A DNA stretch of 64,000 bases from Candidatus Saccharimonadota bacterium (lineage in GTDB: Bacteria; Patescibacteriota; Saccharimonadia; Saccharimonadales; Saccharimonadaceae), in assembly GCA_017460225.1 (NCBI GenBank), contig JAFUBM010000013.1, forward strand, positions 1 through 64,000. The letters are read 5' to 3'. The position numbers and the translations under genes were made by a program. Position 1 is the first letter of the stretch, and each line of letters begins with the position of its first letter. Below, piece after piece: positions 1 to 64,000 of this stretch. The notes under the pieces are model-generated. The model was not told the origin of the DNA. It made no database searches and was given only the letters and a program-made list of their open reading frames with translations.

Positions 1-203
1 ATGGTATGGGCGATGCCATCCGTCACAGCGCCAGCGGCGGTAACCGTACCAAAGGAGCAAGACGGAGCAACAGTGATGTTGAGGGTATCAGTGTGCTTAT
101 CAGACTCGTTGGTGCGAGTGATGGTGGCGAAGGTCGCAAGAGGAGCCAAAGCTACTGCGAAAGACGCAACAACGCCTGCGCCAGCAATTAATTTTTTGGA
201 CAT
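1..203 (-). CDS. Small secreted protein, 5' part (3' end outside window)
   Basis: The minus strand reads an ATG at 203 followed by a lysine pair, a hydrophobic stretch with alanine/valine residues and an alanine-rich cleavage region: a Sec signal peptide of about 27 residues. The exported part begins with a polar Thr/Ser/Asn stretch and contains APSCSFGT. An AAAGGA ribosome-binding site lies about 13 nt upstream, and AT-rich -10-like sequences precede it. The reading frame stays open to the window edge, so only about 67 residues are visible. The FISUMP proteins in this window have a vaguely similar EFGT element after their signal, but no family can be named. A + strand ORF on the same bases is taken to be its shadow. 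Confidence 0.7.
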   Translation of the reverse strand, partial: MSKKLIAGAGVVASFAVALAPLATFATITRTNESDKHTDTLNITVAPSCSFGTVTAAGAVTDGIAHT

Positions 204-310
204 AATAATTATTATTTCCTTTGTTTTAATTTTATTTTATATGACCTTTGTGCTTAAGATTATATATTAGCGGAAGCGGAATGTCAAGGCAAAAATTCCG
301 GAGCGGTTTT

Positions 311-347
311 CTCATCTTTTTAGGTGAAAAAAGATGAGAGTTTTTTT
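311..347. terminator. AT-rich hairpin followed by T7
   Basis: An 11-bp stem (CTCATCTTTTT paired with AAAAAGATGAG) is followed on the + strand by seven T residues. It lies just beyond the stop of the minus-strand nuclease gene. The U-run is on the + strand while both flanking genes are on the minus strand, so its direction of action is unclear; the U-rich stem arm might still help stop minus-strand transcription. Confidence 0.45.
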
Positions 348-350
348 AAC

Positions 351-2351
351 TTAAGATTGATCCAAAAACTCCGGCAGATGCCTCGTTGTCGTTTCGTCTG
401 GCGTCTCATTTTCTGAATTGTACTTTAGCTTCATTTGCAGTTTTTGCTTCAAATATTCGTATTGCGGCCTTAACTCGTTCTGGATAACCTCTGGCCAACG
501 CCTGACATATATTTTATATTGTCTCTCACGAGACGATTCGAGCATGATTAATCCCCTGCTGGATTCTCCATGATTCTTGGCACTTTCTATATACGAGCTG
601 ATCTCTCCATCTTGAGAATAGTCTTTGCCGATTAGAATAAAGGTCCATTCCATATTCTCTCCCTTACATACCGAATCTTTAAGTATGGCTTCCTTATAGT
701 CCTTAATCTGATCGACTTCTTTTCTACCAAGTTTAATCTCTGGGCGTTTTAGTTCCACTATTATATTGTGGATTTTGCTAATTCCGTTAGATTGCGGGGT
801 TCTTTTTTGTTTACTTAGGAATAACTCCATTTCTCGTTTAGAATCAGCCTCTGTTTTATAATCTCCGCTAGATAACAATTCTTGAGCATATTTTTCGATT
901 ACCTTTTTAATCTTGCCCTCCGTAGATGAAACCATCCTATATTCTTCTCCAAAAACCCAGAACTCATTATCTAAAATCTTTTGCAGATGTTTTACTTCTT
1001 TTGTATCCCTATATTTCTCTGGGTCATATATGAGCGTTTCTAGGTCGTCGAGCGTCTGTAATCTATGATCTATCTCGCTAATAGTATCGACGACATTACC
1101 TAAACTGGTACGATTTAATAAGTCTTCTAATTTTCGTTTTTGATCTTCAGTCAGTTTATATATTTCGTCTACCGTTTTTAGGATTAGATTGCGCTCATTT
1201 GTCCCCATGAGCGAGGCTAATAATTGCAGTGTCATTTTTTTGTTGGTTGCAGATACATTCGTAAATAGCTCTGGGGCGATTACGTAAGTTTGCCGAACCA
1301 GTTCATTAAAATCTTCTTCTGGCACCAGAACCGCGTCGGCCGTCGGCATGACTCTTTCTTCTTTTAGCTTATCTATGATATTATTAGATATTTTTTCAAT
1401 ATACGGTTTCCTGAAATTTTCTAGAAGTTTTCTAATTTCATTTTTCGCTTGAGTAACCAATCTTTTTTGATCGGTGTCCAATAAACTTGCTTGACCCTCT
1501 ACCTCCATTTCCGACGGAATATAATTGTCAAAAATCTCTGACGTTGCATAGGCAGAATGGGCAAAAACATCTGATTTATTATTGAGACCGCTTGGTAGTT
1601 TAAAAACTTCTTCGCCGTCGCTACCGATGAAATATATTTTAGAATTTTCTTTGTCGGCTAGGGGTTCTTTCCATTGAATAAGTTTCACCCTCATTTTTTT
1701 ATCGCCTAGCAGGCTTTCTTCTTCTTTCTCTCTTTCCACTATACCGTCTAACTTAAGCGCCGTTCCATTAATATAGATGTTTTTGTTCGGGTACAGACAT
1801 AGAAACCATGCAAAATGTTTTAAAAGTTCCTTAGGCAATGAATCCTCAAAAAATGTTTCTGTAAGCTTTTCATTGTCAATATCAAATATTGCTTTCGTCC
1901 CTTTGTTTTGTTTAGCCTCATCGTTGCTAATTTCACTTAGTTCGTACTGACTTATCGATGCCTTTTGTAACTTTAGGCTGTAGCATTTACCCTGGAAAAC
2001 AGTAATCCATTTTACCGTATTTGCTATCGCGTAAAATGAGAATCTTCCAATCCCGCGACTACCGTGCGGAGTGCTTTTGTAGCTGATTTTCTTCTTGGAA
2101 GAATCCAAGAAGCTTTCTATATTTTTTGAGTCAGACATATCCCATCCGTCACCGTCATCTGCGATCTCTAATGATGGGTAGCCGGTTACTAGTCCGTTTA
2201 TTTTTTGCGGGAATCCGTAATTAATATCCACTCTGTTGGCGCCAGCATCAAACGCATTCCACACATACTCCACTATTACCAATTCATGTTTCTTTTTATA
2301 CTGTTCGAGTATTGAAAGTATCGATTTGTTCGTAATAGTAATCGGCTTCAT
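351..2351 (-). CDS. GHKL ATPase fused to C-terminal PD-(D/E)xK (Shedu-like) nuclease
   Basis: The N-terminal third is a GHKL (Hsp90/MutL-type) ATPase. The N-box has E28 and N32 in EYVWNAFDAGA, the G1 box is DDGDG at 65-69, and the glycine-rich lid is HGSRGIGRF at 96-104. The middle (about 350-470) is helical. The C-terminal region has FWVFGEEY and then IIVELKRP with E533-x-K535 followed by DQIKDY, the pattern of a PD-(D/E)xK nuclease of the Shedu/DUF4263 type. The combination suggests an ATP-gated nuclease used in phage or plasmid defence; the specific system name is not known to me. It lies next to an AbiE-like toxin-antitoxin pair and is visibly more AT-rich than the rest of the window, which suggests horizontal transfer. 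A TAAAAT box about 9 nt before the ATG suggests its own near-leaderless promoter. Confidence 0.75.
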   Translation of the reverse strand: MKPITITNKSILSILEQYKKKHELVIVEYVWNAFDAGANRVDINYGFPQKINGLVTGYPSLEIADDGDGWDMSDSKNIESFLDSSKKKISYKSTPHGSRGIGRFSFYAIANTVKWITVFQGKCYSLKLQKASISQYELSEISNDEAKQNKGTKAIFDIDNEKLTETFFEDSLPKELLKHFAWFLCLYPNKNIYINGTALKLDGIVEREKEEESLLGDKKMRVKLIQWKEPLADKENSKIYFIGSDGEEVFKLPSGLNNKSDVFAHSAYATSEIFDNYIPSEMEVEGQASLLDTDQKRLVTQAKNEIRKLLENFRKPYIEKISNNIIDKLKEERVMPTADAVLVPEEDFNELVRQTYVIAPELFTNVSATNKKMTLQLLASLMGTNERNLILKTVDEIYKLTEDQKRKLEDLLNRTSLGNVVDTISEIDHRLQTLDDLETLIYDPEKYRDTKEVKHLQKILDNEFWVFGEEYRMVSSTEGKIKKVIEKYAQELLSSGDYKTEADSKREMELFLSKQKRTPQSNGISKIHNIIVELKRPEIKLGRKEVDQIKDYKEAILKDSVCKGENMEWTFILIGKDYSQDGEISSYIESAKNHGESSRGLIMLESSRERQYKIYVRRWPEVIQNELRPQYEYLKQKLQMKLKYNSENETPDETTTRHLPEFLDQS

Positions 2352-2453
2352 TCTGTATCTATTTTAACACATTATAAGTCGTTGTGGCGCTATTATGTTC
2401 TATCCAACTCGATGTGGTTTTGTTCAATAGCCTTGGTTGTCATGGGTTTATTT

Positions 2454-3479
2454 CTAGGTGGTTATTGTATTGATTTTTTGCTCCAACTTTTTTAGTTCTT
2501 CTAAAATACTATCGAATTCAGGAATTTCACCGTAAAGCATAACTTTCATTTTCTCGTAGTCGGTTTTTAATTCCTTAATGTTTGTCTCTGGGGGGATTAA
2601 CTTTAAACTGCCTGGGTAAGCCAACTCATAGTGAGCCCAGTTTTGGGGATAAAATTTAGACTTAAAGTTTGCGACTTTGGCCAATAGATTAATTTGTTCA
2701 ATAGCATTTTCGGAAACTGTCGACTGGCACATTTTGTATATGTCGTAATAATGCCTGGACAACCTTTTGGGCAACGCGTGTTCGCCGTCATTCGGACGAA
2801 AGGCTTCTCGATGGAGAATGGTGATTTTTTCCCAAAAGGTTCGCTCGGCTGTCGTCGTGGCTACTTCTACGGCGTCCATATTGGCATACTTAGATATAAC
2901 AGGGGCTAAGTCTGGTTTGATTGAGACATTTTGCCATGGAGTCCATGCCGCTAATGCCCCTATTTCCAGTACGATAGCTTTTTGTAAATATTCTTCTTCG
3001 TAAAGATTTGGGTACTCCGCCAAAATTACGCCACTCTCTCCATCGGTGCCTTCTTTATATATAATTTCCATGTCTATATTTTTCTTTGACACTAGCAGCT
3101 GCAATTCCGGAGTTAATACGTCACGTAAAAAGTTCGCAGTTTTGTTTTCGATTTCGTTGCATAATATTTGTTGTTGAGTCTTCGATCTGTCGTCGAGTGG
3201 GAAGGTTTTTTCGTAGCCTAAAACGCGCCAGTCTAAAATCAAGTCGATATCTTCCGAGAAGCGTTTTATGAGATTATATGCCTTAGATAGGCTGGTTCCT
3301 CCTTTGAAGATGGTCTTGTCGCGCATGGTACTCTCTTGGAATATGACGTATAGCATGAAGCATACCCAGAAGTCTTTTTCTACGACAGCCTCATGTATTT
3401 TGAGTCGTTGGGCGGCAATTCTGAATAGATCTTGCCTGTCTTGTTTGGATAAGATTGCAATTTCTAATAGATTACTCAT
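2454..3479 (-). CDS. AbiEii/AbiGii-type nucleotidyltransferase toxin
   Basis: This 341-aa protein has the hallmarks of the AbiEii (DUF1814) nucleotidyltransferase toxins: EKDFWVC at 34-40, FKGGTSLSKAY around 58-68 and SEDIDL at 75-80, giving the GG/TS...DxD metal- and nucleotide-binding core. In characterised type IV systems such toxins add nucleotides to RNA targets such as tRNA, and the partner antitoxin represses the operon. The start overlaps the end of the antitoxin gene by 8 nt (3472-3479), typical of translational coupling. The AT-rich composition matches the nuclease gene downstream. Function is inferred from family motifs; the actual RNA target is unknown. Confidence 0.88.
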   Translation of the reverse strand: MSNLLEIAILSKQDRQDLFRIAAQRLKIHEAVVEKDFWVCFMLYVIFQESTMRDKTIFKGGTSLSKAYNLIKRFSEDIDLILDWRVLGYEKTFPLDDRSKTQQQILCNEIENKTANFLRDVLTPELQLLVSKKNIDMEIIYKEGTDGESGVILAEYPNLYEEEYLQKAIVLEIGALAAWTPWQNVSIKPDLAPVISKYANMDAVEVATTTAERTFWEKITILHREAFRPNDGEHALPKRLSRHYYDIYKMCQSTVSENAIEQINLLAKVANFKSKFYPQNWAHYELAYPGSLKLIPPETNIKELKTDYEKMKVMLYGEIPEFDSILEELKKLEQKINTITT

Positions 3480-4086
3480 CTAGGGCAATTCTCTTTAAAA
3501 TTTTTGCAATCCACTCTGGTTCCGATGCGCTGTCTTGGAGTAATGTATTTCGGTCTGCCGTATTTATTGACTGACTAAAATGATTTATGGTGCGGTCATC
3601 GATTTTTTCTTCACCGATAGCTTTGATGGCTTGAACTATTATTGCTGTTTTTCTGCTTACACTTGCCACTTCCCTAGATCTTACATGATAGAAGGATAGG
3701 GCGACGCCATATATATCATATTCTGTATTTGGACCTGAGCTGGCATACCTCCACTGGCTAGGGACTTGAGTTGATAGTCCAAGGATATTCAGAGCGGTTT
3801 CGCCGTCTGGGACTATTGACCAGTTGTTTTTTCTCGCTATCGCTTCTGCCGTTTTCGAGATTGACGGAGATATTACTTCATTCAGCAATTCATTGAATCT
3901 TGGACTGTAATAAATTCCCGTTATAATTCTTTTTATTTTACCTTGCGACTCTAGCCTGTTCAGGCATTGCCTGACGGTTGTTGGATCATATTCCGGTCTA
4001 GAAAAATCTTTAGCAGAAAAAACCCAATCAGCATCGTGGGATCTGATAACTTTTTCTATACTATCTATTATCGATTTATTTTCCAT
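3472..4086 (-). CDS. AbiEi-like antitoxin / transcriptional regulator (DUF6088 type)
   Basis: A 204-aa protein with an N-terminal winged-helix region (about residues 1-65, including VFSAKDFSRPEYDPTTVRQC and a GIYYSP wing-like end), then a segment with NILGLSTQVPS and YHVRSREV typical of DUF6088/AbiEi-type antitoxins. It is the first gene of a two-gene operon, overlapping the toxin gene by 8 nt. AbiEi proteins neutralise the AbiEii toxin and bind inverted repeats in their own promoter; a 13-bp perfect inverted repeat is present just upstream at 4151-4186. Assignment rests on gene order and fold-like motifs rather than on one invariant signature. Confidence 0.8.
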   Translation of the reverse strand: MENKSIIDSIEKVIRSHDADWVFSAKDFSRPEYDPTTVRQCLNRLESQGKIKRIITGIYYSPRFNELLNEVISPSISKTAEAIARKNNWSIVPDGETALNILGLSTQVPSQWRYASSGPNTEYDIYGVALSFYHVRSREVASVSRKTAIIVQAIKAIGEEKIDDRTINHFSQSINTADRNTLLQDSASEPEWIAKILKRIALDE

Positions 4087-4116
4087 TCATTTTTCCATTC
4101 ATTCTATTTTTCTCTC

Positions 4117-4145
4117 ATTTTCCCTATTTTTGGTCTTTTTGTCAA
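4117..4145 (-). promoter_or_regulatory. Promoter of the AbiE-like operon
   Basis: On the minus strand there is a consensus -35 TTGACA (4145-4140), a 17-nt spacer and a -10 GAAAAT (4122-4117). It sits about 30 nt upstream of the antitoxin start. Confidence 0.7.
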
Positions 4146-4150
4146 TAGCG

Positions 4151-4186
4151 TTTTGTCACGAAATTTTTGGGTTTTTCGTGACAAAA
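4151..4186. promoter_or_regulatory. 13-bp inverted repeat, probable antitoxin operator
   Basis: TTTTGTCACGAAA (4151-4163) and its exact reverse complement TTTCGTGACAAAA (4174-4186) are separated by 10 nt. The palindrome lies a few bases upstream of the -35 box of the toxin-antitoxin operon, where AbiEi-type antitoxins are known to bind inverted repeats and repress. The two arms are one helical turn or so apart, fitting a dimeric regulator. The stretch 4187-4297, up to the end of ligA, shows nothing recognisable. Confidence 0.65.
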
Positions 4187-4297
4187 TATTATACTTTGTT
4201 CAAGAGTCCCGTGTCGGATTCCGACCGTGGCTGGTGTTTTGCGACATCACCATCGCTGCAGTACCGTTCGTCGCGTATAGTTTGACTTTTTAGAAAA

Positions 4298-7185
<2,888 letters not shown>

Positions 7186-7205
<20 letters not shown>

Positions 7206-8067
7206 TTTCTAGCCTCTCGATTCGCTTTTCTATCGGCGGGTGAGTCGAGAAGAGCGCAGCAAAAGATTTTTTCTTCAGAGGATTGGCGATAAACATGGCC
7301 TCGGTGGCGGGGTTTTGCTGGCGCATGGGCTGGGCGTGAGTCTCGAGCTTCTTCAGAGCGGCAATCATCCCCTCTGGGTAGCGCGTCAGCATGGCGGCGC
7401 TGGAATCAGCAAGGTATTCCCTTTCGCGAGAGACCGCCATCTGTGCAAGTGAAGCGGCCAGCGGCGCTAAAATAGCAGTAACGGCGATAATGACCAGACC
7501 GATGGGGCTAGAATCGTTGTCGGAACGGCGACGGCCGCCGTAATAAACCATCCGCCAGCCCATATCGGCGATAAAACCAATCAAACAAACCAGACCAAAG
7601 ACGATGGTCGAGACGCGGATGTCGTAATTCTTGACGTGGGAGACTTCGTGTGCCATAACGGCGGTGAGCTCCTTGTCGTTCATCAAATCAAGCAAGCCGG
7701 TAGTGGCGCAGACGAGAGCATGCGCTGGGTCTCGCCCGGAGGCAAAAGCGTTGGGTGCGGGATCGTCGATAATGTAGACCTCCGGCATAGGCAAGCCGGC
7801 GGTCAAGGTAAGGTTCTCGACGGCGTTGTAGAGGCGCGGGCAATCCTTTTTCTCGATTTTCTTGGCGCCGGTCATGGCGACGGCGAGCTTGCTGGCGGCA
7901 AAATACTGGAACAGCGCATAGATTGTAGCAAAGAAAAGGACAGTCAATGCGATGGTCCAGTCGTTATAGTACAGGGCAAAGCCATAGCCAATCGCGGCGA
8001 TAAGAAGAACAAAGCCCAGCATAATCAGGACGGTGTTTCGCTTGTTCGCCGCGATGTTTTTGTACAT
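7186..8067 (-). CDS. htpX: HtpX-like M48 membrane metalloprotease
   Basis: A 293-aa zinc protease of the M48B family that degrades misfolded membrane proteins. Two N-terminal membrane helices (about 12-32 and 37-57) precede the active-site helix HEVSH at 140-144. Two more hydrophobic segments follow, then the conserved SREREYLADSSAA motif with the third zinc ligand, and a C-terminal FSTHPPIEKRIERL signature. Length and order match HtpX. It lies 7 nt downstream of lemA, a very common pairing in bacteria. Confidence 0.95.
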
Positions 8068-8074
8068 TTAGAGC

Positions 8075-8641
8075 CTAGAACTTAACTTCAGGAGCGTTGG
8101 CAATCTTGGCGCGCTCGGTCTCGGCGACCTCAAAGTAGTCGCGAATCTTGAAGTGGCCGATCAGCTTGTTGATAACGTTGGTCGGGAAGGTCTTGATTTT
8201 AGTGTTGAGCTCTTTGGCGCCGGCGTTGTAGAAGCGGCGAGAAGCCTGGATCTTATCCTCAACATCCTGGAGCTGCTCTTGGAGCTTTTTGAAGTTTTCG
8301 TTGCTTTTGAGCTCAGGATAAGCCTCAGCGATGGCAAAGACCTTAGAGAGGGCGTTGGTCATCTCGGCCTCAGCCTTGGCGGCGGACTTGACAGACTTGG
8401 CACCCATAACGGCGGAACGAGCCTCAGTAACGCCCTGGAAAACTTCCTTTTCGTGCTTGGCGTAGCCCTTGACGGTCTCAACGACGTTGGGGATGAGGTC
8501 TGCGCGGTACTTGAGCTGGACGGTGATATCAGACCAAGCTTCGTTGACCCGCTCGTCGAGTTTGACGAGAGCGTTATAAGTCGACCACATCACGCCAATG
8601 ATGAGGAGGACGATTAGTAAAATGATGATTAGAGTTGTCAT
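8075..8641 (-). CDS. lemA: LemA family protein
   Basis: A 188-aa protein with an N-terminal membrane helix (about residues 2-22) and a LemA helical-bundle domain. Recognisable blocks are YNALVKLDERVNEAWSDI, QLKYRADLIPNVVETVKGYA and an AEAYPELKSNENFKKLQEQL segment, plus RRFYNAGAKELN and FPTNVI. LemA proteins are membrane-anchored with a helical domain on one face; their molecular role is unsettled. A GGAG ribosome-binding site precedes the ATG, and the gene leads the lemA-htpX pair. Confidence 0.95.
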   Translation of the reverse strand: MTTLIIILLIVLLIIGVMWSTYNALVKLDERVNEAWSDITVQLKYRADLIPNVVETVKGYAKHEKEVFQGVTEARSAVMGAKSVKSAAKAEAEMTNALSKVFAIAEAYPELKSNENFKKLQEQLQDVEDKIQASRRFYNAGAKELNTKIKTFPTNVINKLIGHFKIRDYFEVAETERAKIANAPEVKF

Positions 8642-8748
8642 CGGTTTCTCCTTTTATACATATATATTATATAGCTTAGCTAGCGTTTTGGCAACCAAAA
8701 CAGGCTCTTGTCCTGCGGCGAAAGATTTGGTATAATAGGTTTATCGGT

Positions 8749-8856
8749 ACGTTCTTATGCGTGCGAATGTAGCTCAGTTGTTTAGAGCGCTTCCTTGCCA
8801 AGGAAGAGGTCGAGAGTTAGAGTCTCTTCATTCGCACCACATAAGAGCGTATTTTT
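8749..8856 (+). repeat. Inverted repeat clamping the tRNA-Gly gene, with U-run
   Basis: ACGTTCTTATG (8749-8759) pairs over its full 11 positions (one G-U) with CATAAGAGCGT (8840-8850). The second arm begins immediately after the encoded CCA and is followed by ATTTTTT. The tRNA is therefore enclosed by a leader-trailer helix whose 3' arm plus U-run also resembles an intrinsic terminator. Confidence 0.7.
8763..8839 (+). tRNA. tRNA-Gly (GCC), CCA encoded, atypical D/T-loop contact
   Basis: All arms can be folded by hand: acceptor GCGAATG/CATTCGC, D-stem GCTC/GAGC, anticodon stem CTTCC/GGAAG with loop TTGCCAA (anticodon GCC), T-stem GAGAG/CTCTT, discriminator A and CCA at 8837-8839. The D-loop reads AGTTGTTTA, so position 19 is T instead of the near-invariant G. 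The T-loop reads TTAGAGT, so position 56 is A instead of C. The two changes would turn the G19-C56 tertiary pair into U19-A56. A TATAAT lies at 8731-8736. The flanks form an 11-bp inverted repeat, listed separately. Confidence 0.93.
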
Positions 8857-8883
8857 TATGAGAAATATGGTAGAATAAGAATA

Positions 8884-9330
8884 ATGAAAAGGCTTGTGAC
8901 TTTTATCATCATCTTTGCGCTGGGATTTCTGGCGTGCTATACCTGGATGCGGCCGGACTGGTTCCGGGGGATTGGGCTGGGCGAGGTGAAGCTCGCCACG
9001 AACAACTGCGCTAAAGTGGAAGCGGAAATCGCGAAATATGACTGGGACACGAAGCTAGCAACGGCGGTGATGAAAGCCGAGAGTAAGTGCGACGTCAACG
9101 TGAAGGGGGACACGGATTTGATATTTACCGAAAACGGGCGAGAATATGGCTACTCGGTCGGAGTGTTCCAAGTGCGTATCCTGCCGGGGCGGGAAGACTG
9201 CGACACCTACGACTTAGGGACAAACGTACAATGCGCCTATAATATATATACGAAGGCCGGGCGGGAGTTTACAGACTGGTCAATGTTCCTAAACGGGAAA
9301 TATCTCGAGTATCTTGACGAAGAAGATTAA
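8884..9330 (+). CDS. Membrane-anchored lysozyme/transglycosylase-like protein
   Basis: A 148-aa protein with one N-terminal membrane helix or uncleaved signal (residues 4-20) and a compact extracytoplasmic domain. The segment TAVMKAESKCD (E66), then YGYSVGVFQVR (88-98) and NIYTKAG has the layout of the SLT/goose-lysozyme fold: a catalytic glutamate, a (S/G)xGxxQ motif and a helix. It could trim peptidoglycan locally. A TAGAAT box 7 nt upstream of the ATG and no ribosome-binding site suggest a leaderless mRNA. Cysteines around 42, 69, 105 and 117 may form disulfides. Confidence 0.7.
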   Translation: MKRLVTFIIIFALGFLACYTWMRPDWFRGIGLGEVKLATNNCAKVEAEIAKYDWDTKLATAVMKAESKCDVNVKGDTDLIFTENGREYGYSVGVFQVRILPGREDCDTYDLGTNVQCAYNIYTKAGREFTDWSMFLNGKYLEYLDEED

Positions 9331-9370
9331 GCTCGATTTTTGAGCTCAAAAATGCTATAATGCCGGACGG

Positions 9371-11623
9371 GTGGCGCACCTTAACTTGAAAGGATGTGAT
9401 TTTATTAGCACAACAACTACTCGGCGACTGATTTGGGTCGCCTGGCTTGTCGCCGCAATCTCGGCAGTGCTGCTGTTTATTTGGGTTGGCGTGAACGATC
9501 CGAGGCTCGCGATGTTTGGAGTGATTTTGTTAGCAATTTTGAACATAATTTACAATTATGTGAAAGTGCGGCAAATGAGCTCCGGGACGGAGGAGATGAT
9601 TCGACTCGCCGAAACCATACGCAACGGCGCATCGACTTTTTTGAAAGTCGAATATCGCACGATTAGTGTCATCGTTTTGGTGCTGGCGGGTATCTTCTCG
9701 CTATTTATCGAAAAGACCAGCGGAGCGACGTTTCTAATCGGAGCGGCGATGTCGAGTGCAGCGTGTATTCTCGGCATGAAGAGTGCCACACACTGTAACG
9801 TGCGGACAACAAACCGCGCACGCATTTCCCTTTCCATTGGCGAGACGGTAAAAACCGCGCTAAATGGCGGGAGTATCTCCGGGCTATCGGTGCACGCGTT
9901 TGGCCTGCTCGGGCTGGCGACGATTTATTTCGCGTTTGGCGGAATCAAAGTCCACAGTCCGGGAGCGGGATTTCTCGCTAATTTTGGGACAAACGCCTCG
10001 GTGATGCGGTTTACGACGTATTCGCTGGGCTGTTCGACGGTCGCGATGTTTAATCGCGTGGCCGGCGGCAACTACACCAAAGCGGCCGACATCTCCGCCG
10101 ACATTCTGGCGAAGATTCGACACGATATGCCGGAAGATGACAGGCGTAACCCTTGCACGATTGCAGACTTTATCGGCGACAACGTGAACGATATTGCCGG
10201 CAACTGCTCGGATCTGCTCGAGAGCTTTGTGGCGACCATGGTCGCGGCGATGATTATTGCGATGACAATGTATCGAGCAGAACTGGTTGGCGAGACGCCA
10301 GCCGTTCCTGAAGCAACGTTTGATGCAATGGTGATGTTCCCGATGATGATTGGCGCGGGAGGGCTGCTAGCTTGCATTTTGGGGATGTTGTATATCTCGG
10401 TGAAGCGGCTACGCGGACATCCCGGTCGCGATCTTGACTCGGCAACTTACACCTCAGCAATGTTGACCGTCGTGCTCACAGGCGGAATCGCTTATCTGAC
10501 GTTTGCAGATAAGCCGCTCTATCCAGAGTTTTTACTCGGATGGGCCTCACCGTGGATTTCTACGGTGCTAGGGATTCTCGCCGGCGTGATGATTGGTATG
10601 GTGACCGAAAGATACACCAGCACGGATTTTGCGCCGACTAGGAAGTTGGCGGAAATTGCTCCGGAAGGTGACGCGTTTGTCGTGACCAAGGGCGACGCGA
10701 TTGGTTCGCGGTCGGTGTTGGTGCCAGCTATCATCATCAGCGCAGCAATTGTGTTTTCTGGTAAACTCTGTGGAGGTTACGGAATTGCGATGGCGGCACT
10801 AGGGATGTTGTCCTTTGTAGGGACAACGGTCTCAATCGACGCGTTTGGGCCGATTTCTGACAACGCGGGCGGAATCGCCGAATCGTGCAATCTCAACGCT
10901 AGTGTTCGCAAAATTACGGACGAGCTCGACGCAGCCGGCAATACTACCGCCGCGATTGGTAAGGGTTTTGCCATTGGATCGGCGGCGCTAGCGACTGTCT
11001 CGCTGATTACGGCCTATGTAGGAAACTACACAGCAGTTGGCCAAGAGCCGGTACTCAACGCGGCGGCGTTTGCGGTAGTAGCGGGGATGATTCTCGGCGG
11101 CGGGCTGATTGAGTATTTCTCGGCGCTTTTGACCGACAATACTATCGAAGCAGCGCGGAAAATGGCGGACATCGGCGACGAGATTTTGACCGACGAAGTC
11201 ATCGCCGGCACAGCCGAGCCCGACTATGACGCCTGCATCCGCGAAGCCTCCAACAACGCCCTGGGCTATATGGTCTTGCCATCGGTACTGGCGATGCTAG
11301 TGCCGGTAGTAGGCGGGATCCTGCTCGGGTTTGAGTTTGTGGGTGGCATCTTGGTCGGGGCAACTATCGTAGCCATCGGCAAAGCCATCTTTATGGGTAA
11401 CTCCGGCGGCGCGTTTGACAACGCAAAAAAGTACATCGAATCCGATAAACTCAAAGGCCACCCTAAGGGTTCGGATGCACACAAAGCGTCTGTCACAGGC
11501 GACACCGTGGGTGACACTCGGAAAGACGTGGTGGGAGTTGCGCTCGACATTTTTATCAAGATGATGTCGACCGTGGCAAACACCTTGGCGCCAGTATTCA
11601 CTTCCTTACGACTGTTCCATTAA
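9371..11623 (+). CDS. hppA: Membrane-bound pyrophosphatase, ion-pumping (K+-dependent type)
   Basis: A polytopic pump of about 740-750 aa that hydrolyses pyrophosphate to move H+ or Na+. The catalytic loops are visible as DRRNPCTIADFIGDNVNDIAG, DAFGPISDNAGGIAE and the C-terminal SGGAFDNAKKYIE and TGDTVGDTRKD. The GNTTAAIGKGFAIGSAAL segment has Ala at the position that is Lys in K+-independent enzymes, so I expect potassium dependence. The start is uncertain: GTG at 9371 lies 9 nt after TATAAT (9356-9361) and would be leaderless, while a good AAAGGA (9389-9394) sits 9 nt before an in-frame ATT at 9404. No in-frame ATG exists near the first membrane helix. A soluble pyrophosphatase gene is also present at 27082. 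Confidence 0.95.
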   Translation: MAHLNLKGCDFISTTTTRRLIWVAWLVAAISAVLLFIWVGVNDPRLAMFGVILLAILNIIYNYVKVRQMSSGTEEMIRLAETIRNGASTFLKVEYRTISVIVLVLAGIFSLFIEKTSGATFLIGAAMSSAACILGMKSATHCNVRTTNRARISLSIGETVKTALNGGSISGLSVHAFGLLGLATIYFAFGGIKVHSPGAGFLANFGTNASVMRFTTYSLGCSTVAMFNRVAGGNYTKAADISADILAKIRHDMPEDDRRNPCTIADFIGDNVNDIAGNCSDLLESFVATMVAAMIIAMTMYRAELVGETPAVPEATFDAMVMFPMMIGAGGLLACILGMLYISVKRLRGHPGRDLDSATYTSAMLTVVLTGGIAYLTFADKPLYPEFLLGWASPWISTVLGILAGVMIGMVTERYTSTDFAPTRKLAEIAPEGDAFVVTKGDAIGSRSVLVPAIIISAAIVFSGKLCGGYGIAMAALGMLSFVGTTVSIDAFGPISDNAGGIAESCNLNASVRKITDELDAAGNTTAAIGKGFAIGSAALATVSLITAYVGNYTAVGQEPVLNAAAFAVVAGMILGGGLIEYFSALLTDNTIEAARKMADIGDEILTDEVIAGTAEPDYDACIREASNNALGYMVLPSVLAMLVPVVGGILLGFEFVGGILVGATIVAIGKAIFMGNSGGAFDNAKKYIESDKLKGHPKGSDAHKASVTGDTVGDTRKDVVGVALDIFIKMMSTVANTLAPVFTSLRLFH

Positions 11624-11653
11624 GTTAGTTTGATACTTTTTGGGACAAAAAGT

Positions 11654-11679
11654 ATCCCCCAGATTCTGGGGGATTTTTT
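11654..11679 (+). terminator. Intrinsic terminator after hppA
   Basis: Perfect 9-bp stem ATCCCCCAG/CTGGGGGAT with an ATT loop, followed by T5. It lies 31 nt after the hppA stop and just before the convergent pduL gene. Confidence 0.9.
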
Positions 11680-11695
11680 AAGACAGATTTTACGC

Positions 11696-12271
11696 CTAGA
11701 GGATTTCGCCGGTTGTGATGCCGGAGAGGACGCCGGCGGCGTTGCCTTCGTCGGTATCGAGGTGCATAGTGCAGGCGTATTTGTCGCTGACACGAGCGAC
11801 GACGTCGCCGAAGACGGTTCCCCGTTCGGTCGAGTTGATTTTGACGGAGACGATGTCGCCATTTTTGACGCCGAGTTCGAGCGCGTCTTTTTCGGAGAGA
11901 TGGAGGTGACGCTTGGCGACGATGACGCCCTCTTCTAGCTCGACCTCGCCTTTCGGGCCGATTAGCCGACAAGAAGCCGAGCCTTCGAGATGACCAGATT
12001 CGCGAATCGGAGGCTTGACGCCGATTTTGCGCGCTTCGGTCAAGGTGATTTCGACCTGAGTTTTTGGGCGGAGCGGGCCGAGGATTGCGACGTTGTGGAG
12101 CATTTCGCGCGGGCCGGCAATGGAGAGACGCTCGGTCGAGACAAACTCCCCCGGCTGGGACAGCGGTTTTTCCGGCGTGAGCTCATAGCCCTCGCCGAAC
12201 AAGACGTCTAAGTCTTTTCGACAAAGATGGACGTGACGAGCGGAAACTTCAACGATGATACGGTTAGGCAT
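11696..12271 (-). CDS. pduL: PduL-type phosphotransacylase (phosphate acetyl/propanoyltransferase)
   Basis: A 191-aa protein that interconverts acyl-CoA and acyl phosphate. Both PduL domains are visible: an N-terminal VSARHVHLCRKDLDVLFG with zinc-binding histidines 13 and 15, and the repeat VAKRHLHLSEKDALEL near residue 120, followed by a VHLDTDE-like motif (MHLDTDEGNAA). The length equals a cytosolic PduL without a microcompartment-targeting extension. In a fermentative Saccharibacterium it would make acetyl phosphate for ATP synthesis with acetate kinase, which is not in this window. Its start overlaps the GNAT gene by 8 nt. Confidence 0.93.
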   Translation of the reverse strand: MPNRIIVEVSARHVHLCRKDLDVLFGEGYELTPEKPLSQPGEFVSTERLSIAGPREMLHNVAILGPLRPKTQVEITLTEARKIGVKPPIRESGHLEGSASCRLIGPKGEVELEEGVIVAKRHLHLSEKDALELGVKNGDIVSVKINSTERGTVFGDVVARVSDKYACTMHLDTDEGNAAGVLSGITTGEIL

Positions 12272-12878
12272 TTGATTTTTCTCCTAAGTTTAGAACCATA
12301 TGATAAACATCGACCGAACCGTCGGGATAGCACGGGAAGGTCGAAACTTTTTTGAAACCTTGTTTTTCGTAGAGGCGGATGGCGTTTTCGTTGTTCGCGA
12401 GAACGTCGAGGTGAAGCTCGGCGTATTTTTCGGGATTTTTCAGATAGGCAAACAACTCGCTGGCGATGCCTCGACCACGTGCTTCAGGAGCGGTCGCAAG
12501 AAACTCGATTTCGACGGCGTTTTCCGGAAGTTCGGCGTCGGTGATTTTTTGCATATATTTTTCGTTGGCGCGGGCAAAGTTTTCTGGGAGAGGCTCGCCG
12601 GTTTCGACGAATCTTTCGGTGATTTTTGGCGTATCCCAAGGCGCAACTTTGGTTTCTCGGAAACAGAGAATCGCGAGCAATTCACCGTTTTCTTCGGCAA
12701 CAAGAGTGTTTCCGAACGAGAAAAGCCCGTTTTTCGTATTGTCGAATAATTTTGTGCCAAAAATCCGAGCGCGACGCGTGTCGCCGAGAAAATCTGGGAA
12801 GATGTATGGGTCAACCAGGAATAATAATTCCCCGGCGCGAGCCAAGTCATCATCCGCGCGTAAATTTCTAATAGTCAT
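12264..12878 (-). CDS. GNAT family N-acetyltransferase
   Basis: A 204-aa protein with an acetyl-CoA binding GNAT fold. The region VEIEFLATAPEARGRGIASELF (about 120-142) contains the V/I-x-x-R-G-x-G motif A, and HLDVLANNENAIRLYEKQGF near residue 160 is the typical motif B, with YHMVLNL at the end. The N-terminal part resembles bacterial GNATs of unknown substrate. It is the first gene of the pair with pduL, has a GGAG-type ribosome-binding site, and is overlapped 8 nt by pduL. The substrate cannot be predicted. Confidence 0.88.
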   Translation of the reverse strand: MTIRNLRADDDLARAGELLFLVDPYIFPDFLGDTRRARIFGTKLFDNTKNGLFSFGNTLVAEENGELLAILCFRETKVAPWDTPKITERFVETGEPLPENFARANEKYMQKITDAELPENAVEIEFLATAPEARGRGIASELFAYLKNPEKYAELHLDVLANNENAIRLYEKQGFKKVSTFPCYPDGSVDVYHMVLNLGEKSNA

Positions 12879-12948
12879 GAACCTCCTTTTGGGCTATTAT
12901 ACTACATTTGAGGCATTAATTGTTTTTATCGTTATCGAGACAAGAGAA

Positions 12949-13089
12949 TCAATTCTTCAAAACACGAGCATAGGAGTCGATATCGACAGCGAAAATCTCT
13001 TGTTTGTCGGAAATTAGATTTGCTTCGGTCAAGACCTCGGCTACGCGATGCATAAAGTTTTGCCCGTCTATATATGCAATGTTCTTCAT
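12949..13089 (-). pseudogene. Truncated NYN-domain (PIN-like RNase) gene, 46 codons
   Basis: The minus strand encodes a 46-aa product starting at ATG 13089. Its first half, IAYIDGQNF, is the canonical first strand and acidic motif of NYN/LabA-type PIN-fold ribonucleases. The second half, EIFAVDIDSYARVL, matches the next helix region of that family. The frame then stops at TGA (12951-12949), whereas NYN domains need about 140 residues, so the active site is incomplete. It is either a decayed gene or a residual small protein. The upstream region at 13121-13182 contains a GC-rich inverted repeat. The remainder of 12879-13257 shows no other gene. Confidence 0.6.
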
Positions 13090-13120
13090 ATTTGTCAATT
13101 TTACCTCACTTTTTCTAAAA

Positions 13121-13182
13121 CCCCCGGCGGGAACGAATCCAGGCCGGGTCGAAGTACTTTAATTACAGTTCACTTCCGGGGG
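13121..13182. repeat. GC-rich inverted repeat with two alternative pairings
   Basis: CCCCCGG (13121-13127) can pair with CCGGGGG (13176-13182), while CCCGGC (13123-13128) can instead pair with GCCGGG (13143-13148). The element lies in the apparent leader of the truncated NYN gene; on the minus strand the last arm is followed by TTTTAG. It may be a terminator/attenuator or a decayed repeat. Confidence 0.5.
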
Positions 13183-13257
13183 CTAGTCAATAGTTTTTAT
13201 GCTATATTTTGGCTAAAAGATGTATTCCAGGCGCCAACGATGTAGTATAATTGAATT

Positions 13258-13794
13258 ATGGATACAAATTTTGTTATTGCACAGATATTTGGGATATTAG
13301 GGATTGTGGCAAGCGTTTGCTCGATGCAATTTAAGAAACGGAAGCAGATTTTTATCGCACTGCTTTTGCTTAATCTATTTTCCGCACTGAACTTTGTTTT
13401 TCTCGGAGCGATGGCGAGCGCATACGTTTGCCTGTTCGCGATTCTCGAGATGATTGTCAACCACCTGTTCGAGAGAAAGAAGAAGAATGTACCGGTGTGG
13501 GTCGTTGGCTTCTACGCCATAGCCAACATTGCGCTCGGGACATTAGGTTTCTCCGGCTGGCTCGACATATTACCGATTCTTTGTGCCTTGATTTTCTGCG
13601 CGACGATTTTGATGAAGAAAGAACAGAATATCCGCAAGGCGACGCTCGCCAATCAAACACTTTGGCTTATCTTTGATTTGTCAGTCGGCGCATACTTCTT
13701 CGCCGTTTCGAACGTTTTGACGCTAATTTCTACCGGAATTGCGCTATATCGTTACCAAGACAAGAAAAAGACCCGGACAAAGTCCGAGTCTTAA
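13258..13794 (+). CDS. YgjV-like inner membrane protein
   Basis: A 178-aa integral membrane protein with five or six hydrophobic helices. The pattern of an N-terminal QIFGILGIVASVCSMQFKKR, a LNLFSALNFVFLGAMASA segment and ANQTLWLIFDLSVGAYF matches the Imp-YgjV family (PF10688-like), whose function is unknown. TATAAT (13246-13251) is 6 nt upstream of the ATG, implying a leaderless mRNA. The last codons contain the hairpin that terminates the convergent arginine decarboxylase gene. Confidence 0.8.
   Translation: MDTNFVIAQIFGILGIVASVCSMQFKKRKQIFIALLLLNLFSALNFVFLGAMASAYVCLFAILEMIVNHLFERKKKNVPVWVVGFYAIANIALGTLGFSGWLDILPILCALIFCATILMKKEQNIRKATLANQTLWLIFDLSVGAYFFAVSNVLTLISTGIALYRYQDKKKTRTKSES
13768..13792 (-). 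terminator. Terminator of the decarboxylase gene, inside ygjV-like coding end
   Basis: On the minus strand AAGACTCGGAC pairs with GTCCGGGTCTT around a TTT loop and is followed by TTTTTC. It begins 5 nt after the decarboxylase stop and lies within the last codons of the convergent gene. Confidence 0.85.
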
Positions 13795-13797
13795 GGA

Positions 13798-14328
13798 TTA
13801 CCAGAAAGCGACAGCGGAGACTGATGCGACGTAATGATGATAGTCGGTCTGCCCAATATATTTAGAAATAGTATCGCTGGCGACTTCAACCATAATATCT
13901 ACCGATGAATATCCCCGATCGAGCATAGCCTGTTGAGCGGCTGTTTTGACTTGATATTCGGCCTGCTCTTTCATGCGCTCATGAATCCATTCACTGGGGT
14001 CGGATGCAAATTCATCAACAAATTCCATAATGACGCCGATTTCGTCGAGACGACTCTGGGAGCGAGCGACCGCAACGGCGGTAGTAAGTGTTCTCTGCAA
14101 ATTCGTGACACTTTGAGCTAGCGCGCAGTGGAGAATCGAACCTTTGCGAAGTTCACTACGGAGGTCCTCCGGAGTGCGCAGAATTGCCCCCTCAGGTAAA
14201 ATTGAGCTGACCTGAACGAGGTTGTAGTCTGCGATGCCGGCGGCACGGTAAGCACGATCGACGGCTACAAACCTATCATCGGCAGCGCCGTGCCCTGAGA
14301 CTATGATGTAATTTTTAAAGTAATCCAT
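13798..14328 (-). CDS. Pyruvoyl-dependent arginine decarboxylase
   Basis: A 176-aa PvlArgDC-type enzyme that makes agmatine from arginine. Family features are the N-terminal VSGHGAADDRFVAVDRAYRAAG, then YNLVQVSSILPEG with the Ser41-Ser42 self-cleavage site that would generate the pyruvoyl group at Ser42, and a downstream FVDEF/HERMKEQA helix region. The length fits the archaeal and chlamydial enzymes. It has its own AGGGGGT ribosome-binding site and terminator, so it is monocistronic. The neighbours are unrelated, so the physiological use (pH homeostasis, polyamine supply or host arginine removal) is open. Confidence 0.87.
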   Translation of the reverse strand: MDYFKNYIIVSGHGAADDRFVAVDRAYRAAGIADYNLVQVSSILPEGAILRTPEDLRSELRKGSILHCALAQSVTNLQRTLTTAVAVARSQSRLDEIGVIMEFVDEFASDPSEWIHERMKEQAEYQVKTAAQQAMLDRGYSSVDIMVEVASDTISKYIGQTDYHHYVASVSAVAFW

Positions 14329-14403
14329 ACAAATACCCCCTATATTCTTAAATCAGTCGAAACTAACTTACTCTTTTATTTTATCATAAAAAGTTTATTT
14401 TGT

Positions 14404-14432
14404 CAAAAATCCCCTGGGGGGTCGCCTAGGGG
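14404..14432 (-). terminator. Second weak terminator upstream of the decarboxylase
   Basis: On the minus strand CCCCT pairs with AGGGG around a 12-nt C-rich loop, followed by ATTTTTG. It lies just downstream of a stronger terminator and may act as a back-up. Confidence 0.5.
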
Positions 14433-14439
14433 CTTGCGA

Positions 14440-14467
14440 ATTAAAAAGGCGCCCATTACTGGGCGCC
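14440..14467 (-). terminator. Intrinsic terminator overlapping a stop codon
   Basis: On the minus strand GGCGCCCA/TGGGCGCC forms an 8-bp stem whose loop contains the stop codon of the 184-aa hypothetical gene, followed by TTTTTAATT. Confidence 0.9.
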
Positions 14468-15010
14468 GCGGCCAAAGAGCCGTGCGAAGAAGCCAGGCTT
14501 CTTCTTGGGAGTGCTGGTAGCGCCAGAGGCGCCGGGAGTAGTTTTCCCCTGATATCCGTCCGGAAAGACGAAAGTGACTTTGCCTTTGCGAGCAGAGATG
14601 AGATCATCGAGCGAGGAAATTTTATAACTATCCTTATGGAACTTGTCACTTACCTCCTCGAAGTGCTTCTCACGATAAGCCTCATCCTTGGCATTGAACT
14701 CGTCAATACCGGCGTCGTGTTCCGCCTTGAGGCGTTCGACGAGAGCTTCAAGCTCAGGAAGCGGCATTTTGGAGTATTCGTCATAATCGACGATCCAATC
14801 CTGCTCCATGAGCCACTTGACGCTCGCTGGGTTCTTAAAAACAGACTCGAACCGGAAGCCATCGGCAGGGCTATTCATGAAGAAGAAGTTGCTTTCGCCA
14901 TCGCCGAAGACCTCATCTATAACGGTTGCGGGAAAACTATTGAGACCGTGCAAGATATGAGCGACCTCATACTTCTGCAAATAGACCTTCTCGCCAATCC
15001 TGATTTTCAT
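14456..15010 (-). CDS. Hypothetical soluble protein with basic C-terminal tail
   Basis: A 184-aa protein I do not recognise. The first 80 residues look like a small alpha/beta domain (IRIGEKVYLQKYEVAHILHG at the start). Residues 90-130 are charged and helical. The tail is proline/serine/lysine-rich and ends in KKKPGFFARLFGRG, which could be an amphipathic membrane- or nucleic-acid-binding helix. It has its own promoter (TTGACT-17-TAAAAT), an AGGAGGG ribosome-binding site and a strong terminator, so it is an independent and probably well expressed gene. Confidence 0.75.
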   Translation of the reverse strand: MKIRIGEKVYLQKYEVAHILHGLNSFPATVIDEVFGDGESNFFFMNSPADGFRFESVFKNPASVKWLMEQDWIVDYDEYSKMPLPELEALVERLKAEHDAGIDEFNAKDEAYREKHFEEVSDKFHKDSYKISSLDDLISARKGKVTFVFPDGYQGKTTPGASGATSTPKKKPGFFARLFGRGAQ

Positions 15011-15074
15011 ACCTAATCCCTCCTTAGATAGAATTTGGCCAGCAATAAAAAGAGCGTAGTTTGCCTACTCTGTA

Positions 15075-15103
15075 ATTTTAATATATTTTCTAAAAAAAGT
15101 CAA
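15075..15103 (-). promoter_or_regulatory. Promoter of the 184-aa hypothetical gene
   Basis: TTGACT (15103-15098), 17-nt spacer and TAAAAT (15080-15075) on the minus strand, about 65 nt upstream of the start codon. Confidence 0.7.
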
Positions 15104-15174
15104 TAATAGTGCTACAAAATCGATACAAATTGGAACCCTAGAATCCGTAAGAAACTTAACAAAAATCCGCCACT

Positions 15175-15196
15175 AAAAAATCGGCGAAAATGCCGA
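15175..15196 (-). terminator. Terminator after tRNA-Phe
   Basis: On the minus strand TCGGC/GCCGA with an ATTTTC loop is followed by TTTTTT. It lies 13 nt after the tRNA CCA end. Confidence 0.7.
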
Positions 15197-15209
15197 GTTA
15201 GATAAAATC

Positions 15210-15285
15210 TGGTGGCTCCGACTGGACTTGAACCAGTGACACAAGGCTCTTCAGGCCTCTGCTCTACCAACTGAGCTACAGAGCC
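15210..15285 (-). tRNA. tRNA-Phe (GAA), CCA encoded
   Basis: Acceptor GGCTCTG/CGGAGCC, D-stem GCTC/GAGC, anticodon stem GAGGC/GCCTT with loop CTGAAGA (anticodon GAA), T-arm ACTGG-TTCAAGT-CCAGT, discriminator A and CCA at 15212-15210. D- and T-loops are canonical (G18G19 and C56 present). Confidence 0.97.
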
Positions 15286-15327
15286 AACCTTTTGACATTA
15301 TATCATAGAACGGGGTATAATAAAAGT

Positions 15328-16629
15328 ATGAAAAAAATCAATACTTCCCCACTCTCTGGCATGCAGGAGTTGTTGCCTCCGGCGCAAGCCACGTTTAATA
15401 AATACAAACGTAAGATAGAGGAAGTATACGCTAAACACGGATTCTTAAACATTGAGACGCCAACGATTGACCGGACGGAGATTTTATTAGCCAAGGCGGG
15501 CGGCGAGACCGAGAAACAGATCTACAAAGTCGTCAAGACCGAAGAGACAGCCGACGACGCTGACCAAGCACTGCGCTTTGACCACACGGTTCCCTTGGCG
15601 CGCTATGTTGTTGAACACGAAAGCGAACTAGCCTTTCCGTTTAAGGTGACGCAAATCGGGCGGAACTTCCGGGGAGAACGGGCACAAAAGGGGCGCTTCC
15701 GCGAGTTTTACCAGTGCGATGTAGACGTGATTGGACGGGGGAGCCTACCGATTAGCTATGACGCGGAGGTAATCGCTACACTCTACGAAGCTTTACAGAG
15801 TTTTGTCAAAGCCAAAATAAAAATCCGCATCTCTAACCGGAAGCTAATCCTCGGGATTCTTGAGGGCTTGGGCATCGCTGAGAAGAGCGCGGAAATCTGC
15901 GCTGTTATCGACCATAGCGAAAAAGTCCCGAAAGAAAAAACCGAGGCGGGCTTCCGCGAGCTTGGGCTGTCTGATGATGCAGTCCAGAAGCTTATGCAAC
16001 TGCTCGAAATCCACGGTCCGGCAGAAATTGCGATTCCGGCGCTGGCATTCCTCCGCGCTACAGCCGTAGATACAAACGAAAACTTTGTAGCAGGAGTAAC
16101 CGAGCTAGAAAAAGTAATGATTGAACTGTCCGCGCTGGGGCTAGACGAGGCGGCGGAAATAGATTTTAGGATTATCCGCGGGCTGGATTATTATACCGGG
16201 ACGGTGTTTGAGGCTAGCTTGCCAGAGTTTCCAAAAGTCGGCTCGATTGGTGGCGGCGGGCGCTACGAAAACCTGACCGGATTCTTCTCCGACGCAAAGT
16301 TCCCGGGAGTGGGCGCGAGCATTGGGCTGTCGCGACTGTTTTATATTCTAAATACCAACGGACTCGCTCACGAAGACCAAGAGGCGCCGGTAGACGTGGC
16401 GATTATTCCGGTCTCAGAAAACGAGAACTTGCCGGCGTTTGAGCTAGCGAAAAAACTACGCAAAAGCGGCAAGAAAGTTGACGTGGTGTTGACGGAAAAG
16501 CGCTTGGGCGACCGCTTGTCTTATGCCGCCAAAATCGCCAAGGGCGGTATCGTCGTGGGCGAGACAGAAGCGGCGACAGGACAGTTCCGTCTAAAGAACT
16601 TTGAGACGGGCGAAGAGACCGAACTATAA
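15328..16629 (+). CDS. hisS: Histidyl-tRNA synthetase
   Basis: A class II synthetase that charges tRNA-His. From the ATG at 15328 the product is 433 aa. Class II motif 1 lies in the FLNIETPTIDR segment, motif 2 in FRGERAQKGRFREFYQCDVD, the HisRS signature is RGLDYYTGTVFEA, and motif 3 is in GVGASIGLSRL; the C-terminal anticodon-binding domain follows. A longer frame opens at 15292, but TATAAT at 15316-15321 lies 6 nt before the ATG at 15328, making the shorter leaderless start more likely. Its stop overlaps the next start by 1 nt (TAATG). Confidence 0.96.
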   Translation: MKKINTSPLSGMQELLPPAQATFNKYKRKIEEVYAKHGFLNIETPTIDRTEILLAKAGGETEKQIYKVVKTEETADDADQALRFDHTVPLARYVVEHESELAFPFKVTQIGRNFRGERAQKGRFREFYQCDVDVIGRGSLPISYDAEVIATLYEALQSFVKAKIKIRISNRKLILGILEGLGIAEKSAEICAVIDHSEKVPKEKTEAGFRELGLSDDAVQKLMQLLEIHGPAEIAIPALAFLRATAVDTNENFVAGVTELEKVMIELSALGLDEAAEIDFRIIRGLDYYTGTVFEASLPEFPKVGSIGGGGRYENLTGFFSDAKFPGVGASIGLSRLFYILNTNGLAHEDQEAPVDVAIIPVSENENLPAFELAKKLRKSGKKVDVVLTEKRLGDRLSYAAKIAKGGIVVGETEAATGQFRLKNFETGEETEL

Positions 16630-17192
16630 TGCCATCGAGAAATCATTTGCTCTCCCAACATTTTTTGCGAAGCCCGCGGCTAGCACTGATATTGATTGGA
16701 CATTCTAACATCAAAAAGCGCGACACGGTGATAGAAATCGGCGCGGGGAGTGGCGTGATTACTTCGGCGCTGGCCAAACGCTGCGCAAAAGTTGTTGCGT
16801 TTGAGCCGGACGCGGCGACGGTCGCAAAACTGCGCGAGAACTTAACCAAGCGCGCGATAGAAAATGTAGAGATTTATGAGCAAGATTTTTTGGAGTTTGA
16901 CCTAGGGGCGATGCCGGAGGGGTACAAAGTGTTCTCGAATCCGCCGTTTAGTCTTTCTTCGGCAATCGTACACAAGCTACTCGAGGCGGACAATCCGCCG
17001 GCGAGTTTTTATCTCATCTTGCAGAGACAGTTTGCACTAAAGCTCCTCAACACCGACCGGCACTATACTTCCCAGCTAGGACAAGCGCTAATCCAAAAAT
17101 ACACGACCAAAATCAAATATCCTTTGCGAGCGACGGATTTTACGCCGCCGCCAGCAGTGCCGACGGTATTGTTTGAGGCAAAGAAGATTTAG
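16629..17192 (+). CDS. Erm/KsgA-like rRNA adenine dimethyltransferase
   Basis: A 187-aa SAM-dependent methyltransferase. QHFLRSPRLA at the N-terminus, VIEIGAGSGVITSALAKR (SAM motif I), VVAFEPDA (motif II) and SNPPFSLSSAIVHKLL (the NPPF target-base motif) place it in the KsgA/Erm family. The NPPF rather than NLPY sequence and the PADF-like TDFTPPPAVPTVLF end are closer to Erm-type enzymes. It lacks the normal C-terminal helical domain (KsgA about 270 aa, Erm about 245 aa). It could modify 16S or 23S rRNA; macrolide resistance is possible but unproven. It is translationally coupled to hisS. Confidence 0.8.
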   Translation: MPSRNHLLSQHFLRSPRLALILIGHSNIKKRDTVIEIGAGSGVITSALAKRCAKVVAFEPDAATVAKLRENLTKRAIENVEIYEQDFLEFDLGAMPEGYKVFSNPPFSLSSAIVHKLLEADNPPASFYLILQRQFALKLLNTDRHYTSQLGQALIQKYTTKIKYPLRATDFTPPPAVPTVLFEAKKI

Positions 17193-17881
17193 CCGCGGAG
17201 ACCGGCGTTTAGCATGGTCTGGACTTCTGTCCAGCCCCAGTCGGAATCGAAGCCGCCCGTGGCATATTTGCCAAAGACAAAATAAGGCAAGCCACTCGCG
17301 GTCGTTGCAGCGCGATAAGTATTGTCGCGAAGCTCGGCGTAGGTGTCGTGGTTACTGAAGCAAGAAGCAAAACTTTCCCCTAGGTCTAGCTGTTCGCCCA
17401 TGGCGAGCCAATAGCTATCATCGAGATCCGTAATCTTAGGCGCGGTCTTGGAGCTGCCGATGCCGCGGGCATAATAGTCCGTAAAGAGCGAGCTGAGCGC
17501 GAGATGATAAAACTCCCAGAACTTGCCTTCCCTTGCGGCGCAATAAGCGGCCTCGCCGGCGGGGAGAGACAGTTCGACGCCGGAGCTTTCGTAAAGCATA
17601 TCGGTCATACGGACTTCGTAGAGAATATGATGCTCGGCAAGATATGCCTGGAAGGCCTCGTCGTTATCGGCGATTACTTTGGCATAATAGTTGCAGTAAG
17701 GACACATCAAATCCGTGTAGACGATATAGTGGCGCGTGGCTGTGGAAGCATCGCCAAGCGTCATGGCTTCTGTCCAGATATTGCCCTCGATTTCCACGGG
17801 CTTGACCGTGCTGGTGATGATGGCAAATAAAATTAGTCCAAAGACGGCGATAAGAGCACATATCCTAATTGCTTTTTGCAT
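17189..17881 (-). CDS. DsbA-like membrane-anchored thiol oxidoreductase
   Basis: With the ATG at 17881 (GGAG 8 nt upstream) this is 230 aa: an N-terminal membrane helix (residues 5-25), then a thioredoxin-fold domain with VYTDLMCPYCNYY (CPYC at 60-63), a helical insertion and a C-terminal ASGLPYFVFGKYATGG segment carrying the cis-proline. It would oxidise or isomerise disulfides in exported proteins. It is the last gene of a minus-strand operon and overlaps by 17 nt the gene for a membrane protein with a GCPTCG motif, a likely redox partner. A longer frame exists from 17905. Confidence 0.88.
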   Translation of the reverse strand: MQKAIRICALIAVFGLILFAIITSTVKPVEIEGNIWTEAMTLGDASTATRHYIVYTDLMCPYCNYYAKVIADNDEAFQAYLAEHHILYEVRMTDMLYESSGVELSLPAGEAAYCAAREGKFWEFYHLALSSLFTDYYARGIGSSKTAPKITDLDDSYWLAMGEQLDLGESFASCFSNHDTYAELRDNTYRAATTASGLPYFVFGKYATGGFDSDWGWTEVQTMLNAGLRG

Positions 17882-18476
17882 GATGTTTCTCCGTATAAGT
17901 TTCACTCTTTATTGTAGCATAGGCGATGAATCCTAGCTTCTTAAATACCAAAATTGCGAGCAAAATCGCTAGAATGTTCAGAACGAGCGAAAGCGTCCCC
18001 GCCAGCGCTACGGCGCTAGCTGAGCCGGAAAGCAACGCGCCGAGGACGGGCGCGAGGAGCGTCGTACCGCAAGTGGGGCATCCGGAGCCAAGAACGGCAA
18101 GCCCGGCGACGAGGGCAGCAGAAGTCCGCTCGGACTGACGCTGCTGACGATTATGCCGCGCGACAAAACAGACCAGCGCAACCAAGACCGACTGGAGCAA
18201 AATCAACACTAGATTGAGGAAGAAATCACCAAAACTTTTGCCGACACCAAAAATACCCAGAAAAGCATTAAGCAAAATCTTGCCGGCGCCAGCGAGCGAG
18301 CTGGCAAAGATGAGCGTAAACGAGGCAAAACCGTTTGAGAGGAGATTGAGCAGAGTACCAAAAATCAGAAAAGTAAGGCAAAACGGCGGCCAAAACTCCC
18401 GGCGGCGTGTGGCTAGCAGAAAGCCTTGCGCGGCAAGAGCAAATTGGTCAAACCAATTAGCTAGCCAGTCGAACAT
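17865..18476 (-). CDS. Multi-pass membrane protein with GCPTCG motif
   Basis: A 203-aa protein with about five hydrophobic helices (around 30-60, 67-78, 84-105, 118-132 and 145-180). The cysteine pair C133-P-T-C136 sits in LGSGCPTCGTTLLAP at a membrane boundary. The family is not known to me. Because it directly precedes and overlaps the DsbA-like gene, it may re-oxidise or reduce that protein or pass electrons across the membrane, but unlike DsbB or VKOR only one CxxC is visible. Its start overlaps the stop of the upstream gene (TAATG). Confidence 0.75.
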   Translation of the reverse strand: MFDWLANWFDQFALAAQGFLLATRRREFWPPFCLTFLIFGTLLNLLSNGFASFTLIFASSLAGAGKILLNAFLGIFGVGKSFGDFFLNLVLILLQSVLVALVCFVARHNRQQRQSERTSAALVAGLAVLGSGCPTCGTTLLAPVLGALLSGSASAVALAGTLSLVLNILAILLAILVFKKLGFIAYATIKSETYTEKHHAKSN

Positions 18477-19639
18477 TAGTCGACCGTCCCCGTCCCCACC
18501 ACGCGTCCGTCTAGCTCGATAGAATACTCACCGGCAGTAAGCGACGGAGAGCTAAAGATAAGGGTGGAGAAGTCGCCTTCGGTCTTGAAGTTGAAGACGC
18601 GCTCGGTGGTACGATTGCGAATGTAGACGGTAGAGCCAGTCTTGACTGTCTCAGTTAGCCCGACGGAGAGGGATTTTTGCGCCGACGTGGCTTCCGGGGC
18701 GACAAGAGCGGCGGTGCCGAGAGCGACAACGTTGCCGCCGTTGATAATGATTCCTTGGTCGCCGTCGAGAGCGCCGTCTTTGCCCTCTGCGCTACCGATA
18801 ACGAGGAGATTGCCACCAGAGATGGTGATCTTGGCGTTGGAGTCGAGACCATCACCGCCAGCTTTGACCCAGAGGATGCCGCCGTTGATGGTGATAGATG
18901 CGCTGGAGCCGCCGGCATTGATGCCGTCGTCTACGGAGCTAACCATAATTTTGCCGGAGTTGATCGTGATGTCGGCGGAATCGGTGGAAATACCTTCGCC
19001 AGATTTCTGGCGGCCGGAGACCACAAGCTTGCCAAGAGTAGAGTCTGCGCCGAGACCGTTGATTTCTAGCGCGCCTTTGGAGAATAGAGCGCCGTCGTAG
19101 ACGCTAGAGCCGCCGTCGGTTAAGGTGTTGGTGGTGTTTTCTAGGAGGTTGACTATGAGAGGAGAAGTTGTTTGGTTGGCGATAGCGGCGGTCTCAACGG
19201 AAGAAATCGTAACGCCGTTGAGGTTTAGCGTGACGGCGCCGCTGGCGTTGACTAAGACGGCGTAGTTTAGGATGCCGGAGAGAGTATGAGTGCCGGGGGC
19301 GGTAATAGTGATGTTGGAATCGTAATCGGTGAGGTTTATCTCTGTATCGTTGACAACAACGCCGGGATCGATGTTGTCGAGCTTGTCTGTCTTGGGCGCA
19401 TCTTCTACGTTGCCGAGAAAAGCTTCTAAGTTGTCTCCGTGGATGCGTTGGTCGGCACGGCCGGAAAAAATAAACCAGACAATCACGCCGAGCGAAGCAA
19501 GAAGCGCGAAAGCCAGCACAATAATCCAGACTGTGCGGTTGCGATCTTTGCGAATCTCGGCCTTAGGTTCTTCAAATTTGGTCTCTTCCGGAAGGTCGGT
19601 CTTTTCTACCGATGGAAGAGTAGAGGGGATTTTGCTCAT
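18476..19639 (-). CDS. Anchored carbohydrate-binding beta-helix protein (Cthe_2159-like)
   Basis: A 387-aa protein from the ATG at 19639 (GGAG ribosome-binding site). The N-terminal 35 residues are cytoplasmic, residues about 36-58 form a membrane helix, and the outside part is a repetitive parallel beta-helix: VTLNLNGVTISSVETAAI, ALFSKGALEINGLG, EGISTDSADITINSG, DDGINAGGSSASITINGG, GDGLDSNAKITISGG. This regular pattern is that of the Cthe_2159 carbohydrate-binding domain (PF14262), calcium-dependent polysaccharide binders. A small beta-sandwich-like tail ends the protein. It may hold the cell to host or matrix glycans. The surrounding operon (19662-20624, this gene, and the two thiol genes) is closely spaced. 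Confidence 0.85.
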   Translation of the reverse strand: MSKIPSTLPSVEKTDLPEETKFEEPKAEIRKDRNRTVWIIVLAFALLASLGVIVWFIFSGRADQRIHGDNLEAFLGNVEDAPKTDKLDNIDPGVVVNDTEINLTDYDSNITITAPGTHTLSGILNYAVLVNASGAVTLNLNGVTISSVETAAIANQTTSPLIVNLLENTTNTLTDGGSSVYDGALFSKGALEINGLGADSTLGKLVVSGRQKSGEGISTDSADITINSGKIMVSSVDDGINAGGSSASITINGGILWVKAGGDGLDSNAKITISGGNLLVIGSAEGKDGALDGDQGIIINGGNVVALGTAALVAPEATSAQKSLSVGLTETVKTGSTVYIRNRTTERVFNFKTEGDFSTLIFSSPSLTAGEYSIELDGRVVGTGTVD

Positions 19640-19661
19640 AATTTCTCCATTTACATAAGTA

Positions 19662-20624
19662 TTATAGCACGTCGCCGCTCGCGCGAGAAGCGATAACACG
19701 TAAAGTGTCTTTATAGACGCCGTCGCCGGCAGAAAAGGCGGACTGGACGACGTGGACTTGGTCGGCAAACTTCTTGGCGTGGTCAAGGGCGGGGTGGAGA
19801 GTTTGGAAGGAAGAGTGTTTGGACAAGGCCAAATCAGACACGGAATTACGCAAGGCGTCGTCAAAGGTATAGTATAGCTCTTCTAGTGTTGCGGTCTCGG
19901 GTCTCTCGACGTCTGGATCGGACTTTAGGAGAGACTCGTAGTTTTGCTTGGCCTGGGCAAACAATTCTGAAAGAATCTTGAAGCGGATGCGTTCGTTGGC
20001 GGGAGAGCCGGGGGATTGTTTGGCGATAGATTTGTCGTCAAAATAATCCAGGCCAATGACAAAGCGCGGAAGGATTTCGTCGCCGACTTCCTCGCCATCG
20101 TCAAAATACTTGACACGGCCAAACCCGCGCGGGAGAGTCCGAGCAAGGACGGTGTCGTTGGTCGGGCGGGCAAGTTTGTCGGAAAGTTTGGTGGAGTTAT
20201 AAGTAACGTCAATAGCAAAAGAGAGCTCGCCGGCGGAGACAACGAGGTCGTTGCGATTAAAATAGTCATCGTAGGCATACGTCTGGAAAACTTTGGCCTC
20301 GGCAAAACCTTCGCCGAGCCAATTGTTTTTAGCGATGCCCTGCCCGACGACTTCCTCTAGGACTTTGGCACGGTGGCGTTCTTCGCCGTATTCGGCGTAG
20401 CGTTTGTTGGCATAGCGAGCGTCGGAGATGATTTCTGCGGCGGGGTGAATCTCGAGAAAGGCGTCTAGCGGGAACTCCGGACCAAACGCTTCTGAGACCT
20501 CAGGGTTTTGATGAAGCCGGTCTGAAGCGGTGAGCTCTAGGGCGCGGCGGCCGTAATTTTGGAACGTCTCGCGCGAAGAACGTGGGGATTTTTCGCCGGA
20601 GTTTTGGTTTTTGTCTTTCTCCAT
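19662..20624 (-). CDS. Hypothetical cytoplasmic protein
   Basis: A 320-aa protein from the ATG at 20624. The N-terminal 30 residues are polar and probably disordered; the rest is mixed alpha/beta with a segment AEAKVFQTYAYDDYFNRNDLVV followed by FAIDVTYNSTK and FVIGLDYFD. The alternation of conserved-looking D/E in strands might hint at a restriction-nuclease-like fold, but no ExK or similar triad is clear, so I do not assign a function. TATAAT at 20639-20634 is 9 nt upstream of the start. It is the first gene of the operon leading into the surface and thiol genes, and is divergent from the metallophosphoesterase. Confidence 0.7.
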   Translation of the reverse strand: MEKDKNQNSGEKSPRSSRETFQNYGRRALELTASDRLHQNPEVSEAFGPEFPLDAFLEIHPAAEIISDARYANKRYAEYGEERHRAKVLEEVVGQGIAKNNWLGEGFAEAKVFQTYAYDDYFNRNDLVVSAGELSFAIDVTYNSTKLSDKLARPTNDTVLARTLPRGFGRVKYFDDGEEVGDEILPRFVIGLDYFDDKSIAKQSPGSPANERIRFKILSELFAQAKQNYESLLKSDPDVERPETATLEELYYTFDDALRNSVSDLALSKHSSFQTLHPALDHAKKFADQVHVVQSAFSAGDGVYKDTLRVIASRASGDVL

Positions 20625-20663
20625 AATGCTTATATTATAACAGTTGTGATAAAATAAGAAAAT

Positions 20664-21631
20664 ATGGAACCGCAGGTTTGTAAGATTAAAGAATACCGGA
20701 TTGAGGCTGGGGCGGCAAAGCGGAAAGTGACCGTGGCGCTGACAGGGGACTGGCATATTTCTCATATTGTAGGGCCGAGGCAGCAAGCTTTTTTGCGGGA
20801 AAGCCTCGGGAAAATCCAGCCGGACGTGATTTTGGTGCAGGGCGATATGATAGACTCGCCGGCGGCGCTCAAGGAGACAAGATTGCGAGCGCAACTTGTG
20901 GACACTCTATCTAGTTGCGCCAAGATAGCGCCGACACTAGCGGTGCTGGGGAATCACGATTTGGTTGACCCAGGAAAGAAAGTTGTCGGCAAGAGACGTC
21001 AGAAGACTACCTTTGCACACTTCTTAAGCGAACGAGTTTTGCCGGAAGCGGAGAAGGCTTGGCGAGAGGTCTGCGAGGAAGCAGGGATAAGACTATTGCT
21101 TGACGAGACGGTAGAACTGGCTGGGATCAGATTTTTTGGCTTTTATCAGGACGCAAAGTGTAGCTTCAAGGACGGGAGATGGCAAGACAATCTAGAAGAA
21201 GACCGGCGGAAGCTGAAGGAACTAAGAAAAGCCGGAAAGTTAGCACCAAAGGCAGGAAAAATAAACTGGTTTCTGGGGCGCACGCGCCGATGGGCAAACT
21301 GATGGATGAGGCAGAGCTGTTTGAGGGATTTGACGTGGTTAGCTTTGGACATACGCACGGCGGGTGCATCCCGCGAGGGCTAGATGAGATCTTTGACTGG
21401 CTGGGTTATACCGGCGGATTGTATGGACCGTTTGGGAAGATATTGCCCCTGAGACAGATGCGCGGAAAAGAAAAATTGCCCGGCGGCGGGGTGATGATTA
21501 TAAATACTGGGATGGTCTTTGCGCAAGAGTGCGCGCCGGAGTTTTTGCAGAAGCTAAACTGGATGAAAGCAGCAGAAGTGACAAGTGTCTGTGTGGTCCC
21601 CGGAATGGGACTCGGACCCATAACCCGGTAA
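20664..21631 (+). pseudogene. Metallophosphoesterase split by a -1 frameshift
   Basis: Two frames together give one calcineurin-like phosphoesterase. Frame 1 (20664-21302) contains LTGDWHISH, VQGDMID and LGNHD, the first three metal-binding motifs. Frame 2 carries AHAPMGK and FGHTHGG, the last two, and ends at 21631. The switch falls at the G4 run near 21276: reading one extra G gives an uninterrupted protein of about 322 aa with WFLGAHAP at the joint. It is either a real inactivating frameshift, a recoding site or a sequencing error. The last codons of frame 2 lie antisense within the tRNA-Leu gene (21594-21680), so the C-terminus is derived from tRNA sequence. TAAAAT lies 8 nt before the ATG. 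Confidence 0.8.
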
Positions 21632-21680
21632 AGGGAGCAGATTTTAAGTCTGCCGCGTATACCAATTCCGCCATCCGGGG
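21594..21680 (-). tRNA. tRNA-Leu (TAA), CCA encoded
   Basis: Class II tRNA with acceptor CCCCGGA/TCCGGGG, anticodon stem GCAGA/TCTGC and loop CTTAAAA (anticodon TAA), a long variable arm, a T-arm ATGGG-TCCGAGT-CCCAT, discriminator A and CCA. Its 3' half overlaps antisense with the end of the metallophosphoesterase frame. Confidence 0.96.
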
Positions 21681-21692
21681 AGGGATGGATTT

Positions 21693-21766
21693 TGGAGGTG
21701 CCGACCGGAATTGAACCGGTGTACGCGGTTTTGCAGACCGCTGCGTGACCACTCCGCCACAGCACC
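21693..21766 (-). tRNA. tRNA-Cys (GCA), CCA encoded
   Basis: Acceptor GGTGCTG/CGGCACC, anticodon stem GCGGT/ACCGC with loop CTGCAAA (anticodon GCA), T-arm ACCGG-TTCAATT-CCGGT, discriminator T and CCA. A TATAAT (21782-21777) lies 10 nt upstream. It is followed after 12 nt by tRNA-Leu, so the two are probably co-transcribed. Confidence 0.96.
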
Positions 21767-21795
21767 ATGCCCTTTTATTATAACATACATGGAGT

Positions 21796-21914
21796 AAAAA
21801 TGCGTCCGGCGAGACGCATTTTTGGTTTGTTTTTCCATTTTCTAGGTGGAAGTTTGCCCACCATACTCTCCGAAGCTCAGGCGGCTCTCAACGTCAGATA
21901 CGTCCGAACTTCTT
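21796..21914 (-). ncRNA. Candidate small RNA with own promoter and terminator
   Basis: On the minus strand a promoter (TTGACG 21948-21943, 16-nt spacer, TAAAAT 21926-21921) is followed by about 118 nt ending in an intrinsic terminator: an 11-bp stem AAAAATGCGTC/GACGCATTTTT at 21823-21796. In between, CCGCC and GGTGG could pair around a TTCGG-like loop. No known RNA family core (SRP, 6S, tmRNA, RNase P) was recognised. A 28-codon ORF (21864-21778) with a GGAG before it runs through the terminator and is a less likely alternative. tRNA-Cys downstream has its own -10 box. Confidence 0.5.
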
Positions 21915-21920
21915 ATCTTT

Positions 21921-21948
21921 ATTTTATCACAAGCAAAATCGGCGTCAA
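21921..21948 (-). promoter_or_regulatory. Promoter of the candidate small RNA
   Basis: TTGACG, 16-nt spacer, TAAAAT on the minus strand. No protein gene starts within 300 nt downstream, which is why an RNA gene is proposed. Confidence 0.55.
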
Positions 21949-22046
21949 TATTGATTTTGTATATTTCTTATGGTCTGATTTGTGCTTTTCCCTGTTCGGG
22001 CTGTTCGGTTTTTTAGAAAATGTTTCTCGGAAAAACGCAAGGAGAG

Positions 22047-22073
22047 AAAACCCGCTCTATACGAGCGGGTTTT
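22047..22073 (-). terminator. Terminator of the giant surface protein gene
   Basis: 11-bp perfect stem AAAACCCGCTC/GAGCGGGTTTT with a 5-nt loop, 19 nt beyond the stop codon. The U-rich arm on either strand makes it potentially bidirectional. Confidence 0.85.
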
Positions 22074-22091
22074 GGTACTAGGCTAGACGGG

Positions 22092-25000
22092 CTAGAACTT
22101 GTCTGACTCGGCTTCGACGTAGCGGCGATGCGTACGGCGAGTAATGATGATAAACGAACCAACGATGAAGAAAGTAGAGATGCTCCACCAGAAGACGTCG
22201 AGCGTCTCAAAGGCGTAGAGGAGCGGCGAGCCTTCGAGGAAAGCGCGGTAGGCTTCGACGATGGCTTTATACTTAGCCATCAGACTCGGCCCAACGAGGG
22301 CTTTGCCGTACTCAGAGAGCTCATTATAGGCAATCATCGCGGCTTTAACATCGGTGCGAGAGTTCCAGTTGATGTCATTGGGGTTTGGGAGCTTGGAGAC
22401 AAGCGCCTCAAACTCAGCGACTTGGTCGAGAATATCGAGCGCGGAGTTGATGATAGAGAGGCGGGAGTTGATGTCGAAGAGATCCGCAAGGGAGAAGTTG
22501 CCGTCAAAGACACCGAGGGCTTCGGCGTAGCCTTGGGAGGCATCTTCTAGGGTAGTCTGGTCTTCTGGGCGGACGTTCTCGGGGGTGATGTCGCCGGCTT
22601 GGTCTTTTTCTTTGGCTTCTTCGAGAGCTTTCTCGGCTTCTTCGATGCGCTGTTCTAGCTCGGCGATTTGGTCGAGAAGATCTTCGAGATGCTCGCGCTC
22701 GTCATCGGTAAGATTGTCTGTGTCGAGCAGGTCCTCAATACGGTCTTTGAGCTCTTCTAGAGCGGGCAAGTCATCCTTGGTGACGGTGGACTCGGAGTAG
22801 TTATCCAGAGCGTCGTCGATGTCGTGGATTTCTGTGGCGACATCGTCGATGCGGTCGAGAAGGTCTTGGAGCTGATCGAGCAGATCCTCGAGATATTCGC
22901 GTTCGTCGTCCGTGAGATGGCTGCCCGGGGCGAGTGCGTCTTCAATTTCGGCGATCAGTTCTTCGATGGTCTCTCTGTCGTCGCTGGTAACGTGGTCTAG
23001 CTCAGGGAGAGTGGCTTCTTTGTCTTCGATGTCGTCAACGCGGGCTTCTGTCTCGGCGATGTCGTCTACGGTCCGATAATAATCGTCTAAGATGTCTTCG
23101 GCGACGGTAGAATCAGGGTGTTGCTCGAGATAGGCTTCGAGCTCGGAGATGGCATCCTCGAGATCATCGACGTCGTCGACGGTTTTGTGTTCCAAGTCTT
23201 CTTGGAGGTCGATGTGACCGGAGCCGGAAGCGTCGGTTGAGTAACCAGAATCAGTTGAGCTAAACTCAAGCTCGACAGCCTCGACGCCTGGCAGAGTGAA
23301 GAGAATCCCGTCTAGCCCAACAACCGAGAGATTGCCGGCGTTATCGGTCAAGCGATAGTAGACATAGGCGGGCTGGTCTGGGTCGACAGAGACAGTGCCG
23401 GTGGTAGTCTGCCACTCTGTGTAGGACTCACTCAAGGCAGTAACAGAAAGCTCGGTCTCGGAGATAAGGTATTCTACCTTGGCAACGCCGGAGCGGTCAT
23501 CCGAAGCGGCGAGCTCAAAGCTCTTGGTTTCTTTGAAGAAGAGACCAAAGGTGATAGTATTAAGTAACTCATTCAAAGAGTTGTTGGTCTCGGCGATGGT
23601 ACCGGTGGGGACGACGGAGTCCTTTTTGACTTCGGCGGAGACGATATCGCTTTCTAGACCAGCGGCGGAGACAGCCTTGAACTCATAGACTTTGGACGAC
23701 GTATCTTCCGAGACGATGACGGACGTGGCGTAATCTAGCCAAACATTTGTGCCGGCTTCGCGGTAATAGAGCGAGACGGGCGAGAGATTGGCAGCGGTGT
23801 TATGAGCGGTCAAGGTAACCGGGCGGTTGGTCCAGGAACCAAGAGTGTAACCGTGGGAGTCGACCGCGACAACGGGCTTTACCGGGTCGATATTATGATA
23901 AGTGACGGAAGTTTCGGCGGAGGCGCCGGAGGCATCCGTAACGCGGAAGAGGTAAGTACCGTTTTCTTCGACAGTATAAGTAGTAGAGCTAAGAGTGGTT
24001 AGCGTCTCCCAGGTAACCCCGCCGTCGGCGGAGACCTCTAGCTTGCCCGCGCCGTCTAAATCGGTGGCGGAGACGCCAGCAATGTCAAACGGAATCCAAT
24101 CGACAGTATCGGCAGAGACGGAAATCTCTAGGAGGTCTGTCTGGACAGTCTTCTCGGTCTGGTTGCCGGCGAGGTCGGTAGCGACGATGGTGTAGGAGCC
24201 GTTGTCCGTGGCCGGGAGGGTAATTACGCCACTCTGGAAAGCGACTGGCTCACCGTTGACTGTGACGGAGGCGAGAGCGATATTGTCTGAGACACCGACG
24301 GTAACCGGAGAATAATAGACTAGGCCATCATCGACGTCGATAACCGGCGGGATAGTATCGCGCTTGATGAGGACGGAGATGACGTCACTTTCTTTTCCTG
24401 TCTCGGAGACAGCTTTGAAGGAGACGGTGGCGCCGGATTCGGCGGTATCAACATCGTAGATAATCTCCTCGGTATATTCGTACCAGGTAGTGCCGTCGAG
24501 GGAGAAGTAGAGGGTGTTGTTTTCTGGGTGTTCAGAAAGGTCTTCTGCGGTAAGAGTAACGTCGGCGGTAGTCCAGGTCCCGTCTACGTAACCGTGTGTA
24601 TCGGCGCGGATGACTGGGGTTGGATCTTCTGGTTCGGGATCGGGCTCTGGCTCCGGGTCGGGAACGACTGGTCTAGTTAATGTTGTAAAACTTACAACAT
24701 TACTACTGATGCTCTGCCCCTCGGAGTTCTCGGCGCGGACGCGAGTGTAGTAAGTGGTTCCCTCGGCAAGTCCCTCGGCGGTGAGCTCGGTGGCGCTGAC
24801 CTGGAGGTTGTTGTAGCTGGGGAGAATGTTCTGGAAATCTGGGTCGAGAGCGATGTCGAGACGATAAGACGTGGCGTTGACAACGGACTCCCAGAAGATG
24901 TCGGCGGTCTCGTAGGAGACGTTGTCGACATAGATGATTTCAACGGGGTTTGGAGCGGAGACGTTGACCATACCGGTTACGCCGTAAATCCCGCAATAAA

Positions 25001-25793
25001 TCCCAGAGACATCGGAAGAACCGTTTTTGCCGGTCAAAACAAGATCGACAGAGGAGACGAGCTTCTTGGCGTCGACGGAAATCGTAGCGGACTGGAGATA
25101 AGGAGCGCCGGAGGTGTCGCCTTCGTAAGAATAGCTCTCCGTGACGGTCTGGGAAGCGGCTTGGCCAGGGCGCCAGCCGGTGTTGACGGAGCCTGAGGTG
25201 ACGACGAGACGACGAGCGAGGTTGGGCCATTTGTAGACGCCGGAGACGGGAGTGGCGTCATACCAGTCGTAGAGGCGATAAGAGGTCTCGTCGACCGTGC
25301 CGTCTGTGTAGTTGACTCGGACGGCAAAGTTGGCGTAGTTCCCCTCCCCGGGGCCGCCGGCGGTACCGAGGACATAAAGCTTCTCGTAAGCGCCAACGGT
25401 CTCTAGCGTAATCCGAGCGGAGGTGTGACCAGAGTAGAGACGGATGGTATCGTTGCCGTTGTAATCGCCAGCGCCAGTCCAGGATAGCTGATACGGGACG
25501 CCGTCGATACTCAGCGAGCCGGAGGGGTCGAGACCGCCAGAGGCCTTTTGGTTTGCGGAGTAGAAGGCCGCCCATTCATCGAGGCCGCCAGCCGAGACGA
25601 CATTATCATAAGACTCGCCGCCGCCCCAGATGGAGTTGCCGTTTAAGGAAGAGTCCGCAACCTTAAGCGACTCATAGTAAGAATAAGTCGCGGCGATATC
25701 TGGCTTTTTGAACACAAAAACAGACCCAAAAATGAGTCCGACAGCCATAATAGATAAGGCAAACGTCTTAATTTTATATTGTCTGTATGTCAT
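22092..25793 (-). CDS. Giant cell-surface protein: FN3/Ig-like domains, acidic coiled coil, C-terminal membrane anchor
   Basis: A 1233-aa exported protein. Residues 12-28 form a signal/membrane segment. About 40-270 is a beta-rich domain; 285-370 is a fibronectin type III domain (TSYRLDIALDPDF, AEGLAEGTTYYTRVRAENSE). A PDPEPEPDPEPEDP hinge leads to several Ig/bacterial adhesin-like repeats (NTLYFSLDGTTW, SLYYREAGTNVW). Residues about 870-1130 form a very acidic coiled coil with recurring LTDDEREYLEDLLDQ-like units. A membrane helix near 1200-1220 (FWWSISTFFIVGSFIIIT) is followed by a basic tail. It could be a stalked adhesin for binding the host bacterium. It is monocistronic with its own terminator. 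Confidence 0.85.
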   Translation of the reverse strand: MTYRQYKIKTFALSIMAVGLIFGSVFVFKKPDIAATYSYYESLKVADSSLNGNSIWGGGESYDNVVSAGGLDEWAAFYSANQKASGGLDPSGSLSIDGVPYQLSWTGAGDYNGNDTIRLYSGHTSARITLETVGAYEKLYVLGTAGGPGEGNYANFAVRVNYTDGTVDETSYRLYDWYDATPVSGVYKWPNLARRLVVTSGSVNTGWRPGQAASQTVTESYSYEGDTSGAPYLQSATISVDAKKLVSSVDLVLTGKNGSSDVSGIYCGIYGVTGMVNVSAPNPVEIIYVDNVSYETADIFWESVVNATSYRLDIALDPDFQNILPSYNNLQVSATELTAEGLAEGTTYYTRVRAENSEGQSISSNVVSFTTLTRPVVPDPEPEPDPEPEDPTPVIRADTHGYVDGTWTTADVTLTAEDLSEHPENNTLYFSLDGTTWYEYTEEIIYDVDTAESGATVSFKAVSETGKESDVISVLIKRDTIPPVIDVDDGLVYYSPVTVGVSDNIALASVTVNGEPVAFQSGVITLPATDNGSYTIVATDLAGNQTEKTVQTDLLEISVSADTVDWIPFDIAGVSATDLDGAGKLEVSADGGVTWETLTTLSSTTYTVEENGTYLFRVTDASGASAETSVTYHNIDPVKPVVAVDSHGYTLGSWTNRPVTLTAHNTAANLSPVSLYYREAGTNVWLDYATSVIVSEDTSSKVYEFKAVSAAGLESDIVSAEVKKDSVVPTGTIAETNNSLNELLNTITFGLFFKETKSFELAASDDRSGVAKVEYLISETELSVTALSESYTEWQTTTGTVSVDPDQPAYVYYRLTDNAGNLSVVGLDGILFTLPGVEAVELEFSSTDSGYSTDASGSGHIDLQEDLEHKTVDDVDDLEDAISELEAYLEQHPDSTVAEDILDDYYRTVDDIAETEARVDDIEDKEATLPELDHVTSDDRETIEELIAEIEDALAPGSHLTDDEREYLEDLLDQLQDLLDRIDDVATEIHDIDDALDNYSESTVTKDDLPALEELKDRIEDLLDTDNLTDDEREHLEDLLDQIAELEQRIEEAEKALEEAKEKDQAGDITPENVRPEDQTTLEDASQGYAEALGVFDGNFSLADLFDINSRLSIINSALDILDQVAEFEALVSKLPNPNDINWNSRTDVKAAMIAYNELSEYGKALVGPSLMAKYKAIVEAYRAFLEGSPLLYAFETLDVFWWSISTFFIVGSFIIITRRTHRRYVEAESDKF

Positions 25794-25888
25794 ATAACCT
25801 CCAAAATGCTCTACCTTTCTATTTTACTAGAGCTTAAAAATTTCTGCAAGCGTATATTTATCTGCCAAAATATTGTATAATATATATT

Positions 25889-27073
25889 ATGAACAGAGTA
25901 CCACTGGCGGAGAGAATGAGGCCAAAAACGCTCGACGAGGTGATTGGCCAAGACGAGATTATTGGCGAGGGGAAGATTTTGACGGAAATCCTGCGCAAAG
26001 GAGAGCCGGTAAATCTGATTTTTTGGGGACCGCCGGGGACGGGCAAGACGACGATGGCAAAGATTCTAGCACAAGAATACAAGGCGGACTTTGTGGAGAT
26101 TTCTGCCGTGACGAGTGGCAAGAAAGACATTGAGGCGGTAGTAGAGCGGGCGAAGGTGAACTGGAACTTGAAGACCCGGACGGTGTTGTTTGTGGACGAA
26201 ATCCATAGGTTTAACAAGGCGCAGCAGGACGCGTTTTTGCCGCACGTGGAGAGCGGATTGATTATTTTGATTGGCGCGACGACGGAGAATCCGAGCTTTG
26301 AGGTGATTTCTCCGCTATTGTCGCGAAGCAGGGTGGTAGTAGTGTCGCCACTATCCAAGGAGGCGATAAAAAAGGTGATTCGGCGGGCGGCGGAAGTTGA
26401 GGGTATTACAGAAAAGTTGACGGACGAGGCGGTAGATTATCTGGCGGAGCTGTCGGGCGGGGATGCAAGGAGCGCGCTGGGAGACCTGGAGCTGGCGATG
26501 AGCCTGGCGAAGAAAAAAATCGACGTGGAGACTGTGAAAATTGCGGCAGGCAAAAAAGTCCCTGGATACGACAAAAAGGGCGATGCACATTATGACAATA
26601 TTTCCGCGTTTATTAAGTCTATGCGCGGAAGCGACGTGGACGCGGCGCTGTATTATCTTGCACGAATGGTAGAGGCAGGAGAGGACCCAAAGTTTATTGC
26701 TAGGCGCATGGTGATTTTTGCCAGCGAGGATATTGGGCTGGCTGGCAACGGGGCGCTGAGCCTGGCGACGGCGTGTTTCCAAGCGGTGGAAAGAGTGGGG
26801 ATGCCGGAGAGCGGGCTAATCTTGGCGCACACTTGTATTGCTCTCGCGAAGTCCAAGAAAAATCGCGACAGTGCCAACGCGTGGTATGCGGCGCAAGACC
26901 TTGCGCGGAAGTCGATGGGGCTACCCGTGCCGACATGGCTAAGAAATGCGCCTACGAAGCTAATGAAAGAGCTTGGCTATGGCAAGGGGCAAAAATGGGA
27001 AGCAGGGTTCCATCTGGATAAAAATTATCTCCCAGACGAGATTGCTGGGGAGATAATCTTTAAGAGTTCGTAA
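25889..27073 (+). CDS. rarA: Replication-associated recombination protein A (AAA+)
   Basis: A 394-aa MgsA/RarA clamp-loader-like ATPase acting at stalled replication forks. MRPKTLDEVIGQDEIIG at the start, the Walker A GPPGTGKTTMAK at 47-58, Walker B VLFVDEIHRFNKAQQD, the sensor GATTENPSFEV and the C-terminal tetramerisation domain with WLRNAPTKLMKELGYGKG are all present. The length is slightly short of the usual 430-450 aa. TATAAT (25876-25881) is 7 nt upstream of the ATG, indicating a leaderless mRNA. Confidence 0.97.
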   Translation: MNRVPLAERMRPKTLDEVIGQDEIIGEGKILTEILRKGEPVNLIFWGPPGTGKTTMAKILAQEYKADFVEISAVTSGKKDIEAVVERAKVNWNLKTRTVLFVDEIHRFNKAQQDAFLPHVESGLIILIGATTENPSFEVISPLLSRSRVVVVSPLSKEAIKKVIRRAAEVEGITEKLTDEAVDYLAELSGGDARSALGDLELAMSLAKKKIDVETVKIAAGKKVPGYDKKGDAHYDNISAFIKSMRGSDVDAALYYLARMVEAGEDPKFIARRMVIFASEDIGLAGNGALSLATACFQAVERVGMPESGLILAHTCIALAKSKKNRDSANAWYAAQDLARKSMGLPVPTWLRNAPTKLMKELGYGKGQKWEAGFHLDKNYLPDEIAGEIIFKSS

Positions 27074-27081
27074 TATATATA

Positions 27082-27723
27082 TTACTTAGTAGCGTCTTCG
27101 ATGGCTTTTTTGGCGGCTTTGAGACCTTCTTTGAGGGATTTCTTGGCGGATTCGGCGGTAGATTTGAGCTCCTTGGCGGCCTTGAGTTCCGGGTGCGCCT
27201 CGATGTAGCGGTCGATCGATGCGGCGATGACGGCCTTGGCAACCTTGGCGTCGGCAAATTCCTTGACCTCGGTGGTGCCGGGTTTCTTGAGATCCTTGTA
27301 GTGGTTGAAGTGGAACTCGATTTGTTTAATCAGCTGCGCCGGCAAATCTTCGAGAGTTTGATAGGCGTCGCCGTTGTTGCGGTCGTCGGCCGGGACAACG
27401 ATAATTTTGTCATCGACTTCGCCACCGTCGACAAACTTCATCACACCAAGGATGCGAGTCTTGAGCCAAATACCGGTCGTCAAAGGTTGGTCAGTAATAA
27501 TCAGGGCGTCGAGCTCGTCGCCGTCTTCGTCGATGGTTTGCGGGATGAAGCCGTAGTTGCAGGGCTTAGCGAAGGCCATCGGCTCGACGCGGTCGAGCAT
27601 GAAGCAAGCGTGCTCGCGATCCCACTCAATCTTATGGTTGCTACCGGTAGGAATCTCAACGACCACGTTGAGTTCACCCTTTTCGTAATCCCCCGGGGTC
27701 AAAACTTTATTAAAGTCTGCCAT
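27082..27723 (-). CDS. ppa: Inorganic pyrophosphatase (family I) with C-terminal helical extension
   Basis: A 213-aa soluble pyrophosphatase. Active-site motifs are visible: EIPTGSNHKIEWD, NYGFIPQTIDEDGDELDALI with the DxDxxD metal site, and VPADDRNNGDAY, then EFHFNHYKDLK. The family core ends near residue 170; a lysine/alanine-rich helix of about 40 residues extends beyond it. It has an AAGGAG ribosome-binding site. It would pull biosynthetic reactions forward and compete for pyrophosphate with the HppA pump, so the two are probably regulated against each other. Confidence 0.96.
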   Translation of the reverse strand: MADFNKVLTPGDYEKGELNVVVEIPTGSNHKIEWDREHACFMLDRVEPMAFAKPCNYGFIPQTIDEDGDELDALIITDQPLTTGIWLKTRILGVMKFVDGGEVDDKIIVVPADDRNNGDAYQTLEDLPAQLIKQIEFHFNHYKDLKKPGTTEVKEFADAKVAKAVIAASIDRYIEAHPELKAAKELKSTAESAKKSLKEGLKAAKKAIEDATK

Positions 27724-27756
27724 GATAACTCCTTATATATTATATATGTTATTATA

Positions 27757-29121
27757 CTATAATTCGGTGGGTTTGACACGCACTTGCTGGGCCGTGTCGC
27801 GGTCGCGCACGGTGACCGTGCCGTCTGTCAGCGTGTCAAAGTCTATCACAACACACTTTGGCGTGCCGATTTCGTCTTGCTTGCGATAGCGCTTGCCAAT
27901 GTTACCGGAATCGTCCCAGGTAACAAAAGTGTATTTGTCTTTCAAGAGCTGGTAGACCTCGCGGGCTTTGGCGACGAGCTCGGGCCTGTTTTTTAAGAGC
28001 GGAGAGACGCAGAACTTGTAGGGCGCTAAGTTTCCCGGAAGCTTGAGGACGGTGCGGGTTTCGTCTTTGCCATCGACTGGCTCTTCGCTGTAAGCGTTGG
28101 ACAAAACCGCGAGCAGGAGACGTTCGACGCCGATGGATGGCTCGATGACGTGCGGAACGAAGACTTTATTATCGGTCTTGTTGCGATATTCCATGGACTT
28201 GCCGGATTCGCGCTGGATGTTTTGCAAATCAAAATCGGTGCGATAGGCCAGACCCATGAGCTCTTGCTCACCGTTGGGGTAGGCAAACATAAAGTCTACG
28301 GTGCGCTTGGAATAGTGCGCGCGGTCTGCCGGGGCGACTTCGAGATGGTTGATGTCCGCGAGATTTAGACCCATAATTTTCGTCAAGAACTCGTCGTTTT
28401 CTTTGAGCAACTTCTCGAACTCGGCTTCCCAATTTTCCGGGTCGACAAAATACTCAATCTCCATCTGGGAACATTCGCGGTCGCGCAGGATAAAATCACG
28501 AGGAGAAATCTCGTTTCTAAAAGCCTTACCTTGCTGGGCAAGACCAAAAGGCAGATCCGGATAAAGCGTATCAACGACGTTTTTGTAGTTAGTGAAAATA
28601 CCCTGGGCGGTCTCCGGGCGGAGATAGGCGGTGGATTTCTCCGCTAAGTCCTTCCCTTCTGCACTGGTTAAATCTTCTGGCAGGACGGCACCGACGTGGG
28701 TAGTGAACATCATGTTGAACTTGCGAATCGGGCCCCAGTCGGTCTTGCCACAAGTGGGGCATTTGGGCGCGGCTTTCGCAAACTCCTCGGTAGAGATAGA
28801 CTCGTTGGCACCGTTGACGAGTTTGTCGGCGCGGAAGCGGCCGTGGCAAGATTTACACTCAACCAGCGGGTCGGCGAAGGTGGCGGTGTGGCCGGAAGCG
28901 ACCCAGGTGCGCGGGTTCATCAGAATCGCGGCGTCGACACCGAAAATGTCGTCGCGTTGGTCGACCCAAAAGCGCCACCATTCATCCATGATATTTTTCT
29001 TAAGCATGACGCCGAGCGGGCCAAAGTCCCATGTCCCGGCAAAGCCACCGTAGACCTCGCTCCCCGGGAAGATAAACCCGCGGCGTTTACAGAGGCTGAC
29101 TAGATTATCCATTTTTGACAT
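27757..29121 (-). CDS. glyS: Glycyl-tRNA synthetase (alpha2 type)
   Basis: A 454-aa class II enzyme of the eukaryote/archaea/Gram-positive alpha2 type. Signatures are RRGFIFPGSEVYGGFAGTWD at the N-terminus, the zinc-binding CxxC pairs (CKSCHGRF, CPTCGKTDW), motif 2 (FRNEISPRDFILRDRECSQMEIEYF), motif 3 in the EPSIGVERLLLAVL segment and a C-terminal anticodon-binding domain. This is the enzyme expected to charge the unusual tRNA-Gly at 8763. A TATTAT 6 nt before the ATG again suggests a leaderless start. Confidence 0.97.
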   Translation of the reverse strand: MSKMDNLVSLCKRRGFIFPGSEVYGGFAGTWDFGPLGVMLKKNIMDEWWRFWVDQRDDIFGVDAAILMNPRTWVASGHTATFADPLVECKSCHGRFRADKLVNGANESISTEEFAKAAPKCPTCGKTDWGPIRKFNMMFTTHVGAVLPEDLTSAEGKDLAEKSTAYLRPETAQGIFTNYKNVVDTLYPDLPFGLAQQGKAFRNEISPRDFILRDRECSQMEIEYFVDPENWEAEFEKLLKENDEFLTKIMGLNLADINHLEVAPADRAHYSKRTVDFMFAYPNGEQELMGLAYRTDFDLQNIQRESGKSMEYRNKTDNKVFVPHVIEPSIGVERLLLAVLSNAYSEEPVDGKDETRTVLKLPGNLAPYKFCVSPLLKNRPELVAKAREVYQLLKDKYTFVTWDDSGNIGKRYRKQDEIGTPKCVVIDFDTLTDGTVTVRDRDTAQQVRVKPTEL

Positions 29122-29159
29122 ATATATATAATAGCATAAAACGCCGGGGAGGGACAGGG

Positions 29160-31415
29160 CTAGCGGAGAACACAGCGGACGGTGCCGCCGTAGGGTTTTT
29201 CGAGGTCTTGATTGGAATTTTTTTGCCCGGCTTTAGCGCTGGATGCGTTGGCGGCTTGTTTAGTCCAGTTACGCGGGTTAGTTGTAGAGATACTTCCAGT
29301 AGCAGTGTAGCCTATAGACAATCTAGATAACGGAATGTCAAGAGATTTAGTGTAGTTGTCGTGGTTGGCGTCATACGCAGTAGCAAGTATATAGTACCAG
29401 TCGGACGGGAGCGTCCAGCGGCGCGGGCAGATGGTGTCGCTGGCATTGCCGGAAGTTTTGGTATAGGTGCCAGATTCGGCCGTGGCGGCATACCAGTTGT
29501 AGAAATGGAAGTCGCCGTAATCGTAGCTCCGGGCGATTTCAACATTGGCATTGTTGGTCCAGGAAGTAAGCTCGTTGCCTTCTGTATCAAACTTAGATCG
29601 CCAAGAATAGAAAGTGCCGGTGGGCTGGAACTGGACGGTCTGAGTAGAGCCGACCTGGATGCGATTTTGAGCAAAGACTGGAAAGTAATCTTCTAGCGTA
29701 ACCGTGGGGTCATACTCCTGGGCGATGGCGAGCGCCTTGGCGGCGGGATCCCAAGAAGTTTTGGAATAAAGATCCGTGTTAGTGTTGTTGAGATTGTCCG
29801 TGCCAGCAAAGGCGGAAAGGTCGAGATCTAAATCTTGCGCCATGTAGCAGTTTTTGGTGCTGCTGTTAGTGTAGATACGCCGGATGAGATAAGGATGCTC
29901 ATCACGTTTATCTTTAAGTTCAAAGGAGGCGATACCAACGAGGTCGGTGCCAACGGGGACTTCGGAGAGAGCGGTCGTGCCGGTGGGGTCGTAAATCTGG
30001 GCAGAGGCGCCGGAAGTTTTGCCCCAAAGATTGGTGTTGGCGCAGATGGCAGTAGTAACATCTTGCATATAAGTCACGTAGTTCTTTAAGGCATTGCCGT
30101 CGGAGGCGTCTTTGTAGCGAGACTGGAGACCAACATAGGCAAAAGCCTCCCTAGTGCCATCGGAAACTTTGGAGACGTAGTCGATGCCGTATTTTTCGAT
30201 ATGAATCCAAAAGTCATAGCGGCCGGCCATGCCCTCCGCCGTGGAGGCGTCGGCATAGGAATCGGCGATTTCTGAGATAGTGGGAATAGTGCAAGTGAGG
30301 GCGGCTTTGGTATCGTCGATCGAGAAATTAGTAATAGCACAGATATTGGTTTGTTCTGCGAGCTCGGACGGGTCGTAGTCGGCGGCGACCATGTCGGCGT
30401 GTTTGACGAGATAGACCGTAACGTCGCTGGATTGAATCAAGTTGGAGTCAACGCTTTCGGCGACGTCGAAAGCTAGGGTTTCGGTAATACCGCTGGTGCC
30501 GTAGGTGTTGCTGCGGGAAAGATTGGTAGAGACTGCATCGAGAGACTGGGAGCTGGCGAGGACGGTGTAGACAACCTGGTTGGAATAGACGCCAGCGAGA
30601 ACATCCGTGCCGACCATCACGGCATAGAAAATGTCGAATGTGTCGAGGTTAGTGTCGCCGTGTTCGCCGCCAAAGCCATGGAGGTTGGCGGTTTCCGCCT
30701 TCCAGATTTGGAGCGGATTGTTAAGATCCGGGACAGCAGACCAGGTAGTGGACTTGTAGACGTTTTCGCCGGAAGAGAAAGTGATTTCGTTGTCGAGATT
30801 ACTAGAATAGAGCGAGGCGGCGGCGTAGGTCGGGGCGTCGGGGAGACCGGTGCTTTCGACGCCAGGAACGGCAAAGCCCCAAGAACTCTTGGAGAAGACA
30901 GCGGGCGAAGAGAAGGAGGAGGAGACGGGCTCGATGCCAGTCGTGGAGTCGCCCGAGAGGTTGAGCGAGTTGTTATCGGTAACGGTAGAGAGGTAGACGG
31001 TGTAGTATTTGCCGGTAGATTCAATCCCGAGAGTTTTCCGGAGGATCTTTAGCGTGCCGACGTTGCCGGTTGCGGCAGAGGCGGTGCCGGATTCTTTGCT
31101 GGTGGGGACAATCGTGCCAAATTCGATGTTGCCGTGGTCGGAGTCGGAGATACTGCCGCCGGCTTGGGTGGCGGCGACGTCTGGGTCGAACGTGAGGCTG
31201 ATAGCCGTCCAGTCGACATCAAAATTGACGTCGACGGCGGCGTTGGCCTCGGCGGAAAGATATGGTACGAACAGAAAAGAGAGGAGGAAGACCGCTAACC
31301 CAGCGAGTGAACAATAGAAGGACTTCCGGACAGCCTGACGGCCCAGAGCGCGATAGCCAATATAATCACCGTAGCTCCTTTCCCGGACGGTTAAAGATTT
31401 TTGCTGGTCTTGCAT
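29160..31415 (-). CDS. Exported FISUMP-domain surface protein (paralogue 1)
   Basis: A 751-aa protein. After a short cytoplasmic N-terminus (MQDQQKSLTVRE), residues about 32-55 form a signal/membrane helix (SFYCSLAGLAVFLLSFLFVP, then SAEANA). The long exported part is Thr/Ser/Asn-rich and beta-structured, with an EFGTIVPTS motif near residue 100. The last 300 residues contain a FISUMP domain: KRDEHPYLIRRIYT, NCYMAQDLDLDL, FHFYNWYAAT, CPRRWTLPSDW and a final VRCVLR. It is a paralogue of the protein at 50322-53402, with the first 13 codons and the leader RNA element conserved. A role in attachment is inferred from similar proteins in Saccharibacteria. Confidence 0.87.
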   Translation of the reverse strand: MQDQQKSLTVRERSYGDYIGYRALGRQAVRKSFYCSLAGLAVFLLSFLFVPYLSAEANAAVDVNFDVDWTAISLTFDPDVAATQAGGSISDSDHGNIEFGTIVPTSKESGTASAATGNVGTLKILRKTLGIESTGKYYTVYLSTVTDNNSLNLSGDSTTGIEPVSSSFSSPAVFSKSSWGFAVPGVESTGLPDAPTYAAASLYSSNLDNEITFSSGENVYKSTTWSAVPDLNNPLQIWKAETANLHGFGGEHGDTNLDTFDIFYAVMVGTDVLAGVYSNQVVYTVLASSQSLDAVSTNLSRSNTYGTSGITETLAFDVAESVDSNLIQSSDVTVYLVKHADMVAADYDPSELAEQTNICAITNFSIDDTKAALTCTIPTISEIADSYADASTAEGMAGRYDFWIHIEKYGIDYVSKVSDGTREAFAYVGLQSRYKDASDGNALKNYVTYMQDVTTAICANTNLWGKTSGASAQIYDPTGTTALSEVPVGTDLVGIASFELKDKRDEHPYLIRRIYTNSSTKNCYMAQDLDLDLSAFAGTDNLNNTNTDLYSKTSWDPAAKALAIAQEYDPTVTLEDYFPVFAQNRIQVGSTQTVQFQPTGTFYSWRSKFDTEGNELTSWTNNANVEIARSYDYGDFHFYNWYAATAESGTYTKTSGNASDTICPRRWTLPSDWYYILATAYDANHDNYTKSLDIPLSRLSIGYTATGSISTTNPRNWTKQAANASSAKAGQKNSNQDLEKPYGGTVRCVLR

Positions 31416-31416
31416 A

Positions 31417-31663
31417 GTTCCTACCTCTCTTTAGATTGTTGCGCCCTCAGAGGTGGATTTTTGCGTCATATTACAAAAATGGCACCACGAGGGTGCATTA
31501 GAAAACTTAACGCCAAACTGCTTGCGCAATTAGTGCTAAATTGACTTCCTCAATGGTGCCAATTTCAAGCGCTGATTACGCAACGTTTGGAAAATATCCT
31601 ACGATAAATGTGCAGCTTTCTTGATTTATAGTACCAAGAAATGGCGTAAAAATTTTCTAATGC
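31417..31663 (-). promoter_or_regulatory. Long structured 5' leader of FISUMP gene 1
   Basis: From the predicted start near 31663 to the ATG is about 250 nt without an ORF. The leader contains the 27-nt element at 31473-31499, whose GCACC/GGTGC hairpin followed by ATTTTTGT looks like a terminator. An upstream TGGCACCA (31561-31554) is exactly complementary to TGGTGCCA (31487-31480) within that hairpin and could form a competing anti-terminator. It ends with TAAAGAGAGGTAGGAAC, identical in FISUMP gene 2. The remaining 31664-31783 holds only the promoter. Confidence 0.6.
31473..31499 (-). repeat. 27-nt leader element, copy 1
   Basis: Identical over 27 nt to 53475-53501. It folds as GCACC-CTCGT-GGTGC, followed by CATTTTTG on the minus strand. 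Confidence 0.85.
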
Positions 31664-31669
31664 AGCTTT

Positions 31670-31699
31670 ATTTTAACACGAACCTAGAGCGCTTTGCAA
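31670..31699 (-). promoter_or_regulatory. Promoter of FISUMP gene 1
   Basis: TTGCAA (31699-31694), 18-nt spacer, TAAAAT (31675-31670) on the minus strand, about 255 nt upstream of the start codon. Confidence 0.6.
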
Positions 31700-31783
31700 G
31701 CCTTGAAATTATATTTTGTTTATGCTATGACGCGAGACGACAAAAATTAAGCTAGAAGCGCCGATGGGGGAGGAAGAATAAGA

Positions 31784-32461
31784 TTATTGTTTGTTGATAG
31801 TTTTGGCGATGTAGAGGAGAGTGGGGAGGGAGGAGGCGACGTCGGAGACGCGAGAAGTGGTCTTTAAGTCTGAGGCGAGCATAAGGCGCATCAGCTTAAT
31901 CTCCTTGGCGCTGACGTTGCCGCCGCGGCGTTCGCAGAGGGCAGATTCGGTGGCGTCCCAGACGTAAGAGAGGAACGGGTCGAGTTTGGCGCCGGAGACA
32001 TCACGGACAAGGTTGATTTGTTCCCCGCCGACGCGGGCGAAGTTAAACCAAAACCAAGTCTCAACCAGCTCCGGGTTGACCCCGGCGTTTAGGGCGGCGA
32101 GAACTTGTTTTAGCAAGTCAAAATACTCCGGGCCGGTAGAGTTCTCGGCGACAGCGGCGATTTTTTTCATAATCGTTGAGGCGAGCTCTAGCTCGGGAAG
32201 CTTGTAGACGATGTTTTGATAGTGCTCCAGCATCTTGGCGCTAGTCAAGACGCCGAGCTTGTTGTTGCGGCCTTCGTGGACGGTGATCTCCGAAAGCGTA
32301 AAAAGTTCTACCGAACCGGCAAGCTTAGACTTTTCTTTGCGGACACCCTTGGCGATGCAGGCGACGACACCTTGTTCGGTGAGAAAATTGATGATGCGGT
32401 CGGCTTCGCCGAAATTGGTGCGGCGGAGGACGATGGCTTTAGTGCGTATATCGTTTGGCAT
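31784..32461 (-). CDS. recO: DNA repair protein RecO
   Basis: A 225-aa RecO, which with RecR loads RecA onto SSB-coated DNA. The N-terminal OB fold shows RTKAIVLRRTNFGEADRIINFLTEQGVV and AKGVRKEKSKLAGSVELFT; a helical domain follows. The four-cysteine zinc motif present in many RecO proteins is absent; only one Cys (in SALCERRG) remains. It overlaps the response-regulator gene by 23 nt, so recO is the third gene of the kinase-regulator-recO operon. Confidence 0.9.
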   Translation of the reverse strand: MPNDIRTKAIVLRRTNFGEADRIINFLTEQGVVACIAKGVRKEKSKLAGSVELFTLSEITVHEGRNNKLGVLTSAKMLEHYQNIVYKLPELELASTIMKKIAAVAENSTGPEYFDLLKQVLAALNAGVNPELVETWFWFNFARVGGEQINLVRDVSGAKLDPFLSYVWDATESALCERRGGNVSAKEIKLMRLMLASDLKTTSRVSDVASSLPTLLYIAKTINKQ

Positions 32462-32822
32462 AGGAGACTATACTTTCTGGTGTCATGGTTTCTTTATTTA
32501 GTATAGCGACAACACCGTAATTTTTCAAATCAAACTTTGGCAAGTCGAGCGAGGTGACCAGGATGATAGGGATTTTGGCGGTGTCGGTGTACGAGACGAG
32601 CTCGTTGAGAAAAGTAAAGCCGTCTACGCCCGGGAGTAAAACGTCGAGAAAAATGAGCGCCGGGAGAGGGCCGGTGAGGGAGTTGATGGCATCTATGGCG
32701 TTCTTAAACTTTTGGCAATCTATGTTTTTGAGCTGGCGTTCTATGTTTTTGGCGATGCAATCGGCGAATAAATCATCGTCGTCGATGATAAAAATCTTGG
32801 ACTGAGCAGGACGAGACGGCAT
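32439..32822 (-). CDS. Single-domain response regulator (CheY-like receiver)
   Basis: A 127-aa receiver domain without an output domain. IFIIDDDDLFADCI holds the acidic pair, ALIFLDVLLPGVDGF holds the phospho-acceptor aspartate, PIILVTS the conserved Thr/Ser, and AILNKETMTPE the conserved lysine. Start: a frame one codon longer begins with TTG, but the ATG at 32822 overlaps the kinase stop as TGATG, which indicates coupling. With no DNA-binding domain it must act by protein contact or as a phosphate shuttle. Confidence 0.92.
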   Translation of the reverse strand: MPSRPAQSKIFIIDDDDLFADCIAKNIERQLKNIDCQKFKNAIDAINSLTGPLPALIFLDVLLPGVDGFTFLNELVSYTDTAKIPIILVTSLDLPKFDLKNYGVVAILNKETMTPESIVSYAKRYTH

Positions 32823-33505
32823 CAAAACAGAGTTCCTTGGCTAGAGACGGGGAGGTCGATATAGAAGCTGGTGCCGTCGCGATGACGAACGGCGCCGAGC
32901 GAAGCGTGCATAAACTGGGCAAACTTGGAGGCGATAAATAACCCAAGACCGGAAGAATCCGGACGGAAAGAAATGTCGACGGGGGCGTCGAGGGCATTGC
33001 TGACGAGCTTTTGGTAGATGTTGGACGGGAGGGCTGGACCAAAATCACGGACGGCGACGCGGACGGAATTATGGCAATCCCTGATGGTGAGACGAGAGAC
33101 GGACTCGGCAGAAGAATATTTGAGGGCGTTGACACAAAAATTATAGACGACGGAGTAGAGCAAATCGCGGTTGGCAACGACGAGGCGGGATTTGTTGGAA
33201 TACTTGGTACAGAGACCGAGCGAGTTGAACCGGAACAGATAGTTTAGCTCAGACAAGACTTCGTCGCAGACGCTGCGGACGGCGACGGGCTCCAACTCGA
33301 AGAGACCGTCCTCTAGACGAGCAACCTTGGCAAGATCGGAGACTTGACGGAGAGTGCGTTCGGAGACGGAGACGAGGCGAGACTGATAATCTTTGACTAG
33401 GCGCGGGTCGGCAGGGTCGAGCGAGAGCGCGAGCTGGCGCATGAGGGCAAGCGGAGCCTTAAGCTCGTGCGCCGCAACAAGAATACCATTTACCTCCAGA
33501 TTCAT
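32822..33505 (-). CDS. Soluble sensor histidine kinase, no sensor domain
   Basis: A 227-aa kinase consisting only of the HisKA dimerisation domain (AAHELKAPLALMRQLALSLD, phospho-acceptor His about 13) and a HATPase domain with the N-box YNFCVNALKYS, G1 RDFGPALP and G2 SSGLGLFIASKFA. There is no membrane segment and no PAS or GAF domain, and the phospho-acceptor lies only 13 residues from the start. It is probably controlled by protein partners. TATAAT 7 nt before the ATG gives a leaderless mRNA. It is coupled to the response regulator (TGATG). Confidence 0.93.
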   Translation of the reverse strand: MNLEVNGILVAAHELKAPLALMRQLALSLDPADPRLVKDYQSRLVSVSERTLRQVSDLAKVARLEDGLFELEPVAVRSVCDEVLSELNYLFRFNSLGLCTKYSNKSRLVVANRDLLYSVVYNFCVNALKYSSAESVSRLTIRDCHNSVRVAVRDFGPALPSNIYQKLVSNALDAPVDISFRPDSSGLGLFIASKFAQFMHASLGAVRHRDGTSFYIDLPVSSQGTLF

Positions 33506-33525
33506 GGTATCTATTATAGCATAGA

Positions 33526-34110
33526 TTACTTAATGATTTTGTCGATGATGCCGTAAGATAAGGCTTCTTCGGCGGACATCCAGTTATCGCGATCCATGTC
33601 TTTCTCGACTTGCTTCAAATCCTTGCCGGTATTTTTAGCAAAGATTTCCGCGAGGCGCTGTTTTAGGAAAATACCTTCTTTTAGCATGATTTCTTGGTCG
33701 GTGATCTTACCTTCTGTACCAGAGGACGGCTGGTGAATCATAATGCGCGCGTTGGGCAGGCAATAACGATGACCCTTGGCGCCGGAAGACAAGAGCATGG
33801 CACCCATCGAAGCTTGGAGACCGATGCCGATGGTCTCAACGTCTGGCTCGATGAAGTTCATAGTGTCGATGATAGCAAGACCGTCGTAGACGGAGCCGCC
33901 GGGAGAGTTGATGTAGAGCTTGATGGGCTTTTTGGGATCTTCGTGGGCGAGGAAGAGGAGCTGTGCCACAACGAGGTTGGCAGTGTGGGAGTTTACCTCT
34001 TCGCCGAGGAAGATGATGCGGTCGTTCAAAAGCCGCGAGTAAATGTCGTAGGCACGTTCGCCACGCGAAGTTTCTTCGACAACAGTGGGGACGAGATAGT
34101 TTTTGGTCAT
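33526..34110 (-). CDS. clpP: ATP-dependent Clp protease proteolytic subunit
   Basis: A 194-aa serine protease. [38 protein letters not shown] with the catalytic serine, and [10 protein letters not shown] with the catalytic histidine are all visible, followed by the aspartate region and a [18 protein letters not shown] end. It has an AAAGGAAA ribosome-binding site. It forms a transcription unit with the upstream anchored HELLH protein and clpC, its chaperone partner. Confidence 0.97.
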
Positions 34111-34121
34111 AAGTTTCCTTT

Positions 34122-35138
34122 CTATTCTAGGTTTTTAGTTTCGGAGTTAGAGTTGATGAGATTCTGGAGATTGTTACTACGGAGAATGTTGGAGTTGTAC
34201 TGCTCAACCTTGGCGTTGTAATCGTCAATCATGGAGTTTAACTCGGTATAGACGGCGTCGAGCGAATCGGAAGTGGCGACGAGTTCGGCGCGGCGAGTGC
34301 GGAAAGCGTAGTCCGAAGCAAAACAACCGGCGGTCGAGGCACAGTTGTTGAACTCGTCCACAGAGCGGTTAAACTCGGCGGAGGCGGACTCATACTCGGC
34401 GGTCTTGGCGTCGATAGTAGCGCGAAGAGACTCAAGCTCGGTGCCGAGGCGGTCGATTTCGGCGTTGAGTTCGTTGAAAGGAGTGATGTAGGCGTTGTAA
34501 AACTCGACGATACGGGCGCGGCTAGAGAAATACTTGGCAAAGTGGGCCTCTAGCTCCGCTGGGAGAGAGGCGATTTGGGTCGCGGAGCGAACATAGAGCT
34601 CGTCTAGGCGCTCGGCGTCGGAGTAGGCAGCGAGCGTATCTTTGAGAGAGTCGCGGTTCTCGGCATAAACCTCTTCAAGGAGCGGGACGAGGCGGTTTTT
34701 CTCAGCGCCAGAGAGACGTGCCCAGACAGCGTGAAGCAGCTCGTGGGCGGTGGTGGACTCGCGGATGCCGGCGAGCTCGGCAGAGTCGATATTATAGACA
34801 TAGACGTGGTCATTAGTAAAACACCCGAGGACGGCCGTCTCAACATCAAAAGATTCACAATCTTGGTTAAAATCTTCGCGAGACTCAAGCGTGGGCGCGG
34901 TAGCGGCAAAGATGCGCGAGCCGGCGGAGGTGAGCCCGAGCGAATCGCGAATCTCGGACATCTCGGCGGAGGGAGTGTAGCGCAGGCCCTTAAAGTAGTC
35001 GCTAAGCTCGACCCGGAAGAGAAAGAGCAGAGCAACGACGGCGACACCGAGCAGAGCGCCAAGAAGTTTAGGCACGAGAGAAGATTTGGGCTGGGCGCTG
35101 GATTTGGCGGGTGTTGTATTTTTTACAACATTAGGCAT
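34122..35138 (-). CDS. Membrane-anchored HELLH putative metalloprotease with coiled coil
   Basis: A 338-aa protein. Residues 21-43 form a membrane helix. The exported domain has [14 protein letters not shown] (HELLH at 132-136), a zincin active-site helix, followed by [25 protein letters not shown], which could provide the third zinc ligand. Residues about 215-335 form a coiled coil ([20 protein letters not shown]) ending in a polar tail. It overlaps clpC by 8 nt and lies just upstream of clpP, suggesting an envelope protein-quality role. The family is not one I can name. Confidence 0.78.
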
Positions 35139-37617
35139 GTTCGACTCCTAACTTTAGTTTACCTTTGGCGAGCGAAACCACGGCGACATCGCCCTTTTGG
35201 AGCGTGCCGTTGATGATGGCTTCGGAAAGTAGAGATTCTAGATAATCCTCAATCGCGCGGCGAAGCGGGCGGGCGCCGTTCTTGGGGTCGTAGCCCTTGT
35301 CGATTAAGAACTGCTTAACCTTGTCATCGAGCTTGAGGCCGAGATTTTTGGCGGCGAGACGCTTCTTAAGATCGGCAATCAGGTTGTCGAAGATTTTGGC
35401 GACGTCTTGTTCGGTCAGAGCGCGGAAGACAAGGATGGAATCTAGGCGGTTGATCAGCTCGGGGCGCATGGATTTTTTGAGGGCGCGGAGAGCATATTCC
35501 TTGGACTCGGCATACTCACGCTCGAGCTCCTTTTTCGTCTTCTCCTTGGCGGACTTTTTCTCGGCGAAGCCGAAGGAATCTTCGCGGTAAGCTTCGTTGG
35601 CGCCGAGGTTGCTGGTCAAAATAATAATCGTGTTGTTGAACTTGACCTTGGTGCCTTGACCGTCGGTCAAAACGCCGTCTTCGAGAATCTGGAGAAGCAT
35701 ATTGAAGACGTCTGGGTGCGCCTTTTCGATTTCGTCGAAAAGCACTACGGAGTAGGGCCGCCGGCGGACGGCTTCGGTGAGCTTGCCGCCGTCGTCATAA
35801 CCGACGTAGCCGGCGGGCGCACCCACGAGGCGCGAGACATTGTGCTTTTCGCCAAACTCGGACATGTCGATTTTTATCAAAGCGTTGTCACCACCAAAGA
35901 CTTCCCGCGCAATCACCCGAGCCAGCTCGGTCTTCCCTACCCCGGTGGGGCCCATAAAGATGAAGGAGCCGATGGGGCGCTGAGGGTCGGCAATCCCGGA
36001 GCGGCCACGGCGGATGGCTTTAGAGACGGACTTGATTGCTTCGTCTTGGCCGATGACGGACTTTTTGAGATGGTCTTCAAGATGGGAAAGGAGTTCAAGC
36101 TCGGAACCGTGGACTTTGGAGACAGGAATACCGGTTTTGAGGGAGATGGCTTTGGCAAGGTTTTCTTCCGTTAAAACGGGGATGTCTTCTTCTTTGATAC
36201 CGCGTTTGTTGAGCTCTTTGATTTTTTCTTTGATTTTTTCAACTTCGGTTTTGTGCTCGGCGGCTTTTTCGTAATCGTTTTTCTCGGCGGCAGCTTCCAT
36301 CTTTTCTTCGAACTCGTTGAGGGAAATCTTGAGTTTTTTCAGCTCCCCGCCACCCTTTTTGTCGGCCTCGACCTTGGCGATAGCGGAGGCTTCGTCGATG
36401 ATGTCGATAACTTTGTCCGGCATAAAACGATCGTTGATGTAGCGCTGGGACATGGTAATGGCGGTCTCAAGCAGCTCGTCTGGAATAGAGACGGAATGGT
36501 GCTTTTCGTAATGGGGCTTGATGCCTTTGAGGATGCGCAAGGTGATGAGCGGAGAGGGCTCTTCTACTAGGACAGTCTGGAAGCGGCGGGAGAGAGCTTT
36601 GTCTTTTTCGATGCCTTTGCGATATTCGTCAAGAGTGGTAGCGCCGATGAGGCGGAGCTTACCACGAGCCAGGGCCGGCTTCAGGATGTTAGCGGCATCC
36701 ATCGAGCCCTCGGACGAGCCAGCACCAGAGAGAAGATGAAGCTCGTCGATAAATAGAATGATGGAATCGTCGGACGAAGCTTCGTCGACGATGCCTTTGA
36801 TGCGCTCTTCGAACTCGCCGCGGAACTTAGTGCCAGCAACGAGAGATGATAAATCGACTTGGTAAATATGTTTGCCGATGAGAAGGGAGGGGACGTCGTT
36901 TTTGACGACACGTTGAGCAAGGCCTTCGACGATAGCGGTCTTGCCGACGCCGGCTTCGCCGATCAAGACGGGATTGGACTTGGTGCGGCGGCAGAGGACG
37001 GTGATGGTGCGCTCGATTTCAGCGTCGCGGCCGATAACGTTGTCGAGTTTGCCGATGCGAGCCATCTCGGTGAGGTCGGTACCAAAGCGGGCGAGCCACT
37101 TGAGCGGAGATTTACGCGTGTATTTGGCTTTTTCCTTAGCGAATTTAGCTTCTTCGGCGGCTTTTTCTACCAATTCTTCGATTTCCGTGGCGAGAGCGTC
37201 AAGTTTGACTCCTTGGGACTTGAGCAGCTCAGCAGCATTGGAGTTTTGTTGATTAACGAGCGCGTAGAGAATATGCTCCGTACCAACTTGGTCCAGCCCC
37301 TCATCGCGAGCGAAATTGGACGCCATTTGGAGCGTGAGCACGGTGGACTCGGACAAAGACATCATAGCCATTTGCCCCTCTTTGGGGACGTCGGCTGCGG
37401 GTTTGCCTATTAGCTTTTCTGTGGAGTCTAGGTTGACATTCCAAGTAGAAAGCAGGCGTGCGGCCTCGGAAGCGTCTTGGGCGAGCAGGCCAAGCAGGAG
37501 ATGCTCTGTTCCCATGTAGCCGCCGTTGTACATTTTGGCATAGTAATCGGCTTTTTGGATGGAGAACCGAGCGTTCTCGGAAAGATGGTGCATAATTTCG
37601 GAAAATTCGTCTTGCAT
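35131..37617 (-). CDS. clpC: ClpC-type AAA+ unfoldase
   Basis: An 828-aa Hsp100 that feeds ClpP. Two Clp_N repeats ([14 protein letters not shown] and [13 protein letters not shown]), AAA-1 ([25 protein letters not shown]), a UVR/M-domain ([20 protein letters not shown]) and AAA-2 ([40 protein letters not shown]) are in order. The longest frame begins at 37635, but TATAAT (37630-37625) lies 7 nt before the ATG at 37617, so the leaderless MQDEFSEIM start is preferred. It is the first gene of the clpC-HELLH-clpP unit. Confidence 0.96.
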
Positions 37618-37675
37618 GGTTTCTATTATAGACAATTAGCAGTCGAGAGTCAAGAGTGCTAATGAGCAGTTTAAG

Positions 37676-37698
37676 AAAAAGCCCCGCGAGGGCGGGGC
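37676..37698 (-). terminator. Terminator of the 66-aa gene
   Basis: On the minus strand GCCCCGC/GCGGGGC with a CCTC loop, followed by TTTTT. Confidence 0.9.
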
Positions 37699-37707
37699 GA
37701 GGAGGGG

Positions 37708-37908
37708 TTAGGCGTAAATGGTTCCGAGAGAGTGGCTGGCAGGGTTGCTGATAGGTGGCAAAGCGGGGTAAATAGTGGTCAGACCCCGAGAGGGGTGAAA
37801 GAACTGCACGGGATAGAGAACCGCCATAGAACGGGCGTTCTCGTAAGCGGTAGCGTAGCTTTCGCCTTCGGCGGGAACATAAGAGAGCGGAGTGCCAAAA
37901 CCAGTCAT
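37708..37908 (-). CDS. Small hypothetical protein, 66 aa
   Basis: A short, tyrosine- and proline-rich protein of unknown function, probably largely unstructured (FGTPLSYVPAEGESYATAYE; ITIYPALPP-like segment). It is supported as real by an optimal AGGAGG 8 nt before the ATG, a TATAAT about 65 nt upstream and a strong terminator 10 nt after the stop. It belongs to a set of small genes around tuf and fusA that have unusually strong expression signals. Confidence 0.7.
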   Translation of the reverse strand: MTGFGTPLSYVPAEGESYATAYENARSMAVLYPVQFFHPSRGLTTIYPALPPISNPASHSLGTIYA

Positions 37909-37975
37909 TTTTCATTTCCTCCTAAGATATAAGGTTCAGTGCGAGGGGTAGACCTTTATTATATCACAGATTTGA

Positions 37976-38006
37976 CAAAAAAGCAATCCCCTTTCGAGGA
38001 TTGCTT
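37976..38006 (-). terminator. Terminator downstream of tuf
   Basis: On the minus strand AAGCAATCC pairs with GGATTGCTT around an 8-nt loop, followed by TTTTTG. Confidence 0.85.
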
Positions 38007-38060
38007 CTTCTTAGACCGGAAAGATTATTTCATAAATCGAGAAATAGCTACGTTTATTCG

Positions 38061-38088
38061 GAATAGGAAGAACAAGTTCTTCCTATTC
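38061..38088. repeat. Perfect 13-bp hairpin just after tuf
   Basis: GAATAGGAAGAAC and GTTCTTCCTATTC are separated by AA. The hairpin lies 13 nt after the tuf stop with no U-run, so it more likely stabilises or processes the tuf mRNA 3' end than terminates it. Confidence 0.7.
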
Positions 38089-38101
38089 ACTCATAAACTT
38101 G

Positions 38102-39286
38102 CTATTTGATAACCTTGGTGATAACACCAGAACCAACGGTCTTGCCACCTTCGCGGATAGCGAAGCGGTCGTTGTTGTTCATCGCGACAGGGGCGAGGAG
38201 CTTAACGTTGAAGGTAACTTGGTCACCAGGCATGACAATTTCCTTGTCGGCCGGGAGCTCAACCTCACCAGTAACATCCGTGGTGCGGAAGTAGAACTGA
38301 GGCTTGTAACCCTTGGCAAACGGCGTGTGGCGGCCACCTTCCTCTTTCTTGAGGATGTAGACCTGGGCCTCAAACTCGGTGTGCGGGGTGATGGAGCCAG
38401 GAGCAGCGATAACTTGACCGCGCTCGATTTGCTCACGCTCAATACCACGGAGAAGGAGACCGGCGTTGTCGCCAGCTTGGCCTTGGTCGAGGGTCTTGTG
38501 GAAGGCCTCAATACCGGTAACGACGGACTTCTGAGTCTCTTTGAGACCGACGATTTCAACTTCGTCGTTCAACTTGACAACACCTTGCTCGATACGGCCG
38601 GTGGCAACAGTACCACGACCCTTGATGGAGAAGACGTCTTCAATCGGCATGAGGAACGGCTTGTCGAGATCGTGCTCAGGGATGTCGAAGTATTCGTCCA
38701 TAGCTTTGACGAGGTCCATGATGGCTTGCTCGTTCTCGGGGTCGCCCTCAAGAGCCTTGGTGGCGGAACCTTTGATGATAGGAGCGTTGTCGCCGTCGAA
38801 GCCGTATTTGTTCAAGAGTTCGCGGACATCCATCTCAACGAGCTCAACGAGCTCAGGATCGGCGAGGTCCATCTTGTTCAAGAAGACGATAATCTTCGGG
38901 ACGTTGACTTGGTGAGCCAAGAGAACGTGCTCGCGGGTCTGCGGAAGCGGACCATCGTTCGCCGCAACGACGAGGATAGCGCCGTCAACCTGAGCAGCAC
39001 CGGTAATCATGTTCTTAATGTAGTCGGCGTGGCCCGGCATATCGACGTGGGCGTAGTGACGCTTTTCGGACTCATACTCTTGGTGGGAAGTGGCGATGGT
39101 GATACCACGAGCCTTTTCCTCAGGAGCGTTGTCGATTTGGTCGTAAGCGACCGGCTTGTTTACCTCGGAAGGAAGCTTCTTCGCGAGGACGCTGGTGATA
39201 GCAGCGGTAAGGGTGGTTTTGCCGTGGTCAACGTGGCCCATGGTACCGACGTTGATGTGCGGCTTGGAACGGTCAAAATTTGCCAT
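38102..39286 (-). CDS. tuf: Elongation factor Tu
   Basis: A 394-aa EF-Tu of standard length. G1 [11 protein letters not shown]2 [14 protein letters not shown]3 [14 protein letters not shown]4 NKMDLAD and G5 SATKAL (in [10 protein letters not shown]) are all present, followed by domains 2 and 3 ([25 protein letters not shown]). An AAAGGAG ribosome-binding site precedes the ATG, and TATAAT/TATACT boxes lie about 60-70 nt upstream. It is monocistronic, unlike the str operon arrangement with fusA directly next to it. It delivers aminoacyl-tRNA, including whatever is charged on the atypical tRNA-Gly. Confidence 0.99.
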
Positions 39287-39413
39287 TCAGAGATTTCTCC
39301 TTTTTATTATAATTCTCAAGAGCGCTAATAAAAACCAGCTCCAGAGACTCTACCGTATTAGTATATTATATTTTTGGCTCGAAGTAAAGAGTTATTATGG
39401 TTTGTTATTGCCT

Positions 39414-39443
39414 GAGTTCGCCAATAAGATTCTTTTTCGCTAG
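39414..39443 (+). repeat. 30-nt direct repeat, copy 1
   Basis: GAGTTCGCCAATAAGATTCT and the following TTTTCGCTAG are identical to 39478-39507. It lies upstream of the tuf promoter region. Confidence 0.9.
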
Positions 39444-39477
39444 CTGGTTAAGAAAGCCAAAGACATATTTTTATTAC

Positions 39478-39655
39478 GAGTTCGCCAATAAGATTCTTTT
39501 TCGCTAGGGAAAATCCAGTCTGATTTTTCTCGACGTCCAGTCGAGCGGCTCGCAAAGCGATTCGGGTAGCACCGGCCATCGTTTGCTCGCCTTCGTGTCC
39601 GTCTCGAAAAATCCGTGGATTTTCTTTAGTCGCTCAAAAGAACCTATTGGCTCAC
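39478..39655. mobile_element. MITE-like element with ~55-nt imperfect terminal inverted repeats
   Basis: The left arm starts with direct-repeat copy 2 (39478-39507) and runs on through GGAAAATCCAGTCTGATTTTTC. The right arm (to 39655) reads on the opposite strand GCCAATAGGTTCTTTTGAGC, then CGACTAAAGAAAATCCA and GATTTTTC. The arms match over about 55 nt with small gaps. An inner repeat GCAAAGCGAT / ATCGTTTGC extends the fold, so nearly the whole element can form one hairpin. There is no ORF. It is either a non-autonomous mobile element or a structured RNA. Confidence 0.6.
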
Positions 39656-39667
39656 TTATATCAAAGA

Positions 39668-39742
39668 GCCGGAGGCGAAAGACCGCCTCCGGCCAAGACA
39701 GTCTGCCCGAGGCGCGAGCCTGCGAAGCGCCACGGAGCAGAC
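39668..39742. repeat. Two tandem GC-rich hairpins
   Basis: GCCGGAGGCG/CGCCTCCGGC with a short loop is followed by a long imperfect hairpin with GTCTGC...GCAGAC outer and GGCGC...GCGCC inner stems. They lie between the MITE-like element and the terminator of the 160-aa gene. Together with 39287-39667 this stretch contains no gene. Confidence 0.7.
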
Positions 39743-39745
39743 CAT

Positions 39746-39775
39746 AAAAAATGCCCTGCTAGTGGGTAGCAGGGC
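39746..39775 (-). terminator. Terminator overlapping the end of the 160-aa gene
   Basis: On the minus strand GCCCTGCTA/TAGCAGGGC with a CCCAC loop is followed by ATTTTTT; the stop codon lies inside the hairpin. Confidence 0.9.
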
Positions 39776-40241
39776 GGGGGGTGAGAGCGTTGGGGAAAAC
39801 TGGGGGATGGGTATAGGTAGACGCGTAGCAGCCAAGAGCGCGCGACAGTTGCTCGGTCCAGGGAGCGTCGTAGTGCGCAATCTCCTCAAAGAGGAAGAGC
39901 TTGGCGCGCTCGCTGGCGGTAGCTTGGGGATTTCGCGTTACGCTGTGGGTAATGTGGAAGGGATAGAACTTTCGATTGAGCTGGGCGACATAATGGACGG
40001 CGCTGAAGCGGTTCAGATGCTGAGCGACCCAGCGCAGATATGCTGCTATCTCCTGCTCGGAGAATATGTAAGGCTTAGGGGCAGCCGAAGACCCAAACGG
40101 GTCGACGGAGATTTCTCTCCTAACCAGGGCGTTATTGGTTCCAGCGAGCTTTTCATCAAGTTCCCTCTCTACGAGGTGAACAATGATGTCCTTACCAGAA
40201 TACTCCGGATTCCATTCATAGGAAAATACTGTTTCTTTCAC
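39759..40241 (-). CDS. Hypothetical protein, 160 aa, GTG start
   Basis: An unrecognised soluble protein, alpha/beta with histidine-rich segments (AAYLRWVAQHLNRFSAVHYV, FYPFHITHSVTR). Although the frame is open from 40292, a CGGAGGTG ribosome-binding site sits 6-8 nt before the GTG at 40241, and the promoter (TTGACA-17-TATAAT at 40334-40306) is so close that upstream codons would form the leader. It has its own terminator. It is one of the small, strongly expressed-looking genes between tuf and fusA. Confidence 0.7.
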   Translation of the reverse strand: MKETVFSYEWNPEYSGKDIIVHLVERELDEKLAGTNNALVRREISVDPFGSSAAPKPYIFSEQEIAAYLRWVAQHLNRFSAVHYVAQLNRKFYPFHITHSVTRNPQATASERAKLFLFEEIAHYDAPWTEQLSRALGCYASTYTHPPVFPNALTPRPATH

Positions 40242-40305
40242 GATATTCACCTCCGAAATGTACGATAATTTGTCAAGCGGGAGCTTGAACAAGGTTATTG
40301 CCTAC

Positions 40306-40334
40306 ATTATATCACAAGCTTTACAATTTGTCAA
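40306..40334 (-). promoter_or_regulatory. Consensus promoter of the 160-aa gene
   Basis: TTGACA, 17-nt spacer, TATAAT with TGTGA directly before the -10, on the minus strand. Confidence 0.85.
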
Positions 40335-40335
40335 G

Positions 40336-40364
40336 AAAAAGCCCCTACGTTGAGGCGTAGGGGC
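40336..40364 (-). terminator. Terminator of the 112-aa gene
   Basis: On the minus strand GCCCCTACG/CGTAGGGGC with a 6-nt loop is followed by TTTTTC. It abuts the promoter of the next gene. Confidence 0.9.
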
Positions 40365-40391
40365 GCGAGGATAAGGAGGGTATAGAGAGGG

Positions 40392-40730
40392 TTAAGCGTG
40401 GTGCGGGGAAGCATAGACGAAGCGCTGAGGCTCGTAATCGAAGCTGGGCAAGTCCTTATCGTAGGGAGCGCCGAGTCCGGCGAGCTCGCCATAGGCCTTG
40501 CGGAACAGCTGAAGATACAGCTTGTAGAAGTGACGAGCTTTACCGCCGTAGAAAGTGCGGTCATTGGCGCGGCGACGCATGGTCTGCTGCCAACGCTCGA
40601 CAGTCTTCCAAGGGTATTCGTGGGCGAACGCATACTTGGCGTCCGACTCGGCCTTGCGGGCGATTTTTACCTCAAAAGGCTCGGTTTCCATCCGCTTGCT
40701 GAAGTTTTTCTCGAAAAACACTTTACTCAT
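40392..40730 (-). CDS. Hypothetical protein, 112 aa
   Basis: A basic, aromatic-rich protein (WKTVERWQQTMRRRANDRTF; KARHFYKLYLQLFRKAYGEL), mostly helical and of unknown function. The ATG at 40730 has AGGAGG 5 nt upstream and is preferred over a longer frame from 40790. Its promoter is a perfect TTGACA-17-TATAAT (40817-40789). The leader contains a 10-bp inverted repeat (40751-40789), and a strong terminator follows. It could be a nucleic-acid or ribosome-associated protein judging only from composition and position next to fusA. Confidence 0.7.
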   Translation of the reverse strand: MSKVFFEKNFSKRMETEPFEVKIARKAESDAKYAFAHEYPWKTVERWQQTMRRRANDRTFYGGKARHFYKLYLQLFRKAYGELAGLGAPYDKDLPSFDYEPQRFVYASPHHA

Positions 40731-40750
40731 GTTTTCCTCCTTAAAGAAAA

Positions 40751-40789
40751 TGTACCCAACTCTGGCTTTTGCCATCATTGTTGGGTACA
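40751..40789 (-). promoter_or_regulatory. 10-bp inverted repeat at the 5' end of the 112-aa gene mRNA
   Basis: TGTACCCAAC and GTTGGGTACA are separated by 19 nt. The outer arm reaches the -10 box, so it may be an operator or a 5' stabilising hairpin. Confidence 0.6.
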
Positions 40790-40817
40790 TTATAGCACAA
40801 ACGCTTTATATTGTCAA
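40789..40817 (-). promoter_or_regulatory. Consensus promoter of the 112-aa gene
   Basis: TTGACA (40817-40812), 17-nt spacer ending TTTGTGC, TATAAT (40794-40789). Confidence 0.85.
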
Positions 40818-40818
40818 G

Positions 40819-42918
40819 CTATTTGGCGTTGCGCTTATCTATAATCTCTTGCGCAACGTTAGGTGGGACTTCCTCGTAGGCAAAGAGTTCCATAGAGGAC
40901 GCGGCACGGCCTTGGCTCATGGAGCGCAAATCGGACGTGTAACCAAAGAGGTTACCAAGCGGGCAGAAAGCACGGATGACTTTGGTGCCGCCAGCGAGGT
41001 CTTCCATTTCGTCGATGCGGCCACGGCGAGAGTTGATATCGCCAATGACGTCGCCCATAAACTCCTCTGGAGTGGTGATTTCTAGCTTCATGACGGGCTC
41101 GAGAAGCACTGGGCTAGCTTTTTTAATACCTTCGCGGGTGGCGAGAGAGCCGGCGAGTTTGAAGGCGAGTTCGGAAGAGTCGACATCGTGGTAGCTACCG
41201 TCGTAAAGCGTGGCTTTGACGTCAACCACAGGGTAGCCAGCGATAACGCCGCCGTTGAGAGTTTCTTCGATACCCTGTTGGACAGGCTTGCGATATTCTT
41301 GAGGCACGACGCCACCTTTGATTTGGTCGATAAACTCAAAGCCTTTGCCAGGTTCGTTTGGCTCAAACTTGACCCAAACATCACCGTACTGGCCACGACC
41401 ACCGGATTGTTTGATGTGTTTACCTTGAGCTTCGGCGGTGCCGCGGATGGTTTCGCGGTAAGCAACTTGAGGAGCGCCAGTGTTGGCCTCAACGTTGTGC
41501 TCGCGTTTGAGACGGTCGATAATGATTTCTAGATGAAGCTCACCCATGCCAGAGATGATGGTCTGGCCGGTCTCTTCGTCGGTATGGACGCGGAAAGTCG
41601 GATCTTCCTCGGCGAGCTTGGAGAGACCAAGCGCCATCTTTTCTTGGTCGGCCTTGGTTTTTGGCTCAACGGCGATGGAAACTGGCGGGTCTGGGAATTC
41701 GATGGACTCGAGGCGAATGGGGTGCGCAGGGTCGCAGATGGTGGTACCGGTGGTGGTATCTTTAAGCCCAACGACCGCGGCGATATCGCCAGCGCCAACA
41801 GAGGAGATTTCCTCGCGCTTGTCCGCGAACATCCGGACAATACGGCCAACACGCTCTTTGTCCCCGGTAGAGGCGTTTAGAATATAGGAGCCGGTCTCGA
41901 GTTTACCGGAGTAAACACGGATGAAGATAAGCTTACCCACAAACGGGTCGGAAGCGATTTTGAAAGCAAGGGCGCAAAGCGGGTCTTTGTCGTCGGCATG
42001 ACGGACTTCGTCTTCGCCGGATTTGGGGTTTTGGCCCACGGTCTGACCTTGGTCGCGGTCGAGCGGAGAGGGGAGATAATCCGCCACGAGGTCGAGGACT
42101 TTCTCCACGATAACACCACGGCCATCGCCACCGGTGACGAGGTAAAAATCGCCGTCAAGCACGCGCTTTCTGAGCGCGGCTTTGAGTTCCGCCTCGGTGA
42201 TAGCGTCTTCGCCCTCGGCAAAGTATTTTTCCATCAACTTTTCGTCAGCGGCAACGGCTTCTTCGACGAGGATGGCGCGGGCATTCTTGGCCTTTTCTTT
42301 CATATCTTCGGGGATTTCGCCAACGGTGAGCTCGTGGTCGGCATAGTCTTTGTAGGTGTAGGCTTTCATGTCAACGAGGTCAACCACGCCGCAGATGTCT
42401 TTTTCGAAGCCAATCGGGAGATGAATGGCGACGGCGTTTTTGCTCAGGCGTTTGTGAATAGAGTCAAGGGATTTGTAGAAATCGCCACCGATTTGGTTGA
42501 TTTTGTTGACAAAACAGATGCGGGGGACGCCGTATTTGGTAGCTTGGCGCCAAACAGTCTCGGACTGCGCCTCGACGCCCATCTTGCCGTCAAAGACCAC
42601 CACGGCACCGTCGAGAACGCGAAGCGAGCGCTCTACCTCGGCGGTGAAGTCGATGTGGCCCGGAGTGTCGATGATGTTGATTTTGTGCCCTTTCCAGTAA
42701 GCGGTAACGGCGGCGGAGGTAATGGTGATACCGCGTTCTTTTTCCTGCTCCATCCAGTCGGTGGTAGCACCGCCGGTGTCGCCTTTGACGAGGTCGATTT
42801 TGTGTTTGAGACCGGTGCGGTAAAGAATTGCCTCACTGGTCGTGGTTTTGCCGGCGTCGATATGCGCGATGATACCGATGTTGCGGAACTTAGATAGGTC
42901 TTTGACTTCTTGGGCCAT
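40819..42918 (-). CDS. fusA: Elongation factor G
   Basis: A 699-aa translocase from the ATG at 42918, which has AAAGGAAA 5 nt upstream; an upstream frame from 42948 is not used. GTPase motifs are AHIDAGKTTTSEAIL, RGITITSAAVTAYWKG, DTPGHIDFTAEVERSL and NKINQIGGD; domain IV has GGRGQYGDVWVKFEP and domain V GDVIGDINSRRGRI. All regions are of standard length, without the fusidic-acid-related or mitochondrial EF-G2 features. It lies beside, but not in one operon with, tuf and has a divergent neighbour pair at 43091. Confidence 0.98.
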   Translation of the reverse strand: MAQEVKDLSKFRNIGIIAHIDAGKTTTSEAILYRTGLKHKIDLVKGDTGGATTDWMEQEKERGITITSAAVTAYWKGHKINIIDTPGHIDFTAEVERSLRVLDGAVVVFDGKMGVEAQSETVWRQATKYGVPRICFVNKINQIGGDFYKSLDSIHKRLSKNAVAIHLPIGFEKDICGVVDLVDMKAYTYKDYADHELTVGEIPEDMKEKAKNARAILVEEAVAADEKLMEKYFAEGEDAITEAELKAALRKRVLDGDFYLVTGGDGRGVIVEKVLDLVADYLPSPLDRDQGQTVGQNPKSGEDEVRHADDKDPLCALAFKIASDPFVGKLIFIRVYSGKLETGSYILNASTGDKERVGRIVRMFADKREEISSVGAGDIAAVVGLKDTTTGTTICDPAHPIRLESIEFPDPPVSIAVEPKTKADQEKMALGLSKLAEEDPTFRVHTDEETGQTIISGMGELHLEIIIDRLKREHNVEANTGAPQVAYRETIRGTAEAQGKHIKQSGGRGQYGDVWVKFEPNEPGKGFEFIDQIKGGVVPQEYRKPVQQGIEETLNGGVIAGYPVVDVKATLYDGSYHDVDSSELAFKLAGSLATREGIKKASPVLLEPVMKLEITTPEEFMGDVIGDINSRRGRIDEMEDLAGGTKVIRAFCPLGNLFGYTSDLRSMSQGRAASSMELFAYEEVPPNVAQEIIDKRNAK

Positions 42919-43010
42919 AATTTCCTTTGTTAAATTATTTTTAAGCAATAAAAAGTTCAGGACTTATCTTATCATAAAAAATAGAGATTTACAAGAGGTT
43001 GCTCGGCTCG

Positions 43011-43039
43011 TTGACATTTGTGGTAATTTGTGATATAAT
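43011..43039 (+). promoter_or_regulatory. Consensus promoter of the 112-aa/102-aa gene pair
   Basis: TTGACA (43011-43016), 17-nt spacer ending TTTGTGA, TATAAT (43034-43039), 51 nt before the first start codon. Confidence 0.85.
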
Positions 43040-43090
43040 GAGGGTATATATTTGGCAGAAGCCAAAGAACATTTACAGGAGGGTTAGATT

Positions 43091-43429
43091 ATGGCGAAGT
43101 TTGAAGCGAAAATCATTGGTGGCTCGAGTAGCTACGAGATGGGTCTGGGGTTTGAGTTTGTCGACCACGACGACATGAACCTGGCGCATTTTGAAATCAA
43201 GGGCACTGCGCTTGAGAAACTGGCGCGCCGGTTTGGTGGCGCAAAAGACGTCAAGCTCGACGTACGCCCGACCAGCCTCGAGTACGAGGATGGCAGCCAC
43301 ACTGGGCTGAACATCGCTGGGACCATCGACAAAAACTGTGGCGTCGAGGAGTTCCGAGGCAGACCGTTTAAGGCCTACTACAATCCGAAATCCCTGAGGA
43401 ACCGCGGCTATATCGAAATTGAACTTTGA
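43091..43429 (+). CDS. Hypothetical protein, 112 aa (first of a pair)
   Basis: A small soluble protein, probably beta-rich (KFEAKIIGGSSSYEMGLGFE; KDVKLDVRPTSLEY), with no recognisable motif. It has an AGGAGG ribosome-binding site and an optimal promoter, and is followed after 12 nt by a second small gene, so the two are co-transcribed to a common terminator. High expression is likely. It may be lineage-specific to Saccharibacteria. Confidence 0.72.
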   Translation: MAKFEAKIIGGSSSYEMGLGFEFVDHDDMNLAHFEIKGTALEKLARRFGGAKDVKLDVRPTSLEYEDGSHTGLNIAGTIDKNCGVEEFRGRPFKAYYNPKSLRNRGYIEIEL

Positions 43430-43441
43430 GGAGGAACGAGA

Positions 43442-43750
43442 ATGAAGTTTATTGTTACAGGCGGTCCGTCGGCCGAGTTGATGCTGGCCAATCTGGAAGA
43501 AATCAAGACTGGCGGGCGTCCGAGTTTTATCTCGGAGCTGAGATTCCCGGACGAACATCAGTTCAAAATCATGGGAGAAATCGAAGATATTTCCCGCAAC
43601 AGAGCTGAAGCAGAGTGCTACACTGTCCGCCTCAAACACGTGCGCGCCATTGGCGATGTCACCGAGGAGGACAAGAAGCGCACCCCGCGTAGGCTGGCCA
43701 TCAACCTTTACTACTCCAACATCCGGAGTGGCGAAGCAGAAGAAGACTAA
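43442..43750 (+). CDS. Hypothetical protein, 102 aa (second of a pair)
   Basis: A small acidic protein beginning MKFIVTGGPSAELML, with FPDEHQFKIMGEIEDISRN in the middle and an EAEED tail. The GG-PS-AE start is reminiscent of nucleotide-binding loops, but the context does not support a P-loop. It has a GAGGAG ribosome-binding site and is co-transcribed with the preceding 112-aa gene; a strong terminator follows directly. Confidence 0.72.
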   Translation: MKFIVTGGPSAELMLANLEEIKTGGRPSFISELRFPDEHQFKIMGEIEDISRNRAEAECYTVRLKHVRAIGDVTEEDKKRTPRRLAINLYYSNIRSGEAEED

Positions 43751-43761
43751 CCCTAGCAAAA

Positions 43762-43786
43762 GCCCCCTATACAGGGGGCGTTTTTT
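43762..43786 (+). terminator. Terminator of the small gene pair
   Basis: GCCCCC/GGGGGC with a TATACA loop, then GTTTTTT. Its last bases overlap the end of the convergent pgk gene. Confidence 0.9.
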
Positions 43787-44858
43787 ATTGGTTTTCTACG
43801 GCGTCGAGGCCTGGGAGAGACTTGCCGGAAAGGAACTCGAGCGCGGCGCCGCCACCAGTAGAAAGCAGCGAGAAATGGAGCGCGGAATCTTCTTTTGCTA
43901 GCTCTTCGGCGAAAGCAGTGGTGTCGCCACCGAGGATAATCGACTCGATTTCCGGAGACTCGCCGAGGGTTTTGAGGAAGATGGTGCTAGCGGTAGCGAA
44001 GGCGACGTCTTCGGCCTTGCCGAGGAGACCGTTCCAGACGACAGTTTTGGAGGCTTTGGCGGTATCGACAAAGCGCGCCGTGGAGACCGGGCCGCAGTCG
44101 AGCTTATTGCCCTCACCGTCTTCGTCGAAATCTTCGGCGACGTAGATTTTGTCTCCCGGCTGGACCGCGCCGTCGGCGGCGATTTTGCCACCAACGCAGA
44201 TGGCGTCTGCCTTGTCCCGGAACGCATCAATCAGCGGAGCTTTGTCGTCGACTTTGGCGCCACCGAGCATCAACATCAAAGGCTTCTTAGGGTGGGCTAA
44301 GACTTTTTCTAGGGAGGAGATTTCTTTTTCTAGGAGGAGACCGGCGTAGACCGGGAGATGCTTAGAGACGGCGGAGGTGGAAGCGTGGGTACGGTGAATC
44401 ACGGCGAAGCCGTCTTGGACAAAAACAGTGGCGCCGGTACTGTCGATGATTTCGCGGATAAAGTCCTCAGAGTTCTTTTCTTCGCCCGGATAAAAGCGCA
44501 GGTTCTCAAGTAGCAGGACGCCGCCTTTTTTGAGATGGCTCACGGCGTCTTCGACATCGGGGCCGGAGACGTCGTCGACAAACTCGACCGGCACGCCAGG
44601 GAGAAGCTCAGCGAGCTTCAAAGCAACGGGCTTGAGACTCAAATCTTTGACTTTCTTCCCTTCTGGGCGACCGAGGTGGGAAATCAAGATGATTTTCTTA
44701 GCGCCCTTGCTACGGAGATAGTTGATGGTGTCGAGGCTGGCACGGATGCGGAAGTCGGAGGCGACGGCGCCACCGGCGAGAGGGACGTTGTAGTCTGTCC
44801 GGACGAGGACAATTTGGTCGCGGACCTTAGCGTCTTTGACCGTTAATTTGTTTTCCAT
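43785..44858 (-). CDS. pgk: Phosphoglycerate kinase
   Basis: A 357-aa glycolytic kinase making ATP from 1,3-bisphosphoglycerate. VLVRTDYNVPLAGG, ILISHLGRPEGKK, LLENLRFYPGEEKN, MLMLGGAKVDDKAPLI and the C-terminal GGGAALEFLSGKSLPGLDAV nucleotide-binding loop are visible. It is about 35 residues shorter than a typical Pgk, with shortened segments mainly in the N-terminal domain. AAGGAAGG precedes the ATG. pyk lies 44 nt upstream in the same direction and the two may be co-transcribed. Confidence 0.96.
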   Translation of the reverse strand: MENKLTVKDAKVRDQIVLVRTDYNVPLAGGAVASDFRIRASLDTINYLRSKGAKKIILISHLGRPEGKKVKDLSLKPVALKLAELLPGVPVEFVDDVSGPDVEDAVSHLKKGGVLLLENLRFYPGEEKNSEDFIREIIDSTGATVFVQDGFAVIHRTHASTSAVSKHLPVYAGLLLEKEISSLEKVLAHPKKPLMLMLGGAKVDDKAPLIDAFRDKADAICVGGKIAADGAVQPGDKIYVAEDFDEDGEGNKLDCGPVSTARFVDTAKASKTVVWNGLLGKAEDVAFATASTIFLKTLGESPEIESIILGGDTTAFAEELAKEDSALHFSLLSTGGGAALEFLSGKSLPGLDAVENQ

Positions 44859-44902
44859 AAAATATACCTTCCTTAGATAAGACTATTATAACAGACTTGG
44901 GG

Positions 44903-46333
44903 CTAAATGTGACGGATTTTGATGGTGTCGGTGCCGTGGGCGCGGGGGGAGCCGGAGATAACGACGGCGAGGAGATCTGTTTTACCCTCCTCGGGCTTCA
45001 AATAGCCGGTATTTTTGAGCTCGCGGGCGAGGTCGATACCGTAATCCTCGGAGTATGGGCGGACAAAGGCGGCGTTGGCGTAAGTCAGGGCGAGCTGAGC
45101 GGCGACGCGGGCGTTGCTGGTAACGGAGACGATGGGGACGTTGGGGCGCTCGGCGGCAAGCGAGGCGGCAGTGGCACCAGAGGCGGTTTGGCAGACGATG
45201 ACATCGGCCTCGATTTTCTCGGCGAGGCGGGCGACGGCGGAAGAAATGGCGTCGTAGGTCTTAGAGGCGGAGACGGGATCGGACTCGAGAGGAGTGACCT
45301 TGGAGTGGTTTTGAGTGTAGAGGATGACCTTTTTCATCTCCTTGACAGCCTCAAGAGGATACTTGCCGTTGGCGGTTTCGTCGGAGAGCATCACGGCGTC
45401 GGCGCCTTGGATGACGGCGTTGGCGACGTCGGAGACTTCGGCGCGGGAAGGCTCGGGATTGTCAACCATGGAGCCCATCATCTGGGTGGCGACGATACAG
45501 AGCTTGCTGTGCTTGCGGCAGAGGGCGATGAGCTTGCGCTGGACAATCGGGACGACCTCGGCGCCAGCTTCGACCGCCATGTCGCCGCGGGCGACCATGA
45601 TGCCGTCGGAAGCTTCGACGATTTTTTCAAGATTCACATCAGATTCGATGGCCTTTTTGGTCTCAATCTTGGCGATGATTTGAGCGGAGGAACCGTGGGA
45701 GAGCAAGATTTGGCGCAGTTTTTCGATATCTTCCGGCTTTTGGACGAAGGAGAGGGCAACATAGTCAAAGTCGCGCGCGGCGCCAAACTCGATATCGGCC
45801 ATATCTTTCTCTGTAATAATGTCGCCGCCAAAATCCGTGTCAGGCAAGTTTAGACCCTTTTTGCTCATTAAGAAGCCGTCGTTTTGGACCTGGATTTTGA
45901 TGGCGGTGCTAGAGGAGACGTCTATGACTTTTGCCTTGATTTTGCCGTCAAAGAGGAAGATTGGCTCGCCCGGCTGGACTTTGTCGGCGAGGTTGTATTG
46001 GACGGGGAGGGTCTGGCCGCCGTCGTGGGTCTCGCAGGCGAAGTCGAGCGTGAGTTCGTCGCCGGCTTTGACGTCTAGGTGATTACCCTTGAGCTCGCCG
46101 AGGCGGATTTTGGGGCCCTGGAGATCTTGGACGATGGCGACAGAGCGGCCTTTTTTCTCGGCGGCGGCACGAATCCAGGCAATTTGTTCGTCGCGCTCGA
46201 GGTAATTACCATGGGAAAAGTTGAGGCGGCAGCCGTTGACCCCCGCCATAATCAAATCTGTAATCGCGTCCTCACTCATCACGGACGGGCCGATAGTGGC
46301 GAGGATTTTGGTGCGTTTAAAAAGTTTGCTCAT
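44903..46333 (-). CDS. pyk: Pyruvate kinase
   Basis: A 476-aa pyruvate kinase of normal length. KRTKILATIGP, CRLNFSHGNY, DLQGPKIRLGEL, the phosphate-site region ARGDMAVEAGAEVVPIVQ with the catalytic lysine in IIAKIETKKAIE, MLSDETANGKYPLEAVK and a C-terminal regulatory-domain end are seen. TAAGAT 6 nt upstream of the ATG suggests a leaderless start. With pgk and gpmI it gives the lower half of glycolysis from 1,3-bisphosphoglycerate; enolase is not in this window. Confidence 0.97.
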   Translation of the reverse strand: MSKLFKRTKILATIGPSVMSEDAITDLIMAGVNGCRLNFSHGNYLERDEQIAWIRAAAEKKGRSVAIVQDLQGPKIRLGELKGNHLDVKAGDELTLDFACETHDGGQTLPVQYNLADKVQPGEPIFLFDGKIKAKVIDVSSSTAIKIQVQNDGFLMSKKGLNLPDTDFGGDIITEKDMADIEFGAARDFDYVALSFVQKPEDIEKLRQILLSHGSSAQIIAKIETKKAIESDVNLEKIVEASDGIMVARGDMAVEAGAEVVPIVQRKLIALCRKHSKLCIVATQMMGSMVDNPEPSRAEVSDVANAVIQGADAVMLSDETANGKYPLEAVKEMKKVILYTQNHSKVTPLESDPVSASKTYDAISSAVARLAEKIEADVIVCQTASGATAASLAAERPNVPIVSVTSNARVAAQLALTYANAAFVRPYSEDYGIDLARELKNTGYLKPEEGKTDLLAVVISGSPRAHGTDTIKIRHI

Positions 46334-46389
46334 ACCTTTATCTTACAAAAAAAATAGATTTTCTTCAACGGTTATGTTAAAATTACAAT

Positions 46390-46932
46390 ATGGATTTTGC
46401 TCGGTTTTTGAAGAACTTGCGTCGGAAGTTGCGCCCGCGCTCAAAAAAGCGGAATAACAGAGGTAGCGACGTCCGTTTGGTGACCAAGATGAACGCGTCG
46501 ATCAAGCGGCGGAACGACCCGGTGTTTGCACGGAAATTTGTGACCTGGGGGGTGATGATTTCTTCGGTGATGGTGGTGGTGTCGGTGTTTGTGGCGGTGT
46601 ATTTTAACCCGGAGGCGGTGGCACACCGGAAGTTTGAGGCGATGGCGCGGGAGTACTACGAGGATTATTATTATGACAAGTTTATGGCGGGGATTGTAGA
46701 CGAGGTGTTTGAGAGCAAGATGGCGACGTTTGAGCAGACGGGGCTCCAGCCGGTACTCCTAAGGCAGTTGCTGCTCTACCAAAACGGGAAAAATGCGGAG
46801 ATGAAAAAATACTTTGAGACGGGGAGTTTTAGCTGTGACCGCAACACAACCAGCGCGAAGTTTTACCCGGTCGCGCCGTACGGGCGGACGGATTATACGG
46901 TGGAATATAATTATAGTTGCGTGAGCGAGTAA
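46390..46932 (+). CDS. Single-pass membrane protein, unknown
   Basis: A 180-aa protein with a 50-residue very basic N-terminus (RRKLRPRSKKRNNRG), one membrane helix near residues 54-75 and an exported domain with acidic/aromatic EYYEDYYYDKF, and two cysteines (about 158 and 178) that may pair. The basic N-terminus may interact with nucleic acid or ribosomes. TAAAAT lies 6 nt before the ATG, again leaderless. No family recognised. Confidence 0.75.
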   Translation: MDFARFLKNLRRKLRPRSKKRNNRGSDVRLVTKMNASIKRRNDPVFARKFVTWGVMISSVMVVVSVFVAVYFNPEAVAHRKFEAMAREYYEDYYYDKFMAGIVDEVFESKMATFEQTGLQPVLLRQLLLYQNGKNAEMKKYFETGSFSCDRNTTSAKFYPVAPYGRTDYTVEYNYSCVSE

Positions 46933-46954
46933 AATTTGGTATAATAACGGGTGA

Positions 46955-47029
46955 GGTCTCTTAGTATAACGGTTAGTACAACGGGTTTTCATCCCGTCAA
47001 CGCGGGTTCGACTCCCGCAGAGATCACCA
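46955..47029 (+). tRNA. tRNA-Glu (TTC), CCA encoded
   Basis: Acceptor GGTCTCT/AGAGATC, anticodon stem ACGGG/CCCGT with loop TTTTCAT (anticodon TTC), T-arm GCGGG-TTCGACT-CCCGC, discriminator A and CCA. TATAAT at 46940-46945 provides a -10 box. Confidence 0.97.
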
Positions 47030-47087
47030 TTTGACAAGAGTAGAAAAATATGTCCTGGTATGGGCATATTTTTGTTGTGGGGCGGGG

Positions 47088-48077
47088 CTAGACGTTGAAG
47101 CGGAACTCAACGACGTCGCCGTCGCGCATAACGTAAGTCTTCCCCTCGGTGCGCATCAGGCCGGCCTCTTTGACGGCTTTTTCGGAGCCGAGGCGCTGGA
47201 GGTCGGAGAAGTTGCAGACTTGGGCGGAGATAAAGCCGCGTTCAAAATCGGAATGAATCGCGCCGGCGGCCTCGGGGGCGAGAGCGCCTTGTTTGATAGT
47301 CCAGGCGCGGCACTCTTTTTTGCCGGCGGTGAGGAAGCTTTGGAGACCGAGGGTGGAGTAGGCGGCGCGGATGAGCTCGCCGAGGGCGTCTTCTTGGACA
47401 CCGTAGCTCTCTAAGAACTCACGGCGCTCGGCGCGGGACATCCCGGACATTTCTTCCTCTAGCTTGGCGTTGACAAAGACGGCTTGGGCGGGGGCGACGA
47501 GGGCTTTGAGTTGAGACTGCAAGGATTGGTCGGTCAGACCAGCTTCATCGACGTTGAACATGTAAATCACCGGCTTGTCCGTGAGAAACGGGATGAGGGC
47601 GTCGGCGGGGTCGGGCTTGCGCTTGGCGGCAATTTTGGCTTTGGTCTCTTCGTCGGCAAGCTGGAGCTCAAGGTTGATGATGTCGATGTCGTCCTTGGCT
47701 TGTTTTAAGATGTCAGACTCGGGGAGATTGTCGGCGCGGACGATGTCACCACTCTTAAAAGCACGGACGACGTGGCAGATGGCGTGGCACTCGCGGATGT
47801 GGGCCAGGAACTTGTTACCAAGACCTTCGCCCTTGGACGCGCCAGCAACGAGGCCGGCGATGTCAACAAACTCGACCGTGGCGGGGACAACCTTGTCCGT
47901 GTCGTACATTTTGGCGAGACAGTCCAGCCGGTCATCCGGGACGGGGACGATGCCGACATTAGGCTCGATGGTAGCAAAAGGATAGTTGGCGGCGAGGGCG
48001 CCGGCGTTGGTGAGGGCGTTGAAGAGAGTAGACTTGCCGACGTTGGGGAGGCCGACGATGCCGATTTTTAAATTCAT
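47088..48077 (-). CDS. ychF: Ribosome-binding ATPase YchF
   Basis: A 329-aa Obg-related P-loop protein that prefers ATP. GLPNVGKSTLFNALTNAGA (G1), the YPFATIEPNVGIVPVPD switch region, DIAGLVAGASKGEGLGNKFL (G3) and a NVDE G4 are visible, then the coiled-coil and TGS domain ending in RTEGKTYVMRDGDVVEFRFNV. It is about 35 residues shorter than the Escherichia coli protein, with a shorter coiled-coil region. TATAAT 6 nt before the ATG. Confidence 0.97.
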   Translation of the reverse strand: MNLKIGIVGLPNVGKSTLFNALTNAGALAANYPFATIEPNVGIVPVPDDRLDCLAKMYDTDKVVPATVEFVDIAGLVAGASKGEGLGNKFLAHIRECHAICHVVRAFKSGDIVRADNLPESDILKQAKDDIDIINLELQLADEETKAKIAAKRKPDPADALIPFLTDKPVIYMFNVDEAGLTDQSLQSQLKALVAPAQAVFVNAKLEEEMSGMSRAERREFLESYGVQEDALGELIRAAYSTLGLQSFLTAGKKECRAWTIKQGALAPEAAGAIHSDFERGFISAQVCNFSDLQRLGSEKAVKEAGLMRTEGKTYVMRDGDVVEFRFNV

Positions 48078-48122
48078 TATTATATTATATAACTTTTTGA
48101 CAGATAGATAAAGAGCAGGGGG

Positions 48123-48815
48123 TTAGTTGTCGCGGGAGGAGGAGGCGGCGGGCTGCTTAGCGGGCGGAAGGAAGGCAGAGAGCCAGGCGAGCAAAGCGGC
48201 GGAAATCAGCAGGCCACCAAAGATGTCGGTCAGCCAGTGGACGCCGGAGAAGAGACGGGTAAAGACGACGGCTAGTGCGAGCAGAGCGAGAGCAGCGCGA
48301 GCGAGCTTGACTAGTCCGGGGTGCGTTTTATCAAATAGGCGCGGCAGAACGAGTAGCGCCGAGCCGCAGAGAGTGAGCGCAAAAAGCGTGTGAGACGAGG
48401 GGTAGGAAGCTTCGAGGCCTTCGCCGTCTAAAATAACCGGGCGGAAATTGAGCGCTAGCTTCTCAAAGAGGAGATAGAGCGCAAGGACAACGGCGTAGAA
48501 GCCAAAGAGCAGAAAGAGCTCGCGCGGGAGCTTTTTGAGGCTTCTGCGGCGCAACAGCTCAACAAGCGCGACAAGGAGAAAGAAGGCGATGGTTAAAAAC
48601 GGCAAGACGCCAAGAAGCTCGCTGAGCGAGAAAAAGGTTTGGTTGAAGCCGAAGGCAGTATGGACCTGGGCATTGAGCGTAGCGAAGCCGACGGACGAGC
48701 CTTCCGGGCCGACCGACTGGACATCGACCTTGGTGATGAGGATGGTAAAGGCGACCGCGGCGGCTGTTAATAAACCGGCGGGCAAAAAACGTAATGGAGA
48801 ATGTGTGAGTTTCAT
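48123..48815 (-). CDS. PAP2-family membrane phosphatase
   Basis: A 230-aa protein with about six membrane helices. The PAP2 active-site motifs are complete: KLALNFRPV (motif 1), YPSSHT (motif 2) and RLFSGVHWLTDIFGGLL (motif 3 with the nucleophile-activating His and Asp). Likely substrates are undecaprenyl pyrophosphate or phosphatidate. It has a TATAAT box 6 nt before the ATG, so leaderless. Located between ychF and a small membrane protein, it is monocistronic. Confidence 0.9.
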   Translation of the reverse strand: MKLTHSPLRFLPAGLLTAAAVAFTILITKVDVQSVGPEGSSVGFATLNAQVHTAFGFNQTFFSLSELLGVLPFLTIAFFLLVALVELLRRRSLKKLPRELFLLFGFYAVVLALYLLFEKLALNFRPVILDGEGLEASYPSSHTLFALTLCGSALLVLPRLFDKTHPGLVKLARAALALLALAVVFTRLFSGVHWLTDIFGGLLISAALLAWLSAFLPPAKQPAASSSRDN

Positions 48816-48914
48816 AAAACTATTATAGCACGCGGGCCGGAGGCTTGGGGAATATGATATAATCTAAGAGAACGTGCAAACGCGTAGTACATTAGAAAGG
48901 AAGGTGAAGACGCT

Positions 48915-49190
48915 ATGGCGGGACTTGGACTGGTGATACAGCTGCTAGCGATGGTGTTTTTGGTTCTGGTCTTGGTGGACTTCTTACTCTTTGGCTTTTA
49001 CTTTTTAGTAATCGGCCTGCAAGACCTAAGGAGAAACACCAAAAGAAATCCCTACGGGACACCAGACGGAGATACGAGCGCGGCTTTGGTTGCGGTCATA
49101 ATCGGAACGGGAGTGTTTGCTCTTTCGGTCACCTTCTTGATAAAGCTGTGGCCAAGAGTAGTAGAAACGTTCTATACCATCTTCCGCTGA
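48915..49190 (+). CDS. Small two-helix membrane protein, 91 aa
   Basis: Two hydrophobic helices (about 5-33 and 58-80) are linked by a polar loop DLRRNTKRNPYGTPDGDTS. No function recognised. It is supported by an AAAGGAAGG ribosome-binding site and a TATAAT about 50 nt upstream, and a strong terminator directly follows the stop. Confidence 0.72.
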   Translation: MAGLGLVIQLLAMVFLVLVLVDFLLFGFYFLVIGLQDLRRNTKRNPYGTPDGDTSAALVAVIIGTGVFALSVTFLIKLWPRVVETFYTIFR

Positions 49191-49201
49191 GACCCACAGC
49201 T

Positions 49202-49226
49202 AGCCCCGGGAATCCGGGGCTTTTTC
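49202..49226 (+). terminator. Terminator of the 91-aa membrane protein gene
   Basis: AGCCCCGG/CCGGGGCT with a 4-nt loop followed by TTTT. Confidence 0.85.
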
Positions 49227-49236
49227 CTGGCTTAAT

Positions 49237-50304
49237 CTAGCGCAGGACGAGCCAAGCGTCGAGATGAAAATCCGCGCCGGAGACCGAAGCGGCGGCGAGA
49301 AGCGGAGAGTAAGCCGCTTTGAGGGCGGGAGAGTATTTGAGAAAAGCCTCGGCGGCAAAGGTCATTTGTTGGAGCTTCTTCCGATCAATCATTTCGAGAG
49401 AAGTGCCGCGAGACTGGGACTTGCGATATTTGACTTCTGTAAAATAGATTTTGTCGGCTTTGGTGGAGATGATATCGATTTCGTAGAACGGGGTTTTGTG
49501 GTTGCGGGCAAGGATGGTGTGGCCTTGGTGCGCGAGGTAGTTTGCGACAATAGACTCGGCTTTATGACCTAATTCTACGGTAGTTGCTCGCTGAGGTCGT
49601 TTGCCGTTTGCGGAGGCGCGTCGCGCCAGCCCGCCGTCGCGGGTGTCGCGCGCTCGTCCTCGCCGTAGCTCCGGATCCTCCGCAACCCGGCAAACCTCCC
49701 CGCTCGCAACTGCAACTGGACCGAAGCTAAAGCGGTGCTCCGGGCAGGGGCCGAGCTGAGCGAGCGCGGCGCGGTGGGCGGCGGTGCCGTAGCCGACGTG
49801 GCGCTCAAAACCATAGCCGGGGTAGACCGTGGCGAGGGAAGTCATATAGGCGTCCCGGGCGACCTTGGCGATGATGGAGGCGGCGGAGACTTCTTTGATG
49901 AGGAGATCGGCTTTTTTGAGCGTGGTAACGTAACGCTCGAGGGGCGTGCCGGCGAGAAAATTAACCGTGCCGTCGATGATGATTTCCGTAAAGGGGGCGT
50001 TTTTGAGCTTGACTTCGGAGACGGCGCGGCGGGCGGCAAGCTTCAGGCTCTCGGCGAGGCCGAGGGAGTCGATCTCGCGGCTGGAGACCCAGCCGAGGCC
50101 AGTAGCCGGGGCCTTGTCTAAGATAGCTTCGGCGAGGGCGGTGCGCTTTTTCTCGGTCAGTTTTTTGGAGTCGGTTAGGTCGGCCGTCCAGGCGGGCAGT
50201 TCCCCGCTAGCTTCCCGCGGGAGGATGCAGGCGCCGATGACGAGTGGCCCCGCCCACGGCCCACGCCCAACTTCGTCGAGCCCGAGAATAGCTTTTGGAA
50301 TCAT
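49237..50304 (-). CDS. rnhB: Fusion protein: RNase HII joined to YraN-type nuclease
   Basis: A 355-aa two-domain protein. Residues 1-200 are RNase HII (removes RNA from DNA): GLDEVGRGPWAGP with D10/E11, DSKKL, IIIDGTVNF with D111, KADLLIKEVSAASIIAKVARD with D133, then the C-terminal HVGYGTAAH. Residues 245-355 are a UPF0102/YraN endonuclease-like domain (LGHKAESIVANYLAHQGH, YEIDIIS, FTEVKYRKS with D277, E290, K292). In other bacteria these are separate neighbouring genes. The linker (about 203-243) is arginine-rich and encoded by a palindromic element. TATAAT 6 nt before the ATG. Confidence 0.9.
   Translation of the reverse strand: MIPKAILGLDEVGRGPWAGPLVIGACILPREASGELPAWTADLTDSKKLTEKKRTALAEAILDKAPATGLGWVSSREIDSLGLAESLKLAARRAVSEVKLKNAPFTEIIIDGTVNFLAGTPLERYVTTLKKADLLIKEVSAASIIAKVARDAYMTSLATVYPGYGFERHVGYGTAAHRAALAQLGPCPEHRFSFGPVAVASGEVCRVAEDPELRRGRARDTRDGGLARRASANGKRPQRATTVELGHKAESIVANYLAHQGHTILARNHKTPFYEIDIISTKADKIYFTEVKYRKSQSRGTSLEMIDRKKLQQMTFAAEAFLKYSPALKAAYSPLLAAASVSGADFHLDAWLVLR
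49599..49695. repeat. In-frame palindromic element inside the rnhB-yraN linker
   Basis: The arm GTTTGCCGTTTGCGGAGG (49599-49616) is nearly the reverse complement of CCTCCGCAACCCGGCAAAC (49677-49695). The 60 nt between contain further palindromes (GGCGCGTCGCGCC; CCCGC/GCGGG). It encodes the arginine-rich linker in the fusion frame. Confidence 0.65.
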
Positions 50305-50321
50305 GAAGTAATTATAGCACG

Positions 50322-53300
50322 CTAGCGGGCGACACAGCGGATGGTGGTGCCGAGGCCTCTCGATGTGTTAATATAGTTATTCCCGTTGGTATTGTAGTTT
50401 AAAAACCAGGAGTGGGCACCTAATCTATTAGAGGTTGTGTTGATAATATAGGCATCGTAGAGCCTTACTTTCCCGGAAGTTGCGTAGTATTCAGACGGAT
50501 CATACCAGCCCGCCAAAGGCGTGGAGACTGGCGCTAGGACTACGGTGGTCGCGTTTGTCTTGCTCCCAGCGAGAGAATCTAATAAATTATTGTAGGAATA
50601 GCTGCTTCCATCTGGTAGTTGCCAACCCTTTGGACAAATGCTTTCGTCCGTTACAGTAACGGTAGTTAGTCCAGTTCCTGCCGTTGCGGCATACCAGTTG
50701 TAGTAAGACCCCGCTAGGTGCCAAGATGCTAGCGGCTGATCGTTGGCGTCCGCACAAACAGGAAATTCTAGAGTCTCACCGTTCAATTTTAGGGTGCCGC
50801 TGACTACTGTGGCGGTAGAACAGCTACTAGCCGGCGTGCGGATCTGTTGCATTGTTTCCCCTTCGGGGATGTAGCTTTCGGCCGCGCCATCAATGTTTGA
50901 CCCAGCGTAGTTATTAGCAGGGCCCCAAGAGTAGGCGTGCGCGCCGTCGCTACCCATATTTAGCCAACGATAGTCGGCCGCCGAACTTGGATGCCTGATA
51001 TACGAGCTAGCTTGCGAGTAATTGCTGACGGCGCCAACTCGATTTGAATTTACGTTGGCCGGAACGGGATTCCCGGAACTGGTGCTAGTTACTGTGGGCA
51101 AAGAGGCTTCATACTCGCTGTTTTGGAGGCTCCCAACTTGAGAAATTAGTGGCGCTCCGCTAGTCTCTATGCGGCAATAGCGATTGGAAGTGCCTAGGTC
51201 GAACAAATTGCCGTCGCCGTTGACATACATCAGACAGCTGCTACTGCCCACTTGTTGCGCCTGGTAAAAGTTGCTGGAGTCGAGGTCTAATTTGTAGAGT
51301 TTGAAATCATAGGAAGCGTATGTGCTTGTAGAATTAAGATACGCTTGCTGATTTGAAGCCGTAAGATTGTTTAATGCGTCTGCCGTCCAAAACTTTGTTT
51401 CGCTCTTAGCGAAGCATGGATATTGTTGAGTTCCGCCCGTGCAGGCCGCCACCACGCTCTCGACCCAGCCGCCAGCTCCGTCGTTGGCGGAAGCGTCCCA
51501 AGTGCCTTCGTAGAGCGTAACTGTTTCTACGCCGTGCGTATCCTGCCAATAGCTGGAAGTGGAGCCTTTTTTGGCTTCGTCGGATGTTTGCGATGGGGTT
51601 AAGGTCCAGTCCTCCTCGATATCCGTGTCGGCGGCCGACAGGGTTAGACCGGAATAGAGTTGCAAATCGAGATTTTGCGCCATCCAGCAATTTCCGTCTG
51701 CCAACCGGCGGACAAGATAAGGTTTGCCGTCACGAGTGTCGGTGAGCGAGAAGCTACCGACGCCTTCGGCGATGCTGGCCGCGGCGGCGGTAGAATCGTG
51801 GAGTTGCGAATAATCGATGCCGGAGAGTTGATCCCCGTCTGGGTCGAGAATCCGGGTCGCGTCGCCCCATTTGTTGTTGAAGCGGTTGGTATTAGCACAG
51901 ATGCCGCTTGTCATCTCCTGCATCTTGGTGACGATGGGGGTGTTGGCGGTATAACGGACGTCGGGATAGGTGGCGCCAGCAGCGGCGTTGGCATAGAGCG
52001 ATTGGAGCCCGGCGTAAATAAAGGCACCGACTAAGGAGTTGCCCGAACCGTATTGGTAGACCGAGACGTAGTTGTAGTTATAACCGGCGATCGTGAGGAG
52101 GATGTCGTAAGTGCCAACGCCAGTGCCGTCTTCGACAGAACCTTCCGGGACAGTACACTGAATGGAAGTGGTCTTACCGGCAGAGACTTCGGAAGCAGAG
52201 CCAGTGAGTAAGTCTAGGGAGCCGGCAACAACAGGACAATCGAGATTAGTACTGTTAGCCTTGATGGCGGCGAGGTTGATGTCATTCTCATCGGCGTAGT
52301 CGTTAGCCATCATAACATCATGGGGGACGAGAGTAATCGTGATGTCATCTTCTTCTAAGTAGGCGGTGGAGTTGGTGAGGTCGAAGTTAATAGTGAGAAT
52401 ATCCCCGGCGCCACCGTAGGCGAGATCGCGCTGGAGATTGGAGGAAGCTTTGTCGATAGCGGCGGCGTTGGCGACGGCGGTATAGACGACGTTGTTCTCG
52501 TACGTCCCGGCCAAAGTATTCGTGTCGACAACTACGGCATAATAAACATCAAACGTATCATCTTCAAAGCCGGTAGAGTTAGTGGTTTCTTGTTTCCAGA
52601 TTTGGACTGGAGAGTCGGCGGTGGGGACAGCCGCCCAAAGAGAATTAGTATAAGTGTCGGAAGCGCCTGTGGCAGTGGAGGAGACGTTGATTTCTGAATC
52701 AGTGTAGTAGGAAGTGAGGAAGTTGCCAGCGGAAGAGATGTTGCCGGTAGTCTTGGCGTTGGGTACAGCAAAGCCCCAAGACGGGCCGGAGAGAGTGGTT
52801 GGACTATCAAAGGTGCCGGCGACGGCAGGGAGGTTGATACTAGAGTCGGTGGCGACGGTACTGCCGGCACTGGTGGAGGTAACGAGGTTTAAGCCGTTGT
52901 TATTGGTGGCGTTGTTGATGTCTTTTTTGGACATCGAGAGGTAGACCGTGTAGTATTTGCCGGTGGTGGAGACGCCGATGGTTTTCTTGAGAACGCGGAG
53001 GGTGCCGTAGGAGCCGGAGGCAGTATCCCGCGCGGTAGGGTTCAAAGTACCAAACTCGACGTTGCCGTGGCCGGCGTCGCCAATCTGCGAGCCGGAGGCG
53101 CCGGAGGTTGCTTCGTATTCTTCCGTGGCGTCGACATCTGGGTCGAGTGCCAAAGAGATGGTGCCCCAAGCGGTCTTGGCGCGGGCAGTCTCAGCTTGAG
53201 CTTCGGCTACTACATAAGGAGCGACAATAAAAGAGAGGAGGAAGAGAGCGAGACCAGCGAGTGAACAATAGAAGGACTTCCGGGCGCTACGCTGAAGCAT

Positions 53301-53402
53301 AGCATACGGTGCGGATTTGCAATAGTCTGTTCCAATATAATCACCAAAGTGATGACTATCCGCTCCTTGCCGGACGTTTAACGATTTTGGCTGGTCTTGC
53401 AT
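50322..53402 (-). CDS. Exported FISUMP-domain surface protein (paralogue 2)
   Basis: A 1026-aa paralogue of the protein at 29160-31415. The N-terminus MQDQPKSLNVRQ is followed by a longer cytoplasmic part and the same signal/membrane helix (SFYCSLAGLALFLLSFIVAP). The exported N-terminal half keeps VEFGTLNPTARD and TGKYYTVYLS. The C-terminal FISUMP domain (TDTRDGKPYLVRRLADGNCW, MAQNLDLQL, YYNWYAATA, CPKGWQLPDG, TIRCVAR) is enlarged by about 200 residues of additional insertions. It has no paired partner gene. The shared leader and N-terminus suggest duplication; the variable exported region would suit differing ligands. Confidence 0.87.
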   Translation of the reverse strand: MQDQPKSLNVRQGADSHHFGDYIGTDYCKSAPYAMLQRSARKSFYCSLAGLALFLLSFIVAPYVVAEAQAETARAKTAWGTISLALDPDVDATEEYEATSGASGSQIGDAGHGNVEFGTLNPTARDTASGSYGTLRVLKKTIGVSTTGKYYTVYLSMSKKDINNATNNNGLNLVTSTSAGSTVATDSSINLPAVAGTFDSPTTLSGPSWGFAVPNAKTTGNISSAGNFLTSYYTDSEINVSSTATGASDTYTNSLWAAVPTADSPVQIWKQETTNSTGFEDDTFDVYYAVVVDTNTLAGTYENNVVYTAVANAAAIDKASSNLQRDLAYGGAGDILTINFDLTNSTAYLEEDDITITLVPHDVMMANDYADENDINLAAIKANSTNLDCPVVAGSLDLLTGSASEVSAGKTTSIQCTVPEGSVEDGTGVGTYDILLTIAGYNYNYVSVYQYGSGNSLVGAFIYAGLQSLYANAAAGATYPDVRYTANTPIVTKMQEMTSGICANTNRFNNKWGDATRILDPDGDQLSGIDYSQLHDSTAAAASIAEGVGSFSLTDTRDGKPYLVRRLADGNCWMAQNLDLQLYSGLTLSAADTDIEEDWTLTPSQTSDEAKKGSTSSYWQDTHGVETVTLYEGTWDASANDGAGGWVESVVAACTGGTQQYPCFAKSETKFWTADALNNLTASNQQAYLNSTSTYASYDFKLYKLDLDSSNFYQAQQVGSSSCLMYVNGDGNLFDLGTSNRYCRIETSGAPLISQVGSLQNSEYEASLPTVTSTSSGNPVPANVNSNRVGAVSNYSQASSYIRHPSSAADYRWLNMGSDGAHAYSWGPANNYAGSNIDGAAESYIPEGETMQQIRTPASSCSTATVVSGTLKLNGETLEFPVCADANDQPLASWHLAGSYYNWYAATAGTGLTTVTVTDESICPKGWQLPDGSSYSYNNLLDSLAGSKTNATTVVLAPVSTPLAGWYDPSEYYATSGKVRLYDAYIINTTSNRLGAHSWFLNYNTNGNNYINTSRGLGTTIRCVAR

Positions 53403-53403
53403 G

Positions 53404-53501
53404 GTTCCTACCTCTCTTTATGATTAGCACCCTCTGTGAGTGCCAAGTTTGCGAGCCGGCAAGAACTACCGCTGACAAAAATGGCACCACGAGGGTGCAT
53501 T
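53404..53501 (-). promoter_or_regulatory. Structured 5' leader of FISUMP gene 2
   Basis: Contains the same 27-nt terminator-like hairpin as FISUMP gene 1 (53501-53475) and the same TAAAGAGAGGTAGGAAC tail (53420-53404). Here GCACCCTC in the hairpin (53498-53491) can instead pair with GAGGGTGC (53434-53427) near the ribosome-binding site, an alternative fold. The promoter for this direction is unclear. Confidence 0.6.
53475..53501 (-). repeat. 27-nt leader element, copy 2
   Basis: Identical over 27 nt to 31473-31499. Confidence 0.85.
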
Positions 53502-53554
53502 CACCAATCGATCCGCCAACAAGAGTTAGTGGCGTGGCGCAAAAATCCATAAAA

Positions 53555-53609
53555 ACGCTACATTTAGCGTAAAAAAGGCTTGACAGGCGCTATATGTAGC
53601 GTGTATAAT
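53555..53609 (+). promoter_or_regulatory. Consensus promoter with two NrdR-box-like operators
   Basis: TTGACA (53580-53585), 18-nt spacer and TATAAT (53604-53609). Palindrome 1, ACGCTACATTTAGCGT (53555-53570), lies directly upstream of the -35 box; palindrome 2, GCGCTATATGTAGCGT (53587-53602), lies between -35 and -10. Their centres are 32 bp apart. NrdR binds paired 16-bp boxes of the form aCaCwAtATaTwGtGt spaced about three helical turns apart. Both palindromes keep the C-x-C-T-A...T-A-G-x-G core. Repression of the downstream gene is therefore likely. Confidence 0.65.
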
Positions 53610-53660
53610 CATAAGCGTAATCAATTTTGTAAAATAAAACCTGAAAAATAAGGAGAGAAA

Positions 53661-54107
53661 ATGGAAAAAATCGTTTATTTTGAGCCCTCGGACGCGGTGA
53701 AGTTTGACCTTGAGCGCTTTGTTATCTCACTAAACCGCTACGCGACGGTGGACCGCGCGGAGACAGAAAAAGCCCTGAAGGATCTCGAACAATACGACAC
53801 CTTGCATGTCTCGCGGCTAGTGAAGGCTGGCGTGCAGCTGCTTGACCAAGCCGGAGGCGAAGAGGCGGCTAAAGCTTATTATGACGACCACAAACAATAC
53901 TTTGGCGAGAAATTTGAGCGGTTGCGTCGAATCACGGGCTACCTCGTAGGGACGCTTGAGCGATGGAACGACGGAAAGCGGGCGGAAGAATCCCAAAGAG
54001 TAAAACATTCGGTCAATTCTTGCGTCAACGACCTAGTCCGGGCGGCGAAACTACAAGACCAAATGCTAGCTTACAATGCAGCATACGCTGGGAAAATATC
54101 AGAGTAG
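53661..54107 (+). CDS. Small protein with class III ribonucleotide reductase tail-like motif
   Basis: A 148-aa, mainly helical protein with an AAGGAG ribosome-binding site. Residues 89-116 read RRITGYLVGTLERW then NDGKRAEESQRVKH. From memory this matches the C-terminal glycyl-radical end of anaerobic ribonucleotide reductase NrdD (pattern RRxxGYL ... R-x-N/G-x-G-K/R-x-x-E-x-x-x-RVKH), with G93 at the radical glycine. The 600-residue catalytic barrel and the zinc site are absent. NrdR-like boxes control the promoter, which independently points to ribonucleotide reduction. Options: a spare radical domain like GrcA, the separate half of a split NrdD, or a regulator with a convergent motif. Moderately sure of the motif, unsure of function. 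Confidence 0.6.
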   Translation: MEKIVYFEPSDAVKFDLERFVISLNRYATVDRAETEKALKDLEQYDTLHVSRLVKAGVQLLDQAGGEEAAKAYYDDHKQYFGEKFERLRRITGYLVGTLERWNDGKRAEESQRVKHSVNSCVNDLVRAAKLQDQMLAYNAAYAGKISE

Positions 54108-54109
54108 CT

Positions 54110-54138
54110 AAAAAGAGCCCCGGAAAGGGGCTCTTTTT
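54110..54138 (+). terminator. Terminator of the RNR-tail-like gene
   Basis: 12-bp stem AAAAAGAGCCCC/GGGGCTCTTTTT, 5-nt loop; the symmetric A/T ends can also serve the convergent rplS gene. Confidence 0.9.
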
Positions 54139-54154
54139 GAAGATGGGTCTAAAA

Positions 54155-54598
54155 TTATTCGGCTTTGGGAGAATCTTCCGTAGTGGGCTCGGTAGGAGCT
54201 TCGGCGGGCTCTTCTTTGGACGGAAGAGCGTTGACGGCGGCGCGGTCAAAATCTTTGCCGGCAAGACGGGCGGACTTGCCAGAGCGCTCGCGGAGGTAGC
54301 TAAGATTGTTGCGGCGGACTTTAGCGCGGCGGACAACCTCAATCTTCTCGACGAGCGGAGAATGAATCAAGAAGGACTTTTCTACGCCAACGCCGGAAGC
54401 GATTTTGCGGACGACGATGCGCGCGGTGTGGGAATCCTTGCGATCGACACGGACGACGACACCCTCGAATACCTGAGAGCGGAACTTCTCGCCTTCTTTA
54501 ATCTTTTGGGTAACCTTTACGGTGTCACCAGAGCGGACGTCGACGACGGACGATTTTTTCTGGGCTTCACCAATCTTCTGTAAAATAGAAAAACTCAT
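54155..54598 (-). CDS. rplS: Ribosomal protein bL19
   Basis: A 147-aa large-subunit protein. The conserved core is visible as SGDTVKVTQKIKEGEKFRSQ, FEGVVVRVDRKD, GVGVEKSFLIHSP and VRRAKVRRNNLSYLRERSGKSARL. The last 35 residues are an acidic, Glu/Pro/Ala-rich extension (EEPAEAPTEPTTEDSPK) not found in the typical 115-aa bL19, a kind of tail often seen in Saccharibacteria ribosomal proteins. Confidence 0.96.
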   Translation of the reverse strand: MSFSILQKIGEAQKKSSVVDVRSGDTVKVTQKIKEGEKFRSQVFEGVVVRVDRKDSHTARIVVRKIASGVGVEKSFLIHSPLVEKIEVVRRAKVRRNNLSYLRERSGKSARLAGKDFDRAAVNALPSKEEPAEAPTEPTTEDSPKAE

Positions 54599-54645
54599 TT
54601 TATTAACCTTTAATTTTAGACAATTAGGTGTATTTTACCATAGAC

Positions 54646-55224
54646 TTAGCGATTTTTCAAGGCTAATCTTATTCTCTCGTCCACCGGAAGCGCGGCGTCG
54701 ATGCCATCGAGCGCGGCGGTGGCTTCTTTGAGCGGGAAGCCGAGGGAGATGAGCGCATCGAGGGCTTCGTCACTCTCTGGCTTGGCGCCAGGAACGTGCG
54801 CTTCGGTCGCGCCGTAATGAGTCGGGAGGCCGACCTTGTCGCGCAAGTCAACAATCACGCGCTCGGCGGACTTTTTGCCGACGCCGGGGGCTTTGGACAC
54901 AAAAGCTGAGTCGGCATTGGCGATGGCGTTGCGGACTTCTTCTGGCGAGGCGAGCGAGAGAATCGAGATCGCGGCTTTGGGCCCGACACCGTTGACGGAA
55001 ATCAGAAGCTCAAAGAGCTTTTTGGCGGCGAGAGAAGTAAAGCCGTAAAGAGATTCGTCGGTCTCGGAGAGTTTGTGATAAGCGTAGAGCTTAACTTCGT
55101 CGCCGAGATTAAGCGATTCAAAATCCGGCGCGGTAACGGTGAGTTCGTAGCCGACACCGTGGACGTCAATAATGACGCTGTTGCCAAATTTTTCTTCTAG
55201 AGTACCTTTGATGTGGGAAATCAT
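54646..55224 (-). CDS. ruvA: Holliday junction ATP-dependent DNA helicase subunit RuvA
   Basis: A 192-aa protein that binds four-way junctions and recruits RuvB. The OB domain (MISHIKGTLEEKF, HGVGYELTVTAPDF), HhH motifs (SVNGVGPKAAISILS, KAPGVGKKSAERVIVDLRDK) and the C-terminal RuvB-binding domain (ALDALISLGFPLKEATAAL) are all seen. TATAAT is 7 nt before the ATG, leaderless. It lies 8 nt after ruvC; ruvB is not in the window. Confidence 0.97.
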   Translation of the reverse strand: MISHIKGTLEEKFGNSVIIDVHGVGYELTVTAPDFESLNLGDEVKLYAYHKLSETDESLYGFTSLAAKKLFELLISVNGVGPKAAISILSLASPEEVRNAIANADSAFVSKAPGVGKKSAERVIVDLRDKVGLPTHYGATEAHVPGAKPESDEALDALISLGFPLKEATAALDGIDAALPVDERIRLALKNR

Positions 55225-55232
55225 ATCGTCTA

Positions 55233-55712
55233 TTATACCATTTTGCTAAACATACTGTGGACGATAGCGGCGGCGACGGCATCGGCGGCGTCGTCGGGCT
55301 TGATGACCTGGTCCATCTTGAGAAAGACCCGCACCATCTCTTGCATCTGCTTCTTATCGGCGTGGCCGTAGCCGGTCATAGCCTTTTTGATTTCGTTAGG
55401 CGAATACTCGAAAATCGGGAGCTGGGCTTGGGTGGCGACCAGGAGGACTACCCCGCGGGCTTCGGCGACGGAAATGCCGGTGGTGATATTCTGCATGAAA
55501 AAAAGCTTCTCGATGGAGACACAATCCGGCTGGTCTTCCTGGATTATCTCATGGAGTGAGTCATAAATGTCGAGCAGACGCTCGGGGAGCGGAGTGTGGG
55601 GCGGAGTAGTGATGGCGCCGGAGTCGACGAGGATAGGCGTACCTTTTTTGGGTACGTCGAGGACGCCAAACCCGCAGATGCCTGTACCTGGGTCAACGCC
55701 AAGGATGCGCAT
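55233..55712 (-). CDS. ruvC: Holliday junction resolvase RuvC
   Basis: A 159-aa endonuclease from the ATG at 55712, which overlaps the FemAB-like stop codon as TGATG. RILGVDPGTGICGFGV holds the first catalytic Asp (D7), VSIEKLFF a catalytic Glu, and KPDDAADAVAAAIVH the last acidic pair. A longer frame runs up to 55799 but lies inside the upstream gene. Together with ruvA it forms femX-like, ruvC, ruvA in one direction. Confidence 0.97.
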   Translation of the reverse strand: MRILGVDPGTGICGFGVLDVPKKGTPILVDSGAITTPPHTPLPERLLDIYDSLHEIIQEDQPDCVSIEKLFFMQNITTGISVAEARGVVLLVATQAQLPIFEYSPNEIKKAMTGYGHADKKQMQEMVRVFLKMDQVIKPDDAADAVAAAIVHSMFSKMV

Positions 55713-56713
55713 CAAGCAACCTCGCCAAACTGATGATATTTCTTGCGCGCGGCGTAGGCTAAGCCGAGCGGCGAGAGCGGGAGAAGATACGTCCCCCAAA
55801 GCTCCTCGACTTCGGCGCGGAAGCCCGCCTTAAACTCAAAGACGCCGTTCCCTGGCTCGGGACGGACACCGTAAAAATTGTAGCGCGGAAAGCCCCGGGC
55901 GAGAGCTAGCTGGAGCATCTGCCACTGAATGGCGTAAGAGCCGGCGTATTTGTTAAACGCGGGGTCGGCGCCAGAGTAGAGATAGACGACTTCGTGGCCG
56001 TAGAGGACAAACATGGCGGCGGCGATGGGGGTGCCGGCATGGAACGTGGCGAGGACCTTCAGTTTGTCGCCAAAGGCGTCAAACATTTCTTCGTAATACT
56101 TCAGACTTTGGTCACGGAAGCCATGCTTCTCGCCGGCTTTCTCGGCGAGGGATTTGAGGATGGGGAGCTCAGCGCGGGAGAGGGCGCGAGTCTCGAGGTG
56201 GAAGCGGGAGTCGGTGTATTTGATCGAGTAGCGATGCCCCTTGCGGAAGGAGCGAAAGAGGGCGTCGGCAGACGAGACCTTGGACAAGTCGAGCGTAGAA
56301 ATCCATTTACACTGGATGTATTCGCCGAGGGCCTTGGCGCCGGGGATGGCCGGAGCGGAAGCGCCGGCGGGGACGGCGACGTTGGGAGAAAAGAGCAGAG
56401 CAAGACCGTGGCGGCGGCGGAGGAAACGCTTGACCTCGGCGAGAAAAGCGGAGAGAGTGGCAAGAGCGCTAGGAGAGGAATAGTCGAGAATCGGGCCGCC
56501 GGGGAGCGAAAAAAGTTTTTGGCCGTGGACCGTGGAGAGCTCGACGACGAGCGCGGCGGCATGGCCGTTGCCAAGGAGATAGGCTTCTTTGCCGGAAGCT
56601 TGGTAGCGGGCAAACATCTCGGCGCTTTGGAGAAAATTGTCGCAAGCAAAGCGTGAGACAAACCGAGCGAACTCGGCCGGAGAGAGTTCTTTGAGATGAG
56701 AAACGGTAGCCAT
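55712..56713 (-). CDS. FemAB-like aminoacyl-tRNA-dependent peptidoglycan bridge transferase
   Basis: A 333-aa protein made of two tandem GNAT-like folds as in the FemXAB family, which add amino acids from aminoacyl-tRNA to the peptidoglycan stem. Characteristic segments are NFLQSAEMFARYQASG, FSLPGGPILDY, FRSFRKGHRYSIKY, SLKYYEEMF and YAGSYAIQWQMLQLALARGFPRYNFYGV then GVFEFKAGFRAEVEELWGTY. TATAAT 7 nt before the ATG. The coiled-coil inserted in staphylococcal FemA is lacking. If it uses Gly-tRNA, the atypical tRNA-Gly in this window could be its donor, but the amino acid is not predictable. Confidence 0.87.
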   Translation of the reverse strand: MATVSHLKELSPAEFARFVSRFACDNFLQSAEMFARYQASGKEAYLLGNGHAAALVVELSTVHGQKLFSLPGGPILDYSSPSALATLSAFLAEVKRFLRRRHGLALLFSPNVAVPAGASAPAIPGAKALGEYIQCKWISTLDLSKVSSADALFRSFRKGHRYSIKYTDSRFHLETRALSRAELPILKSLAEKAGEKHGFRDQSLKYYEEMFDAFGDKLKVLATFHAGTPIAAAMFVLYGHEVVYLYSGADPAFNKYAGSYAIQWQMLQLALARGFPRYNFYGVRPEPGNGVFEFKAGFRAEVEELWGTYLLPLSPLGLAYAARKKYHQFGEVA

Positions 56714-56729
56714 TAGGAGTATTATAACA

Positions 56730-58085
56730 CTATTTGACGTGGTCGATAAGAGTCTGGCGGAGATCTTTTACGGGGATAACAAACTTGTCCTTACAGGTAG
56801 CGGGGGCGATAGCGCGGCGAAAGCCGAGCTTTTTGGCCTCAGCAATACGCTGATCCGGGCGGAAAGCAGAGCGAATCTCCCCACCAAGGCCAACTTCGCC
56901 AAAGACAACGTAATCTTCACTGAGCTTGCGGCCGGCAACGGCAGAGGCGATGGCGAGACAAACCGCAAGGTCCGCGCCGGAATCTTGCAACTTAATCCCG
57001 CCGACGACGTTGATGAAGATGTCTTGCTCGGAAAGATTGAGCTTGGTCCGGCGTTCAAGGACGGCGATGAGGAGCTTGAGGCGATTCAAATCAAAGCCGG
57101 AAGCGGTGCGGTTGGGGTAGCCAAAGTTGGTTTTGCTGGCGAGGGCTTGAATCTCGACGAGTAGCGGACGCGTGCCCTCTAATGTGGCAAGAATAATCGA
57201 GCCGTCGGTGTTTTGGCGCTCGGCGAGGAGGGCGGCAGAAGGATTTTTGACTTCCTTCAAACCGGACTCGGCCATCTCAAAAATCGCGACTTCGCTGGTA
57301 GAACCAAAGCGGTTTTTGACGGCGCGGACGGTTTTGAACCCGCCGTAGCGGTCGCCCTCAAAGTTGACTACGACGTCGACAAGATGTTCGAGGACTTTGG
57401 GACCGGCGAGCGTACCTTCTTTGGTAACGTGGCCAACGATGACAACGGCGGTGTCGGAAGCTTTGGCGGCGCGGATGATGAGGTTGCCGCAGTTGGTAAC
57501 CTGAGAGACACCGCCGGGGGCGGAGGCGATTTCCGCGAGGGAGAGAGTCTGGATTGAGTCAACAATCACGAGGTCAAATTCGGCAGATTCGATAGTCTTG
57601 GCGATGTCGTTGCCGGACGTGCTGGAAGCAAAGGAAAGGTTATCGCCGCTAGCGCCAAGGCGGACGGCGCGAAGCTTGACTTGGCCGGCGGATTCCTCGC
57701 CGGAAATGTAGAGGACGGGACAAGTCTTGGCGACTTTGGCACAAATCTGCATCAAGAGCGTAGACTTACCGATGCCGGGCTGGCCGGTGAGGAGAGTCAC
57801 CGAACCTTTGAGAATCCCGCCGCCGAGGACGATGTCTAAGTCCGGGAAGCCGGTAGTTAGGCGCGCCTTGGACTCGGCGGGCTCAATGGTGCCGATGTTG
57901 ACATAGCTCAGTTTTTTGCCGGAGACCTTGGCGCTGGCGAGGGCATTCTTCCCTGCCGCTTCGGAAGCGGAGACGGTCTCAACCAGCGTGTTCCAATTGC
58001 CACAGTTGGTGCATTTGCCGGCCCATTTGGCAAAGGTGGCGCCGCACTCGGTGCAGGTAAACTCACTACGGGGCTTGGCGGACAA
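56730..58085 (-). CDS. radA: DNA repair protein RadA (Sms)
   Basis: A 451-aa RecA-like helicase acting in recombination intermediates. It starts at TTG 58085, with GGAGGG 10 nt upstream, giving MSAKPRSEF; the frame extends upstream into galU. It has the four-cysteine zinc finger (FTCTECGATF / CTNCGNW), Walker A GQPGIGKSTLLMQ, the RadA-specific KNRFGS motif and a C-terminal Lon-protease-like domain (GGIKLQDSGADLAVCLAIAS). It begins 2 nt after the galU stop. Confidence 0.96.
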   Translation of the reverse strand: MSAKPRSEFTCTECGATFAKWAGKCTNCGNWNTLVETVSASEAAGKNALASAKVSGKKLSYVNIGTIEPAESKARLTTGFPDLDIVLGGGILKGSVTLLTGQPGIGKSTLLMQICAKVAKTCPVLYISGEESAGQVKLRAVRLGASGDNLSFASSTSGNDIAKTIESAEFDLVIVDSIQTLSLAEIASAPGGVSQVTNCGNLIIRAAKASDTAVVIVGHVTKEGTLAGPKVLEHLVDVVVNFEGDRYGGFKTVRAVKNRFGSTSEVAIFEMAESGLKEVKNPSAALLAERQNTDGSIILATLEGTRPLLVEIQALASKTNFGYPNRTASGFDLNRLKLLIAVLERRTKLNLSEQDIFINVVGGIKLQDSGADLAVCLAIASAVAGRKLSEDYVVFGEVGLGGEIRSAFRPDQRIAEAKKLGFRRAIAPATCKDKFVIPVKDLRQTLIDHVK

Positions 58086-58087
58086 GG

Positions 58088-58924
58088 CTAGTTCCCTCCG
58101 CAGACAACGTCGTTGGCGTGGACCCAACCTTCGAGCGAACCGCCGTCGAGGTATTCGCCGAAAGTCGGCGCGACGCGGACGGTGCCACCCTGCTCGACAA
58201 ACGTAGCCAGCGGGTCGGTGGCCATGTATTCCTGATCCTTGGGGCCAAAATCGTGCGCGTGGACGTATTTGACCATTTCTTGAATCAAGTCGGGAGACAT
58301 AATGAACTTGGAGACATGGACGAGGTTAGACGTAACGTCAGTGAGCGCGGGTTTTTCTACGATGGTGGCGAGTTTGTTGTCCTTGACGGTAATCATACCG
58401 TATTTGACAACCTCCTCGCGCGGGACTTCAACGCCGAGAATCGCCGACTCGTCCGGAGACTGGACAGACTTAAGCAGCGACTCAGCTGCAGATTCGCCAC
58501 CGGGATTCCAAATAAAATCATCACCAAAGAAGACAAAAACCGGCTCGTTTAAGTTGTATTCCTCTGCAACCATGGCAACGGGGACGGCGGTGCCGTATTT
58601 GCCGGAAGGGTCTTGGGAGACATAGTGGATTTTGACGTCGTCCGGGAGGGTCTTGGCGAGAGCAAGACGGTCGGTCTTGCCGCGAGATTCGAGATATTGA
58701 TTCAGCGCGATGTTGTCTTTGTAGAACTCGCGGACTTGACATGGCTCGACGTTGGAGATGACCATATAGATGTCCGTCACGCCGGCTTTGATCAGCTCCT
58801 GGACAGAATAGTCGACGAGCGGGCGATTGCCCACGGGGAGCATGGACTTCTCGATAATCTTGGTGATGGGCAGACGGCGAGTACCCCAGCCGGCAACGGG
58901 AATAATAGCTTTAGTGATGGGCAT
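58088..58924 (-). CDS. galU: UTP-glucose-1-phosphate uridylyltransferase
   Basis: A 278-aa nucleotidyltransferase that makes UDP-glucose for surface glycans or glycolipids. KAIIPVAGWGTRRLPITKIIEKSMLPV is the sugar-nucleotide binding start (G-x-G-T/R-x-L-P with the lysine), then FVFFGDDFIWNP, GVEVPREEVVKYGMI and EKPALTDVTSN are typical. It overlaps the ZIP gene by 14 nt and radA follows by 2 nt, so ZIP, galU and radA form an operon. Confidence 0.95.
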   Translation of the reverse strand: MPITKAIIPVAGWGTRRLPITKIIEKSMLPVGNRPLVDYSVQELIKAGVTDIYMVISNVEPCQVREFYKDNIALNQYLESRGKTDRLALAKTLPDDVKIHYVSQDPSGKYGTAVPVAMVAEEYNLNEPVFVFFGDDFIWNPGGESAAESLLKSVQSPDESAILGVEVPREEVVKYGMITVKDNKLATIVEKPALTDVTSNLVHVSKFIMSPDLIQEMVKYVHAHDFGPKDQEYMATDPLATFVEQGGTVRVAPTFGEYLDGGSLEGWVHANDVVCGGN

Positions 58925-59612
58925 GGTGAGTCTCCTTTGAATCCTCCTTAGATTCTTTTATCATAGCAGAAATCTCTTCAAACGCAATATAGAGAAAGAA
59001 GCCGGCAATGAGTGCCAAGAGAGGCGGGAGCGCCGGCAAAAGCGCGCCGCCCACAAAGAAAGCTAGCAGAGCGGACGGGACAAGTAGGAGCGCAGAAGCA
59101 ACTTGGAGTTTTATAATCTTACGTTTGAGGATGTGTGAGCGAAGCATAATGCCAAAATCACCGATTTCTTGGGGGATTTCATGAGCAACGGTAGAGGCGG
59201 CGGCGAGGAGGCCCGTGCCGAGAGAGGCGGCAAAGGTAACGCCAAGAACGACGCCGTCGACGACGGTATGGAGCGAGTCAATTACGAGCATAGAATAAGC
59301 CTCGGTCTTAGAGTGGAGCTCCTTAGCTTCGCCGTGACGGTGGAAATGGCCAACGAAGAGCTGGACAAGGCAACAAAGAGCAAAGCCGGCTAGCACCAGC
59401 AAAAAGACCGCCCAGAGAGGGAGCGAGCCAGACTCGAGCGATTCCGGAAGAAGGTCAAAACAGGCGCAATAGACCAAGACGGCGGCGGCAAAAGGCTTAC
59501 CGATTTTGTTTAGGAAGCTGGCGAGTTTAGACTGGCCTAGGAGCAAGAAACCGCCAACGAGCGAAAGCAAAGCGGTCAGGACGGAGGCGAGGAAGAGAAT
59601 CAAGAGTTCCAT
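58911..59612 (-). CDS. ZIP-family metal transporter
   Basis: A 233-aa membrane protein with seven or eight helices. The metal-binding helices are clear: SLHTVVDGVVLG (usually HNxxDG) and ASTVAHEIPQEIGDFGIML, the conserved HExPxExGD of ZIP helix V. A histidine-rich loop GHFHRHGEAKELHSK and a C-terminal HHAHH are further metal-binding sites. It probably imports Zn, Mn or Fe. A TAAAAT 6 nt before the ATG indicates a leaderless mRNA. It is the first gene of the ZIP-galU-radA unit. Confidence 0.93.
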   Translation of the reverse strand: MELLILFLASVLTALLSLVGGFLLLGQSKLASFLNKIGKPFAAAVLVYCACFDLLPESLESGSLPLWAVFLLVLAGFALCCLVQLFVGHFHRHGEAKELHSKTEAYSMLVIDSLHTVVDGVVLGVTFAASLGTGLLAAASTVAHEIPQEIGDFGIMLRSHILKRKIIKLQVASALLLVPSALLAFFVGGALLPALPPLLALIAGFFLYIAFEEISAMIKESKEDSKETHHAHH

Positions 59613-59616
59613 GGGG

Positions 59617-61230
59617 CTATTTTATCATAATTAGAGAATCACGCCATTCGAGCGGGAAGTCCGTAAACCCAAAGAGCGTAGCGATAGTAGCGGCGACGTT
59701 GGAGAGGCCGGGGTCTTTGACGCTGCCGTTTGGAATGTAGCTGGCGCGGTTTTTGGTGTTGTCGTAGAAAATGCAGGGGACTTTGTTGGTGGAGTGGGAA
59801 GTCTTGGGCTCGCCCTTTGCGTCTAAAAGCTCCTCGGCGTTGCCGTGGTCGGCGGTGATAATCATCATCCCGCCGAGCTCGTCGACCTTTTTGGCGAGGC
59901 GAGAAAGCTGGAGGTCGATAGCCTCGAGCGCGGTGACGGTAGGTTCAAACTCCGCAAAATGCCCAACCATATCGCCACCGGGGAAATTAAGCCGGACAAA
60001 GCGATACTTCTCTAGGTTGGCTAGGACAGCATCGGTAATCTCGGCGGATTTCATCCAAGGGCGAGTGTTGAAGGGGAGAGTATCGGACTCAATCTTAAGC
60101 TGGGTCTCGCCAGGGGCTTTGTCGTAACTGTTGCCGTTGAAATAATAGGTAATGTGGCCAAACTTGACAGTCTCCGAGACGGCGAGCTGAGTAAGCCCCT
60201 TTTTGCTGAGGAAACGATTAAGTGGGTGTTTTATCTCAACAGGCGGGACAAGCTGAAGCTCGGGGACATGGGTGTCGGAGTTATACTCCGTCATCCCGGC
60301 AAAAATTATATCATCTGGCGAATAATCTCCGCGGTCAAACTGTGGGAAGTCGCGGTAAGTAAACGCCATGGCAATTTCGATGGCGCGGTCGGCGCGGAAG
60401 TCGAAGTAGATAAAAGAGTCGCCCTTTTCTACCGGGCCAACGGGAGCGCCGGACTCATCTACAACGACGAAGGCGGGAAGATATTGGTCCTGAACGGACG
60501 GGTCTTGTTCTCGGAAAAACTCGATAGCGGCACGGGCAGAGGTAAACTCATGGTCCGCCTGGCCGTGGACAATCATATCCCAACCGGTCTTGACCATCGC
60601 CCAATCGTTCTCGTAACGGTCGGCGACGGCAGTCATCCGGCCAGCGCCAGAAGCGATGCGATAATCCCGGCCGGCTTTGTTAAACGGCGCAAGAAACTGT
60701 TCTAGACGGTCGATAAACTTTGGCTCGCTCTGGGGCGGGACATCACGACCGTCAAAGACACAGTGGACGCGAATCTTCTCGATGCCCTCGCGGTCGGCCT
60801 CAAAAATCATTTTCTCAAGATGAGAGATAGAAGAGTGGACGTTGCCGTCGGAAAAGATGCCGGAGAAGTGGAGAGTGTGCGGACGAGAAAGCGTAGCCTT
60901 GCGAGCGAGATGGTCGATAACTTTGCGCCAGGCGGGAGAGCTAAAAACCCGACCGGTAGAAAAATCATCTTCAATCTTAGCGATGCCCTGGCGGATAATC
61001 TGGCCAGAGCCGAGGGCGTTGTGACCAACCTCACTGTTCCCCATGTCGCCCGGGAGAATCCCCACGGCTTCGCCAGAAGCCTCCAGCGGAAGAGTCAGGT
61101 AATTATTCTGAGCATAATCTAAGAACTCAGTATGGGCGCGGGAGACAGCGTTGCCGGGACCGTCCGGAGCGAGGCCGACGCCGTCCATTACAACTAACAA
61201 AATTGGTCCTTGATACTCTAACTTGCTCAT
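59617..61230 (-). CDS. gpmI: 2,3-bisphosphoglycerate-independent phosphoglycerate mutase
   Basis: A 537-aa metalloenzyme interconverting 3- and 2-phosphoglycerate. LLVVMDGVGLAPDGPGN has the first Mn-binding Asp, GDMGNSEVGHNALGSG the phosphoserine nucleophile, HCVFDGRDVPPQS and GRMTAVADRYENDW the substrate site, FFDFRADRAIE-like and ITADHGNAEELLD plus TSHSTNKVPCIF the remaining metal ligands. It is of standard length. TATAAT 6 nt before the ATG. Confidence 0.97.
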   Translation of the reverse strand: MSKLEYQGPILLVVMDGVGLAPDGPGNAVSRAHTEFLDYAQNNYLTLPLEASGEAVGILPGDMGNSEVGHNALGSGQIIRQGIAKIEDDFSTGRVFSSPAWRKVIDHLARKATLSRPHTLHFSGIFSDGNVHSSISHLEKMIFEADREGIEKIRVHCVFDGRDVPPQSEPKFIDRLEQFLAPFNKAGRDYRIASGAGRMTAVADRYENDWAMVKTGWDMIVHGQADHEFTSARAAIEFFREQDPSVQDQYLPAFVVVDESGAPVGPVEKGDSFIYFDFRADRAIEIAMAFTYRDFPQFDRGDYSPDDIIFAGMTEYNSDTHVPELQLVPPVEIKHPLNRFLSKKGLTQLAVSETVKFGHITYYFNGNSYDKAPGETQLKIESDTLPFNTRPWMKSAEITDAVLANLEKYRFVRLNFPGGDMVGHFAEFEPTVTALEAIDLQLSRLAKKVDELGGMMIITADHGNAEELLDAKGEPKTSHSTNKVPCIFYDNTKNRASYIPNGSVKDPGLSNVAATIATLFGFTDFPLEWRDSLIMIK

Positions 61231-61257
61231 GGTTATATTATACCACGCGAAAAAGAA

Positions 61258-64000
61258 TTATAGAAAATTGTCGGGAGTGTCGGACGTAAAGCGATTGATT
61301 GGAGTCAGCTGAAGGCCGCTACTGGTCCAAGTAAGCTTGCCGATAATCCAGTAACTTGGGATGAGTGAAGCAGAAGCGTCGGCGCCAGAAATCTTATGCG
61401 CCTTTTGATGGTCGGAAATCTTGTAAGAGTTGTGTTGGGTCGAGTAGAGATGGAGCTGGGGGAAGCCCATGCCGCGGTCTGTGTTGGACATAGTGGCGGA
61501 GGAAGCTTGGTCGACGGTGAATTCGTTGGAGTAATAGTAGACAAAGCTGCCTTTGGTCTGGGCGTTGACGCGGTGGCCCTCAGCCAGCCTGAGATAGATA
61601 ACGGCGGTGCCGCCAGAAGCGTCGGTGGGGAGGTGGAAGCCAACAGCCGACCAAGCGTTGGCCGAGCAAGGCGGATTCTCACAAGCGTAGTAACCGTTGT
61701 CGTAGCCCGCGTACCAGACCATAGGCTCAAAGTCTACGGTGCTGGAGCCAGTGTAGAGACTGGGGTAGGAGTTGGAGACAAAGCGCGGAGCAAGGAGGAG
61801 AGTGTTAAAGAGCTTATCTGTGCCCAGCATTTCTACGGTCTGGTGGCCGCTGTCGGCATCGTTGACCTTCCAGACGGCATAGAGGTCGAGATTGCCGGAG
61901 ACGGTAATCTGCTGGCCGATATTATACGTAGTCCCGGAACCGTTGGCGGAGGTGTTCCAGCTGGCGACCTTGTACGCCTCGCGGTAGAAGCTGCCAGCGC
62001 CCTCGATAGTATAACTGCTGTTTTCTTGTTTGACGGTACTGCGGGTAGAGTTGAGGATGTTACCCTCGGCGTCCGTATCGCCATTGCCGTGGTAGGTAAT
62101 GGTGTAATCATGGAGAATCTCTTCCCACTGGGCGTAGAGAGTAATCGAGCCGAGAGTGTTGATGGCGTTGCCGGGCTGGTATGACGTGCCGGAGCCGTCG
62201 GCTTCGGTGTTCCAGCCGACGAAACGATGGTTGCTCGACGGAGCAAAGAAAGCGTTGCTGCCAACGATAGCGTTGCCGGAAACGTCGGTGCTCTGCGCCG
62301 GCATATCTCCAGAGCCGCCGTTGGCTTCATAGCTAATCACCCCAACCGTGTCCCACTGCGCATAGAGATAAACACGAGAACCTTTAGAGGCATTAAAGTT
62401 AACCGACTGGCCCGGGGAGTAAGAGTTGCCGCTACCGTCGGCGTTTTCGGTCCATTCTCTGAAGACGTGGCCACCCCAGCTAAAGGTGTCAGCCGAAGCG
62501 ATAACCGTAGAGCGTCCAACTACCGGATTATTGTCTACCCAAGTCGAGGGAGAACCATCATTTTTGTTGTAGACGATATCGTAATTGTCGCCACATTTGG
62601 AAGCGAGCGCACTCCCACTACCGCCGGTCTGGAGCATCTGGATGTCGGAGATGTAGACGACGGCGTTGTTGCTACAACAATGAGCGCCGTGGGTGAGTTT
62701 ATAGTCTACCTTGAGATAGGAGCCAGCGGGGATGTCTTTAGTTGTAGTGAAACACTGCTCGGTGCGGCCGGTCTCCGTGATACAGACGGTAAAATCTCCG
62801 CGATTATAGGTCATGGCGAGGTCAAAATCTGGCGTACCGATAGTAACGTTTGAGTTTAGGCCGGTGATAGTGCGGGAATTGCTACCAATCGACACGGCGA
62901 CCCCGTCGACAAGGGTCTTGCCCTCGGCATCGACGATATCGAAGCCAATCGTAAAACCGCCACTCTCGCTAGGGTGGGCACCTATATTGCTAGCGTCGAC
63001 GTGGAGAGAAAGCGAGAAGCGAGAGTTGGTCTCAAACTTGTCGTAGTAGGCGCCGAGAGAGACCGCATCCGCCGTGGAGCCAATGAGCCGGATGGAAGTT
63101 TCGTTCGGGAAAGTAACGTGTTGGCCGGCGTTGGGCTCGCAAGAAGTGTCGTAATAAGTGTAAGTTCGGTCGCCGTAGGCGTAGGAACGCTTGACGGGGT
63201 TGGGGTCTTGGCTTTGGGCGCAGACGACGCCGGAGCAGCTACGGTAGACACGGTCGCCATAAGTCTTCCACTCGTAGTTGGCAAAGGTAATCTGGCGATT
63301 CTGGTTAAGGGAGATTTGGTCGGAATTGTACAGGCGGACGGTAGTGGAGATGGTCCGGGAGCTATCCCCGCCGGGGGATTCCCAACAAGTATGGATGTAA
63401 AAATCGTAGAAGTCAGCTTCCCGTTCTTTGACTTCGTCGTCACAGCCGACCTCTTCGTAGCTAGCAGACTTGACGGCGGTGACGATAATCCCCTGCGCGC
63501 TGTTAAGCGTACGGTCGTTAACTATGCCGCTGTCTGCGTCCGAAAGGGCAGAATCGCCATAAAAGAGGCGAGGAAAAGTCATGGTGGGAGAAAGATAAGA
63601 GGTGCTGTTGGGGCTATAATAGAGGATTACGTCTTGGAGATGGCCGTTGTCTAGCATCTCCTGTAAGGTAGCTTCGTCTAGAATGGACGGGTTGACGGCG
63701 AAAGATTTCTCCGGGATGATGTTGTTGGCGGAGCTATAAAGATCCGCGCAGGAATTATAAGTAACGCCGTCGATCTCTCCCCCGCCGGCAGCGACGGCTT
63801 CGTAGGCGGCGAGAAACTTGGCAAACTTACTATCGTCGTATTCTACGGCGCGGTCTTCGATAATCTCCCAAAGGGACTTGTAGACGTTGCTGGTGGAATG
63901 TTTTTTGGAGGAATAAGCGTCGTGAATAAAACGCAGGGCTTCGGCTTGGGTGTCGATTTCGTTACGCGCCATGGTGGTCTCTAGCGTGCCCTGGGCGGTA
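61258..64000 (-). CDS. Surface protein with InlB B-repeats, 5' end outside window
   Basis: The frame is open past the ATG at 63972 to the window edge with TAQGTLETT before it, so the true N-terminus lies beyond. The visible part has about 913 residues and no signal helix. The first 60 visible residues form an amphipathic helix (EIDTQAEALRFIHDAYSSKK) of the sort that follows the hydrophobic tail of a type IV pilin-like protein. A beta-rich central domain follows, then at least three InlB/Listeria-Bacteroides B-repeats (about 520-740: GHVFREWTENADGSGNSYSP, YLYAQWDT, HRFVGWNTEADGSGTSYQPG, LYAQWEE, SWNTSANGSGTTYNIG, LYAVWKV). Probably a pilus-tip or surface adhesin. Confidence 0.82.
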   Translation of the reverse strand, partial: TAQGTLETTMARNEIDTQAEALRFIHDAYSSKKHSTSNVYKSLWEIIEDRAVEYDDSKFAKFLAAYEAVAAGGGEIDGVTYNSCADLYSSANNIIPEKSFAVNPSILDEATLQEMLDNGHLQDVILYYSPNSTSYLSPTMTFPRLFYGDSALSDADSGIVNDRTLNSAQGIIVTAVKSASYEEVGCDDEVKEREADFYDFYIHTCWESPGGDSSRTISTTVRLYNSDQISLNQNRQITFANYEWKTYGDRVYRSCSGVVCAQSQDPNPVKRSYAYGDRTYTYYDTSCEPNAGQHVTFPNETSIRLIGSTADAVSLGAYYDKFETNSRFSLSLHVDASNIGAHPSESGGFTIGFDIVDAEGKTLVDGVAVSIGSNSRTITGLNSNVTIGTPDFDLAMTYNRGDFTVCITETGRTEQCFTTTKDIPAGSYLKVDYKLTHGAHCCSNNAVVYISDIQMLQTGGSGSALASKCGDNYDIVYNKNDGSPSTWVDNNPVVGRSTVIASADTFSWGGHVFREWTENADGSGNSYSPGQSVNFNASKGSRVYLYAQWDTVGVISYEANGGSGDMPAQSTDVSGNAIVGSNAFFAPSSNHRFVGWNTEADGSGTSYQPGNAINTLGSITLYAQWEEILHDYTITYHGNGDTDAEGNILNSTRSTVKQENSSYTIEGAGSFYREAYKVASWNTSANGSGTTYNIGQQITVSGNLDLYAVWKVNDADSGHQTVEMLGTDKLFNTLLLAPRFVSNSYPSLYTGSSTVDFEPMVWYAGYDNGYYACENPPCSANAWSAVGFHLPTDASGGTAVIYLRLAEGHRVNAQTKGSFVYYYSNEFTVDQASSATMSNTDRGMGFPQLHLYSTQHNSYKISDHQKAHKISGADASASLIPSYWIIGKLTWTSSGLQLTPINRFTSDTPDNFL

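Follow-up and report, generated by a model that had tools for sequence, protein, structure and literature searches.

Bacterial transcription-attenuating leaders and riboswitches are structured 5′ leaders that begin at the transcription start site, place mutually exclusive pairings beside a U-run and precede one gene family. T-box leaders (RF00230) are recognized by an invariant UGGN that pairs with the tRNA NCCA end. Some surface-antigen families have 5′ control elements in many copies, an example being the repeats upstream of the vlhA genes of Mycoplasma. To our knowledge, gene control in the Patescibacteria is almost unknown. A 2024 review described the mechanisms behind Patescibacteria cell differentiation as completely unknown (PMC11665869). 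Here, we describe a leader that shares the layout of the attenuators, resembles T-box leaders in part and, like vlhA-type elements, stands as the same 5′ element before dozens of paralogous surface genes with near-identical start regions.

We analyzed a 64,000-nt stretch of DNA from a Candidatus Saccharimonadota bacterium (the window), in which an attenuator-like leader had been predicted. The leader runs from 31664 to 31416 on the minus strand, directly upstream of a gene for a 751-amino-acid secreted FISUMP-like protein (29160 to 31415, minus strand), and is one copy of a recurrent structured RNA family without an Rfam match. It folds far better than chance, both over 31416 to 31663 (z = −7.1) and in its P1-P3 part alone (z = −8.2). 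In agreement with the original prediction, in which no known riboswitch core was recognized, a search of the window with the Rfam covariance models gave no family above the gathering threshold. An open-access literature search on these leaders found nothing.

All of the leader's features lie on the minus strand. A candidate promoter (31699 to 31670) comprises a −35 element, TTGCAA (31699 to 31694), 18 nt of spacer and an extended −10 element, TGTTAAAAT, with TAAAAT at 31675 to 31670. Five nucleotides past this −10 box, at the inferred transcription start, begins P1, a 15-bp helix between 31664 to 31650 and 31508 to 31494; the −10 hexamer ends exactly 5 nt before P1 in 120 of 140 copies. P1 encloses an inner domain, P2/P3 (31649 to 31509), whose P3 hairpin bears element A near its apex (31561 to 31548, TGGCACCATTGAGG; family form, TGGCRYCRTRAGG), preceded by an A-rich stretch. 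Directly 3′ of P1 lies element T (31492 to 31480, CCTCGTGGTGCCA; family form, CCTYGYGGTGCCA), which can form 13 bp with A (helix P4) and is followed by the U-run TTTTT (31479 to 31475), each of whose five positions is T in 136 to 140 of the 140 copies. T also contributes to a compact local hairpin, GCACC-CTCGT-GGTGC (31496 to 31482, −6.9 kcal/mol), which shares the final GCA of the P1 3′ strand and is separated from the U-run by CA. A third element, T′ (31463 to 31440, CAAAAATCCACCTCTGAGGGCGCA), complementary to T plus the U-run (z = 4.6), sits between the U-run and a putative ribosome-binding site (31430 to 31420, AGAGAGGTAGG) that recurs in the own-genome copies. Across the family, the alignments show a predicted RNA that starts with P1 at the start site, encloses the A hairpin and runs directly into T and the U-run, and in which T has three possible partners: A (13 bp), the CACC of the local hairpin (4 to 5 bp) and the downstream T′.

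The compact hairpin and U-rich run of the original prediction are both present, and its upstream complement, TGGCACCA (31561 to 31554), is perfectly complementary to TGGTGCCA (31487 to 31480), although the complementarity extends past these 8 nt to TGGCACCATTGAGG and CCTCGTGGTGCCA. Helix P1, element T′ and the recurrence of the element had been missed.

A DNA search of the source genome found the element 8 times, and relatives added further copies, giving about 140 distinct copies overall. With a covariance model built on the 3′ core, 44 of the 147 same-genus genomes were found to carry it, at 1 to 43 copies per genome. A covariance-model search of 294 genomes of the order found it in none of the other 142 genera, under the stricter filters that apply to searches of more than 40 genomes and that could miss weak distant relatives. 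When 84,980 species were scanned with a strict pattern, 87 stretches matched, of which 85 were labeled Candidatus Saccharibacteria, mostly from animal gut. A phage origin was rejected, as the strict T pattern matched none of 2.9 million viral contigs. The element was also seen in rabbit-gut MAGs labeled Oscillospiraceae and Bacilli (L142 and L183), the L142 copy preceding a FISUMP-like gene; these contigs are probably misbinned Saccharibacteria, with transfer as the alternative. Many of the leaders that lie close to contig ends (e.g., G012:C11, G015:C33, and G080:C1:26) coincide with assembly breaks, as would be expected if gene starts formed long, near-identical repeats.

The element precedes secreted genes in nearly all copies. 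An N-terminal hydrophobic segment was found in 106 of 120 downstream open reading frames, most of the others being cut by contig ends, and among 40 complete downstream products, 33 matched TIGR02145 (FISUMP) and 24 matched PF09603. The 751-amino-acid protein is divergent and itself falls below the Pfam and NCBIfam thresholds, aligning at 39% identity to FISUMP-matching members. Of 40 genomes of the genus, 39 have FISUMP genes, and many of these genomes lack the element. We saw neither a diverged nor an intact leader before FISUMP genes in 20 regions fetched from element-free genomes, where the gene starts that were identified, several true starts not being among them, mostly had short 5′ regions. 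Since FISUMP genes are widespread and many genomes that have them lack the leader, the element is presumably an optional control layer on these genes. A decayed T/T′ remnant precedes a FISUMP gene in a species otherwise without the element (L210; G003:C2:86700-89300), and at G000:C14:95012-101176 an open frame of 2,787 amino acids matched FISUMP domains at several places. The window itself holds a second T element (53497 to 53476, minus strand), upstream of a 1,026-amino-acid FISUMP gene (50322 to 53402); it lacks A and P1, and a sequence that would complete its P1 was found nowhere else in the window.

Both strands of P1 and the A:T helix covary. In 62 composite rows that join pieces of each leader, in which pair counts are valid and spacings are not, 320 cells had changed on both sides, compared with 82 in column shuffles, and the covariation exceeded that of 500 of 500 column shuffles. 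Overall, 97.4% of cells were paired, against 78.3% in column shuffles and 31 to 50% in slid controls. P1 showed two-sided change in 13 of 15 pairs and had 97.6% of its cells paired, a figure biased upward because the 140 copies were accepted only with a P1 of at least 12/15; the swap control is free of that bias, and in a 23-copy set, P1 arms fitted their own partner at 14.0/15 but those of other copies at only 8.9. The A:T helix had 97.0% of its cells paired and two-sided change in 5 pairs, its variable positions covarying as, for example, ATGAGG/CCTCGT, GTAAGG/CCTTGC, and CTAGG/CCTAG. Positions 5 and 6 of A vary only between A and G and between C and T, opposite an invariant U and G, with pairing kept. 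Within single genomes, too, the cis pairing of A with T is better than that obtained when copies are shuffled (P = 0.005). The mutually exclusive folds and the U-run of the original prediction are real, recurrent and conserved. P1 and P3 lengths were dropped as geometric proof because their negative correlation stems from the junction being called inconsistently by nested folding. A trans-encoded partner was likewise rejected; A-like and T-like patterns in the source genome fall on leaders, save for A-pattern matches at control level.

The leader is probably a transcription attenuator of some polarity, which is the most economical reading because an invariant U-run lies flush with T, a helix is anchored at the start site and the pairings compete. 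When polymerase reaches the U-run, the partner chosen by T would decide between release and read-through. We slightly prefer the A:T helix, which has a predicted energy of −26.8 kcal/mol and ends flush with the U-run, as the releasing structure. The CACC/GGTG hairpin would then be the competitor that lets polymerase pass, aided by P1-P3, which would keep A confined to a loop, and after passage T′ may capture T and lock the read-through form. To this statement as a whole, a cis-acting attenuation leader of paralogous secreted FISUMP genes with A:T as the releasing structure, we would tentatively give a probability of about 0.38; the opposite polarity is nearly as likely. Against this statement, a helix with a 45- to 60-nt loop is an unusual terminator, and T′ lies past the decision point, so that termination alone does not explain it. 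Moreover, A:T and P1-P3 would jointly form a pseudoknot, and nested folding favors P1-P3 together with the local hairpin.

The original prediction had cast the compact hairpin and U-run as the terminator and A:T as the antiterminator. Its geometry is classical, and the hairpin belongs to the nested minimum-energy fold. The 4-bp CACC/GGTG core is kept in essentially all of the 140 copies, and the A of CACC is invariant even though its P1 partner is missing in 27 of 136 copies, from which it follows that the compact hairpin probably matters too. As a terminator, however, it would be weak, with 4 to 5 bp and −4 to −8 kcal/mol (median, −7.5 kcal/mol), and it stands 2 to 3 nt from the U-run. Only its outer G-C pair varies, and 19 of 140 copies have lost that pair, whereas P1 is kept through compensation; its own pairs show no covariation over the 140 copies, whereas the A:T stem covaries. 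The supposed antiterminator, A:T, is itself flush with the U-run. Exclusive pairings beside a U-run stand, but we consider the hairpin's role as terminator somewhat unlikely.

In most copies, T′ matches the reverse complement of T plus the U-run, with a fit that ranges from imperfect to nearly perfect. For 66% of copies, this complementarity lies above the 99th percentile of shuffles, and across copies it is cis specific (P = 0.0003); in the window, the predicted T-T′ hairpin reaches −25.2 kcal/mol (z = −4.8). The conservation of T′ in most copies, between the U-run and the ribosome-binding site, would suit a leader that acts posttranscriptionally, on translation or mRNA stability, through a T-T′ hairpin formed close to the ribosome-binding site and through closure of the 5′ end in P1. 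The very 5′ end is indeed paired in P1, and CCACCTC in this genome's T′ is partly complementary to GAGGTAGG. Such action would nevertheless leave the invariant U-run flush with T unexplained, and T′ is absent or weak in about one-third of copies; we regard it as unlikely. Four leaders (L091, L102, L110, and L113) carry about 150 nt of additional sequence between T′ and the gene; this insert includes a palindrome such as GTGATGTGATAAGAAATTTTATCACATCAC and looks like a small dispersed repeat.

The leader might instead be a T-box or another tRNA- or metabolite-binding riboswitch, of a known class that annotation failed to recognize. Element A resembles the T-box motif UGGNACCGCG and contains UGGCACCG, and the layout of A:T followed by a U-run is that of a T-box terminator. 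Against this, seven copies gave no T-box match at E values up to 5, the stems are hypervariable and a conserved specifier loop is absent. The T-box assignment was rejected on the UGGN position and the lack of an RF00230 model match, and a known class of any such kind is highly improbable. Attenuation through a leader peptide would also account for the U-run geometry; short open reading frames with a ribosome-binding site, however, occurred in 26 of 140 leaders, against 22 ± 5 in shuffles. With no enrichment over shuffles, a leader peptide was rejected and retains hardly any probability.

Paralogous leaders of two genomes (L085 to L118; G080 and G088) were compared over the leaders and the first 75 nt of the genes. 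Identity was 95% in the start regions, 91% in the 3′ parts of the leaders and 100% in T, whereas it was 65% in the stems (against 53% when stems were shuffled) and 62% in the promoters. The block from T into the gene thus appears homogenized while the self-complementary stems stay locus specific, a pattern that suggests gene conversion, or recombination, bounded at T. The stems are not conserved; what is conserved is A, T and a U-rich loop motif, [AC]TTTT[AT], found in 91 of 140 copies compared with about 20 in shuffles and lying at about +33, in the P2 region, at a near-fixed distance from the start site. Apart from these three, we saw no conserved ligand pocket, and the original suggestion of a new sensed signal is neither strengthened nor weakened. 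More speculatively, and with rather low probability, terminated leaders or read-through T′ strands could cross-pair with the A or T of paralogous leaders, coordinating or limiting simultaneous FISUMP expression, or else A and the U-rich loop could sense an undescribed ligand.

The several mutually exclusive pairings of T, in leaders that recur before many related genes, suggest a shared RNA-based on/off control for a whole FISUMP surface-gene family in a gut Saccharibacterium. By inference, the element would control up to about 40 surface-protein genes in some species, in genomes of less than 1 Mb and in organisms whose habitat is the surface of other bacteria. Because A and T compensate for each other, paired mutations could test the mechanism directly, and the FISUMP family with and without the leader offers a natural comparison across species. 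A cross-pairing network, if true, would give an episymbiont an RNA-based equivalent of antigenic or host-range variation.

The leader is an RNA family not previously described, of a general kind already known. It differs from known attenuators and riboswitches in having no known ligand domain, in hypervariable stems among which only the pairing strands are conserved, in its up to about 40 copies in a genome of less than 1 Mb and in a T′ that competes downstream of the U-run. Like T-box leaders, it has an A-type motif, the complement of that motif and then a U-run, but 29 of 136 copies begin the motif with C (CGGC) rather than U (UGGC), contrary to the invariant UGGN of that class, and there is no conserved specifier stem. 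What is unusual is the copy number, the dedication to one surface-protein family and the third competing strand. Unlike vlhA-type elements, it carries a covarying RNA structure in place of a slippage repeat or an invertible promoter.
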